Both the position numbers and the translations under genes were made by a program. A model generated the notes under the pieces. It ran no database searches, was not told the DNA's origin, and saw nothing but the letters and a program-made list of their open reading frames with translations. A stretch of 64,000 nucleotides of DNA from Loxodes magnus (lineage: Eukaryota; Ciliophora; Karyorelictea; Loxodida; Loxodidae), in the NCBI GenBank assembly GCA_946699065.1, contig CAMPDV010000108.1, positions 372,001-436,000 on the forward strand, read 5' to 3'. Shown here piece by piece: positions 1 through 64,000 of this stretch; position 1 is the stretch's first letter, and every line of letters starts with the position of its first letter.

Positions 1-1495
1 TATGAATGAATTTATTCTATTTTTATTTAAGTAATTCTAAATCCATAATTGTTTATAAGTGAAATACATAGTAAGTCTATATAATAAAAAAGAGCTCTTG
101 CTATAAACTTTAGCTATAGATTTAATTAAAAGAGTTTTTTAAATAAAAAGTATCTTCTCTTTTCTTTATATAACTTATAAAGAAGCAGTCAGCTAAAATA
201 AGTCTAGGTTTAATTAAAATTTTCCTTCAACAAGACTCAGGTGTAAGCTAGTTGGATTTATGAATTTGCTTCGATATTTTACCATTTTAGCAAAAGTGAT
301 TTAGATTTATAATTTTATATTGTTCATTAGTATTTTGTAAAATTAGCTATTTAATTGTATTTTTAAGGTCTGTAAGAATATTAAAATTTTAAATCCATAA
401 AAGCATCTAAAATCCCTCTGCTTCTAAATAATTTTCTCTATTCTATCTCTTTTTATTAATAAAGTAGCTATTATCCCTTATATTTATGAATTTTAATCTT
501 CTTATAATTGCTATAAAAAATTTAGGGTTTACAAAAGCTTTTTAAATTAATATTCCTAATAAGTTAATTTAGACTTTCAGTAAGTATTACTTTTTACTTA
601 CTAAATAAACTACAAGTGTGGGATAATATATGAACTTTTATTACGCATAATGGTTTTATATTCGAAAGCTTTTTACTTTCTTTTAATTATAGTACTTTCT
701 TTAATTGATATGAAGTAGTACAAAATTAGCTATTCTTTTTTCTTATTATAGAGAATCCTTTCTTAATTAAATTGTTACTTATCTCTAAATTTTTGCTTCC
801 ATGATACACTCTAGAAAATAATTTCCTCATATCTATTTCAAAATTTATTACGCCTAAAATGTTTCTATCTTCAACTTAAAATAGTATCTACTTAATTTAC
901 CTCCCAACTTACAAATAGTTCTCTAATATAAGTCATAGAATGTAAATAGGAAATTTGGTTTAAACTGAGTAAGAAATACTGAATATTTTATATTATTTAC
1001 AGATGATCTAAAGGCTTCTAGATCTTTAACTTATTGTTCAAATACTCAATATTCTAAAATCTTTATATCGCATTCCTTTAAAAAAAAATGATCTAGTTAA
1101 TAGAATCTTTTAGTTAGAGATTTAAAAACCAAAAGAAGAAAGCTTTGAATAGTTAAGAATAGACTAGCTTATATAAGTTAAAGTCAATAAGTATGAGTAA
1201 TCAACTTAAAGCACAAACAGTAGGGAATATATTGCGAAAGTAAATTTTTTAGGATTCTATAAGGATTAAAATAAACTATAATGAGATACCCCTAACTAAA
1301 CACTAATTAAGCATAAGTTTAAAACTATTGAAATATGGAGTTAGAAAAATAAAGAAATTCAAATAAGAAGGTAAATTTAATTAATTAAAGAACATTGGAG
1401 TTTAATTAAGTTTAAATTTAATTTAAAGCCTTTAAATTGAGAAAATTTTTATTTAATTATAAATACAAGTAGTGCTGTAGTTAATATGGAATCTA
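1..1495. other. AT-rich spacer, no gene seen
   Basis: Very AT-rich sequence with many stops in every frame under either code reading. No tRNA-like or repeat structure was recognised. The first clear coding composition begins at the ATG at 1496. Confidence 0.4.
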
Positions 1496-2960
1496 ATGGA
1501 ATCTGGGATTTATGAAGAAGAAAAAGAGAAGCAAACAAGAAAATTAAAAGAAGACTTTTATCAGAAGGTTGTAACAGTAGACGATCAACTCTTTCGTTCC
1601 TTTTCCTTCCACAATGTATAAGGCTATGATGAGAAGACCTATTAAATTCGACTAAAAATATGGGACGAAAAACAAGCAAATTCAAAGTTAGATAATATAG
1701 TGCAGCAATGAACTAGAAGCTCTTTATATAAAAGAGAAAGTAAGAATGTGCTAAGATGAAGTGCCCAGACTATATCTTTATCCTACCAGCAAATTTGGAA
1801 ACCAACAAAAGATGTAGATTATCTCCCATAATTTAAAGACAATAAAAAACCCAGACAAAGTAAAAAATAAGAAAAGTAATGTGAGTTCAATTAGATAAAA
1901 GTGATATAATAGCAAAAGAATAGAAATTTAAAGTTAAATAAATCCCATTATTATAAAATATAATCTAGAAGCTAAAAAATAATAAACTATAAATGAACAT
2001 TTTAGACAGTTTTTATTACCCTAATAAGAAACATTAAAAATAGATAGGTGCTTTATTCCAGATTTTCTATCTTCAAAATAAACCCAAAATTACTAATTAA
2101 AAATAATCAAGTATCAGTTCATCTTTATAAGAATGAGATTTCAGATGACAGTTACCAAGAATACTTTCAAGAAGCAGATTAAGTAGAATCGAAACTGTTT
2201 ATCTTATTAACAGTATGAAAAGAAAAATTTTAAGAGCAATTCTACTTAGAAAAGCATAAAAAGACCAATTATAAAGAATGCAAAGCACTTTTGAGTGCTT
2301 AAAATTATAAAATTATACGCATTATAGGAATAGCAATTGATACTTTAAAGAGAGTATCAATTTGGCTGTAAAAATAATTTTTAATCTAAGACTAATTTGA
2401 TTTTTAAATAAATCAAATTGATTCATTAAAATTCTTTTAACAAGTCGAAACTTGGATTTAAATTAATCTACTGAGTTAAATAGCTGAAGGTAATAAAGTT
2501 ATTAATTTAAGTAGAAATTCAGTAATTTCGAGCATCTAAAATATTTTGCTCCTGATTAAGTCATAAAAATTGCAGATTTTAATTTAGTAAGTGAAGTAAA
2601 ATGAAATAAATTTGAGTATAATAACCTAAATATTGAATGACACCTGAGCTATTTAAATTTTTTTAATTGGAAAGTTATACTCAATTTCTTTTGTTTAGAC
2701 GAAGAAATTTCTATAAAAGTTTGGCTAGCAAAACTAAGCAAGATGTTAGCTAAGAATATTGAAAGATAAATAATTTTGCAGCTAATAATAAAAATCAGGC
2801 TTGACAAGATATTAGTTGATATATTTACCTTAGATGCTCAGCATGTCTTCAGCTATAAAAATAATTTAATATTAATATATTTAATGTGTTAAATTTTGGC
2901 TATCTTAAGTAATCTTATTTAGATTCACTTTGATAAATTAGTTATTCTTATATAAAAATT
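1496..2960 (+). pseudogene. degraded protein-kinase-like gene
   Basis: Reading TAA/TAG as Gln and TGA as Trp, the frame from ATG 1496 (MESGIYEEEKEKQTRK...) gives a basic, charged, clearly protein-like sequence across about 1 kb. The first in-frame TGA after good coding is at 1994-1996, but coding composition continues in the same frame beyond it (segment VHLYKNEISDDSYQEYF near 2115-2165). Around 2490-2580 a kinase-like catalytic region appears in pieces: an ILLLIKSQK stretch, then KIADFNLV (DFG-like, with Asn instead of Gly), then WMTPELF (APE-like). These pieces lie in different frames. The catalytic region therefore looks broken and the gene is probably dead, or the sequence carries indels. 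Family not recognised. A shorter 166-aa product ending at 1996 is the alternative reading. Confidence 0.45.
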
Positions 2961-5762
2961 ATACCTATTTTATTTAATTGATATAAGATCTTAAACGAAT
3001 GTAAATCCTTTTTTGAAATTTTTGAAATAAAAATATTTAAAACTTTGGAAGTTTATAATTAAGCAGTTTTATAGGATCTAAAGAAGTGAATAAATGGCAT
3101 TGCATAAATAATTAATAGGCACATTTTTAATGCTTAGAAAATGTTTCTCATATGATATTCATGATATTAAAGATATAAAAGTTTAAAATAATTATTTATA
3201 TCCTATTCTATTATTTACTAACACTTTTAAATTAAGTAACTAGCAAATTAAATATGTAGATATTAATTAAGTTTAATTTAAATTTATTGCTAAGCTGATA
3301 AGATAATTACACTGAGTTCTTTATAATTAATAAAATACTTTTTCCTGCTAGAAAAAATTATAAATAAAAATTTAGATAATTATAACAAAAAAAGATGCAG
3401 CAAGACTTTTATTTTTTAATAGATGATTTAGCTTAATAGCAAACAGTACTTAAGAATGAAAATAAAAGTCTCTTTCATTTGCTTAATATAATTCAAAAGT
3501 ATTTTTAATATAAATAATTTACTTAGGAGATAAAAGATTATTAGGTAGATTTTATTTATTGAATGATTTATTTCAAATTCTTTTTATGATGCTTATTATT
3601 TCTTTTCATAATACTTACCTTATAACTCCTAGTAAATAATTTAGAACTTAAAATATAAAATAATTTATTTTATGTAATGTTCTGGTTTAAGCATATCTAA
3701 ATAGAAATATTTTTATTGCTACTAAATGCCTTAAATTTTAAACTTAGCAAATTAATATTTAGTATTAAAGCAATTTAAAGATTTAAAAGAATACTTACAA
3801 CCTTTTTAATTATCAAAACACTTTTAATATATAGTATTTAAAATTTTTAATAATTTTGATAATTTTGTCTCAGCTCTTTTTTAATGTGCTAAATTATCAT
3901 GTTCTTAATTATAGAATTATCCAAAAACAATTTGGATTCTATTAAAAGCAATTTTATGTATAACTAGACAATAGATAATATGTTTATTTTCAATGAATCT
4001 TCCTAAACTAAAAAGAGAGAAATATAAATAATTAAAAACATAATCTAAACATATCCAGTTCATTTAAATATTATATGATTTATTTATATTTTATCAAGCT
4101 AACACTTTTTTCTTCTTTCATAATTTAGATTTAAAGAAGAAATTGCTTCATCAAGCTTATATTATTAAATATCTTGCTTATTGCATCATTTAAATTTATA
4201 AATGGTGTCTTTTGGTGATTTCTATTTTAAAATTAATTTTCTATAACTAAGTGCCTAAAGATGTTTTTTAGCAAGCTAGTACAGGAAAATACAATTTTTA
4301 TAAATTAGGTCTTTCTTTTTCTTTTAGCAGCGTTGATTTTCGTCTTATGTGAGTATTATTTAACTAAAATTACTAGTACTATTAGGAATTCCTAAATCTT
4401 TCTTTGGTTAGTTTTATTTTTGACATTACATTGAAAAAATAAATATATGGATCACTTTTATCGGAATAAAGCATCCAAAATCTTCTTTCTTTTTCTAATT
4501 TACTTTGATTAGAAATTACAGTTTAATAGCTTAAAAATTATTCAGCTTCATTTTACTTAATTTTTTTGCTAGTATGATTTTTTTTAACTACATTAAAATT
4601 CACTTACTAAAATCATGCTAATGGTTTTTTTTCTTTGTTTCATTAAGTTGAGCATAAATATGGTGACTTTAAATGTTATCTATCCTATTGACACAATTTC
4701 ACTTTATTCAGCTTTTCATTTTATTTACAAACCTTAAAGATAAAAATTGCATTAAAAAGGATAATTAATAACCTCAAACTTACATTAAAAATCCTAATTA
4801 TTTATAATATTAATTATTTTTCCTTTTTACATTCAAAATAAATATAGCTCTACTAAATATCTCTAACTTTCTAGCTTTTATTTTATTACTTAATACTTTT
4901 AGCTATTGTTACTAATATAATTCACTGTAATTTATTTAAAATCTACCACATTTGTTGTTGTTTATATAAAGGATTAACAGATTAATTTCTATCATTAGTA
5001 TATTTATACGTTTGATATTTAAATTTATTAATTTATATAAATTCTTATTTATAGTAGAATGTTTTAGTCAAATCAACTATTTAACCTCTAATTTTTTTTT
5101 AATTTACTTGACAGAAGATTCTAGTTTAATAACTCACAAGATGTAAATGAAAGAATCAAAATAATTTAAGAATATAAATTATCTACTTAATAAGGGGCTT
5201 TTTACTGCAAAATGCTTATATTTAATTTGTGCTTGAAAAGTTCAAATTGTATAGAAATTTAGATTCCTTGATTAGGGATATTTCTTAATCACATTTGTCT
5301 ATCTAAATACTTTTTTATTCCATTATCATTAGTTCATTGGCATTATTTTTAGTTCTTAATATTCTTGCTGAGTCTTTTGATTTATCATAGAGTTTAAGCA
5401 TTAAAAATGTAAATAAAAGAAAACTTTATAACTTCATTGTCTAGGGATATATTGTAAAGTCAAACTGAATGCTAACCTAAATTTCAAGTATCTAATTACT
5501 TTTAAGAGAAATAATTCTAATAATTCACTTTTAAACTAACCATTTAATAGAAAAATTTTCTAGATAATTAATTAAATAAGCCTCGATATTAAATAGCCAA
5601 TTTATAAGACATATTACTCTAAGATAAGCTTTTTATATAGGTAATAATATCTTATTTTCATTTTATTTTATCACCTATAAAATTAGGTAAATACCCCACT
5701 CTCATAAGAATTAACTCTGTTTTAATATATAAATTTAATAAAGGTAATTTACCTATATATAC
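2961..5762. other. AT-rich spacer, nothing recognised
   Basis: About 2.8 kb of AT-rich DNA with short homopolymers and simple AT patterns. I see no sustained coding composition, RNA-like block or mobile-element end. Decayed coding fragments cannot be excluded by eye. Confidence 0.3.
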
Positions 5763-6011
5763 TATGGGTGCAAAACTACTTATAATTAGCACTTGATTGA
5801 AAGCATCCAAAAGGGAGAGATTTGAGATATTAGTTATCCTATCTTTTATGACGGATCATTGAGATTATTACAGCTTATGAAAGTATTTTGGAGTTTAGGT
5901 TAAATAAAAGGAAACTAAGATGACTAAGGTTCATTATAATTTAGATCTAAGTAATAATAAAAGCTTCTCTAGTTTATTCTAAACTATATCCTATTCTTTT
6001 CTACTTGTTGA
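5763..6011 (+). CDS. possible short coding segment
   Basis: With the ciliate code this frame reads protein-like text (for example IESIQKGEIWDISYPIF, then LLQLMKVFWSLG) and ends at TGA 6009-6011. No start was fixed: the segment opens without an ATG in this frame. A second overlapping frame starting at ATG 5764 is also open, so this may be chance or the 3' end of a decayed gene. No family recognised. Confidence 0.22.
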
Positions 6012-7102
6012 ATATGTATTTAAACTTAATCACTTTATAGGTTTTGTAATACCAGTTAAGTGCTTGATTCAAGAACAAACTTTATTGAAAGATCTAAAAA
6101 TAAAGAAAATCAGAAAATTGCAGATCTAATAATAAAAGTTAAAAAGAATGTAGGGATGTAATAAAAATAAATCCATTATACTTTAAAATTAATTAGCTTG
6201 ATAGACTTTATATTATTAAGCTATTTGCTATTATAATTCATAGCAAAAATGATTAATCAACAAATTTATACTTTTTAGAGTTTTAAGGTCTAAATTAGAA
6301 TATTTAAGAAATTTTATTTTTCTAGTCTAAAATATAAACCAGAATAAATATTAAAGGATTAAACTATCAACTCTAATTTTTTAATTATGATACAATCTAA
6401 AAAGTAAAAGACAATGCAATAAAAAAAGAATATTTTCACTAACTATAATTCTATCTAATTAGATAGTTTTAAAAATTGTAAAAATCATCTAAAAAATATA
6501 AAAATATAGAAATAAAAGATATAGAATTGCTAAAATAAGTCTTTAATCTTATTTTTAGAAATTAGTAAAATAAGTAATTTTATAGTTCTTTAGATAAAGC
6601 TATTGAAATGATCTATGTAAATAAAATTTCAGATTATTTCCAACAAATCCCTTATTTGTTTTGAGGTATTTTCTACAAGATTAATGAATAAAAAAATAAA
6701 TAGATTATTATGAGTTTTTATACTGAGTAAAAATAATTGATATGAGGTAAGTTAAATAATGAGAAAATGATAGTAGAATTGATTTGTAGAAATGATTCAA
6801 CCGAATTCCTTATAAAATTGTAAATGTAGATAAAAAATATTTCTAGTTAGTAAGATTCTTTAGTTTATTTTTTTTAATTGTTATATTAGCAAATTTTACT
6901 TAAAGTCTTTAATTATTACAAGACATTACATCATAAATATATTATAATATAAAATAATTTTTTTAATTTCCGTTATCAAGTTGATAAATATCCGACTGAT
7001 AACCATTGTTAAATTCTAATAAAGCCCTTTAAACTTTACTTTTGAAGATATTTTAGAAATATAGTAATTTAGAAATTTAAATTAAGTAAAAAATATTTTT
7101 CT
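6012..7102. other. AT-rich spacer downstream of the TPR kinase
   Basis: AT-rich, no sustained coding composition. It holds the 3' flank of the minus-strand TPR kinase gene that ends at 7103. Confidence 0.35.
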
Positions 7103-9193
7103 TCAAATATATTAAATTATAATTTATTTATTAACTTGTGAAGAATTTATTCTTCCAGTACCTACATTAAGAACACTTAGAATATTTTCCGATGAAAAAA
7201 AACTTGAAGGATCTGAGGAACTTACATGTCTAAATACTGATTCTTACTCTGCTTAAAGTTTTTTAAAGTTATATGATTTCACTATTTCTTGCTGATGCTC
7301 TACTGAATTTAAATTTTAAATCAATTAATCAATTACATTTTTAAACCCTAAAATATCTGGTCTATCACTAGAATCATATTAAAAACACTGTTCTAGTATA
7401 TTTTTTAATTCAGGTTCTAAAAAAATTTCACTTGAAAAAGTGGGAATTTTTTTATCGCAGAAAACGTGTATAAAAACTTATCCCTCATTAAAATTAGGAT
7501 AAGGAAATTATTCATTGAAAATTTCAATAGCTACACAAGCAAGTGATCAAATATCACTCTTTTAACTACATTTGCAATTAAATATTTCAGGAGCCTTTCA
7601 ATAAGTTGAGCCTCTTCTACTCGAAGTAGTAAAAATATTGGCATCAATGGCCGTTCCGAAATCTGCTATACATGGGGAATCATCTTCATCAATTAAAATA
7701 TTATGGGATTTAAGATCTAGATGAATAAAGCCTTGCTTGTGAATTTCTTGAACTCCTTCAGCTATTTAGGATAATAAAATAAGTTTCTTCTAAAATCTTA
7801 AAATTAAGTTATTTTTGCAATCTTGAAACAGTTTTTTAGTCTCGATTAAATCTTATAAACTTCCTTTGGAATAGAATTTAGTTAAGTGACTTAATCAATG
7901 TTCACCTTTTTTAGACGAATCAATAGATATTCCTTACAAGCAGAGAACTCTTTAGCTATTTAAACTTAATAGAGTCTTACATTCATTAAAAAATTAACTT
8001 ATTTACTCTTCTTCTGTGCCGAAAGGGTAAAATATCTTAAGAGCATAGTCTTTATTATTAATTTTAATGTGATGAGCTTACCCTTAGCTTCCTTTACCAA
8101 GATACTTTAGCGTACTTAAAAAAAAATCATTCGGAATCAATTCTCTTCACTTTCACAACCTAAGTCTTGAATTATCATCAAAACTAGCATTGAATTTCTT
8201 GAACATTAGAAATAAGTTAAACATTTAATAAGATTAATCGCATCTAAAATAGAATAAAAGTTAATTCTAAACTAAGTCCGGCTTTAACTCAAATGCCTTC
8301 TTATGATGTTCTAAAGATTTAGATTTTTTTCTTTAAATTTATAAAATGAATCCTTTATATAAATAAGCTTCAGCATTATTTATATTTATTTTTATAGATG
8401 CGTCCAAACAGCCCAATGCCTTGTTGTATTATCTCATCTCCAATAAGCTTAATCCTTTATTTAAGTAAGCTTTATCATTTTGGGAATTAAACTAAATTGA
8501 TAAATCCTAACTTTCAATTGCTTCTTAATAAAAGCCTTATTGAAATAAGCAAAGTCCTTTACTGTAATGTACTTCATGATTTTCAGGTTCTAATTTAATA
8601 GCTTAATCAAAGCACTTTATTGCTTCTTGGTATTTTTCTAACAAAATACAATTATTTCCTTTAATATAATAAGCTTAAAAGAACTGAGAGTTTTTTTAAA
8701 TGGCTAAATTAAAGCATTTTATTGCTTCGTTGTATCTTCCTAAATAGTTTAAACTTATTCCTTTACAGTAATAAGCTTAATCATCTTAAGAATTAATTTC
8801 GATGAGAGAATCATAACACTTTATTGCTTCTTAAAAAAGTCCTTAACTATTTAATTAAATGCCTTTATCATAAAAATCTTATCTTTTTTTAATATTTATT
8901 TTAGATAATAATTGCTAGTCATTTTCTTCTTAGTAATTTACTTATTGATGATTTAAGTTGAATCCTTCATTATGTTTCGTTTCAGCGTTTATAGGACTTC
9001 TTTTATTATCTTAATCTCTTTGCTTGATTTTGTTAATTTTATATTTCTATATTTCTTTTATTTTTATAATTTTGAAGCTTTTTTTCATCACATTATCTTT
9101 TATCTCTTACTATTTTTCTAGCTTTATATTTAAAATTTTATTTTGCTAGTTTTGCTGAAAATTTACGTAATTTAAATGCTTTAAGCTACTCAT
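7103..9193 (-). CDS. TPR-repeat serine/threonine protein kinase
   Basis: A 696-aa product with no intron needed. A basic, Gln-rich N-terminus (about residues 1-105) is followed by at least five TPR-like units (about 105-300; signatures such as NEAIKCF, QEAIKCFDQAIKLEP, AYLNKGLSLLE). A kinase domain follows (about 355-625): Gly loop LGKGSQG, YALKIF with the ATP-binding Lys, HLDLKSHN catalytic loop (Leu where most kinases have Arg, so a non-RD type), DFG as DFGTA, and WKAPE/SDIWSLA. Both of those Trp positions are TGA, which is direct evidence for UGA=Trp. The C-terminal tail ends at TGA 7103-7105. The start ATG at 9193 is the first Met in frame after frame-broken sequence. TPRs usually dock partners, so a scaffolded signalling kinase is inferred. 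The exact subfamily is not identified. No neighbouring gene within 1 kb. Confidence 0.85.
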
Positions 9194-12100
9194 CTTTTCT
9201 AAATTCTTTTAATTTTATCTTCCAGGAGATTTTGAATATCTATTTAATATGCTCAATCTGCCAGTTGAAGGTTAAATTTACTTTTCTCTAACTTCACTTT
9301 CTATCAGATTCAGTTTTCAATGAGATTATTAATCCCTAACTATAAGCTTTAAACTTTTGTTTCTTTAACTTAACAAATAAGTTTCTTATAACTTTTCTTT
9401 AATTCCTTTTAACTTTTTCTAGCTGCTTTACCCTTGATCTTATTTGTTCATTTTATAAAATAACTTTAATAATTGGATTATATTTGCATTATAATGTTCT
9501 AATAGAACTATTTTATTTCAGCTTTTCATACTAGTGAATTAAATGGTTCTATCTTTATTTAATAAATATCAGTGATAACTTTAACATTTTTTCTCTTTAA
9601 TAATTATAAAAGGGAAATTTATCAAAATAACTCATTCTAAAAGTTAGCTAGAATGATGTATATATCGCAATAGCTAAAAATAATTAGAGATATTTAAAAA
9701 TTATATACGCTACTATCGTTAAGTCTTATTATCAGTTTACTGAGCCATTCTAGTTATTTTTTATTTCTATCAGAAGCTTTCTTAATTACACTTCTAAACC
9801 TTTAGTAAAAAGTATTATACTGAACCTTGGAAAATTTAAATCAGATGGCTAATATTTAATAGAACTAAAGCTTAATAAACAATAGTATAATTGAGGCAAA
9901 TATATACATAGAAACGCTTGAAATATTATGAATGCTTCACTCTATTTGAATAATAACAAATAGATAATTTATATCAATATTGGGTGAAAATAAATAAACT
10001 CTTGCTATAAAAATAATAATGAGACAAAATAAAATAAAATTGATCATTATAACTAGCAATGTATAATAACAGACTGATAAACTGAGTAATCTAAAATAAT
10101 TTAATTTCATATTACTTAATACATTCGATTATTTTTAATATTAAGCACTTCTGTAACTAATACTGGCAAGACTTATTACTTTTCTCTTTATTATTTTATA
10201 CTTGTTTCATTTAATAAATTTACAGATTTTTAGGTTTAATGATAGAAAATAGATTAATATAATCCTAAATGCATAAAAAAATATGATTATATTTCATTTT
10301 TCTTTAATACAATGAAAGGCTATGTTTTACTATTTCGATAGTACTATTGTTATAGCGAGTTAATATTGCTTAATTTAATTAAATTTTTGCTAAAAATAAA
10401 TCCATTTTTTTGACTTTATAATCAAATAGATCTAAAATAAGCATTAAGCTATAAAAAGTATTCTCTCTTTCTAAATTAGAAGGACTTTATATTATTATGA
10501 TCTTATATCCTTAATATTTTCATATAAGTAATTTATTTGAGAAATAATCTTCTCTTTTGTCTTATAGCATTATCTTTTTTAAAAAGGAATTGAGTGCTGG
10601 AAATGTAACATTTTATTATTGCTTACTTTATATTTCTTTAAATATAAGACTTAAATCTAGATGGTTAATATTTGAGATGGTATGAATCAATTAATGATAA
10701 TTTCTTAGTTTATTAGAAACTTCTATGCATTTTGATGGCTATTAGCTAATCTTTAAGTAACTTTTTTACGATTTAGTAAAAAATATTATTTCATTGAGTT
10801 AAGCTACCTTGATAACGAAGCAAAGTCATTTATTTATATAAACTTAAAATTATCGAAAATGAGTTTGAATGATATTGTTATAATTTAACTAGAGTAGAAG
10901 CAAAAAGAAGCAATTAAATAATTATATAATCCTATTTAGACCGGATTTTATAATGACTACTAGAAATTTCTAAATCTACCTCTATTGCAACTTTAGTACT
11001 AATATCCATAAATACTGAAGAATTTGAAAATCATAGAAATTTAGCTACTTTAAATTGAAACAGCTTTAAAAACTAAGACTAAGCAAATTATATAATTGGA
11101 ATAAGAATTAAAAACTTGAATAAGAAAAAGGTAATCTAAAAGCGCCTTTTCTATTACGGCATTAAATCAAAAAATCAATTCTTTTAGAAGATTAAAAAAT
11201 AATAAAAAGGATAATTTTGCGTTTTTACACTACTCTTTCCAGAAAACGTTTCAAGTGTAATCAGCAATATTCAATTTTTTTAATTCTCTTACAATAATAA
11301 AAAACTGTTTTAATACTTATTCAAGAATCTATTTAACTATATAAGTATTTAATTAAGACGGGAAATATTTAAGAAGTCAAGAAGAAAGAATTTAGAAATT
11401 CTAGCTCTGTTTATTTACTTTGCTAGTATTAAAGAATTGACATTTGATATTTTTTGAAAATATCCAATTGAGTTATTATACTGATTTAAAGTAAAACGCT
11501 ATATTTAAAAATAATTTAAGTTATTTAGGTTAATTATGCAAATTAAATCTAAGATTTAAGTTAATCTATTCTGTTTAATAGCTAAAGATATTTAATCGAA
11601 CCAAAGAAGGAATATTTCCAAAGAGACACAAATCTTAGAAAATTTTGAAAAATAAGACAAAAAACTCATTTTGATTCAGTTAGCTAATTAAAATAAAGCT
11701 TGAGTATAAGAAGCAAATTAATTATAACTTCAAAGTTATTTAACCACAATTCAAATTGAGAAAGAAAATTTAGTTTATTTTGTGTATCTAAAGTGATTTT
11801 TATAGGTATTTGACTTAACAGAATAGGCAAAATAAAAATATTTAAATCGCTGATAACATTGCAGGGTAAGTAATTTTGCAAATAAATATAATAATCAGAT
11901 TGATGAAATAACTTCACAAGGCTTAAAGATATAGGAGAATAACAATTTTTAAAATATGATTTAATTAATTTTAAATGCTATAAAAAGCTTTTCTCTTTAA
12001 AATAAAAATAATCCTAGAGTTTAAAATAAGTTTCCAGTTTATTGTTTTTCTACATTATCATTATTTTTAATCTCCAGCATTCGATAAATAAAGCCTAAAA

Positions 12101-12546
12101 ATTAAATAAAATACAGTTCATTAAATTCCTTCTAATTGTAAAATTTTAAAATAATATCAAAATTAGTACTTTAATTTCTTAAACGCCTTCAATCTATTTT
12201 ATTTAAAATTATTAAAGTTACACAAGTAAATATATTGATAATATTTTTCTGAACTAAGATCTTATTTTTCTTAAAAGCATAAGAATGAAACTTTTTATCT
12301 ACTTATATATAGAGCAAGTTTATATGAAATTAAAGATTAAAATGTCGATAGTAGCTTTAGACTAAAAGCAAAACTAAGTAAATTTTTACTTTGATTCGTT
12401 TTTAATTGAAATAATATGATATATCAATCTTACTAAAGATCTAAATATTTTTATTTCATGACAAAGATAATTGCTATTGCAAAAACTGATTTAGTATAAA
12501 AAATTTGAGTATGTAAGAATTTATTTATTTATTTTAACTTAAAGAG
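9194..12546. other. AT-rich spacer with possible decayed coding (10850-11930, -)
   Basis: Mostly AT-rich DNA without recognisable genes. On the minus strand between about 11930 and 10850, several stretches look protein-like under the ciliate code (for example NVISDLNIFILPILL and KVAIEVDLEISSSHYKI). They do not join into one convincing frame and match no family I recognise. They could be a decayed gene or chance in low-complexity sequence. Confidence 0.25.
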
Positions 12547-12830
12547 TTTTGGACTGCAACTTCTTGCAGTTTAACGACCCCAACACTCCCTTCATGGAAT
12601 AACGGGGATATCCTGTTGCTTTCGAAAAGCAGCTGCCAGGGAGCTCCATCGCTATGGGCAGCCAGGTTTCAAGCCCCTACCAGGAGTGGATAATCAAAAA
12701 AAAAGGACGTTCCATTGCAAAGGTTGACTTTGACCAGGGACTTTCTCAGCGACAGGAAAGGAACTTGTTCCTAGCCATAAAGCCAGAAAGTATGATTGAG
12801 AAGGTCAATCTCAGCTCCCACCATCTTTTT
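12547..12830 (+). ncRNA. candidate structured RNA, left copy
   Basis: A sharply GC-richer island of about 284 bp inside AT-rich DNA, matched by a diverged inverted copy at 14209-14492. It starts TTTTGGAC and ends at a T5 run after CCACCATC, as a Pol III terminator would look. Three hairpins are supported by compensatory change between the copies: 12554-12569 (CTGCAA/TTGCAG here, CGGAAA/TTTCCG there); 12617-12631 (TGCTTT/AAAGCA here, TGTGC/GCACA there); 12718-12732 (CAAAG/CTTTG here, CAGA/TCTG there). A fourth, AACGGG-GATA-TCCTGTT, is nearly unchanged. A B-box-like GGTTTCAAGCCCC occurs here but is not conserved in the other copy. No known RNA family recognised. An alternative reading is the terminal inverted repeat of a mobile element. 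Confidence 0.55.
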
Positions 12831-13594
12831 AATTATAGTATGTAAGAATTATATTAGTTTAAGTAGATCTTATAAGGTTGGCTAATTAATAGGGAATTTT
12901 ATAATTGATTCTAATGTTTATATAATAGAATTATATCTATATAATTCAGTATTGCTTAAAAGGTTCAAATTCTTAAATGTTTTGAATCATTTAGTATAAG
13001 CTGTTTATTTATATTTATCTTCTTAACATATTTAGAATTTTTTAGCACATATCTTTCTTAAGCAAAGGTAAAGCTAGTTACTTTCTCATAATAGAACTCA
13101 AAAAGATATCCAAAAAGGAGAAAAAAGTTTAGACAGTTAAATTCTGTAAAATAGTGACTGAGAATGAAATTTATTTGTGAATTAATAAAGTTTCCTGAAA
13201 AATAAAGAGAAAGAAGAAGAAAAATTGAATGTAATTGATTTTGAGGGTTAGTATTAATATATATCAGTAAAATCAGTACTAATATATTAAATTATTTCAT
13301 TTTAGTGAAAATTAAGCTTATTTTATAGAAATTAAGATAGGACTAAGCTAGAATTGTTTACAATTATAATAAAAGATTTTTATAAAAAACTCGCTACAAA
13401 TTTTAAAGTCAGGCACTTTTTAAGGATTAAAAAAAAACGATAGTCAAAAGACTCCTTAATAAATCAATTATATCAGTATAAAAATTAGTAAATTTATATC
13501 TGAAAGTTTTATTATGTCTAATCATAATAAAAAGTAAAATAAGTTTATATTTTTAAAGTTAATATTGAAAATTATTATAAATAAATTGGATTTT
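12831..13594. other. AT-rich interior between the inverted RNA-like copies
   Basis: AT-rich, no gene seen. An imperfect palindrome lies near 13245-13290 (TAGTATTAATATATATCAG ... CAGTACTAATATATT). Otherwise nothing recognisable. Confidence 0.3.
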
Positions 13595-13628
13595 AGAGCT
13601 CGTAGCACTCTCGTTGGTGCGCAGCTCT
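13595..13628. repeat. hairpin repeat, copy 1
   Basis: AGAGCTCGTAGCAC then a short loop then GTGCGCAGCTCT: a hairpin with outer AGAGCT/AGCTCT and inner GCAC/GTGC stems. A near-identical copy is at 61666-61699 and a diverged one at 16021-16051. In copies 1 and 2 the hairpin precedes the CCAAAGC...TGATGAAG block by about 100-200 bp. Confidence 0.6.
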
Positions 13629-13723
13629 TTAAATTATTTTTATTTAATGTCGAAAAATAAAATTTAATAAATCTCTCTATCCTTTTTTTCTCTTCCTGCA
13701 GTGTGAGCATGTAAGTTAACCCT
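13629..13723. other. linker between hairpin repeat and RNA-like block
   Basis: AT-rich then pyrimidine-rich linker between the hairpin at 13595 and the block at 13724. No gene seen. Confidence 0.3.
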
Positions 13724-13783
13724 CCAAAGCATAGGATGCAATACGCGATTATGGGTACATCTTTTCCCCGAGCTATGATGAAG
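13724..13783 (+). ncRNA. conserved RNA-like block, copy A
   Basis: Shares an ordered set of short motifs with two blocks at 61894 and 62043: CCAAAGC, ATTATGGGTAC, TTCCCC and TGATGAAG. Outer stem CATAG (13730-13734) pairs with CTATG (13773-13777). In the other copies the same stem is CAGAGG/CCTCTG, a compensatory change. An inner GGG...CCC hairpin is kept. TGATGA resembles a box C core but no box D partner was established, so snoRNA identity is not claimed. Confidence 0.5.
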
Positions 13784-14208
13784 AAGATTTTCTCCTGGCA
13801 TTCAGAGCTCCAGCTTGTCAAATCTTACTTCTAGGAGTTTCTTGTTATTGGTTTCTCTTTCTAATATTTATCCTCCGTCCGCGTTCATTATTGATTACCT
13901 TGCTGGGCTCCAAGCAGCATCCGAAGGAAAGAGCTTTCCACCCTATTTAAATTTTATATATAATAATAATGAACTTAAAGTTAAAAATTCTTGGATTCCC
14001 TAAGATCTCAACTAGATTTTTGCTGCCATTTTTTTAACGTGAATGGATATCATAACCGAGTTTTTTACGTGAGAGTTAATCTTTAAAAGTCATATTAGCT
14101 TCCTGGAAATATTTTTCTCTTGTGAATTCCGGTTCCAGTATTCAAAATCTATTAAGCGTCTTTCACGATCGTAATTTTTCTTTTATTTAGACTTATTTCC
14201 AATAATTG
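13784..14208. other. moderately GC-rich sequence, no gene assigned
   Basis: Less AT-rich than the surroundings. A short plus-strand open frame exists (13815-14003) but has no family resemblance and sits inside the RNA-like island. It may be the 3' part of the block-A RNA or element interior. Confidence 0.25.
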
Positions 14209-14492
14209 AAAAGATGGTGGGAGCTGAGAATGACCTTCGTGACAACACTTTCTGGTTTTATGGCTAGGAACAACTTCCTTTCCTGTCGCTGAGAAAGTCC
14301 CTGGTCAGAGTCATTTTCTGAAGGTAACACTGTCTTCGAGATTATCCGCTCTTGGTAGGGGCTTTAAGTCTGGTTGCTCATAACGATGGAGCTTCCTAGC
14401 AGCTGTGCCTGGAGCACAACAGGATATCCCCGTTATTCCATAAAAAGAGAGCGTCGGGTCGTGCAATCGGAAAGGAGTTTCCGGTCCAAAAA
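14209..14492 (-). ncRNA. candidate structured RNA, right (inverted) copy
   Basis: Inverted, diverged copy of 12547-12830. Shared blocks on this strand include TATGGAATAACGGGGATATC, AGCCCCTACCA, GACTTTCTCAGCGACAGGAA and CAGCTCCCACCATC, followed by a T4 run at 14209-14212. Stems at 14468-14483, 14404-14418 and 14306-14320 differ in sequence from the left copy but still pair. Divergence that preserves pairing argues for selection on RNA structure rather than a recent palindromic duplication. Confidence 0.55.
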
Positions 14493-14519
14493 CTTTTTTA
14501 GTTGAAATTAATTAATTAG

Positions 14520-15030
14520 ACTTATTTCCACCAACACAATGTCTTAATAAATGTCGAATTTAATTTCAAACCAAAATTGTTTGGTTTATCTTTTCTGAGG
14601 CTTTTCTAAGGTTTTTAATTTTCAAGCTAATTAATTTTTTTAAGATTCTTTTAAGACCGCTAGCATAGCTGTTATTATGTGACTAAATTATTCTAGATGA
14701 ATTGATTTCTAATTATTAACATTCATTATTTAATCTTTTATAAAATTCATTAATTCTCTTATTTTTCTCCTTTCCCTATCCTTTTTCAATAATATTAGTT
14801 TATATTTTGCATTAGATCGAGCTATAAAAAGAATACTGATTTCTTTTCAATCTTATCTGGATTAATCTCAACTTTATTAATCATAATTTTATCTTACGAT
14901 GAGGAACTTTATAACTCTTCTTGCTTTTGATCTTTCTAAAATTGATTTGCTGATTTCCTTTATGCGTCTCTAATTTATTTTTGTAAGGTAAATAGATTAT
15001 TCCATCTTCTTTTATTTTGAAAATCGTTAA
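14520..15030 (-). pseudogene. hypothetical gene with homopolymer frame breaks
   Basis: Minus-strand sequence with coding composition in pieces: KNKLETHKGNQQINFRK, then MINKVEINPDKIEKK in the next frame, then KEKNKRINEFYKRLN back in the first. Each switch coincides with an A4 run where one base more or less would restore a single frame. No ATG start or TGA stop was fixed. The 3' end runs toward the RNA-like copy ending at 14492. No family recognised. Either a decayed gene or a gene with assembly indels. Confidence 0.35.
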
Positions 15031-15122
15031 TTAATTTTATTTTATTAGAACAATTTATCTTATTTTTATTGCTAATAAAATAAAAATTAGATTTATTGGA
15101 GAAAATTTAAAAGTCCAGGAAA

Positions 15123-15945
15123 ATGAAGAATTACAAAACATCAAAAACTTAGCAAGGAAAGGCTAGGACATAAATTAGACGAGAAGAGAAAAAGCAAAAT
15201 CTTCAGAATCTTTCTAATCGTATCAAGGAAAGCAACTATAAGGAACCTAGTAAAGAACTTCAATAATAGAACAAAAAATGGATCTGTTTCTGAATAATAT
15301 GAAAAAAGAAGAAAACTCTCAGCAAGCAGGATGATGAAATTTACATTTTTTAAACAAAATAATAGAAATTATAGAACATGTAGAACAAATTTCCTTAGAA
15401 TGACTTACTTAAAAAAGTAACTTATTCAAGCCAAATATTAGCAGAAGAACAGCTGAGGTGTTAATACTAAGACAATAAATTAGAAATCCAATAATCACTG
15501 AGGAAACTAAGACTGATATAATATCTAATCAAATGAATGATTAAATAGAAATTAAAAGAATTGAGATAGTCAAAAGATAGGAAAAACTTGAAAATTTTAA
15601 TTACAAAATAGAAACAGAAAAGAAGATAAAGATGTGCTATATTGCAATTCTTCACATTTCTTCATTGGTTATAAAAGAATTAAAAAGCAAGAGTTAAGAA
15701 TCTGAAGAGAACTAACTAGTTTTTTTATTAATAGCAGCGAGATTTACTAAAAAAGATCTGATATGGTGTAGACCTTAGTAAGATAGATAGGAAGTTGAAA
15801 TCATCCAAATTTAAAAATTTTCATTAATCTAACCTTGATAAAAATAGATAGCTTGAATTTTCTGAAATTCTAAGGAAAGCAAACATTTCTTAAACTTTTA
15901 GTTAATAAAAAAAGTTAAAAAAATTAAAAAGCTTTGTTAAAGCCT
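15123..15945 (+). CDS. hypothetical coiled-coil, Gln/Lys-rich protein (3' end unresolved)
   Basis: From ATG 15123 a single frame runs with Gln codons TAA/TAG throughout: MKNYKTSKTQQGKAR, then segments such as QNLQNLSNRIKESN and VTYSSQILAEEQL. It is rich in Lys, Gln and Glu, consistent with extended coiled coil. Several in-frame TGAs occur and coding composition continues past each, so they read as Trp (one at 15759-15761 could instead be the stop). The frame stays open to TGA 16119-16121, but past about 15950 it is antisense to the minus-strand gene ending at 16035, so I end it at the composition change. Function unknown. Confidence 0.5.
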
Positions 15946-16020
15946 TAGTAGTCAGCCATCTGACCTATCCTATCAGCTTATCTCCATTAGTTTGTCTTGA
16001 ATTCCTACTAGGCTTAGTTA

Positions 16021-16051
16021 GGCGGTGTAGCACTTCATTAGTGCACCATCC
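16021..16051. repeat. hairpin repeat, diverged copy 3
   Basis: GGCGGTGTAGCAC, loop TTCATTA, GTGCACCATCC. Keeps the TAGCAC/GTGC core of copies 1 and 2, with a different outer stem. It overlaps the stop-codon region of the minus-strand gene, so resemblance by chance is possible. Confidence 0.3.
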
Positions 16052-16767
16052 TTTAATATTCGGAATAGTTTTGGTCTTGCACTTAGCGTTCCTAATTATT
16101 TATCCAAGGATTAAGATTTGAATTAAAGAATCTTTTTCTATGAATTTTTCCGCTTTATGTTGGATATATCCTAAATAGTTTTCTAAAAATATCTTAATTA
16201 TTCTTTCTTTAAATTTCGCTTAGTTAGTATCAGTATTTTAATTGGTGTTATTTATTGCACACGTAGCATTTTATTCTTCTTTTAAACTATTATTCTTGTA
16301 ACACTTATTTAATTTAAATTTACTACTTATTTTAAATAAACGTTTACTGTTTATTTTAATTTGAGGCTTCATTTTCTATTTCCATAGGATCTGATTAATT
16401 CTGTTAAATCAAAAATGGCGTAACCTGAATTTATTATTAAATTTAAAGAATTCTTTGTTCCAGTTTGTTTTCTATTTCTTATGATTATTAATATTGTTTC
16501 TCAAGTAAAGACGTTATTAGTTTTTCTAATTTTTCTACTTTATCAGTGAGGTATCTATCTTTAAACTTAAACTCTTTTAATGACTTAGATAATATTTCTA
16601 TTTGAGTTTGTGTCGGAAGTTTTTTTAGTTCTGGATTTCCAAGTGGTTAATGTTCGTCATATCAATCATATTTCTCACTTTCACTAATTGTAATTATTTA
16701 GCTTTTTTTTTAGAGAATTTTCCTGTTTCGATGTTTGTTCAAAGTTCTGTTATTTCTTAGAAGCCAT
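16035..16767 (-). CDS. hypothetical Gln-rich protein with Cys/His motif, frameshifted
   Basis: ATG at 16767 begins MASKKQQNFEQTSKQENS and then meets an A9 run. Reading one A fewer joins it to a long, clearly coding frame (SESEKYDWYDEHQPLGN, SLKEFKFKDRYLTDKVEKLE, a Gln-rich middle). No GT precedes the junction, so a small intron does not explain the break. Near the C-terminus KCYVCNKQH is a CxxC-x3-H cluster reminiscent of a short zinc knuckle, but a fourth ligand is not evident. I end the gene at TGA 16035-16037 (244 codons after correcting the A run). Coding-like text continues beyond that TGA, so it may be Trp. A retroelement Gag-like origin is possible but unproven. Confidence 0.5.
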
Positions 16768-17822
16768 TTTATGATTAATAATAATAATTGGAGAAAAGGA
16801 TAAGCTTTCATTATCTACTTTATACTTTCTAAAAATTTAATTCCTATGATCCTTTTTTCTATTCCAATTATCTATGTTTAAATGTAATAGAAACTAATTA
16901 TTTCTCACTGGATTTTAACTGTAAACTTTGTTTCTTATTTAAGCTTATGTGAGTCTTGATTATAATATTTTTTAATACATTTTTATTTTTAAACTTGAAG
17001 ATATAATACCAAGATTTCAAAGCCAAAATTTCTATAAGTGATATGTTCTTTCAAAAACTACATATGTAAGTGATAAACTTACTTTTTATTCTAAATTTAT
17101 TATTTAAATTCATAAGGAGTAATCAACATTTGCAACTTCAAATCTTCAATTATAAGCTTTTCCATCTGTAAATAAATTTAAATATACAATTTAAAGAGTA
17201 TATTTATCATAAAAAATAGAAATAACATACTTATGAACCTAATTTTGTAATTTTTGATATAATTCTTTTAGATATTAGCCTTATAGTTTATGCAGTTAAG
17301 AATCGTAGTTATAAATACTGTTCTTATTTGAATATTTATTTAGGTTTGATTTTTTGGGTAATTAAAAAAGCAAAATTTTATTAATAGCTTAATTGAAAAG
17401 TATCTTCTTTGTATGTTGATTGGTTTTTCAAATAGTATAATAATTTTAAGGTAAAAGTATAATAATTATAAGTAGAGATAAGATAAAGCAATACCATCCT
17501 ATTTTTTATTGCTTATTGATTACTTAATATACATCAATTTATCCCTTAAATCAAAAAATTGGCTTATAATATTTTGAATGTATTGGACATATAAAGATAT
17601 AATATTTATTTCTTTAAATAACTTTACCTTCATAATTGAAGGTATTTATCTTATTTAATTTCAAAGGCCTTTTTAATTTCTAAAGTATTGCTGCCTCATT
17701 TTCCGTTATATTATAAAAGTGTTATTTACATGCCTATATAGATTATAATTGATAGATATTAGAACTTAATAAAAGTAGAAAGTTAAATTAGCTTTAGTGT
17801 TAATTACTATAAATTGAAATAT
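16768..17822. other. AT-rich spacer, nothing recognised
   Basis: Intergenic stretch between two minus-strand genes. AT-rich with no sustained coding composition, so it should hold the promoter of the 16767 gene and the 3' flank of the 17823 gene. Confidence 0.4.
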
Positions 17823-20371
17823 TCATTGCTTTTTAATGAGGTTGTTTATCCTCTTGGAATAAGTTGAGTCTGTCGTTGAAATCATACTTGAGCTTTTTTT
17901 ATGCTTTTTATCACTGCTAAAGTAAAATTTAGAATCTGTTCTATTTTATGAAAAACGTCGAAAATCATTTTCAGAAGAATGTTTTGACTCGTTTTAAGAA
18001 AGGGCAAGTTTTAATTTAGTTTAGACGGGTGTTAGTTATTGCTACAATCTGCTGTCCTTGCTTTCAAACAAAGAATCAAACTTTGTAGAGCCTGGAAGTA
18101 TTTTATTTTGATCTCTAGTAGTGAAGCTACCTAAATCTTTCAAAATATTATTTGAACTTAAGTATCTCCTTTCAAAATTATTGTTGTAAAGCATATTTTG
18201 ATTATTAAATTTAAGCCTTAACTCCATAGCTATTTGCTTTACGGTCATATTATCTTTTATCGTTTCTTTTTAACTTCATTATTCAGTTTTTTACTTGCCT
18301 ACTTATTCTTTTAGCAATTTATTTGCTTTTGCTCCTAATGTTTAAATACCTTTATCCATTGAATTAAAGGTTCCTTAAAGTTAAGTATTTCAACTTTGTT
18401 TTTCTTCGTATAGCGGATTTTTGTTTTAGTTATTTAAGTTATTTGCTGTAAAATCACAACTCATCATATGTGTATTCTTATGTAAAAAATGATGATCCTT
18501 ATCTGATCTTGGTGTTAGCGACATTCACTTTAATTATATTGAATTTCTATTAGCTTTAATTTATTTCTGCTAAGCTTGCTTAATATTTTGTCTTTACTGT
18601 TTGAATTATTCAATTTCTTAATCAATTTATTCAGTCGAAGAATCACTTTCAAATATATTCTTTTTCCCTATTCTAGCTAGTGCCTTTTTTTCCTATACTG
18701 CTTTATCAGACATTCATTTAGCTGCCTTTATCATGTTATATATATTAGTACTCTTTCTTATATTTTTAGGCTATGTAGGAATAATAAAGTGTTGCTTAAA
18801 TATTGCTTTACCTTCATTCGCAATATTATCCTCCGCTATTTTCACTTTCTGTCTTAGTTTAATGTGCTAGTAGTTATTCACTATTACATTTGATTCTGCT
18901 AGTTTTTTTACAAAGTTGGATGCAATAAGCATACTAGGTCCATGTGAGAGCAATTACTAATAAAAGGACTTATATTGAGATACAAATGATATAGCACTCA
19001 CCAGCTTTTTTTCAAGTATTAGAAACATAGCTATAAGATCATTATAAAGCTAATTCTAATTTCCATCTATTTGTTATACTATTAAATCCAGCTATTCCAT
19101 ATCATCATGCTATAATGCTTTAAAGTATTTAGCAAGTCACTCAGTCAAGTCAAATTTAATATTTGGACCTAATAATTATTATTAATCCCAACTGTCAACA
19201 TGCTAGACCAGATTAAAGAGCTATAAAGTGATAAAAGCAGTTTATCTCTAAAAAGCTTTCGCTTTCTAGACTTTACTGTTAGCAATTCTAGTTTGAAGCA
19301 AGTCTCCTACTTATGTTTCTTTTAAATACTCTAGCTTTTTTTATTGCTGTTGAATAAATTCTAATTAAACTTTATTAGATTCTTGCAATAAATTTTAGTA
19401 CTATTCATGGAGCTAAGCATATAGAATTGATTTTTCAGTTACTTAATTTTCTCTACTCTGCTAGGTAATTTGTTGTTCTCTAAATTTCTCAATGATTTAG
19501 TCAGTATTTGAAGTTTTAAAATATTGAGTTATTTTTTTCCAGCATCCTTACATTCGTTAAAGCTATAAAAATCACATAATTTTGAATTCAAATAAAATCC
19601 TTTTTTTTCTTTATAGTTATTCCAACCTCAGAGTCAATATTCTGTTTCTTTCCTTTAGAATTTGTTCCTAACTCTCTTTATGCTAAATTTTTTTCTGCTG
19701 CTTCTAGTTTAGTTCAGAATTTAATTTTTGAAAGTATCATCTTCTAGAAGTCATAACTTAGTGAAAACTTTGAATCTTTTTATTGGAGTTTTTGAATAGT
19801 TTATTCTTATTCTTGATATTATACTAATTCTATAACAAAGTGAGACGAACTTCGCTCATATTTCTTAGCCTTTTTTCTAAATTTACAACTGCTACCTTTA
19901 ATTAATTAACCTTTTCCTTCTGAATTACGTGTTCTTCTCTTAATCTCTGTAGAACATACTCATAGCACTCGCAATCGAATTAAAGTTAATTTCTAAATTA
20001 GAATCTTACGCTTTTCAATTTACGTCTTAAATGTGTTCTTTAATAGAGGTAATTTTATTCTCTTGCATAATTTACTTCTCTGATTTTTCTCGAGTTGTAT
20101 CTTCTAGCTGTTGTTTAAAAGTTTAAAGGTATTCTTCTAGCTTTCGTCTTTACATAAAGTTTTTACTAAGTATTTTTTGCTAAACTTCGTCATTAAGTAC
20201 GAAAGAGCACAATTTTTCCTTTTCTTTTCATATAAAATTGCTCCTTTCATCTTCCAAAAAGGAATTATCACTGTCTTAAGAATCAGAAGATTCAGCAGTT
20301 GCTTAAGCTTCGTTACCTTAAGTTTGAACATTTTAAAACTACAAGATAAGTTATGACTTCTAATAGTTCAT
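17823..20371 (-). CDS. large coiled-coil protein, 843 aa, one 17-nt intron
   Basis: ATG 20371 (MNYQKSQLILQFQNV) leads to an acidic patch (SSDSQDSDNSFLEDE), then long charged helices (RRKLEEYLQTFKQQLED, QKEKVNQLKVAVVNLEKR, KKLEYLKETQVG), a more globular middle (WDQQQLLGPNIKFDLTEW, QLLSHGPSMLIASNFVKK) and a Ser/Lys-rich tail ending IKKQ-TGA at 17823. Removing a 17-nt GTAAG...TTTAG intron (19993-20009) makes the whole gene one frame of exactly 844 codons. Several Trp are encoded by TGA. No named family recognised. Length, composition and ciliate context would suit a cytoskeletal or ciliary coiled-coil protein, but that is inference only. Confidence 0.8.
19993..20009 (-). other. 17-nt spliceosomal intron
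   Basis: GTAAGATTCTAATTTAG on the minus strand. Its removal joins two coding frames (DVNWKA | NQLQFDC). It has a canonical GTAAG start and a CTAAT just before the TTTAG end. Confidence 0.85.
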
Positions 20372-21595
20372 TATATTAGAAGTAAAGCTTTTCTTAATTG
20401 AAGGCTTCATTTATAAAGCTCAAGATTACTTAAATCTTTAATTAAGCTTAATTCATTTGCTTTATATACTTAATCTAATAAATTCCCTAACTATATTTCT
20501 TAACGTTAAACAACTAATTTCCACTCTTCTTAGCACTTTAAATCTATGAATATTTAGTACTCATACTTTGATGAAATTCTATTTCACTGATATATTAAAA
20601 CTGAAAGCTTTTCATATAATATACTCTGGTATACAAATGTTTTCTAAACTTATTACTATACTGTAACCATATATATCTTATAGACCAGAAGTTATAGATA
20701 TATTATATTATTTAGATCCTCTAATTGAAGGTATAAAATATTTATTACTCATGATAACTAAAATTTATTCTAATTAAACGTTATATTAACTTAGTAAAAT
20801 GCAGTTCTTATAGCTATAATAATTTTGTTATTATTATTTTAGTAGCAAAGCTTTTATATAAATTCTAGTTAAAATACCATTTTAATAATTGATAATTAGT
20901 CTTTAATATCTTTCATTATATTTAATGTATGTTATTGCTTACTTATTTTTAGACTATTCTAATGATAAAAATTGTTTATTACTTTCCAAGTTAACAAGCT
21001 AGTAGTTCTACTGAAGTATGATAAAATGGAATGTAGACCGTAGTACTTAGCTGTATTTAATTAGGAGGCTTTATCTCAGATATTTCTTTTCTAAGTAAAT
21101 TGTTAGACTTCTACCTTACTTTTCAGCTTCTATCTAATATCAATAAAATGAGAGAAAGTATTTGGTTAATTCTCGTTTAGTTATCAATTTAAATTTTGCT
21201 AAATTATCTATTGAAGAAGAAATAACTAAGATACTGCTATTGCTAGCACGTATGTAAACTCAGAACTATAACTCCCATATAAAACAATAAGCATCATAAA
21301 AATAGATTAGAAGTAGTATCTTTTAAAGGAATGAAAATGGAGTATACTATGTAATGCATAGGATAGAATTCTATAGTAACTATTAAATTTAATATTTTGT
21401 GTGAACTGTTATTAGTAGATTAAAGGTATGAAGTATAAACTAGTTTGAATAAAGAACTGTCTATACTTTGTAGACTAAAGAGCAATACTTGAAATATTAA
21501 TTTTAAAGCAGTAAACAAGTTTATAAATAGATAATTAGCTTTAAGTTTATCACTCAAATTAACTGAAATAATAGTTGTTGATGTGTTATTATCTC
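20372..21595. other. AT-rich spacer between two minus-strand genes
   Basis: No coding composition seen. Contains the upstream region of the 20371 gene and the 3' flank of the FYVE-kinase gene. Confidence 0.4.
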
Positions 21596-23032
21596 TCATT
21601 TGCTTTTGAAGAAAGAAGCAAAAGCACTTTAATCGCATCTTTTTTTTAAGAATGTATGCTTTAGCAAAACAGCAACAGAAGGACGTAAAGCTGGATCTTT
21701 TTGAAGACATGTATTAGTGAATTCCTTTAGTTCATCTGATCCACAATCTAATTTGGGAGGTTCTGAAGTACATATATAAAACAAAGTTTTAACTGGAGGA
21801 AGTCCGAAATAAGGAGGTTGGCCTTTACATATTTCAATTACTACAATTCCTAGACTTCACACATCTACTTTAGTGTCGTATTTTTTGCCCATTATTAGCT
21901 CAGGAGCCATTCAACTTGGTGTACCAACAATACTGGTTTTACGATCATATTCAGCTGTGAGTTAAGCACAATATCCAAAATCACCTAATTTAATTTTTCC
22001 ATCTTAAGTGATGAAGATATTATCAGATTTGATATCTCTATGTATTTTATGCTAAGAGTGAAGATAATGAAGAGCTTGCAAAATACTATAAAATACGAAG
22101 GCTACAAAAGTCTCATTTATTAAGCTTCTACGTTCTATTATTTTGGTTAAGTTAGTTTCCATTAATTCTTCCACAACCCAGAAACTATTGTCATAGTAAT
22201 AAGTTTCAAAGCAACTAATTATATTAGGGTGATTTGTTAAACTCATGGTTTAAATCTCATTTACAATGTAATGTTCACTTGTTTCATTAGTAACGAACAT
22301 CTATTTGATTGCAACTTCTCTTTTATTCTTCCTTTCCATTCCTACAAACACTATTCCTTATCTTCCCTTTCCTATTTCCTTTAGTAGCTCATACTTCAAT
22401 TATGGATTCTTCTGCTTCATTTTAATTGCATAGCTATTTATGGATTGAATAATTTCTTAGGTTGGAGGAGCTGACATTGAATATAGCAACGCTCCAAAAG
22501 CAGCTGCTGGATTAGTTTAAGCTTCTTCTTTAGAAATTCCATTCATCTCAATTAAATTCTATAGAATAGCTGGTAAACTAGCATAACTCTCGAATGTAGT
22601 AAAAGCTTGCAGAGATTCCTACGAAAGTCCAAGTTTATCAGCAAGTTACTGACTTAAGCTGAAAGTCATAGAATTTTCGATATTTTAGCTCTAGAAAGTA
22701 CTATGATCTTATTATTAATCAAGATTAGGCTTATAAGTAATTTCACGAGCCTAATGCTATTCTTTAGCCGGCTACTTTAAATCTTAAAATATTACTATCA
22801 AGCCTCTACAGGCATTACATATTCTTAAGTACCCTTTCCCTCTTGAACAGTCACCACAAACTAGTTTATAGCAAATTCTACAGCTATGCTTAAGCAGAAA
22901 TAAGTGAAATTTTTTGGAGCACAACTAGCATTTTTCTCCCAATTTAAGAAAATTCTTAATTATGGTTCAAAACCCTCCTGAAAGAAAATTAGGAGGATTA
23001 TAAGGTTTGACTTAATTACCTTTACTTTCCAT
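21596..23032 (-). CDS. FYVE zinc finger plus PAK/STE20-type protein kinase
   Basis: 478 aa, intronless, ATG 23032 to TGA 21596. A FYVE-like zinc finger occupies about residues 30-80 (CQLC, then KHSCRICYKLVCGDCS, then RICNAC), a type that binds phosphoinositide on endosomal membranes. A segment at about 130-170 (LPAILQNLIEMNGISKEE...NPAAAF) resembles the C-terminal half of a PAK p21-binding/autoinhibitory region. The kinase domain (about 205-465) has EIGKGRQG, AIKQM, HRDIKSDN, GDFG and GTPSWMAPE with Trp encoded by TGA. A second TGA-Trp is in VDVWSLG. The group is STE20/PAK by GTPSWMAPE and the upstream module. It is inferred to link membrane lipid and a small GTPase to kinase output. The GTPase partner is unknown. 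Confidence 0.9.
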
Positions 23033-23639
23033 TTATTTTAAAATGCAAAAAATGGACTCTTATTTTAACTCTAGCTATATTTCATCATTCCCTCTACCAC
23101 TAAACTGATCAGATGTTAAAACTCAATAGCTTAGCTAAATATTACATCTAAGTAGTAGAATAGAGAGCATAAGGAATAAAGGAACAGAAAAATAGTATTA
23201 GATATAGTTAAAATTAGTATCTTGAAAAGGGATTTAAATGCCAATATTAAAAAGCTATCATTTATGCTATTTTATTCTATTCTTTTAAGAATCTAAAAAC
23301 ATCAAATTTATAAACAAAGGAGCTTTAAAGGCTTTTTAGATATAAATTTAATTTAGAAATTGCTATCAGTAGATAGTTAAAAGATTAGCGCTATGTAGTT
23401 TTACTACTAAATGCTAGTAAAGTATGTTAGTTGGTAGACTTCCAATATATATTATATTTAAAACTCTTTCAAGTCATAGAAAATAATCCAAATGCAAGTA
23501 ACACTATGCTTATATAATTAGAAAAGTAAGCAATGTTATGTGAAAACCCTTAGAGATATAGCATAATAATAGACTGTAAAGGATAAAGTATGACTTAATA
23601 ATAAAAAGGATAAGATTAATTCAAATTTAAACTTATAAA
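23033..23639. other. divergent promoter spacer
   Basis: 607 bp between a minus-strand gene starting at 23032 and a plus-strand gene starting at 23640. AT-rich, no gene seen, and the likely location of both promoters. Confidence 0.45.
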
Positions 23640-24609
23640 ATGTAGAAATTAGTCTCTATGCATCCTAATAAAAAGCTTAATTTGTATGAATAGCAAATGC
23701 TTCTTAAAAATTATCATAAACGAATTGTATAGGCCAGATCTACAATCGATCAAACTAACTCTGAATTTGGAAGGAGATTAGAAGGTAATTTATTATGCAG
23801 AAAGGAGAAGAAAAGAAACTAAGAAGTAGCTTTAGTAATCTGTTCCTTAAAGTAAAGGTAGCTTGGTTTAAGAAGTTAATTCTGGGTTTATGAGATAAAA
23901 AAATACTCCTTAGACAGCTCCAACTAATGTATTTCATGGCCTTTAAATGACAAGTTAAAGTAGATTTTCAAATGTAATGAATCGTGCTATGCCTAGTATT
24001 ATTAATACAGAATAGCATAATTAAAATCTCTTTCAATAGTAAGCTAAGGTATTACCTAGTCTTGAACTAGAGGTAACTCGAGCATAATAAAGAATTAAAT
24101 TACTCGAAGAGCGTTTAAAAAGACAATAGGATGTAAACGAATCGAGTACACAATAAGACAAAAAGTGAGAAGCGAAGAAAACACCTAAACGAACTATTTT
24201 CAAGTATAAATCCTAATTAGAATAGTAGCATTAAATTAATGAAATAAAGATTAGTAAATCTCCATAGCCAATGGTAAAACCTGATTTATGTGATAGTCCA
24301 AGATTCAATACAAAATATCATGCTATTGATTAGTAGGTATCTAGTAGCGAAGCCAAAAACATTCTCAGCAATCAATATTGTAATTAAAAGTCTCCTTTAA
24401 AGGAAAATAGCAAAAATTCTACACTATGAAATGAGCAGCAACTTGCAGAAAGTACTTTCTAATAGATTAGCAATCCAAATAACTAGATATAGTCAAGAAA
24501 TCTCTAATAAAGCAATCTTGTTGCAGGTAAAGAAAATTAAATTGAGGAAGTTAACGAATAGAGTGATGGAAGCTGCAGCATTGTGTAGTATGATAGTGAC
24601 AATAATTGA
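23640..24609 (+). CDS. hypothetical Gln/Ser-rich coiled-coil protein, 317 aa, one 16-nt intron
   Basis: ATG 23640 (MQKLVSMHPNKKLNLYEQQM) through exon 1, a 16-nt intron at 23785-23800, then LEERRRKETKKQLQQS and onward to DSDNN-TGA at 24607. The spliced frame is exactly 318 codons. A helical stretch (LELEVTRAQQRIKLLEERL) predicts coiled coil. The rest is polar, Ser/Gln/Asn-rich and probably disordered, with an SPRF-type motif. One in-frame TGA (KKWEAKK) and another (TLWNEQQ) read as Trp. No family recognised. Confidence 0.75.
23785..23800 (+). other. 16-nt spliceosomal intron
   Basis: GTAATTTATTATGCAG. Removing it joins GRRLE with ERRRKETKK in one frame and gives an exact codon count for the gene. 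Confidence 0.8.
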
Positions 24610-26559
24610 ATCTGTTTTATTAAATGTCTCACATTTCAAAAATACTCAAATATTAATGTAAAATCTAAGCATTTCTGAGACATAATATTCATATTAACAA
24701 CTAAAAACAATCTAAAGCACAAATTAAAGTTTAATGTACATTATTATAAATGAAAAGCATTATAATATATAAAGAAAATTTATACATTTATTAAAAAATT
24801 ATTCAAGTAGCATTTTAAAAAAAAACTTGAATATATCAGTGAAGGTAAATTAATCCTCTAATTCTAGAAATAAAGATTTTAAATTTATTTAGACAGTAGC
24901 TACGTAATAAGATACTCTTAGTATAAGTATAGTCTAAAGGAAATATAATATTTATTTAGCAATTTTTATATTTTAGCCATTTCTTTCTTAAAACTTCCTT
25001 TAATTTTCAGAGTTAATCAAGCTATTTAAATGATTTAATAGACCTTATGTTCACGAAATTAAATCTATTTAATTAATGCTTATGTCTCAGAAGTAAATTT
25101 AGATTTACGAAAAGAACATTAAAAGGATAAACTAAAGTTCAGTAATAAGCCCATATTAATAAATTAGAATGTGATTTTATGGGAAAAGCAGGTTAATTAA
25201 AAGTTAAAGCATAAGTAATACCAGCTTAGATACGCATAATTAACTATTTAAGTCAAATATGCCTAAAGGATACTATTAATATTTCATTCTATTGAAATGC
25301 TCTAAATGATGCTTGCTAAGCTTTTATTATTTTTATGATTTACTTCCTAGAAATAAATAAAAGATCCCGTTCTAAATTTATTCTTATCTTAACTGAATTA
25401 GAGATAGGATTTAATAAAAATAAAGTGATTATTTTAGAAAGTAAATGAAAGAGATAAAAATACATGATTTAAAATATATATAGTAATAAACTAGGTGCAT
25501 GTATATTTATATATGCATTAGTTTATTTCATGTACTCTTAATATCGAGACTAGAAAGATTTCTATTAATTGGTCTAAGATTTAGACGAGTGAGTATATTA
25601 AAGAAACCGGAATAAAAGCAATTTATTAGACTGGAGCACAACAAGATGTTTGAGCTTTAGATTCTAAACAGAATCTCTTGATATTACGCTTAATAACGCA
25701 TATCAAATTAGTCTAGTTGCTTAACTTTATTTAGCTTGTTTATAAAATTTCAGTTCTTCTTAGAGGATTGTTATTCGGCATGAATCCGAGGATTGACAGT
25801 AAATCATCATTTATTTTATTATATAAGAATGTTTGAAATCAATTTATAGTAGATTTGAAGCTTAAACTCCATTAAACTTCAAGTTTAAGTAATGAATTAA
25901 ACATCTAAACCACAAATAAAAATGGAAAACACTTTTAAACTAAATAAACTAGCAACTAAAGGTTTAATACACTAAACCTCATAATTATCTATTATAAATC
26001 TAGAATTTGCTATCTAAATATGAAGCATCTTTGAAATATAGTAAGATTAGCTAGTTATTAGGAATTAAATTAAATCATCTAGCTTAAGTTTTCATGATTT
26101 AATATTTATAAATAGTTAAATTCAGCTTTATTTGAATACTTATTAGACTTTAAATGAATATATATAGTTCTAAAATAATTAAGAAACAGACAAGATATAA
26201 TATTTAAACTTGTAGATCAAGTAAACTAGTTAGAATGGTAACTATTTGTAAGTTCTTACATCAATTCGCTGTTCATAATTAACTTGTACTGATTTAGTCA
26301 ATTTTTATTACCTATTTGCTATTTATCCTTACTCAGTCCCTAAGCAGAATTCTAATTTAGTTAATATTAATTTCAAAAATTGCATTTTAATAACTTGCAA
26401 GCAAGTATAATTTATATGATTATAACTTATCTCATATAATAATTACGGTTCCTAAGTTAAATTATAGCTTTTTTTCCTATTACATGCTAATTAGTTACTA
26501 AGTTAGAAGGAAATTTTAATGATTTATATACCAATCAATTACATACCTTAATATTTTTA
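24610..26559. other. AT-rich spacer, nothing recognised
   Basis: Long AT-rich stretch with no sustained coding composition, no RNA-like island and no repeat recognised. Confidence 0.3.
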
Positions 26560-27230
26560 TTAGCAAGATTAATCTAGCAAAATCCTTTAATGGCTTTAAC
26601 CAACTAAATTATTATCTTTCTAGCTTATTATATGTTCTTAACACTAGCTTTTATAAAAGGTAGTAATGCTTTGAGCTTCTTTATCCTTCTAATCAGACAC
26701 ATCAATAGCTTTAGTCTAAAAATACTTATTATTACATAATTCATCACTGACAAGACTATTAAGCTTCTTCATATTATAATATACTAAACCTTCAAATTCA
26801 CTTAATCTTATTCCTTGATTTAATAAAGGAAAAGCTCAAGAATAATACTATAATAGCTATCAAAATTAGCGTTGATTAAGATAAACATTATCTAGTAACT
26901 AGAAGCTAGCATTTTAAGGATGAGTTATTTATAAATTCAAGAAAGCCATAAAGGTTTATGCTTGAAACTACTCTTTATATAAAAAGCCACTGCTTAGATA
27001 ATAAAACCATAATATCTATAAAATCTGCTAAGATTACTAAAATTATAAATATACAATTGGTCTCTACTAAATATGCTTGAAAGCATTCTAACATACAATT
27101 TACTTAAATTATCTAAAAGATTATTACTTCTTAATTAATACACTCACTAGGAAAAATAAAACCAGCTAGCAGAATAGTAATAAGCGAGGTTATATCTACA
27201 ATTGGTATAAAATTAGGTTATAAAGAGAAA
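26560..27230 (-). pseudogene. degraded TPR-like or helical-repeat gene
   Basis: Minus-strand coding-like text under the ciliate code: SSGFLYKEQFQAQTFMAFLN, QLLQYYSWAFPLLNQGIRLS, LVYYNMKKLNSLVSDEL, TKAIDVSDQKDKEAQS. The spacing of Gly/Tyr/Ala and the helical look suggest TPR-type repeats. Upstream the text switches between frames (LLDNLSKLYVRMLSSIF in another frame), and no convincing start or TGA stop was found. Probably a decayed gene. Identity tentative. Confidence 0.35.
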
Positions 27231-27357
27231 TAAATAAGACAGTATACAAATAGAGAAGGAAGAAACAAAGTGAATAGTTTGATAAAAGGAAAACTTACAT
27301 TTGAATATATCAAATAGAAGTATATCAAAATATCTACATTATTCAATAAGAATTAAA
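27231..27357. promoter_or_regulatory. upstream region of the 27358 gene
   Basis: Short AT-rich gap immediately 5' of the plus-strand gene. Presumed promoter by position only; no motif is claimed. Confidence 0.25.
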
Positions 27358-29196
27358 ATGGAAAACACACTTATGTCATTTAGAGATATTAACACATAAT
27401 AAAACATTCCAGTAGCTAGTACAAAAGAGGAATCTTAAGTTCAGGTTGAATCTATTAAAAACTTGCAGAAGTATTACTTCAGTAGTCAAGTTAAGGAATT
27501 TAATCAAAATCCTGAAATTAGAATTAATTTGGAGGATATTCAGTAAGAATAGTAGTATAATTAAGAGTTCAATTCTTTTCGCTTGGAATCTTAGGAAAGT
27601 AAAATTTATGAAGCTGAATAAAGTCCTTATTTTAAAACTCCTAAACTTACTCAACAAACTATTGAATAAGAAATTTCTACTAATAGAAGTGCTGCTTGAT
27701 CTAATTGCTTATCTATTAACTCTATTAATCAATCTAAAAATAGTGAAAAATAAGAAAATACACATAGGAGTAACTACCAAGTAGCCACTAATAGAAGCAT
27801 AAGAAGTAATACTAGTCAAACTGCGTATAATAAGGAAGATTCGAAAGAAAGCGAAGATCTTCCTGGTAAAGAAGAACAAAAAGAAATTGCGAACGAACCG
27901 AGTATTGTTTAAATTGAAGACCAAGAGGAATAATGAGAAGAACATGAAGACTTTAATTAATAAAATAGTCAAGAATAACTATCTTCAGATAGATAATAAT
28001 AAGCTTCAATACATTCAAATCAAAACAATAATGAACTCCATACTGAAACAAGTTTAGATACTTAAGAATCTCCAAACAATTCAAACTTGCAAGATGTTTA
28101 ACTCACGTAAATTGAATCTAGGAAATTATCACTCGAATCTCCGATTTATTATTAGCAAGAGTATAATTAAAATGTTTTGAGTCTGAGCACAACTAAATAG
28201 CCTGAAATAGTTAAACATTAAGAGGAAGGAAATATAAAGAACTTTAATTCTTTTTAAAATGAAGGAAAAAATAGATACCATCAGTATAATTAGATAGATC
28301 ATACCAGCAAAAAGATTAGTTAAAGCTAAATTATACTAAATGCAGGAAATGATTTTCTGAAAAAAGAACAAAGAGAGTAATCGCTAATGGAAGATATGGG
28401 ACTGTTTATGGATATCAGTTCTTAAGATGTGAGGAGTAAGCTAAGCGAATTGAGGTAAGAAATAGATGAAGAGGTATACTATAAACTTCAAAATTTGTCT
28501 CGATAGCAGCCAACTAATTAAAATTTCAATTTAAGAAGTACAAGTAAAATTAGAAAACCAATAAATGAGTACATTAATAAAACATTCGATATAGCTAATT
28601 ATAAGCAGAAGATTATATTATCTAGAAGTAGTGCTCCTAATAAAAGTAGAATCAAATCTGCAAGTAAACTAGCTGATATGAGTAAAATTGTTTTTATGTA
28701 TAAAGCAAAGCCTTTTACTCGTAAAATTAAGACTCAGAAAAAAAAGAAAAATATTCTTCTAGATTAGCAGACAACTAAGATACAGAAAGTTTCTTATACT
28801 CCTCTTTAGTAGCAGATTTCCAAATTATTTCCATCTTCATAGAAGATAGAAAGATCTAATCCTATTATAAAACTTCCACCTCTAGAGACACGATTGAGTA
28901 GGAGTATTAAAACTTAGACATAATAAAGACCACTGTCAAGAAACCAAAACATATTTCACATAAACCATTCTCAATCCTTCATTCCTACATTCAAGAATAA
29001 ATAAAAGCTTTCTAAAATTTCAGCAAGTCTTAATCATTCCACAATATCTAAAACCTAAAAATCGTTTATTGATTTATTTATTTTAACAATTCTCCACTTA
29101 CTCTTTTCATTTTCAATCTATATATTTTAATATTTTTTTACTACTAAATAATAAACATTCTTTAAGAATATCACCAAATAAGCCAATTTAAACTGA
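27358..29196 (+). CDS. hypothetical low-complexity protein, about 612 aa, possible C-terminal membrane segment
   Basis: ATG 27358 (MENTLMSFRDINTQQNIP). A single frame without introns is rich in Gln, Asn, Ser and Glu, with very many TAA/TAG Gln codons, so it is fragmentary under the standard code. Two internal TGAs (AAWSN, EEQWEEH) read as Trp. A basic middle/C-terminal part (KAKPFTRKIKTQKKKKN; SRSSAPNKSRIKSASK) could bind nucleic acid or tubulin, by charge only. After SISKT the composition turns hydrophobic (SFIDLFILTILHLLFSFSIY) before TGA 29194. This is either a C-terminal membrane anchor or read-through past a real stop. Family unknown. Confidence 0.6.
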
Positions 29197-29659
29197 CTAT
29201 TTTTGATTTAATAAATTAAATAACTTAAAGGAAATTAGGCAAATAACAAATTAAAGGAAAGGAGATTATTTAATAGCTTAGTTATAAAACTAACTCTATA
29301 TGTAGCATTCAATCCTAAAATATTTATTTAAACTCCCATTCTAGCTATAATTTTAGGCTAGTATATTAAGTATTTGCAAAACAATCTAGTCAATTATGGA
29401 ATAGATAAGGATTCTTCTTTTATAGCCCAGAAGTTAAACTAAATATCTTATAATAAATTAAGATTTTAATAAAATCAAAGCTTTAAGAAATCTAGCTACT
29501 ATACAAGATAGAGTTTTGATTTAAAGTCTAAAAGTATAAATTAAATTTAGAATGGCTGAATACTTAGGGGAAACAGTAAAATATAGCATTAATAAAAAGT
29601 TGCTTTAAGACTGTAAATTTAATATTATCTTTTTAAGAATAAACTAAACCTTGATGAAA

Positions 29660-31290
29660 ATAATCTAATCAGATTTATGTTGAATTTAATTAAAGAAGCT
29701 GTATTAAATAGTAAATTAAATTTAGGAAAAGAGATAATTAAATATAATTATGTAGGAAGCTAATTTCTAATCTTAAAAACTTTATGGATTGATTGGGCCT
29801 CCAGTTATAAATATGTGCAGTGGTTTAGTCTCACTTAAAGGTGGGGTGTATATAGTTTCCTTTTATGATAGTTTCTTTTCTATTCTTAATATAATGATCC
29901 TAGCATCCCCATTCTGATTCTTTGCTTATTCTAATACTTCTGGTTATGATTTTGCATAAACTAAAGATTATAATGATAAAGATAATATAAGTAACATTGA
30001 AGAAGATGATGAAGAATATTTAAATATCAAAATAGTTTTTGCTGCTTTATTAGTAAAACATTTACTGAGTGTTATAGCTCTACCCTTTGCATGTATAGGT
30101 ATGTATGGAGCTTGCTGTTTAAACCAAGAGCTAATAACAGTTTATTCTAAATTCAAACAGGTAGAATTTATTAATCTTATTATATGAAACTTTATTGCTA
30201 ATATGATAACCCATGGCTATTGGCTAGATAAATTTTTAATTTTTTTACGTGGTATCAATGATAATAATTATCTACTCAGATGGTAGTAATACAACCCTAG
30301 ACTTAGCAGGATCCAATGCCACAACTTGAATAGGACTAAGCAACGAAAGCTTACTGAGTAGTAAAAACTTAAGAACATTTTTTAGTATTATCTTATATTT
30401 AAGTTCTACTATAAAACCTATATAACACTTTAATTATCATGTCAGTAATAATATCTCTAACTAAAATTTCAAAATACAATTTTATATTTAAGTTACTTTC
30501 TAATTACATCTACGAAATAAAAAAAAGCATCTTAACAAAATTATAGATATAATAAATTATTAAAACTAAAAATAATATACTATAAATTGAGGTTTTCTTA
30601 AAGCCTTTAAATATAATTACAAACATTTTATTTAATAAAATATTTAAAACACTTTCAAATGATAATCAACCTAAAGCATTTTAAAAGAGACAAGCAGTAA
30701 TTTAATATAATAGCTAGTTTTAATTTAAAATAATAAAAATAAAAATTTAGGATAATATTCTTTATAATTATAGATAATTATTACATAAAGCATCTTCTTA
30801 CTTAATAAAATTAAATAAACTAGGATATTTACTAATAATAGACTTTTCATGTTATTTTAAAATAGAATCTTCTAATTAGCAAACGTCTTTGGAATGATAT
30901 ATTCAGCTTATGTACTAGAGTGGTTCTTATTTAAATCTTAAGATTATATTTAAAAAAATTAATCATAAAGATAAAAAATTTAAGCTTTATAGCCTTCAGA
31001 TAAATTAATTATTTATTTTTTAAACTATTTTAATAGAAAGCTTTAGCTATAAATACCTGTAATTAAGAAACTCTAAATTACTCTTTTGCTATTATTTACT
31101 AGCATTTTAGTAAGAAATTCGGGCAAAAGAATGAAATTACTTGAATAGTAAATATTTTACTAATAAATAGTATTTTTAGTTTTAATACTATTAGCTCTAT
31201 TTGTTAAATGTAATATAATGAGATTAAATTTAAAAATAAGAATATAGAACTTAGAATGTAGATATATGAATTTCCTTTAAGGCATAGATA
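29660..31290 (+). repeat. dispersed duplication unit, copy 1
   Basis: Shares a long stretch with 32880-34600 and 37790-39850: the block TTAAAGAAGCTGTATTAAAT upstream of the gene, the membrane-protein gene itself, and 3' sequence around AGAATCTTCTAATTAGCAAA. Boundaries are approximate. The upstream 300 bp shared by copies 2 and 3 is missing or diverged here. Confidence 0.7.
29750..30357 (+). pseudogene. multi-span membrane protein, paralog 1 (C-terminal part deleted)
   Basis: Starts MQEANFQSQKLYGLIGPPVI, matching paralogs at 33312 and 38219. Hydrophobic segments (VYIVSFYDSFFSILNIMIL; HLLSVIALPFACIGMYGAC; FINLIIWNFIANM) flank an acidic loop (EEDDEEY). After NMITHG the sequence lacks about 75 nt that encode the last membrane segment in the other copies, and the frame changes. 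The end still matches (QPQTQQDP, then KAY-TGA) in another frame. The total length is not a multiple of three, so this copy is probably inactive. In-frame TGA reads as Trp. Confidence 0.6.
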
Positions 31291-31359
31291 ATTGAATATT
31301 ATAAACTATTCTTATTGTTTGCTATATTAAAAGCTTCTATTAGTTACTTCTAAAGTTAT
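30358..31359. other. 3' part of duplication unit 1, non-coding
   Basis: AT-rich sequence matching the 3' flanks of the other two units. It is also open on the minus strand in the frame of the next gene, but does not look like protein. Confidence 0.4.
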
Positions 31360-32225
31360 GATTATTCCTAATAACTTTCAATAAAATACTAACTTAAATG
31401 CTTGTCGTTCTTGAAGGTTTTAACCTCTTTCTCGCCAATCTTTAAATTGCTCTAGATTATAAATATAAGCACTTGCAATTTTCTAAAACTTCCTCCTAGT
31501 TATGCATATGATCTTTGAGATTTACTTTCGCCTAGAAAATGTTTTGCATCTTTTTTCTTGTTTATGTTTCAGATCTTACTTCAATATAATATTTATCTTT
31601 TTATCCGACCCCTTCTTTTTATTCTCCTACTTCTTCTAGTAGCTTTAGTAATCCTATGTGAAATTGTGAAATTTTTGACATATTTTCCAGAAATGCATTC
31701 GAGTATTGCAGTATTGGTATCTTTTTTTGTCGCTAAGCTTTAAATCTTGATTTTTTTCTCCTTCGATTATAAGTATATCATTTCCATATTCTTTTGGTTT
31801 AACGATTTTATTCTTCTTGATTTTCTTCTATCTATCTTCTTATCCAGTTATTTTTGTTTCTATTACTAGTTTTATGGTTAACTGTTCTGTTTTTATGAAA
31901 TATTTCAGAAAGAGTAAAGGTTTTTTTTAGATAATGAGCCTCAATTTTTTCCCCCTAGTTTTTATAATATTTCTTCATTATTTTTTATCTCTTCCTTTAG
32001 GTCCTTCACTGTTTTTAAAAGCTATCATAATTTATTTAATGTTTAGTATTGAAATCAGAGACTTCTGAGTCCATTATATTTTTAACCTTTTTCCCAGACT
32101 TATTTTAAGAGGCGGAAATCTCAATTTAGTAGGTGTATTTTTTGAGCATATTTCGTGGTTCTATTCTCTAGGATGTCGCTAATTCCTTCTTTTAAGAGTA
32201 AAATTAATGATCTGAATTTTGACAT
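31360..32225 (-). CDS. hypothetical basic protein, frameshifted, stop unresolved
   Basis: ATG 32225 gives MSKFRSLILLLKEGISDILE ... TTKYAQK, then an A6 run. One additional A joins it to a long coding frame (NTPTKLRFPPLKISLGKR; TFTLSEIFHKNRTVNHK; FHIGLLKLLEEVGEQKEG; KVNLKDHMHNQEEVLENC; SRAIQRLARKRLKPSRTTS). It is very basic with Arg/Lys clusters. In-frame TGA codons read as Trp. No TGA follows the last coding-like part before the frame runs into the duplicated repeat, so the 3' end is a guess (or a TAA/TAG serves as stop here). No family recognised. Confidence 0.5.
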
Positions 32226-33311
32226 TTTTGTCTCTTATTATAGTATAAAATAAACCATTGGATTCTTATATAATTTATTTAAATACTAGCTTGTATTATA
32301 GTTTAAGATAAATAAAATCTAAATATTACCTTTCATATAAGATTTATATTTGCAAATTAAATCAAAATGTTCTTTCATATTGAGTAGGAGTTCTCAATAC
32401 AATAGGGTAAGAATCTTTAGCCAGAAAAAAAACTTTTTTCAATAGTTAAGTTAATTTCAAGATGTTATATTCCTTCTAGTAAGATAGAATGCAAATAGAG
32501 GCTAGAAATAAAACTAGCTAGTGACATAGTTATAAAAATACAATTATTGAATCATTTTTACTCATTTGTCTTTAAAGTAGATGCAAGCTAAGTTTTAAAT
32601 TACTCTAATAAGATATAATTTTTATGGATTATTATCCTTTATTAAATTATCCTCTCTATTTACTTTTTGAAATATAGAAACCTCTTATTTTAACTCTTTA
32701 AAGATTAAGAGAGTGACTGATAGAGAATCTTAGAACTGAATATAATGCTTATTTTATTATTAAAATTGACTTTAATATATATAGTTTAGATTTATAAAAA
32801 ATATGCTAAAATAAATAATTATAGCAAATAAATCTTCGTAAAAAGGTAGATTTTTATTTAAAGAAATTTAATCTAAAATACTTTTTATTACATCCTTTAA
32901 GTTTCTTTTCTCTAACTATTCGTTTTATTACTCTATAAGTTTTTATAAATTATAATAACAATAATTAAGATCTAGCTTAATATGCTTTAAAACTAGCTTA
33001 GTTAAAATTAAAATTTATATCCAAATCATAAGTTTAGATTTATAAATAGTATAGCCCTTTTAATGTTTTCTTAAAAATAAAGCTTCCATTATTTTATCAT
33101 TAAATTAAATCAAATTTAGTTTAATTCTTTAATCATCAAATCTTCTATAAGGTTCCTTGAGTAGTTTAATAAAAAGCAGCAAAAGTTTATTTATTGAGTT
33201 AATCTACTTTACCTTGATAAAAGAATCTAAAGGAATTTATGTTGAATTTAATTAAAGAAGCTGTATTAAATAGTAAATTAAATTTAGGAAAAGAGATAAT
33301 TAAATATAATT
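32226..33311. other. spacer containing 5' part of duplication unit 2
   Basis: AT-rich. From about 32940 it matches the sequence at about 37848 almost base for base (TTATAAATTATAATAACAAT onward), as the shared upstream region of two paralogs. No separate gene. Confidence 0.45.
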
Positions 33312-34130
33312 ATGTAGGAAGAAGATTTCTAATCTTAAAAACTTTATGGATTGATTGGACCTCCAGCTATTAATATGTGTTGCGGTTAAGTCACAATAAA
33401 ATGCGGAGTGTATATAATTTCCATTATTGATATAGTCCTTTCTACTCTTAATGCAATGTTTTTAGCATTATCATATTTATAAATTGTTATAGCTTATGCT
33501 TCTGTTTATATTTTAGCATCAAATGAAGAAGATTAAGATGATTATTATGACTATGATGAAGATTATTTTGATGAATATGATGATTATGATGAATATGATG
33601 AATATGATGAATATGATGAATATGATGAATATGATGAATATGATGATTATGATGATTATGATGAAAATAATTATTAAGAAAGGAAAATTGCTGTTATTTT
33701 CTTAGTAAAGCATTTACTGATTGTTGTAGCGTTACCCTTTGCATGTATAGGTTTACATGGTGTTTGTCATTAAAAAAAGAAGTTAGTAACAAGTTATTCT
33801 AAATTCAAGCAGGTATAATTTATTACTCTTTTTGTATGAAATATCATTGCTAATTTGATAGCTTATAATTTAGTTGGAGTTATTATTGGAGCATTATTGC
33901 ATGGACTGCTTAGCTTTTATTTTACTTACATAGTTTGAAGCGCAAGCTAGATACTTAAATTTGGAAAAAATATTGAAGCAATCTAAAGCTAAATCTAAGA
34001 AAATGTAATCTAAGGAATTCAGCTTCAACCATACCCAGAATAATAATTTGAATCAGCTTAAGTATTGGTAATACAGCCTTAGAATTAGTAGGATCCACTT
34101 TAATCGGATGAAGCAATGAAAGCTTATTGA
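33312..34130 (+). CDS. multi-span membrane protein, paralog 2, with expanded Asp-Glu-Tyr repeat
   Basis: 272 aa in one frame, ATG 33312 (MQEEDFQSQKLYGLIGPPAI) to KAY-TGA 34128. Three to four hydrophobic stretches are visible: VYIISIIDIVLSTLNAMFLA with VIAYASVYILA; IAVIFLVKHLLIVVALPFAC; FITLFVWNIIANLIA with GVIIGALLHGLLSFYFTYIV. Between the first and second lies a loop of tandem GAT-GAA-TAT codons (Asp-Glu-Tyr), 33523-33670, far longer than in the paralogs. The tail is Gln-rich (QQFESAQVLVIQPQ). Two TGA codons inside hydrophobic segments read as Trp. Likely an integral membrane protein. Function unknown, no family recognised. Confidence 0.75.
33523..33670 (+). repeat. 9-bp tandem repeat inside the acidic loop
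   Basis: GATGAATAT units and variants (GATGATTAT) encoding Asp-Glu-Tyr. The array is absent in paralog 1 and short in paralog 3, so it is an in-frame microsatellite-type expansion. Confidence 0.85.
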
Positions 34131-34934
34131 ATAGTAACTACTATAGACTAAAAATTTATTTTAAAATAGAATCTTATAATTAGCAAATAACTTACAAATG
34201 AATATTCGAATTATGTAATAAGAGGGATTTTATGTAAAATCTTGATATTATATTTATAAAATTAAGTAATAAAGAGGCAAATTTCAATTTTCTTTAATTG
34301 GTTGCTTAATTAACTACTTAATTCCAAAATTGTTTTAATTAAAAGCATTTATCTATAAATAATGGCTATTAAGAATGTTTTAATTACTATAATTTGATTC
34401 TATTTCTATACTTTTAGGATTTATTAAATGAATAAAGAAATTAATTGAATAATAAATCTTTCACTTATAAATAAGCCTCCTAGTTTTATATGTTTTTGGG
34501 CATAAACTATTTAATGTAATATTATGAGATTAAATTTAGAAGTAAGAATATCATAATGAGAATGTTGATTATAGTTTTTCTTGATTCATAGATATCAGAA
34601 GCATTAATACATTTCTTTTTTTAATTAATTTTAACTATAAGTGTTTATGAAAATCTTTAATTGTAAGAATTAATTCTTTCAATCAAAGATATTTTAAAAG
34701 TCTTTAAAAAATAAATCATCATTCTCTCTTCTTCAATTTGTTCAACTTGAATTCTGCTCTTCCAATCCCATCTATTACATCCAAGAATTGCACTCTGAAA
34801 GATAGAAGTTTTCTGTGAAAAATGTTAATCTTAAGATCTAAATAATCTAATTACTTTCTAGGAAATTAATTAATATATATATAATCGTAAATTATTAATT
34901 TCCTAATATCAAGATTCCCAACCTGTTATAAAAA
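34131..34934. other. 3' part of duplication unit 2, then AT-rich DNA
   Basis: Matches the 3' flanks of the other units to about 34560, then AT-rich DNA up to the end of the LINE remnant. No gene seen. Confidence 0.4.
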
Positions 34935-37300
34935 TCAGTTTCTTAAGTGTTTATAATATATACATATCATTATATGATCAAAAGCGTCATATTCTCCACA
35001 TTTACAACAAGGATTATCAATAGGATAATGACGGTCTTATAATTCCTTCCGAAAATTGTAAGACTGGGTTCTCATTTTATAAGTGCTATTAATTTCTCTT
35101 ACGTAATGCTTATTAAGTTTTGTATATGTTATTTCTGGAAACTAAGACAAATTTTGAAATTATTTAGCAAAAATATTAGCTGTAGTCATTCTGTTGATTC
35201 TTTAAATTGAATCTCTATAAAATCTAGCTTTTATTTAGTTTTTAACATGTGTACTAAATATATTTAAATTTCTGTTTATTTTTTCATCCCTTAAATAAAT
35301 ATTATAAAGCTGAGCCATCTTCATCACGTCATTATAGTATTAGTAACCTTCATTTCAGTTATTTTAAAATATTATTCCTATTGTCTAATTATTTTGTTCC
35401 AAGCTTTCTTTTCTGATTTTGTAAAAGAATTTGAAAAACCTTAGAGTCATAATATGCTTAAAGGGAAGTCAGTTTAAATCTACATAGCATGATTCATTAA
35501 TAGATCTTGATTCTGTTTAGAAAGCTTTTCTTTATATTAATCTCATACTTAAATCAATTTTATTTAACATTGAAGTAATACCTTTTTAAACAGTTCAAGG
35601 TACTAATTCTCCTCCATATTCCACTTTAGGTAAAGAATCTACAAAGGTTTTTAAAATGTCAAGGTGTCACGTTTTTATATCTTACCAATTAATATACAGC
35701 TTTCTTTACTGCAGTTAGATATTTAAACCCTGCTTCCTTACAGTGATTAATGAGGTTCTTTTTTTAATGTAATAATATTCCCAGATATGTGACTTATTGT
35801 TTTTAAAGGATTGATTTCTCGTTAATTTATAAATCTAGTTTGGTTTCTTTTCCTTTCTTTTTCAGAAATTATATAGCCTCACATTTGGTAATAATACATT
35901 TTTTTTTCTTTTCTGTATTCATATATTATTATACTATTTCTACTTTATGTTCTTATTTTTAATAAAATACTTTACAATAAAATACAAACTTAGATATCTG
36001 ATTTTCTTGAAGGTAGAAGAAATAGTTCTAAGCATATTTTAAAACAGATAGTTGCACTTGATTAAGAACTCAAAAAAAAAGATTGACAGTCAAATAATTA
36101 AATCTAATATTAATTGAAACTATTGAAGATGTATAGCAGAAGATATATCTACATTATATTACCATTTTTTGACAAAAATTAAGAAAGATATATGCATCTT
36201 GAAGATTGTGGATTAAAAGAAATTTTAATTTATGCACCTGGGCAGATAAGAGACTCTTAATTAAATCATAAATAAAAAATTAATTTAGGCCACATGATAA
36301 CTACTAAAAAGAAGTAGCATCAATCAGATTAAGATAGGACATGAAAATATTAATGGAGATACAAGCATAATATGCAGCTGACCAATTTATGAGAGAAAAA
36401 AAATTTACGTTTTTCAAATAATGAAACCGAACAAAAGTAAGAATTTTTTATAATTTTGATACAAAGTTAAAAATCTGCTCTATTAATTCGGGTAAGGGAG
36501 GTGATGTATGTCTAGCTATTAAAGAAAAAACTCAAAAGTATTGAATAATCTTTTATAATAATAATTAATTAATGTGATTCAACCTATATTTGTTTCATGA
36601 CTAATTAAAAGTTAAATGTTGAATAGAATAATTAACTTCAAATTTGCTTGGATCATGTTTATCATAATTTTTGATGATTTTTAATTTTTTCTTTTCAATA
36701 GTTTTCAGAGAGGTAGATTCCCTTTCATTTCTTATTGAATTCTTTAACTGTATTAGATATATGGAGCTTCTTTGTTTAATTGGAGTATTTTTTATTCCTG
36801 TAAATTTTGCCTTCTTAAATGCAATAAAGTCCTAATATATTTTCCCAGTAATTTTCTATGATTCTCTTTTCTTTTAGTCTAAATTGAAAAGAATTTCACT
36901 CGTTATGTTCTGGCCTCTTGCAATATTAGTAAATAATTGTTTTCCTTAGGAAATATGATTTATCTTAGTTTTTGTTCCAAATCCATCGGTATCTTTTAGA
37001 GGAATATGCTTTCTGTCAACTCTGCAAATTGGTTGAATTTTGTTTCTAATTAATCGCTTCTGATATTCGCTGCCTACTTATTTTCAGTATTTTGTACATT
37101 AGTATTAATCATCAGATATTAATTTCTTCTTTAGAGCACTTATACTTATCTTAAAAGTTTAAAATTTTCTTATTGTATAATTTTGTTGTCTTATAGTATT
37201 ATTTTCTGATGTTAGTTTGGCTAAATTGAATCTTTTTAAGAAGAAACTTTTTTCAAAAATTTTTCCATTTTATGTTTATAAATAATTTTTGATTAGAGTA
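34935..37300 (-). pseudogene. LINE-type (non-LTR) retrotransposon ORF remnant 1
   Basis: Minus-strand frames with hallmarks of a non-LTR retrotransposon polymerase. They include KVEIVQQYMNTEKKKKC and QVTYLGILLH (RT thumb-side YLG), then LPKVEYGGELVPW and VQKGITSMLNKIDLSMRL, and a C-terminal zinc-finger NPCCKCGEYDAFDHIMIC ending at TGA 34935. The RT catalytic box reads KYAQNYFFY instead of YADD, so both catalytic Asp are gone. Frame breaks occur (for example at an A5 run near 35680). An N-terminal part (36640-37300; DRKHIPLKDTDGFGTKTK) is coding-like, but the middle 36080-36640 is poor. An inactive copy. A related element lies at 57590-59912. Confidence 0.7.
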
Positions 37301-38218
37301 GATTTATTAAAGCTAAACTGGAGCATATTTACATTACATCTTGTTATTGCCAGATAATAGCAAAGCTAGGAAATGAAAGGCAAACATATGATCAACTAGC
37401 CTACTTTTGAACAATTTACCAGATAAACTAATATGTTAATGGAAGTATTTCAATGCTATTTTCTTAGATTATGGAGATAATCCTATCAATAATTATAATA
37501 ACACTATTAGATTCTAAAATTTCTAATATAAAATTAACTTTATTTAGTTAATGATAGCAGTAACAATATTTTAATGCTTAAAGAAGCAAGACTTCTGTAT
37601 TGTAAGGATTATATTATAATAAATAATTAACTGAATGTTAATCAGATTACTAATTCACAAACTTGTTACTATTAATTATCTACTTATTATATACCTATAA
37701 CAGTAGAGTTTCTCTTATAAACAATCTTAATTATGATAAAAATATCTAAAGGAATAAAATTAATAGACTGTAAGATCCTATATCTATCATTCTTTTATCT
37801 CATTCTGTAATTTCTTTCTCTTAACTCCTTTTTATATTATTAAACGTTTTTATAAATTATAATAACAATAATTAAGATCTAGCTTAATATGCTTTAAAAC
37901 TAGCTTAGTTAAAATTAAAATTTATATCCAAATCATAAGTTTAGATTTATAAATAGTATAGCTCTTTTAATGTTTTCTTAAAAATAAAGCTTCCAGTATT
38001 TTATCATTAAATTAAATCAAATTTAGTTTAATTCTTTAATCATCAAATCTTCTATAAGACTCCTTGAGTAGTTTAATAAAAAGCAGCAAAAGTTTATTTA
38101 TTGAGTTAATCTACTTTACCTTGGTAAAAGAATCTAAAGGAATTTATGTTGAATTTAATTAAAGAAGCTGTATTAAATAGTAAATTAAATTTAGGAAAAG
38201 AGATAATTAAATATAATT
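37301..38218. other. spacer with 5' part of duplication unit 3
   Basis: AT-rich. From about 37848 it matches the upstream region of paralog 2. No separate gene. Confidence 0.45.
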
Positions 38219-39850
38219 ATGTAGGAAGAAGATTTCTAATCTTAAAAACTTTTAGGATTGATTGGACCTCCAGCTATTAATATGTGTTGCGGTTAAGTCA
38301 CAATAAAATGCGGAGTGTATATAATTTCCATTATTGATATAGTCCTTTCTACTCTTAATGCAATGTTTTTAGCATTATGACTTTTAGCTTATGCTTTAGC
38401 ATCAAATGAAGGTGATTATGATGAGGACTATGATGAAGACGATGAGAATAAATCTTAAGAGAAAAAATTTGCTGTTATTCAATTAATAGCTTGCATACTG
38501 ACTGTTGTAGTGTTACCCTTTGCTTGTATAGGTTTACATGGTGCTTGTCATTTAAAAGAAAAGTTAGTAACAAACTATTCTAAATTTAAGCAGGTAGAAT
38601 TTATTACTCTTATTATATGAAATATCATTGCTAATTTGATAGCTCATGATATTCCAGGAGCTATTATTGGCACATTATTGCGTGGGCTGTTTAACTTTTA
38701 TTTTACTTATATAGTTTGAAGCGCAAGCTAGATGCTTAAATTTGGAAAAAATATTGGTATGATCAGCAGTTAAATTTAAGAAAACGTAGTATAAGGAATT
38801 CAGCTTTAACCATACAAAGGATAATAAGTTGTATCAGCTTAAATGGTGGTAGCACAACCTTACACTTAGTAGGATCCAAAGCCACAACTTGAATCGGATG
38901 AAGCAATGAAAGCTTATTGAATAGTAAATACTTAAGAATATATTTTTAGTATTAATTGATATTTAAGTTCTACTATAAAGACTTACATAGCACCTTTTTA
39001 ATCATATTAGCAATTGTTTCTCTAACTAAAACTTCCAAATAAAAGTCTACAATCAAAATATTTATTATGCACATCAACGAAATAAAAAAGAAGCCATCTA
39101 AACAAAATTTTAGAAATAGCAAATGTTTAAAACTAAAAATAATTAACTTAAATTTCAGGTACTATTGTAAATCTAAATACTATTTAAAAGGATATTTGTT
39201 AATAAAGTGATTAAAGCACTAACAAATGTTTGTGAAATTATAAGTAAATAGCCTTTATAAAGAAATAGCTTTAAATAGATTCCACAAGCTAGTTTAATTT
39301 AAAATAATAAGATTAAAATTTAGGATATAATTCTTTATAAGTATAAGGTAATTAAATCTTATTTATATTCTTTCCTTTCTTAGTTAATTTAAATAAGCTA
39401 GGATATAGATTACTAATAGATTTTCAAGCTATTTTAAATTAGAAACTTATACTATGCAAATTTCTTTCAAATGATATATCCGGGTTATGTTCTAAGATTG
39501 ACTTTTGTCTAAATTCTTTAATTTTTAAGTAAAAATAAAATAAAAAAGATAAAAAGCTTAAATTTCTTAAGTTGAAAGCTTAATTAATACTTATTTCTAG
39601 AATCATTAAAAAAGGCTTTATCTATAAATGCCTGCTATTAAGAAGCTCTACTCCTTTGATATTACTTACTAGATCTATAGAATGTCATTAAAACTGAGTA
39701 ATTAATTTACAAGAATATAAATACTTAACTGATGTATAGCATTTTAGCTTTTGATAATAATGTTCATTAAATGCTTAATGTAATGTTATAAGTTTTAGTT
39801 AAAAGTACTGAGCTTAGAATGTAGAGATATAATTTTTAATTATTACATGA
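37790..39850 (+). repeat. dispersed duplication unit, copy 3
   Basis: Third copy of the unit, same order: shared upstream DNA, membrane-protein gene at 38219, and 3' sequence resembling the downstream DNA of copies 1 and 2 to about 39850. Confidence 0.7.
38219..38920 (+). CDS. multi-span membrane protein, paralog 3
   Basis: 233 aa in one frame, ATG 38219 (MQEEDFQSQKLLGLIGPPAI) to KAY-TGA 38918. Same layout as paralog 2: N-terminal GLIGPPAINMCCGQ, hydrophobic segments, a short acidic loop (GDYDEDYDEDDENK), a second hydrophobic segment (LTVVVLPFACIGLHGAC), a third (LIIWNIIANLIA ... GLFNFYFTYIVW), then a Gln-rich tail (QPYTQQDPKPQLESDE). TGA reads as Trp three times. The GLIGPP motif, the PFACIG segment and the C-terminal KAY are conserved across copies and define the family. 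Function unknown. Confidence 0.78.
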
Positions 39851-41252
39851 TATTCAAATCTATTATATGGTTTTCTTCTTTTCTATTTTAAATAAGGCTA
39901 ATATTTAATTTTGTACTATTAGTTTATGCTTTAGAATCTTAACTATGTTTGATCCCTTTATTTTTATCTTACCTATTTAAAAGCTAGCCATGGACTGGAG
40001 TTTAAATAAAATAAAAATAATCACTTTTCCTAAGAGATTTTGCTATACTAACTGATTAAATTTCTAAATTAAGTTCTGATATACACAATCCTCAATTTAT
40101 TAGAGTTAATTTCTTTATTCAGAAAAAATGCTATTCAAGAGTTAAATTGATGCCCAATATCATATTTCTACTAGTAAATAAAGTGTGATAAGAGTTTTAA
40201 AGCAGTAGCAAGCAATAAGTTATTAATAAAAGATAATTCCTTTGAATCTTTATTTGCTTATTTCTCTTTTAATTAGATGCATGTTAAGCATATAATTACT
40301 CCATATTATCCTTTAATGAATTATCTTCTCTATTGACTGTTTGGAAATTAGCATTCTTTCCTTATTATAAACAATTTAAATTTATGAGAGTAACTAATAG
40401 AGAATCTAGAATTGTATTTAATGCTTAGAATTTTATTGAGATTGGCTTTCTTATTTATCAGTTTTGATGTACCTAGAAATGCTTTTAATTAAGCAGATAG
40501 TTAGATATTTCTATTCCACGTATTAAATAGCCTATATTATTTAGTTTTTAGATCTTTTCTTATTTTAACTCCACTAAAAACATAGGAGTTTCTTTAAGTA
40601 AACTAGATAATTCAGATATTAACGAAGCAATATACAAACTACTCTATAATTTTAGTAAAAGCATTAAGTTCTTACTTTTTAGCTAAATGCAGGTACTTAC
40701 TTAATAACTATACTTTCTCCTAAACATTATAAAAATAGAGTGTTTATAATAATCAGTCTATAATATCCGTTTAGTTTTAAGACTAAAGCTAAATAATAAT
40801 CTAAACGTGCTTTATTGCTACTTGATTATCATTCAGTTAATTAAATTACTAAAAATAATCCTAAATGCGTTTTATCAAGCTATCAAGTAAATTATTCTAT
40901 CTCTATAAATTTAATTTCAGTTAGTTCGCAAAATGTTAATGAATAAAGATATAGTAAATGATAACTACTATAGTTACTATTCTGAAGGACTATTTTATAC
41001 TTTAATAAGAAAATTAAAACTTATAAATTTCTTTATTATCTCAATAGAAAGAATATTGCTCTTAGTAATGTTCACACTAGCCTATTTCGACAGTAAGTAA
41101 GTGAATGCTAACTTACTTAATCTCTGCATTTATATTAATGCTATTTTAGCCTAGCTTGAATTGGCTTAGCTGGTAAAGGTAGAGAATCTTTGTTTAATTT
41201 CCTTTAATTTCCAATTTTTGTCATTTTTTATTGTACTTTACTTTTTTGTTAA
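38921..41252. other. AT-rich spacer, nothing recognised beyond the repeat 3' flank
   Basis: Repeat-derived to about 39850, then AT-rich DNA without coding composition up to the RasGEF gene. Confidence 0.35.
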
Positions 41253-42873
41253 ATGATCGAAAGGAAAATGAGTATAACCAATTAGCTTATGGTCCAGAAT
41301 AATGGCCAAAGCATCAGTTTTTTCGAAGTGTCTCGGTATGCTTCTGTGCTAGAAGAAAAAGGTAGAGGTAAAGGAACAATAAAGAAATATATAACAAACA
41401 TGTAAAATGCTTCTCAATCACTTTTAGACTGCATTGCCATAAAATTTGGGGAATAATTAGTATCAACTGTATTTGAACGTCAGGAAATATAGAATCTAAT
41501 GAATCCTGCTAAAAAGTTGCATAGGTTTTCCACAGTTTCACCTTCCTTATAATCATAATCAGGGAAGTATAGTAAGATGGAATCTATTATCGAAGAGATT
41601 CATTAAGAAAAAAATTTACTATTTGGCTTTTTATAAAATTATACCTGTATGATGAAGAGCGATCAACTTGTGGAAAAATGACTAATGAATTACCCTTAAA
41701 GCTACGATGCTATAAAAATATTTTTAGCTTATTTCATTGATCAAAATGATTTTGGAACTATATTAGAGAAAGTATAGGTAAGCCATCATTTAGAAATTCC
41801 TAAAGCAAAATATGAATCAACTTCCTATTTAGCATTATGAAGAACTTTCATCTCTTATCGAAGCTATTGAAATAGATGATCAAAATATTGTCATCTAGAC
41901 TATGGGAGGATATTCTTTTCCAAAAGATCCCCCAAGAATTTTACTTCCTAAAATAACAACTTTCTCAGAAATTTTATGCTATCCAGCTAGTGAGATAGCG
42001 CGGCAACTTACAATAATTGATTTCTAAATTTTTAAGTAAATAAAGCCAATTGAACTATAAAAATGATACTATAGAAATATTAATAAAAGGGATAGTCCTA
42101 ATATTTATAAGCTAATGTAAAGACTAAATTCAGTGGCTGATTGGGTGATGTTTGAAATACTATTTTAAAAGGAATAACCAATAAGAGTCAAGGCAATTGA
42201 AAAGTTCATAAGTATATCATGAGAGTTATTTCTGCTAAGGAATTTTAATACCTGCATGGCTATTTTAGCTGGATTGAAAATGTAACCAATTTGAAGACTA
42301 AATAGATCTTGATAACTTATAAGCAATAAATATAAGGAAAAGTTCATATTTATTGATTATATGTGTTCAGCTCATAATAATTGAGAAAACCTCACCTATG
42401 AATATGCACGAAATTAAAAGCCTACTCTTCCATTTATTGGAGGCTATTTATTGCAGCATCTTATTAATAATCAAGATTTTCTGCTTTTGAGCAATAAAAT
42501 TAACTTAGAAAAATTTGTTCAAAACGGAATGATAATAGGATAAATAATAGAATTCTAGAAGGTTTCTTATAATTTTAGCGCATTTTACTAACTAAGAGCT
42601 TTATAAAAATTAGAATCGCAATCTTATAAAGAAATGATGAAAAGCAGTTTCACCCTTGAGCCAGATTAAATACAATGTAGGGAAAACGCAGGTAAACTTA
42701 TGCAATATATGAATTATATATTCAAAAAAGCCACAATAGACTCTTAAAAAATAGACAGAGAATACTTATACATAAGCATTTCAAAAATGGTTCAAGATTT
42801 AAAACGAAGCTATAGTTCAAGTGATCCAAATGAAATTAATCCTTTTTTGAGATAGTTTGGTATTTTAGAATGA
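41253..42873 (+). CDS. Ras guanine-nucleotide exchange factor (CDC25-type RasGEF)
   Basis: 534 aa after removal of one 16-nt intron (41778-41793), giving an exact 535-codon frame from ATG 41253 to TGA 42871. An alternative in-frame start is ATG 41268. The C-terminal half carries RasGEF signatures: YPASEIARQLTIIDF (compare EIARQLT...F), then RLNSVADWV, then RVKAIEKFISI, NFNTCMAILAGL, KPTLPFIGGYL (Pro-Pro/P-F-xG element) and INLEKF. An N-terminal region (about residues 20-180) may include a REM-like helical part. Trp at ISWELFLLRNFN and elsewhere are TGA. It catalyses GDP release from a Ras-family GTPase. The substrate is not identifiable from sequence. Confidence 0.88.
41778..41793 (+). other. 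16-nt spliceosomal intron
   Basis: GTAAGCCATCATTTAG. Removal joins LEKVQ with KFLKQNMNQL and makes the RasGEF gene one exact frame. Confidence 0.85.
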
Positions 42874-45849
42874 TATATTTACTTATTTTAATTTAAAGTT
42901 ATCATAATTGAGATTAAGCTATGAGCATGTCTTTCTCTTATTATTCTATTTACATTTATGATTAATCTATATCAATTACCCTTCTTTAATAAAGCATTAA
43001 CCTTATTCAAGTCAGTTTCGTGTATATACCATTTAAAATGCTTTAATCATAATTAACTAAGTAATACTTAAGAGACTATAAAAGGGACTGGATTCTTATT
43101 AAACTCATTTAAAGATGATAGAAGTTCAGGTTAATCTAATTAATATAATCCATAAATTATTAAGAAATTGCTTATCAATAAATAAGCAGTTTCAGAAAAT
43201 CGAATTCAATAGTTCTGCCGTTTCATTTAAAATAATATCCTTAAAAAAATTAATTTTCTTAACTAGTTCACTTATTATTTAGAGTTTAAAAGATAATTAA
43301 ATAAATCCAAATACTAGTGAGTATACAACCGAGTTCAATATTAAGGAAAACTCTATACCAAATAAATACTTATGAACATATCTATAAATGTACTTTCCAA
43401 AAACTCCTTAGCTATTCTATACATAGTTTAATAAGATTAAAATTCGACTTTTTTATAAAAGCAAAGTTTAGATTTGAAAATGCTTCCATAAATAACTTAA
43501 AATGCTTTATAAGATATGAAAGGCATCTATCCTTAATCAGAAAAGTATCTTTTTATTAAAGTTCTCATCTCAATAATATATAAAGCTCTTAAAGAGCATC
43601 TAACTTATATCCCTCTTATAATGTTTTATTCATATATTAATTGAAATATTCCTTTTTAAAGAGTGAAGTCAAAGTTAACTATAATTTAAAATAATTTATT
43701 AAAGCTACAAAGCTACTCTATACCAATATATTAACTACTAATTGATTTGTAAGAAAGGATTTCATAATTGATACAAAACTACGAGCAAGGAAATTAGTTA
43801 ATTCAATGTTAAACTTCTACTATCTTATAAATAAACTATTTTATTTTTTAATTTTGCTTTTTAGTTAAAATAAAAACACTTAAATAAAATATAAAGTTAA
43901 AGGATAAATTTTTAAAGAGAAGAGTTCAAAACAAATTGGTCTTAAAAATTTATTTATAAATATCAAGCATTTGAAGAAGAATACAGTATAGATAAGCTGA
44001 AAGTTAATATACCAGCATGAATACTCAAACTGTATCTCTACTACTAGAAAGATTGAAAATGCTATAGTAACTTATCCAACGTAAGATCATAATAATTTAA
44101 ATAACTAGTTACTTCTGAAATACTATAAGCAGCATTCTTAATAGACTACATTCAATCTAAAAAATTGAATTTTACCCAGTTCTCTAGTTAAATGCATTAA
44201 ATTAAATATCTAAAGTAACTAAGAAATAAACATGATTATAAAGAGCTGAATAGTTTATAAATAAAGATAGTTAGTGTATGATTAATAAATACGCTAATAA
44301 TTGGAATTTTATAAACAAATAAATATTTACTAATTATTTAAAATAAAAAAACGCTAAGGGTAATCATTTATAGTCCTTTATTTTATATACAAAAATATCT
44401 TTAACTTTCTTAAAAATAAATTAGGCATTAAATTTTTAATATCTGAATTTGCAAAAGCAAAAAATGATGTGCTAGTAATTTAGGCTTATATAATTCTTGC
44501 ATCTCTAGCTTCAATTTATAGTAATAATACTATTCTGCATTTAGCTAATATAAATTGAAAGTGAGATACTGAAAGAATTCTCTAAGTTTAAAAATTTAAT
44601 TTTTCATATTATCTAAATTTAATTTATATCATATAAGCAACTAATTTGAGTAAATATATTCTATACTTGAATTAATTAAAATTGAATTACTAAAGTAATA
44701 TATGGTAGAATGTTAAAATTTTAGCTACAAAATTTTTTCTATAGTTTTTATAGAATATGATTTTAAATTACCTATTGAATCTTTTTAGATGTATATTGTT
44801 CATTAAGAAATAATAATGAGTTGATTGATACTTAAAAATATAATTACTATTTAACATTTTGTTGATATACTTTGATGAAAAGATATTATTTGAAAATATT
44901 GGCTAAATAGGAAAACATTTATTAGTTATCTGCAAATAAGAATTTATTAAATGTGGGATTAGAGATTAATTTAATTTATAGAGATTGCTGATCGTTTACT
45001 ATATACTAATCTTCTATTAAGTAACAGAGTTTCGTAATGTACCTTATTTAGTTATTAAGAATTTAGCAAATCTAACTTTCAATTTTCAAAATTTATCTAA
45101 TTATATTAATTTACTCTACTTTAAACCTGCTCCTTTTTATTTATTTTGATTCCAATTTATTATATTATGATATCCCTTAATAGAAAGATTGATTCATACA
45201 TTTAATATCCTAGTATTATTTCTATATCTAGTTAAAGTAAGCTTATTTAAAATAGAACATGGTTTAGTTTAAGATGTATTATTTCTATCATAAATATCTA
45301 AATTATTTATTATTACTATAACTATTTAAAGATCTGCTTTTCATTTAATACTAGCAGGCCATTCAGATTTTCAAGCTTTGTTTTCTAGTTTGAATATATG
45401 CTTTTATAAGTGAAATTTGCTTATAATATCATGGATTATTTTATAATTTTAAAGTTCAAAAGTTGCCTAACTCTTTCTTATAACTAATTAATATTAATTG
45501 CTGCAATTTTATTCCTTTTTATACCATTCCAAATGCTTTAATTTCCTAAATTTAAAACTTTCTAATCTGTTTAGTTTTATTAATTACTATATCAGCTGGA
45601 ATTAAAAGATTAAGATTCTATATTTGGACAATTATTTAGGTTCTTTATTACTTAACTTATTTATATATCTTGTCAGGGATTAACTTAAAGGAATTCCTAA
45701 TCCTTATTATTATTTTATTTATGAAGCAAAAGTGATAAATTAATATTTCTTGTCATTTCTAATATAGAATCACTAAAAATTTTTACTAGTAATTCTTAAT
45801 TTAAATTATAACCTTATAAAGACTATACTATTACCTAAATTATCTTCTT
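42874..45849. other. AT-rich spacer, one weak coding candidate at 43300-43650
   Basis: Mostly uninformative AT-rich DNA. Plus-strand 43300-43650 is open and protein-like in two overlapping frames (QKQSLDLKMLPQITQNAL; NASINNLKCFIRYERHL), with no family resemblance or clear start. Treat as unproven. Confidence 0.25.
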
Positions 45850-46620
45850 AAATTTCAACTAATCCTTCTTCATTCTCTTTGCTAATGGAATTGTTTGTTT
45901 TTATTATCTTTCTTTTATGACTATTATATTACATTACTATAAAATAAAACCTAAAGTCTATATCTTATTAAACAGTTTTTATTAGTTACTAAGAATTTTT
46001 TAAACATTCTGCAGATGTAAATAATCATCAAAGAAATGCTAGTTTCAAGTTAAAAATGCTTCTTGAATTGTTTCAAATATTGTTAGCTTCTTTAATTTTT
46101 TAATTTCCTCTTCTCTAAAATGATGTTTTATGTAGTTATAAGATAAACATATAATTGTATACTAACTTATTCTCTCTCAAATTTACTCATTGTTAGCTCT
46201 TTCTTGTTTATATAATTAAAGTATTTATACAGATTTTTTAGGACACATTTTAAATGATTAATTTCATCCTCTCTTAAAGCAAAGTGGACTAAGTAAATAG
46301 ATATTATCCTTACATCAAAGTTATGTAAATATTTTAGAATATAAGCTCTAATGATTCATTTATGTGTTTATATTATTTATTAGTAGTACAATATTTTTAT
46401 TTTACTATCTTCATAGTCATCAATTAAGCTTATCTATTTTATTAGTATTTTTAACCTTTTAGCTGATAAGATGCTGTATACTTATCAAATTTATTCTATT
46501 CAATTATGTTGTTAACCTTAATATCAAAAGAATTACTTGCTAGCAAACTTATTTTGCTTATAAAATATATTAATTTGTATTTTCAAAGGCATAATAATTT
46601 AGGAGAAATATAAGAGTTAA
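45850..46620 (-). pseudogene. degraded repeat-containing hypothetical gene
   Basis: Under the ciliate code the minus strand reads ISLIDDYEDSKIKILYYQ, VRIISIYLVHFALREDEI, NHLKCVLKNLYKYFNYIN, MSKFEREQV. It then switches frame to HHFREEEIKKLKKLTIFETI and TWNQHFFDDYLHLQN. The two segments F-x-RE(D/E)EI-x-xLK look like copies of one repeat. No start or stop was fixed and the frame break suggests decay. The family is not identified (a helical or leucine-rich repeat is possible). Confidence 0.35.
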
Positions 46621-47292
46621 ATATCTAGTAATATAAAAAGATATAAATAGACATTCTTTTATAAGTATACTCTTACAAGCCAAAATACTTTAACTAATTA
46701 AAGGCTTTAAAAGAAAACTTTTCCTTTATTTCTGTTAAACTTGGAATATGAACTGTCGATATATAATCTGGCTTTAAATTAATATGTATAGTTTTAAATA
46801 CCTTTAAGGATTTCACCAATTTAATAATAATCTCTAATACAGTATATTAATTTATTAGTATAAGCAAAAGAAACTTAGCTATAGTATTATATACTATAGC
46901 TAAAACTAAAATTTCTATAAATAGATGCAGATATGATTGATAGGACACTTATTAGATAAAGATATTTCATTTGATTGAATTTATCACATAAGAGTAAAAT
47001 ATTATTCCTCTACCTTTATTTTAAGCATTATAGGCCTGATTTCTATGTCTTGCTCTTTAAATAGAGCTAATTAATAAATTAGTTACAGCCTTTTAAAATA
47101 TTTTATGGTATGCATATCTTAGTACTTAATATACAAGCTAGAGTAGAAAGTGTATGATTGATAATAAGGAATGTAATTAAGTGATGATTGATTAAAATAG
47201 AAAGGTAATATATTTTTCTTTAATTTACTAAGTTATAATAAGCGAGCTAATTAATACTAAGATACCTCTATTTTGATGCATTGAACCTCTTT
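46621..47292. other. AT-rich spacer, nothing recognised
   Basis: No coding composition seen. 3' flank of the membrane-anchored protein gene. Confidence 0.4.
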
Positions 47293-47778
47293 TCAAGATG
47301 CACTTGATTTCTTTGTTATTAGTACAATTTTATATTTAACAACAGAATAATTAAGCTTTAAATAAAATCCTAAGGAAAAGCTTTTAATATTACAAAATTA
47401 ATCGTTCGTTTTAGAAGACCAGACTAGTACCAAAGTGAAAACTATAGTAAGTGATATGCAAGTTATTAAAAACCAAAGGTTAAGCTTATCATTAGAACTC
47501 ATTCCTCTTCGCATCATTTTCTAGACTCACTCTGCATTTTTTTCTTGCAAATATTTTAATTTTTCATCAAGTGTTTTGTCTTATTTCATATCTCTGTCTA
47601 AATTAGAAATCATTTCGCTCTTCTGTTTTAAATAATTACATGAGTCTTCTAGTTCAAAAGGATTTACGAATTACTTTGCTTGATCTTTTGAGTCTTCTGA
47701 TAAAATAGCAGACGATGCTTACTGTGAGACGGTATCTTTTAGAGAATTTTTTTCGTTATTTAATTTATACTAAGCCAT
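47293..47778 (-). CDS. small protein with one C-terminal-half membrane segment
   Basis: 161 aa, ATG 47778 (MAQYKLNNEKNSLKD) to TGA 47293, intronless. The polar N-terminal half (SSAILSEDSKDQAKQ; MISNLDRDMKQDKTLDEKL) predicts a short coiled coil. One strong hydrophobic segment follows (LWFLITCISLTIVFTLVLVW) after a basic flank (MMRRGMSS), then about 40 residues. No signal peptide is visible, so this would be a single-span protein inserted by its C-terminal part. TGA-Trp at NAEWVQ, or a stop there would make a soluble peptide. Layout is SNARE-like in general form but no SNARE motif is seen. Function unknown. Confidence 0.6.
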
Positions 47779-48773
47779 TTATTTTTCTATATGAAGCCTT
47801 TTTACTCTTTTATTAATTATCTTATCTTTATTGCTATCTTTTAAATTCCTAGTCTAAACCTCTATTCTCATCTTTATTTAATGCTTAAGTTACTTGTTTT
47901 AATGCAAGCCAATAAGGTAACTTAAAAAGATATATTTGAATTGGTTCCTTTATTAAAGGATTTAATATGTTGATAAGATTAGTGAAGGAAGGATTTGCTT
48001 TTATTTATTAGTTTTGTGCTTCAAAAAGCAAAAATTTTCGTTCTTATTTTATAATCTCCTTTAAAAATAAAATTCTATTGATTATGAAATTATCCTTCTT
48101 GCTGATTCTTTTTTGCTATATGTACTTGTTTAAATTTAAGAAACATTCATACTTATTATAGCTAGTTTATTATACGATAAAGAGTAAATCTTTTTGCTGT
48201 TGAGATGTATTATTAAAGTAGTATAATTAAAACTAAGAGCTTTATCTCTTTAATGCATTCTTCATCTTATGCTCACTTTATTAAGGCTGAGCAAACAAAG
48301 GACTTTAGAAATAAGATCTCATAGTAACTTGATAAAATTTGAGTTTGGCCCTTATATTATCTGCTTCTATATATATCTTAAATCAGGTAAGAATATATTT
48401 GTCAAGCTATATTAGAAAATATATCTTAAAACAAAGTTATCTAGCATTGCTTGAGCTATTATGATGGCTATTTTAAGTTTTTCAACCACACTATATAAAG
48501 CTTATTTCTTATATAGAGAGAATCGAGGAGATATAAACTAACCATAAAATAATCAGTTCATTAATATTTTTATGTAATGCTAAATAGGAAATAAATTGGT
48601 AAATATGGGACTGATAAAATAATAGCAAACGAGGTGTTTTTTAAAGCAAAATTAAGATTTGGAATACTTTCATTATACTAATAAGCTTAAAACTTACATT
48701 TCTAAGTAGCTGCTTTATATTCGTTAATTTTTAAACTAGATTTAACTATAAAATTAGAAAATAAATAGGCAGT
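47779..48773. other. AT-rich spacer, nothing recognised
   Basis: Between two minus-strand genes. No sustained coding composition. Confidence 0.4.
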
Positions 48774-49532
48774 TCAAAACTAGTTAGCGGCATTTAGCTT
48801 GTTGCAGGTATCTTCGAGTAAATTAAGTAGCATTTGTTCAGTGGATTCTCTTTCCTTTTTCTCAGTTTCTATATCTCCTTTCATTCTTGCAACTATGTCT
48901 TTTAACATTTCTAAGAGAGCTTCCTCAGCTTCTTCTTTCTATTTCTTTTCGTGAGCTAGATTATCTTGTAGTTTTTGCATTTCCTCTGATAGACTTTGAA
49001 TCAGTTGCTACTCCATTGACTCGCATTCTAAGGATTCTTATCTGAGAGCTTCCTGGATTTTAGGAATATCTATTTCCATATAATTCTTCATAGATTCAAT
49101 AGCCTCTGATCTGTTTCTTGTTTCTCTTGAAAGCTCTAGTTTCAGAGAATTAGCTTTGTCTTCTATATTTCTTAGCAAGCGATTTTCCATCTCTTTTCGC
49201 TTTTTTCCTTCAAGCTCTATAGAGCTTTTCAATCTATTTTCAAGGTTTTAAATTTCTTTGCTTTTCTGTTCAGTTAATCCTTCTCTTAGTGCCTTTTCTT
49301 CCTCAATAGCTCTACTAATTTTGCTAATTTATTCTTTAAGCACAGTGAATTTTTTATTTGATGACTCTTAAATATTAGAAAAATTCTCTTCTAATTACTA
49401 AAGCATAATTTCCATAGACTCTAGTCTCATCGTTCTTTCTGATTATAAGTTAGAGTGAATACCATTTAGCCTTTGAGATAAATAGGCAATTCTTTCTTAA
49501 TGAGGATTCATTTAAAAGCTTTTTTCACTCAT
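48774..49532 (-). CDS. SF-assemblin family (striated fibre) protein
   Basis: 252 aa, exactly 253 codons, ATG 49532 to TGA 48774. Almost entirely heptad-like helix: QERIAYLSQRLNGIHSNLQ, KISRAIEEEKALREGLTEQ, LKSSIELEGKKRKEMENRLL, KLELSRETRNRSEAIESMKN, YMEIDIPKIQEALRQE, and so on. Length, the short non-helical head and the E-x-R-N-R-S-E-A-I and Y-x-E-x-D-I-P patterns match SF-assemblins, which form striated rootlet fibres at basal bodies in algae and ciliates. Role by family: a filament-forming component of kinetodesmal or other basal-body-associated fibres. Penultimate codons include a TAG read as Gln, so a stop two codons earlier is possible. Confidence 0.85.
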
Positions 49533-50280
49533 TTATAATTATTAAAAGTATCTTTATCTATGAAGTTCTTTAATTCCCTCTTTTATTATTTCAATATGTC
49601 TTTATACTCACACTCGCCTCTTTTTTCTTATCCAGATACCTTAACTACTCTTTCTCTCCTTGTTTATAAGTCTCTATATACCTTCTATATTTATACCCTG
49701 ATTATGTAAGGATTAGTAATAGTGATCAGCATTGAATTAGCTAACTTCTATTAGGAAAGTAGCATAAGCTATGATGCTAAAATTTTAAAGTAAGCCTATT
49801 TAAAATAAATAAGCAAGCAACAGCATTCGCTTTCGACCTTTACATATCTAAAAACTAAAAATCCCCAAGCTGATTTCTAGCTTTTACGCAGTTTTTATTA
49901 AATTTGTATTGTCAGTAAGCATAAAAATGAGAAATCTAAAGGTTAGTAAATAGTTCGCTAGTTAAGATTAAAACAGATACAGGGTTTAAGTAAATACTCT
50001 TACTTAAGTGATTAAACTTAATATAGAACTACTTATAACATAATTGTAATAGCTGTACAAATATTTAATTACTCTCTTATTTAATTAATCCTAAGAATAT
50101 TCTTAACTTTTCATATTCTTACTACTTGCTTAAACTCTTTTATTATTACCTTCGATTAGTTACTTCGCTTTCTTATATATTTGTTACTTTGAGATTCTCT
50201 ATTTTAGCTACTATGTCTTTATATGCGAGTTCTATAAAAGGGATGAGTTAGAGGTATAATATCAAGGAAGCCAATTGAAT
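49533..50280. other. AT-rich intergenic region with CT-rich patch
   Basis: Divergent spacer between the SF-assemblin gene (-) and the next gene (+). A pyrimidine-rich stretch lies at about 49565-49700. No gene seen. Confidence 0.4.
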
Positions 50281-51264
50281 ATGTATAAAGATAACAGTTG
50301 GGTTTATAGAGGTGGAGTATATTTTATAAATAATTATGGTAGAACATATTTAACTGTGGAAGGATATTTAAACTAAGTATCTATAATCATAAATAGAAGA
50401 AACAAGTCACTGCTATGTAAAATTAGTTGCTTAAGCAAATGCTAGTGACAATGAAAAAATAATAGAGATTCCCAAAGCTGATATAACGAGAAAGAAGATA
50501 GCTAACTTTTTTATATCTAGTGCTATAGACCTACTTAAATTACAATTTCAAAAGTGAAAATAATTGATGATGTAAGTTTTAATACAGGAATATTCTCCTA
50601 TAGAAATTTTACTTTTAATGAAGAAAAAGAAACAAATGAAGAAGCATAGGTAAGAAGTAGGAGGGTTTGCAATAAGTCCTGTAAATGTGATTAAGGAGGG
50701 ACGTAATTAAAATGATTGATGACTTCATTATTAATAATATTTTAAATGGATACTTCAAACTAAGAAACTTTAGAAAGATAAGAGTAACTAAAGCCTTAAA
50801 GCCAATCTAAAGCATAATCAGAAAAGCTTGAAGATTAAGTATTCTAATTTTCAGGTTAAGCATTAGAAATTATTTTACGTCCCCCGCCTAAGACTAAAAG
50901 CCAGCTACTTTTGAACTAGAATCAAGGCAAAGTAATTAATTCTTAAGGAGAAGTTGAAGAAAATCCTAGTAATAAGAATAAATTTCCAGATCCTGGTCTC
51001 TAAGAATTGGAAAGAAAGTAGTCTCAGAATTAAGAAGAAGACAAAAATAATGAAATAAATTCCCTAGAATAAAACAAACTACGTTTTCCTAATTTCTTTA
51101 AGCATTAGAAAAGCAAGTCAGCGAATTATATTAACTTGTAAATTTCTCATCCTAAAACGCTGATGGAGATTGGTAAGCAAAAAAGTACTGATAACTTAAA
51201 GTGTCTTCTCAAGCAAAGGTCTGAAAAGAGATTATCAATATAATAAAAAGAAATAGAAAACTGA
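50281..51264 (+). CDS. hypothetical protein, patchy frame, one clear 16-nt intron
   Basis: ATG 50281 gives MYKDNSWVYRGGVYFINNYG. Coding text then continues across several frames: EETSHCYVKLVAQANASDNE, EKEDSQLFYIQCYRPTQITI, a 16-nt intron (50572-50587), SPIEILLLMKKKKQMKKHRQ, VGGFAISPVNVIKEG, and finally a long Gln-rich tail (MDTSNQETLERQEQ ... KSQLLLNQNQGKVINSQGE ... LMEIGKQKSTDNLK) to TGA 51262. Breaks at A6 (about 50455) and A4 (about 50710) runs would be cured by one extra A each. The first switch near 50350 may be a 22-nt intron. The tail alone from ATG 50719 is intact. No family recognised. Confidence 0.5.
50572..50587 (+). other. 16-nt spliceosomal intron
   Basis: GTAAGTTTTAATACAG, a canonical GTAAG start, joins KVKIIDD with EYSPIEILLL. 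Confidence 0.75.
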
Positions 51265-52193
51265 GCTAATTTAGTGGGAAAATAAATATACTGTTTATTA
51301 ACTATTTTAACTTATATGAGTCTATTACACTCCTTCCTTCTAGCATTCACTCTACTAAGACACTTCAAAACTGCATAATTAGCCAGAAAATCCATTAGCA
51401 AAATTAATTTATATATACAATAAAAATTTTAAAGTTAGGGATTTTATAAAGAAATGGTCTATTTCTTAACTGGAATTTAAATAAACTATAGTTTAATTTT
51501 ATACTAAACTTGAAGTATTTTAATACTCCTAAATTTAAGACCTCAAAAGGAGCCTCAATAAATTGTATTTCATTTTGAATAAGCTTAATTATTTTAGCTT
51601 GCTAGTTTAAGTATGCTTTATTACTAAATAAAACTAGAAGGTAGTTAAAGCAGAGTAAAGTAAGATGATATTAGATATGGTTACCAAATGAGAAAGAGTT
51701 TTTTTAATCTACTAACATTATTAAGTTTAATTTAGTGCATTCGTTATTTATTCACTGCTTATTAGCAAATAAACACTATATATCATTATTTAATAGTTAC
51801 AATCTAAATTATAGCTTAATCTAGGAAAGCACTAAAGGAATTTTATGAAACAATTACTTGGAGATATAACTAAAGACAGCATAAAAGACTATTTGATGGG
51901 AGTTTCTTTACAGCTAGTTCAGTAATATTTTTAGAATAAATAGCAAAATCATATAAAGATATTAATAACCACTATTATGAATAGATTACTTCATAACTAA
52001 GTATTTAATGCTCATATTAACCTTACTGTGGTATTTAGATTTAATAAGTAGAATCTTTCTTTATTACTTAACCAAATATGACTTTTAAATACGATAGATA
52101 TAGAAATACTATTATAACCAGCCATTTTTAAAGTATTCTAGGTAAACCCCTGTATCCAATTTTAATCAGTTGTAGAAGTTAATTTTTTATTAA
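51265..52193. other. AT-rich spacer, nothing recognised
   Basis: No coding composition. Presumed 3' flank and promoter for the adjacent plus-strand genes. Confidence 0.4.
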
Positions 52194-53993
52194 ATGGGGT
52201 GCTGCTAAACTGATTCTAAAAAATCAGAGGAATCTTTGTAATTTACTATAAGTCCAAAGAATTAGCATTAAACCTAAAATGACAGTTTTTAGTTTTCTTC
52301 TGAGGAAAACTTGCCTTCTATAAGGATAAAAGAATACGCTCTTGACTCAAATGATTTATCCTTACTAGATAAAATTTACTTATAAAACGAAGAGCACTAT
52401 AATTAAGCTAAATCTATTTAGAATCAAGGCTTAAATTAATTTATTAGCTTAGAAAAGAATTATGACTTACCTATGCCTCTCATAGTGGAAAATTTAAATG
52501 AAGAATCTGATTTTGAGAAGTCTTAGTCTATTAAATCAAGAAGCTTTAGAAATACTTTGGAAATTAAGTGCAGTTAAGATGAGGAGTAAAGCAGTAGTGA
52601 ATCTTAGAAAAAGCCATTTTAACCATTTGGATTAATTGTTGATGTTGACGTCATTGAAAATCCAACTCCTAAGTTCAACTAGAAAAATAAGTAGAATTAT
52701 AATGAGATTAATGAAGGAGACTCTGAAAATTTTAATAATAGCTAAATTAATGAGTCAAGGTAATCTCCTTACATCTAATCACCAGATAAGAGCAAATTTT
52801 TTGAACTGAAGCTGTTAGATCTTTATAGTTCTTAGATAAATGACTATGAAAAGGCCTATAAAAATTAAGAAGAAGATGAAGGATAAAGCCAAAAATACCT
52901 ATATTCATGTAAACTATATTAGGAAAAAAAAGTTCCTAAGCCAGCTGGTAAGTATTCAAATAGCTTTAATGAATATGAAAACAGTTTTAACAAAAGCATA
53001 AATTAAGTTCTTAGTTAAAATAAAGACTAAGAAGAAATGTCTGAGGCTGTTAATTTTGGCTCTCCTAAACTAGTAAATCAACTTTAATAGAATTAGAGTT
53101 TAAATATGCCGAAAACAGAAGAGGTTGTCTTAGATTTAAGACCAGATTAGCTCTAAAATAGTTAAAATAGAGAATATCAAAACTAAAAATCTGGATTTTA
53201 GTTTTCTTGGGATTAGAGTAATGAAAATAAGAAATTAGAGGAATTCAACTTTAATACATAGTAATTTTCAGAAGTAAAGTAAATTTAAATCGACAGAGAG
53301 AAGCAATAAAAGAAATCCAGACAAACTTAATATTTCGAGAGTTTAAGCTAAAAAAAGAAAGTCTTTTTTCATTAAAGAAGTAAATCTAGTTGATAATTGG
53401 AATATTGCATATTAGATACCTCCTTTTTAGACTTTTAGTCCGAATTATAAAAAATGAAAAGAAGCTGAAGTATGAATTTCCTAAAGAATGAAGACAGAGA
53501 TTTATTTTAATAAGCAGCTAAAAATTCCCAAGCTAATTATAAGGTTGGAAGCAAGTATTAATAAAATAACGAAATTACCTTCAAATAATATTCAATCAAT
53601 AATCCCTTTTTATTTCTGGACGAAAATTACTTGGATTAAGTAAATTAAAAAGAAATGTGAGTAAATCAGGATTTTGAGAAGCTAATAAGATACTAAACCT
53701 TGCAGAGTAAAGAATATATGAAAAATCTTACAAATAGACGGATAAAGCATTGCCTTGAGAAGATAGAGTCTTAACTGTATTTTTAAGATAATAAGATTTA
53801 TTATGAAATATTTTATTTTTTAAAGATTTATAACTGTAAAGTTTAAATTTACTTTCTCACTATTGAGCGCATCTAACATGTTGTCCTCCTCCTCCTCCTC
53901 CTCTCTGATTATAATCATCTTCATCATAAACTTCACCACCCCTGCTTTCTTTGTATGGATTTAGATCACTCTTTTCGAATTCTTTTGTACTGA
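52194..53993 (+). CDS. low-complexity protein with MGCC N-terminal acylation signal
   Basis: ATG 52194 begins MGCCQTDSKKSEES. Gly2 plus Cys3-Cys4 is the classic arrangement for N-myristoylation with palmitoylation, so membrane tethering is inferred. The rest is Ser/Asn/Gln/Glu-rich and probably disordered (QSIKSRSFRNTLEIK; FQFSWDQSNENKKLEEFN), with a stretch SFLDFQSELQKMKRSWSMNF. In-frame TGAs (SSW, RSW, EMW) read as Trp because coding text continues. The first TGA after the coding text is 53991-53993, which would overlap the convergent DnaJ gene by about 137 nt. The true end may be near 53780 or at TGA 53658. No domain family recognised. Confidence 0.65.
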
Positions 53994-55211
53994 ATACTTC
54001 TTTTGGATTGGTTGGAAGCTCAATTTTCATACTTTGTGAGGCGGGTAAAGATTGTCGAATTTAAATTCTTTATTATTCATTTATTGAGCCCATTTTAGGG
54101 AATTCTACTTCAAATTGAATAAAAAGATTTCCAAATTCATATGGAGTAGTGAACTTCGGTAAACCGAGTTCTTTAACTGTCTTTAAATCACCTATAATAG
54201 AAAAAATGACCTGGCTAAATAATTTCTCCCTAATTAGATGTAACAAACCTAGGTTAACCATCTAAAAATGGTATTTCCAGTTTAAAACCAGTTAAAGCTT
54301 CGGATAAACTTATTTTTTCTTTCATAATAAGATCGAATCCTTTCCTTTTGAATCTTGAATGTTCTGAAACTGAATTAAATATCACCTTGTATTTCGACAA
54401 TAATGTCTCCAGGAATAGTATCTTCTGCTTCATCTGCCTCTCCGTAGAATGTATATTTGTAACCATCAGGAGTTCCTTAAGAAACGTCACAATTTAGAAC
54501 TTTTTTCTCCTTGACAGTTCCTTCACCTTCGCATGATTTGCATCTATCTTTTGGTTTTATGTATTAACCTTAACCTTTGCAGTTACTACAGTGAGCTGTA
54601 GATTGAGTATACATTCCAGGTCCTAATTATTACATTCTAACAACCATTCCTTAACCTCTACATTCGGAACATTTTTCTTTACTTTTTCCTCCTTTTCCGG
54701 CACACTTTTCACATAATTTTTTCCTTTGAACAGATAATTTCTTCTAAGCTCCGGTATAAACATCTTCTAAAGTAATCTTTAATGGAAAAACAACATCTTT
54801 TGTTCTTCTCTTTCCGCCAGCTTATCTTTACTGTTTATGAACGTTTCCTGAAAGTAGATCGAAAATGTCGTGAAATCCTTCACCTCCGCCACCTCCACTA
54901 CCTAAGCCTTATTTAATTCCTTTTTCTCCGTATTTGTCATAAACTTTTCTCTTGTTTGGATCAGATAAAGTATCATGAGCTAAAGAAATTTCGGCAAATT
55001 TTTAAGGGTCTCCTCCTTTGTCAGGATGCTCTTTTATAGCTTTCTTTTTGAAGGCCTTTTTAATTTACTCAGTAGTAGCGTTCTTTTCTACACCTAATAA
55101 TTCATAATAAGCTGAGTTTTCAATAGGTTCGTCATTTTCATGTGATGATCCTGGGAAACCACCTTCAAAGTCGCTAAATCCGCCGAAAGGAAATCCGCCT
55201 CCGAAAAACAT
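53857..55211 (-). CDS. HSP40 co-chaperone, DNAJA (type I) family
   Basis: 439 aa after removing two introns (16 nt at 54370-54385, 19 nt at 54192-54210), giving an exact frame from ATG 55211 to TGA 53857. A Gly/Phe-rich N-terminal extension ([18 protein letters not shown]) precedes the J domain (about 29-85) with [14 protein letters not shown] (HPD, which stimulates Hsp70 ATPase) and YDKYGEKG. A Gly-rich linker follows, then the zinc finger with four CxxCxGxG repeats ([32 protein letters not shown]). The C-terminal substrate-binding part includes [30 protein letters not shown]. It ends RCAQQ, like cytosolic type I HSP40s. Many Gln here are TAA/TAG; the last Gln is TAG directly before TGA. Cytosolic/nuclear partner of Hsp70. 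Confidence 0.93.
54192..54210 (-). other. 19-nt spliceosomal intron
   Basis: Minus-strand GTCATTTTTTCTATTATAG. Removal gives [16 protein letters not shown], matching the DNAJA family in content and spacing. Confidence 0.88.
54370..54385 (-). other. 16-nt spliceosomal intron
   Basis: Minus-strand GTGATATTTAATTCAG. Removal gives [19 protein letters not shown], the same length as family members across this stretch. Confidence 0.9.
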
Positions 55212-56342
55212 GATATTTTAATATTTAAATAGAGATTTATAAAAGCGTGGAATTCTAGAAGCTTCTGTTTAATTCTAGAAAGTACTTATCAATATGGAGG
55301 ATATAACCTTTCTCTCTTCTTATCTCCTTTTTGTACAATCTCCTTCTCTTTCTTATAAAATTTCTAAAGGATGCTTAAATTAGTACTTGCAAGAGAGAGT
55401 AAAGTTATATTCTGAAGGTAGAAAGTAATGATATGAGTAAACCTTAATAACTAACTAATGAATAATAAAATAAATAAATAAATGGATAAAAATTAATCAG
55501 TTTTAAATAAATTAAGCTATAGCTTTACTTTTTTAGATCTTAATTTAAAATCAGAACACATATTTTTATTAATTATAAACATTGCTAAGATCTATTGGAC
55601 TTCTACTTATTTTAGAATTAAGTATAATTTATGCTTAAACTTATTATAAACTAATAAATAAGCTTCAAATAGAGAGTTTGTGATTAATAAATTCAAGATC
55701 TTTATTTATTTTTTACATTAGATGATCTTGCTTTTAATATAGATTAGAGAGATATTTAGAAGTTATAAAGACTTTTGAAAAGGAAATTAATTTCAATGAT
55801 AGACGTTTCTTGAAATATTAAGTTAAAAATAATACTTGTTAGAGAATGCTAGTTAAAATAATCAAGCCATATTTACTCAAATGAATAAACAAATAATAAA
55901 AAAATTATAAAATTTAAAGTGGATAAAAAATAATAACTTGAGGATACAGAAATTATTTACCTTATTAAAGGAGAAAATTTTTAAATCTCACAATTAGGAT
56001 TATATAAGGAAATATTAATTAAGTGTTTATTAGACTTTTTCTCATGATATTACGAAGTAATTTAACTTAAATTATTAAACAAATATCCACTAAATTTTAA
56101 AACTATTTAAACTAATTGCATATTAAAGTTATAATAAAGTTGGTATTTTATAATATACTTAAAATATTTACTAGAAAATAAATATAAATAAATATAATTA
56201 GATCTCTTCTTACTGCTTACTATATGTTTATATTTTTTGCTTTAATTTAGAAAAACTTTTGTAGTAATTTATGCAATCCGAGGGAAAAATAATATTTTAG
56301 AAAAATTTAGATATTATTAATCTATAAAATATACTAATTATA
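55212..56342. other. AT-rich spacer, nothing recognised
   Basis: Promoter side of the DnaJ gene and 3' flank of the astacin gene. No coding composition seen. Confidence 0.4.
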
Positions 56343-57347
56343 TCAACTCATTAGCTCTATGCATTCACTGCAAGATGGTCCACTGTCTAGTCCACAATAA
56401 CCATTGTGACCTTCTTCCGCTATTCCAAAATATTTTCCGCAATATATCATTCCTGATCAGCCTTACCATTTACCTAACTATTTCAACTATTATGTTTTCG
56501 GTGTTTTCAATACTCTACAACTTGGACAGTTTGCTCATATATCTGGCCCACATATTCCGTTAGTCAAATCTCTAAATGGAATATTGTGGTTTTTCATCAC
56601 TTTCCTTCCACAATAATAAAATCCACTCCTTCCTATTTTAGGATTATAATCAGTATTTCTTACTGGAGTATATACGATATTACTTCCTAGTTTATCGAGC
56701 GGACTCAATTATATAGGAAAATCAGAGCTCTTTTTAAGTTTCCATACAGAATTATTATTTCTAAGCATATCTTCGTTTTCAGGATATAGCATTATACTAT
56801 AAGGATCAAATCTTGTTAAATCTACTCCATCTTTTTCTATTTCGTATTATTCATCAGCATTCTTATTAACACTTACATATTTATCTCTATCATGTCTTTA
56901 TTACTCATGATTGAATCCTAAAGTATGACTTATTTCATGTATTTAAGTTCCATCTTTATTAGGTCATTTGTTATGAAGAAAAACAGTAGCTCCTTTGTCA
57001 TCAAAAATAGTTCCTTCAGCAAAAGCTTCTATTTCTTTAGAGTTAAGTTTTTTAATTTCGATGGTTCATTTTTAAGGATTAGTTCTATTTCCTTTTATTA
57101 TATTCCATTTGACTCCTGGTAGAGTTTCAGAGAAGACCTTTTTAAAAGCCTTATCAAGTTACTATTTTCACTTTTTATTGAGATTTTGATTGATGAAAAC
57201 ATTAATTTATTATTGCTATTTTCTCAATTCTCTTCTAGACTGATTTAAGTAGAAATCTTCAGCACTTTTACTAGTAACTCCAAACAGTTTCAAATCCTCT
57301 TCATATCCTAATTCTTTTAACACTCTAGTAGAACTTAAACTTTTCAT
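56343..57347 (-). CDS. astacin-family (M12A) zinc metalloprotease
   Basis: 334 aa, intronless, exactly 335 codons, ATG 57347 to TGA 56343. The zinc-binding motif HEISHTLGFNHE at about residue 136 fits HExxHxxGFxHE. The Met-turn is YSIMLYP at about 184. Upstream GVKWNIIKGN and IEAFAEGTIF fit the catalytic core. No signal peptide or obvious propeptide, unlike secreted animal astacins, so location is uncertain. A C-terminal Cys-rich part repeats a module twice: FYYCGRK...GICGP...CPSC and MIYCGK...GYCGL...CSEC. At least five Trp are TGA (KKW, QKW, NKW, DIW, GW). An endopeptidase by family. Confidence 0.9.
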
Positions 57348-57589
57348 TTATTATGTATAATATATATTGACATTAATTGAAAAACGTTTATTAAAATATA
57401 ATTACCAAAAGAGCTATGATTAATAAATTATATAGCTAAAGTTTTTATCTAATTTCGTCTGTGGAGTATCAATTATCTTTTATTATAAGAATTTTGATTT
57501 TTATAAAATAACATTATTCATTTTAGTAAATTGTAGTATAACTTTCGAATTAAATCGTTAATTTCTCTTTTTTTAAGTTTGAGAATGCT
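57348..57589. other. short AT-rich spacer
   Basis: Upstream of the astacin gene, before the LINE remnant. Nothing recognised. Confidence 0.35.
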
Positions 57590-59912
57590 ATTAACCTTCC
57601 TCACCTTTTTCTTCTTTCCTATTACTTCAACTTCGCTTCTCAAATTATTTCTGTTCTTCTTATATCTCTATCTGTCATTATATACTTCTTCCAGATACTA
57701 TCTGTCTTTTTTAGTAATTTCTTGAGAAAAATTTTGGTTTTACATATTCAGAGCTAATCTTCATAGGATTATGACTCTTTTGTATTTTATATAGGAAACA
57801 ATAAGAATGAATTCGCAATTTAAAATTGAGATGATTTCTTGCCTATATTCCTTGTAATTTTAGTATAATTAATTTCTGGAAATTTCTTAAATTCTTCAAG
57901 TTACTCTTTGAATATTTATAATGTCGGTATGTGTTATAATGTAAATTTGCTTTATAAAATAATTTTGATTTTTTTCAATATAATTCTCAATAGCAAGTTA
58001 GTTGGAAATGATGAAATGTTCATCATTATTTATTCCATAAAGCTTAAGCTTCATTTTGCTTGCTAAATTAATAAGATTTTAGTTCCAATTGCATATAATG
58101 AATTTTCTTATATCAATTCTTGAAAATTCTATGCTTCTTTCCACATTTAAAGTAGAAATAATAAAATTATTTTGCCATATTATGTCAATTTGAAGGCGAT
58201 TGAAGTCTATTTAAAAGGACACACTAAAAGCAGAAAAGGCGATTGTAAAATCATTCTTGCCATTGTACGCATATTCTTGTTAATTTTTTCTTTCTTACTA
58301 TTACTCCACTCATTACAGTACAAGACACAAAATCATCTACATGATCAGCTTTAGGTAATTTAAACATGTTAGAAAGTATTTTAAAGTATCAGGTAGTAAC
58401 ATTTTATAACTGCTTAGAGTAAAATACATTTCTTAATTTAATCCAAATATATTTTATTTCTCTGTTAACAGTGATAAACTAAATTTCCTTCTCAGCCTAA
58501 ATAATTCTTAAGCTCTTCTTTATTAAGAAATTGGATAGTTTCACTCTTATTGTATTTATTAAAGAAAGATCAATTATAAAATATGTCACACCAATCAAAT
58601 AACTTTTACATCCTATATGCAGAGCAGAAAAGAAATATTAAGTCATCTGCCCGATACTGCATACAAAATTCATGCTGTAGATTTTTTTAGTGCTTATTTC
58701 CTACAATCATTTATAGTTATATCATAGTAAATAAGTGAGAACAAAGTAACTATGAAAATAAATTTTCATATCTCCATTATTCTAATGAAGTTTGTGAGTT
58801 GTTTATCCATCAAGGAGATAGAGAAACTCAGATTCTTTTAGAAGGATTCAAGTGCCAGAATCAATTAGCAAAACTTTTTCCTCTAAGATTTTGAAATTAT
58901 ATTCTTCTCTCATTACTATCAAATGTCTTCTTTATATCAATAAGGATGAGAAACATCTTTCCCTTCAATTTAACAAAGATAAATTATTAGATGCATTACT
59001 CAAATTTAACGTACTTTTTGTCACTTTTAGGAAATCCTATTTATACTTATTAGATTTGTTTAAGCTTCCAAAAATTTTGTAAATATTCAATATTAAAATC
59101 TTGTTATAGAAATTCACCATAATATTAATGAGCGAATTTTTTTATTACTTTCCTATTCGATTTTATTATCTTTCTTTAGCAAAGAATTAATTAAGAAGCA
59201 TAAAGAATTTCTTTAATTCTTTAAAGTCTTAACATAATGTTGACAATATAGAAAATTATTAAATTTATTTCCTTTCCATCATACTAAAAGAGTTAATTTT
59301 TTTATTTTTATCTGCTGTCTTACCATTTAGATTATGATGAATAATATTTTCATTTTCTTAAAATTTAAAAAGTTAGAAATTTTGTAAGTAAAAAACGGAT
59401 AATTGATGAGATAAGGATTTTTATAAGCAATAAATTGCCGCTTACTAAATTAAATACTTTTAGTTAAAACTTCTACACTTGCTTAATACAAAATATTCTC
59501 AATTATCAATAAAGGAGTTAAAATGCTCTTAATTAAAATTTATTCAGCCTCAATTAAGGGCTAATAATCTTTTTCTCCTTACAGAACATCTTTCTCTAAT
59601 TTTCATTGAGTTTGAGAAATTTTTCTTTCGCTTAATCTTTTTCCACTTTCTGAAAGAGTTTTTATGCATGTTTTTTAGTTTTCTAGCTACAGAATGAGCT
59701 TTATTTACTACTTGGTTGATCTTCCTTGAATAAACAGAAGTTTCTATTACTACTAAATCGCTCTTTGAGAATCTATATATATTCGGAGCAATATTTATCG
59801 GAATTCTATTGCAATTATAATTTTATAGTACTATTCTTTTAGTATTAATTGTACCATTCTAAATAAGATTTGTGATGAAATTATACTAAGCGTCTGAATC
59901 ATATTTGCCCAT
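57590..59912 (-). pseudogene. LINE-type retrotransposon ORF remnant 2
   Basis: Minus-strand pieces of a non-LTR retrotransposon protein in several frames: LIDIKKTFDSNERR (RT motif A), MQYRADDLIFLFC (motif C; both Asp kept but an extra residue sits in YADD), and a C-terminal part FPEINYTKITRNIGKK that parallels FPEITYTKLNKHYVRE in remnant 1. An N-terminal piece begins at ATG 59912 (MGKYDSDAQYNFITNLIQ) and stops at a TGA near 59552. Frame breaks, with TGAs in conserved stretches, indicate a dead or badly assembled copy. Same family as the element at 34935-37300. Confidence 0.65.
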
Positions 59913-61665
59913 GTTCTAAATACGAAAAACTCCTTAAAACAGAATTTAGTACTTTCATCTATCGATTGGAGCATATAGCTTGTTATCTTATAGAATAATT
60001 CTTATTACCTTTGAATATTTTAACTTTCGCTTCAAACAAGTGCTACAGAGATAGAAAAATGATAAGTTATTAGTTTGTCATAATGACTCTTCTTTAATTA
60101 ATTTCAAAAAAGCATAAATTCATAGGACAAGCACAGGTATGTGAATAAAAGCCTCCAAACAAAAGATTTGGATTTTCTATAAATTAAATAAGTAAATTTA
60201 GTAATTAATTCATTAAAGTAATTAAAACAAATTGTAATCAAAAACTGGAAAACAAATTTATATGCGTTCCAATAGAAATTCTCTTTAATAAAGGCATTAT
60301 TGAAGTATTTTATGAAATAAAAACTAAACTATAAATAGAAAACAATTTAACCACTAAAATAATACTACCTAAGATACTAAAATCTATCCAAAAAACAATT
60401 AAAAAATAAGATATTATCTTATTAATTCTAAAGATATGCCTTCAAATCTTTACTAAAATTAAAATTAAAATATAGTCAAAAAGCACATAAACTAAATATT
60501 TATTTTTGAATAATACTAATTAATAATCTATTACTTAAAGTAATTAAAGAAGTCAGAAATAAAAAAATATTATTAATTCTGATAATTCACATGCCACTAT
60601 TTATCTGATCTTTAAAATAAAAATATTCAACTTTAAATTATACAGTTAACTAAAGAAATGCATTATAAAATAAAATAATTTATAATTAGTCTAATAAAAA
60701 TTTATCTACTTAAGAAATAAAAATAACTTACAATAATATATAAAGACTAATATAAAATGCTAATCAATATAAAAACTAAATCTGAACTAGATATTTATGC
60801 TTTGATAAGTAATAAAGATATATCAAAAGTGTATTATCAAAATTATATAAATAGCATTTATTTTAAATATTAACTATTATAAAAATAAACATTAGTTACT
60901 CAAATCTCATATATAGCAATATCATAAAAACTACTATCAAAATAACTTGCTACTATGATTACTTAAACAAACTTCTTCACTTATTACAGTAACTAAATCA
61001 TTTAAACAATGAAATAATTAGTATAGATAAGAAATTTAGGTGTAACAGAAAAATTATTAAAATGAAGTTATTCAATAGATGAATTAAATCTAATAAAGAG
61101 AACTAAATTGAAACTAATGCTAATAAACATTTATTTAATCTTAAATGATAGGAACAAATAGTTCATAATGAGAAAACTTTAATAAAATTAGAAATTTTAC
61201 TTAAATTGAAACAGATAGCTTTCTAAATAAAGGTTAGCATGATAACAATAGATTATATTAGAATATAATTAATATTTATTTCAACTAATTACTTAATAAA
61301 AATAATAACCGAAATTTAACTACAGCAGTTATATTCTTTATATTAAAAACCTCAAAAATAAAATAAGCAATTTATAGACTAAGAATAAAATTCATAAAGA
61401 AAATTTTAACTTTGAATATTGAATTAGATAAGTAAAGGTAATAAAATTACGAATTAATATAGTTTTAAAAATTAAATTCTATTAAAAGATAAGCAAATTC
61501 AAATGATTTAAGAATGATTTTTAAATTAAATCTAAAATTTAAAAAGAATTAAGTAATTAATAATAGCAATTTTAGAAGAAGTAATAAGTAATGCATAAAC
61601 TTAAACTTGATATGGAAATATTTAAACAAAAGATAAATAAATAATAAATAAATAAATTTGATTAT
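59913..61665. other. AT-rich spacer, nothing recognised
   Basis: About 1.7 kb, extremely AT-rich from 60130 on. No coding composition. Ends at the hairpin repeat. Confidence 0.4.
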
Positions 61666-61699
61666 AGAGCGCGTAGCACTCTCATTGGTGCGCAGCTCT
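61666..61699. repeat. hairpin repeat, copy 2
   Basis: AGAGCGCGTAGCAC, loop, GTGCGCAGCTCT. Near-identical to 13595-13628, with changes mainly in the outer stem and loop. Confidence 0.6.
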
Positions 61700-61707
61700 T
61701 TAAAAAA

Positions 61708-61833
61708 TGTTTCATACTGACAAGAATGTTTGTTACTGATAAAATTATCAGATACTGATAAATCTTGTTCAATACTGGTATAATTATTCAGTACTGATAA
61801 AAATGTTAAATACTGATATAATTTCAGAATACA
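61708..61833 (+). repeat. imperfect tandem repeats of about 20 bp
   Basis: About six units built on ATACTGATAAAA (variants TACTGACAAG, TACTGGTATAA) between the hairpin repeat and the first RNA-like block. Unit length is about 19-21 bp and the units are diverged. Confidence 0.7.
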
Positions 61834-61893
61834 CGTATGTTTAATACTTGTTGGAGGTCCAAGGACATGGCAGGATTGTGTCTCATTACATCA

Positions 61894-61953
61894 CCAAAGC
61901 AGAGGACGACATGTGTCAATTATGGGTACTTAAATTCCCCACCTCTGATGAAG
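61894..61953 (+). ncRNA. conserved RNA-like block, copy B
   Basis: CCAAAGC, CAGAGG stem, ATTATGGGTAC, TTCCCC, CCTCTG stem, TGATGAAG. Same order as copies A and C. An additional GACA/TGTC hairpin lies inside. Confidence 0.5.
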
Positions 61954-62042
61954 CTCGCAATATTATTTCTTTTTCGTTCCAGAATTAAAAATTATAATAA
62001 GTCAGTGCCGAAGGTCTAAGAATCTTATGTCTCGAGGCCAAG

Positions 62043-62104
62043 CCAAAGCAGAGGAAGACATAAATTCAATTATGGGTACTTAACTTCCCCAACCTCTGAT
62101 GAAG
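62043..62104 (+). ncRNA. conserved RNA-like block, copy C
   Basis: Same motif order as copy B, about 150 bp downstream. It is followed by a possible hairpin GCTCA...TGAGC at about 62117-62136. A and B/C differ in stem sequence but keep pairing. Confidence 0.5.
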
Positions 62105-62929
62105 ATGACCTTGGTGCTCACTTTGGAACAATGAGCAAAGCAATTTAATAAAATATATAGTAATTTGAAAATAGATAATTTAAATTAAAAAAACTCTTCT
62201 ATGTCAAAACATTTACTCAACAAATATAATCTAACAAGACAAGCAATTTAAGATTAACATAATTAGTAGAAAGTATCAAGTAACACTATTAGAGCATAAT
62301 GTAATGTCAGTAGAATTATCAGATGAAGTTTTGTTAAACTATAGCATTAATATCATTAACTGAATCTAAATTTAATTTAAAGTACTTAAAACAAATAGAT
62401 TCAAGAGATAAAAATAAAAGAGTTTAAAAACTTAATTCAATTTGAAAATAGATATATTTAATTTTTCTACTAAAAACTGATAAAAGGATTAATAAAACTA
62501 AACAGATTTAATTGATGCTATTTGCCAGAATTAAATCTTACTTTCCAATAGTAATCTTAATATTCTAAAAAAGAAATTTGAAGAAGTAGATAAAATAATT
62601 TTACAAGCAAATGGTAAGGGTAAACATAATAATGAAAAAGAGCGAAATTAAATAATATGTTACTTTAATTTAAATTTTCTATAATTTTAAAGATTTACTA
62701 AATTAGAATCTTGAAGATGTACATAGTATGAAATTTGCAATATATAAGATAGATATGTTACAAATAATTAGGACTTAGAATAAGGTACTGTTGATATTGT
62801 GAAATGTAAAATTGATATAGATAGAAAGTTACTTAAAAAATATACAACTTAAGTAATAGTATTTTGATGCAATATTTCATTAATATCCCAAACAAGGAAA
62901 AGATTAATACACATTTAAATTAATTAATA
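62105..62929. other. AT-rich spacer before the LINE endonuclease region
   Basis: No gene established. The coding-like frame of the next element may reach some way into it, as the N-terminal region of its ORF. Confidence 0.3.
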
Positions 62930-64000
62930 AGGGTAAAAGAGTATCTGCATTTACGAAAATTAACTACATTGAGGATCAAAAAATTAGAAAAGACCAATAA
63001 ATTAGATGGGATATATAAATAATAATGATTTATCTAGAAAGCGCTTGAATACCCAAGAATTATCAGAGATAATGCTCAGATATTTTACCAATAATTTAAA
63101 CCTGATTAAAAGAAGACTCTCTTCCGATATTGATAAATGGATATAGAATAAATTTTAAGCAATTTAGATAAAGGAGGTGTATATCTAAATATAGAAGATG
63201 AACTTAATAGTATAGAAATGCTTACATAAATTTAAAAATAACCAAATTGATTCTTTATAATTAAGTTGGATAATATTTTAATAACTTCTTGTTATATGCC
63301 TGATAGTGGAAAAAGCTGGGATGATAAAGATTATACATATAAATACCTTAACACATTGTTGAATTAATTTAATGATAATCTATATAATCTGATGTGAGAC
63401 TTAACGTTCTTTTAAAAGATTTTGAGACAATCCTTAAAATGCTTAAGACAATATCTTTAGATAATAAGAATTTTTACGATAAGATGATCTTGAGATAGTG
63501 AATTATTATAATATTAATACATATATACACAATGGATAGGAAGCTAAATTGTAATGATTATATATTATAAGTAACCATTTGAATATTAATTAGTTTGCAA
63601 GCTTCACTGCTCATAATAATAGTTCAATTTCTGATTTTATTCCAATCACTATCGATTTTATTTATAATTGTATAGACTATTGGGAAAAGATAACTCAGAG
63701 AAAATATAAGATTAATAAGTTAAAAGATGAAATAAATAGGTAAAAAAGATTAAGAATCTTTCCTGTAAACTTATCTAGAATTATTTTAGACAGATTAAGA
63801 AAATTCTAAATTCTAAGAAAAGAAATAATATGAAACTTGATTAAGAAATCAAAAATAAATAAATTTATTCGAAGAAGAATTTCATTTTTAGCAAACATTC
63901 TAATCTAACTCAATTATAGATCAATTATAGCAATTAAAAAATAGATAAAATATTCGATAGCATTTAAGAAATTAAAGATTATCCTCTCTCATATTTATAA
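62930..64000 (+). pseudogene. LINE-type endonuclease region, cut by the window end
   Basis: Plus-strand reading with APE-type endonuclease features of non-LTR retrotransposons: EYPRIIRDNAQIFYQQF, KGGVYLNIEDELNS, NILITSCYMPDSGKSW (itsvYmP element), then in a shifted frame LNVLLKDFETILKM (position of GDFN, here KDFE), and later SSISDFIPITIDFIY (position of SDHxP, His lost). The helical text after it (DYWEKITQRKYKINK) is usual between endonuclease and RT. Two frame shifts and altered active-site positions indicate decay. It would continue past 64000. Confidence 0.55.

Follow-up and report, generated by a model that had tools for sequence, protein, structure and literature searches.

The window, that is the whole 64,000-nucleotide stretch of Loxodes magnus DNA analyzed here, corresponds to contig C108:372001-436000, and the genome searched with it comprises 705,730,643 bases in 7,843 contigs. 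Pfam domains (DnaJ and TPR) were found in two of the ten long frames scanned when TAA and TAG were translated as glutamine, which indicates a ciliate with a reassigned code. As the initial annotation had described, the window contains two GC-rich copies in inverted orientation, here called A and B: 12523-12836 aligns with 14516-14202 over 318 columns at 79.2% identity (E 5e-68). They also stand out from their surroundings in the manner it had noted, with a GC content of 0.43-0.52 in 100-base windows across A and B compared to 0.247 for the whole window. Listed by position, the features of interest are:

12508..12521, no strand: target-site duplication of A on the tail side, AGTATGTAAGAATT, 14 bp, inside repeat D3
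12522..12836, probable sense strand minus: very probable SINE-like retroposon, subfamily A, ~315 bp; matches elsewhere with differing flanks; borders taken from the target-site duplication
12522..12543, minus strand: A+T-rich repeat tail of A, an (AATT)n-like spacer whose length varies among copies; probable 3' end
12554..12569, minus strand: terminal hairpin of A, CTGCAA/TTGCAG; CGGAAA/TTTCCG in B, by compensatory change; probable 3' tail hairpin
12617..12631, minus strand: hairpin of A, TGCTTT/AAAGCA, compensatory to TGTGC/GCACA in B
12718..12732, minus strand: hairpin of A, CAAAG/CTTTG; CAGA/TCTG in B, with one compensatory pair
12837..12850, no strand: other copy of the target-site duplication of A, AGTATGTAAGAATT, 14 bp
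13562..13975, minus strand: another retroposon, distinct from A and B and lying between them, ~415 bp; borders approximate, by eye; 79% over 417 columns to locus L006
14183..14201, no strand: target-site duplication of B, 5' copy, TTATTTAGACTTATTTCCA, 19 bp, overlapping repeat D6
14202..14511, probable sense strand plus: very probable SINE-like retroposon, subfamily B, ~310 bp; matches elsewhere, with B-type copies in the 200 kb sampled
14468..14483, plus strand: terminal hairpin of B, CGGAAA/TTTCCG, the counterpart of CTGCAA/TTGCAG in A
14512..14530, no strand: target-site duplication of B, 3' copy, TTAATTAGACTTATTTCCA, 19 bp with one mismatch
61634-62131, tail on the minus strand: dispersed ~500-bp repeat; hairpin and ATTT tail common to the main LINE family, 94% (reverse complement)

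The element between A and B holds the region's third GC-rich patch, and its 3' tail hairpin (~13577-13641) is common to an abundant LINE, with 87.5% identity over the tail (reverse complement). The repeat at 61634-62131 is internally dimeric, 61894-61953 resembling 62043-62104, and copies that are 92-94% identical to it occur in L020, L024, L037, L039 and L043, among other loci. Both elements are candidate LINE-tailed SINEs.

Elsewhere in the window, positions 29648-40471 hold blocks of direct repeats with 67-91% identity, perhaps duplicated genes, and GATGAATAT is repeated in tandem at 33537-33665. Outside the window, long frames of WD40 repeats were seen at L047:4416-7364 and L044:1734-2837, both on the minus strand; with 43-44% GC (genome ~25%) and hardly any TAA or TAG, they are possibly foreign or recently amplified genes.

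Dispersal of A and B and their target-site duplications

A genome search with A returned at least 40 scored matches including the window copy, the others being 96-97% identical (the best 40 of 1694 first-look candidates). The same search with B also returned at least 40 including the window copy, the others 95-96% identical (the best 40 of 752 candidates), so that the further copies for which the initial annotation had proposed to look do exist. Only ~12517-12836 is common to the A loci, whose flanks differ and are unrelated. The consensus cores of the family measure 289 and 294 bp and are non-coding and dispersed.

Twenty stretches of 10 kb (200 kb), hand-chosen at round coordinates on larger contigs and not strictly random, contained five copies, all of them nearer to B and all full length. 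Scaled to the genome, this sample gives a very rough figure of ~17,600 copies, with a 95% Poisson range of 5,700-41,000. No 5'-truncated copy was among these five. Matches to the tail lacking the body were chance-like among those listed, and the best of them, in L004, proved nothing. Divergence from the subfamily consensus amounts to 0-2.9% in 17 A copies, which had been chosen by similarity to the query, and to 1.8-8.6% in seven B copies. Such low values suggest that the family was recently active.

Some A-type copies occur as pairs in the same orientation, 16.6-17.2 kb apart, on C5975, C1131, C1966 and C2857, which we take as the sign of a large repeat, tandem or segmental, with the element inside it. 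Two of the loci on C5975, L007 and L008, have only the left flank in common.

The flanks of the copies bear duplications that chance pairing rarely reproduces. Scores of 12 or more were obtained for 22 of 26 copies and for 3.4% of 644 swapped flank pairs, with medians of 15 and 8, respectively; each of the 26 has a flank of its own, the remaining 11 of 37 copies repeating the flank of a tested one. This test used better borders than the first one, in which 380 swapped pairs put the 95th percentile at 11, a value exceeded by 16 of 20 copies. Across copies the duplications are ~13-25 bp long, some with mismatches. No good duplication accompanies four of the 26 copies (L007, L013, L017 and L032). 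Of these, L007 and L013 match L008 in the left flank and differ from it in the right, as would be expected if copies had recombined. In L018 and both L028 copies, a long spacer on the supposedly constant side means that the duplication may be misplaced.

The left flank of A matches only itself in the genome search, and two convergent copies in L038 carry different duplications. Because A and B each possess a duplication of their own and the arms in L038 differ as well, the inverted placement of A and B looks coincidental, each arm being a complete element.

Paired regions and orientation of the element

The initial annotation had singled out three hairpins that keep pairing by compensatory change between A and B, and all three were confirmed. 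Two-sided changes were also found at column pairs 55-145 and 99-119, and by eye CACTCC/GGAGTG in A corresponds to CGCTCT/AGAGCG in B, where a gap shifts the alignment so that this helix was not counted computationally. RNAalifold, applied to 24 copies with distinct cores (17 A and 7 B), yielded 66 pairs, nine of which show two-sided changes. Eight of these nine reflect the single split between A and B and thus represent one evolutionary contrast, not many.

A joint fold of the A and B consensus sequences contains eight double compensations and no broken pairs on either strand, as against permuted means of ~0.9-1.0 and 14-15, a comparison that is circular in that the fold was derived from these data. 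The MFE fold of the A consensus, tested on the B consensus, gave seven doubles on the strand read by the initial annotation (hereafter the annotated strand) versus a permuted mean of 1.03, a count that none of 5000 permutations equaled, and 11 broken pairs versus a mean of 16.8 (P 0.02). For the opposite strand, doubles numbered four against a mean of 1.12 (P 0.023) and broken pairs 14 against a mean of 17.2 (P 0.15). The fold of the B consensus tested on A was not significant on either strand (three doubles, P 0.067, and no doubles, P 1.0), and four single copies folded little better than their shuffles (z -1.69, -0.75, -1.90 and -0.43). Since the fold of A predicts compensations in B and that of B does not do so in A, the local hairpins are supported and credible, whereas one particular global fold is not supported.

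The two ends of the element are distinct. On the 3' side of the annotated strand, most copies have a near-constant end, reading CTTTTTAATTAT or CTTTTCAATTAT, followed by the duplication; the spacers of L018 and L028 are longer there. On the 5' side, a TTAA/AATT run of variable length lies between the core and the duplication. LINEs and SINEs carry a simple repeat of this sort at their 3' end. The variable repeat thus places the 3' end on this side, from which we consider it likely that the sense strand is opposite to the annotated one, minus for A and plus for B. Given this orientation, the first hairpin of the initial annotation is probably the 3' tail hairpin. Counting against it, the annotated strand comes out slightly ahead in the non-circular pairing test, and T4 runs occur inside the element on the proposed sense strand. 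The T4-T5 run with which each copy had been said to end is present (T5 in A, T4 in B), on what is probably the antisense strand. According to passages of PMC3747384, 3' simple repeats other than poly(A) are known in LINEs and SINEs, and the 3' tail hairpin is the element recognized by stringent LINE enzymes.

A probable SINE-like family and candidate LINE partners

Sharp borders, duplications proper to each copy, dispersal, and one constant and one repeat-bearing end together make up the anatomy of a LINE-mobilized non-autonomous retroposon. In all likelihood, A and B are members of one SINE-like family of such elements, ~300 bp in length, with two subfamilies that are ~80% alike. As in SINEs, the units are short, non-coding, dispersed and high in copy number, their target-site duplications vary in length, and a simple-repeat tail, here a variable (AATT)n, occupies the side that we infer to be 3'. 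A crude scan with a consensus for the pol III A and B boxes found none above shuffles on either strand. Neither Rfam nor ARAGORN recognized a tRNA, 5S or 7SL head, and a diverged head would be missed by them.

We propose that source copies would be transcribed into a short non-coding RNA of ~300 nt that would start near AATTAAAAAGATGG on the proposed sense strand. The reverse transcriptase of a LINE located elsewhere in the genome may then take the 3' hairpin and the (AATT)n tail, and a DNA copy would be inserted by target-primed reverse transcription. The hairpins would be kept in source copies because the RNA must be recognized.

The candidate structured RNA of the initial annotation survives as an RNA-like unit with compensatory hairpins; a pair of non-coding RNA genes with a pol III terminator is not supported, the copies being independent insertions that belong to a dispersed family. 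A more general form of that idea is a family of functional structured RNA genes, transcribed by pol III on the annotated strand and multiplied in the genome. It would account for the compensatory hairpins, for a GC-rich body with T4-T5 at one end and for the slightly better structure test on that strand, but it leaves each copy with its own target-site duplication and a variable repeat at the would-be 5' end, in a dispersed family of high copy number; the same strand of the B consensus also carries a T5 at position 51. Rfam speaks against it as well and agrees with the earlier statement that no known RNA family is recognizable: Rfam 15 gave no match at gathering in the 64 kb window, five sub-gathering matches (E 1.9-8.1) in 2.2 kb and, for two copies close to the consensus, nothing at an E of up to 5. 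We therefore regard such RNA genes as very improbable. Exact matches to two core patterns were absent from prokaryote and viral collections. A known RNA identity for A and B was discarded with neither Rfam nor ARAGORN giving a match, and an identity with the Tetrahymena G8 heat-shock RNA was considered and not retained.

Two inverted arms ~1.4 kb apart could also mark a single DNA transposon, foldback or MITE-like, that extends over 12522-14511 and has them as its terminal inverted repeats, and the convergent pair in L038, ~1.3 kb apart, has a similar look. The initial annotation had named terminal repeats of a DNA transposon with matching duplications as what would overturn its proposal. Duplications were indeed found, but they point to a different class, because each arm is a whole element flanked by its own, and in L038 the two arms carry different ones. 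Moreover, 28 of the 30 A loci listed have no second A/B copy within 1.5 kb on each side (a farther partner would be missed), the exceptions being the window itself (L001) and L028, where the partner is a head-to-head B copy. The interval between A and B contains a different repeat, the duplications vary over ~13-25 bp instead of being fixed in length, and by eye the A/B unit shows no inverted ends of the kind that DNA transposons and MITEs have. To this reading we give almost no credence. It is also highly unlikely that A and B are 3' fragments of another LINE family and not a SINE with its own RNA. A hairpin followed by a simple-repeat tail is LINE-like, two LINE groups look so by eye, and truncated A copies would escape a choice made by full-length similarity; however, the five sample copies, whose choice did not depend on similarity, are without exception full length, whereas LINE-tail matches in the same sample are often short with the tail kept.

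For the SINE-like family, LINEs are the likely source of the enzyme; in Loxodes magnus they differ from A and B in being 5-6 kb long and coding. The genome is LINE-rich, as PMC11441545 also describes, and RVT_1 gave at least 150 scored matches (the best 150 of 3403 candidates), those listed containing in-frame TGA. The two LINE 3' regions examined resemble A and B in having a hairpin and a simple-repeat run. One of them, L042 (~2776-4075), was read as a 5'-truncated LINE copy that ends 3' in a hairpin and then an ATTT-type run, its sole domain hint being a weak zf-RVT under the cut-off (E 0.033). The tail stretch of L042 is found ~1.37 kb after RVT_1 in about 20 of 40 matches listed, as judged by eye (C860, C634 and C292, for example), a position that links it with the main LINE family. 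The other, L051, lies downstream of RVT_1 of another group (C321) and has a hairpin after the open frame, then TAATTTAATTAATTAATT. With the LINE end there judged by eye, its repeat unit is (AATT)n as in A and B, and its hairpin is different. The A/B hairpin sequence is at neither of these two tails, and the repeat unit is common to one. As a separate observation, RVT_1 matches recur at a fixed spacing of 2,532 (and 2,504) bases on C5131:5395-26349 and C20:2028-7877, as LINE fragments in tandem arrays.

As to origin, we entertain tentatively, as a rather doubtful possibility, that the body of A and B descends from a ciliate RNA absent from RNA libraries, other than tRNA, 5S or 7SL, and kept folded by selection in source copies. 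If this were true, the family would represent a new class of SINE by origin and would point to a parent RNA of karyorelict ciliates that is as yet undescribed.

Loxodes magnus is reported in the account of PMC11441545 to be without the extensive repeat excision of other ciliates, both nuclear genomes being full of retrotransposons, and what multiplies there therefore matters. The same source counts 757 k copies of unclassified interspersed repeats in its MAC. The A/B family is probably among these, without being named a SINE in the main text, where the word 'sine' has no occurrence, supplements aside. Within the literature searched, no paper combines 'Loxodes' with 'SINE' and no title has ciliate SINEs as its subject; the kind of element is known, and the A/B family itself appears to be undescribed there. 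A recently active A/B family and a second family with a LINE 3' hairpin give a name to part of the 'unclassified' repeats, and they make LINE-driven mobilization of short elements testable in a ciliate.

The LINE-tailed SINE of the stringent type is represented by UnaSINE/UnaL2 of the eel. A and B are unlike LINE-tailed SINEs in that no tRNA, 5S or 7SL head and no pol III boxes are recognized and that the hairpin is so far without a LINE match. With the stringent LINE-tailed SINEs treated in passages of PMC3747384, they share short, non-coding, dispersed units and target-site duplications, together with a compensatory 3' hairpin and a 3' repeat other than poly(A).
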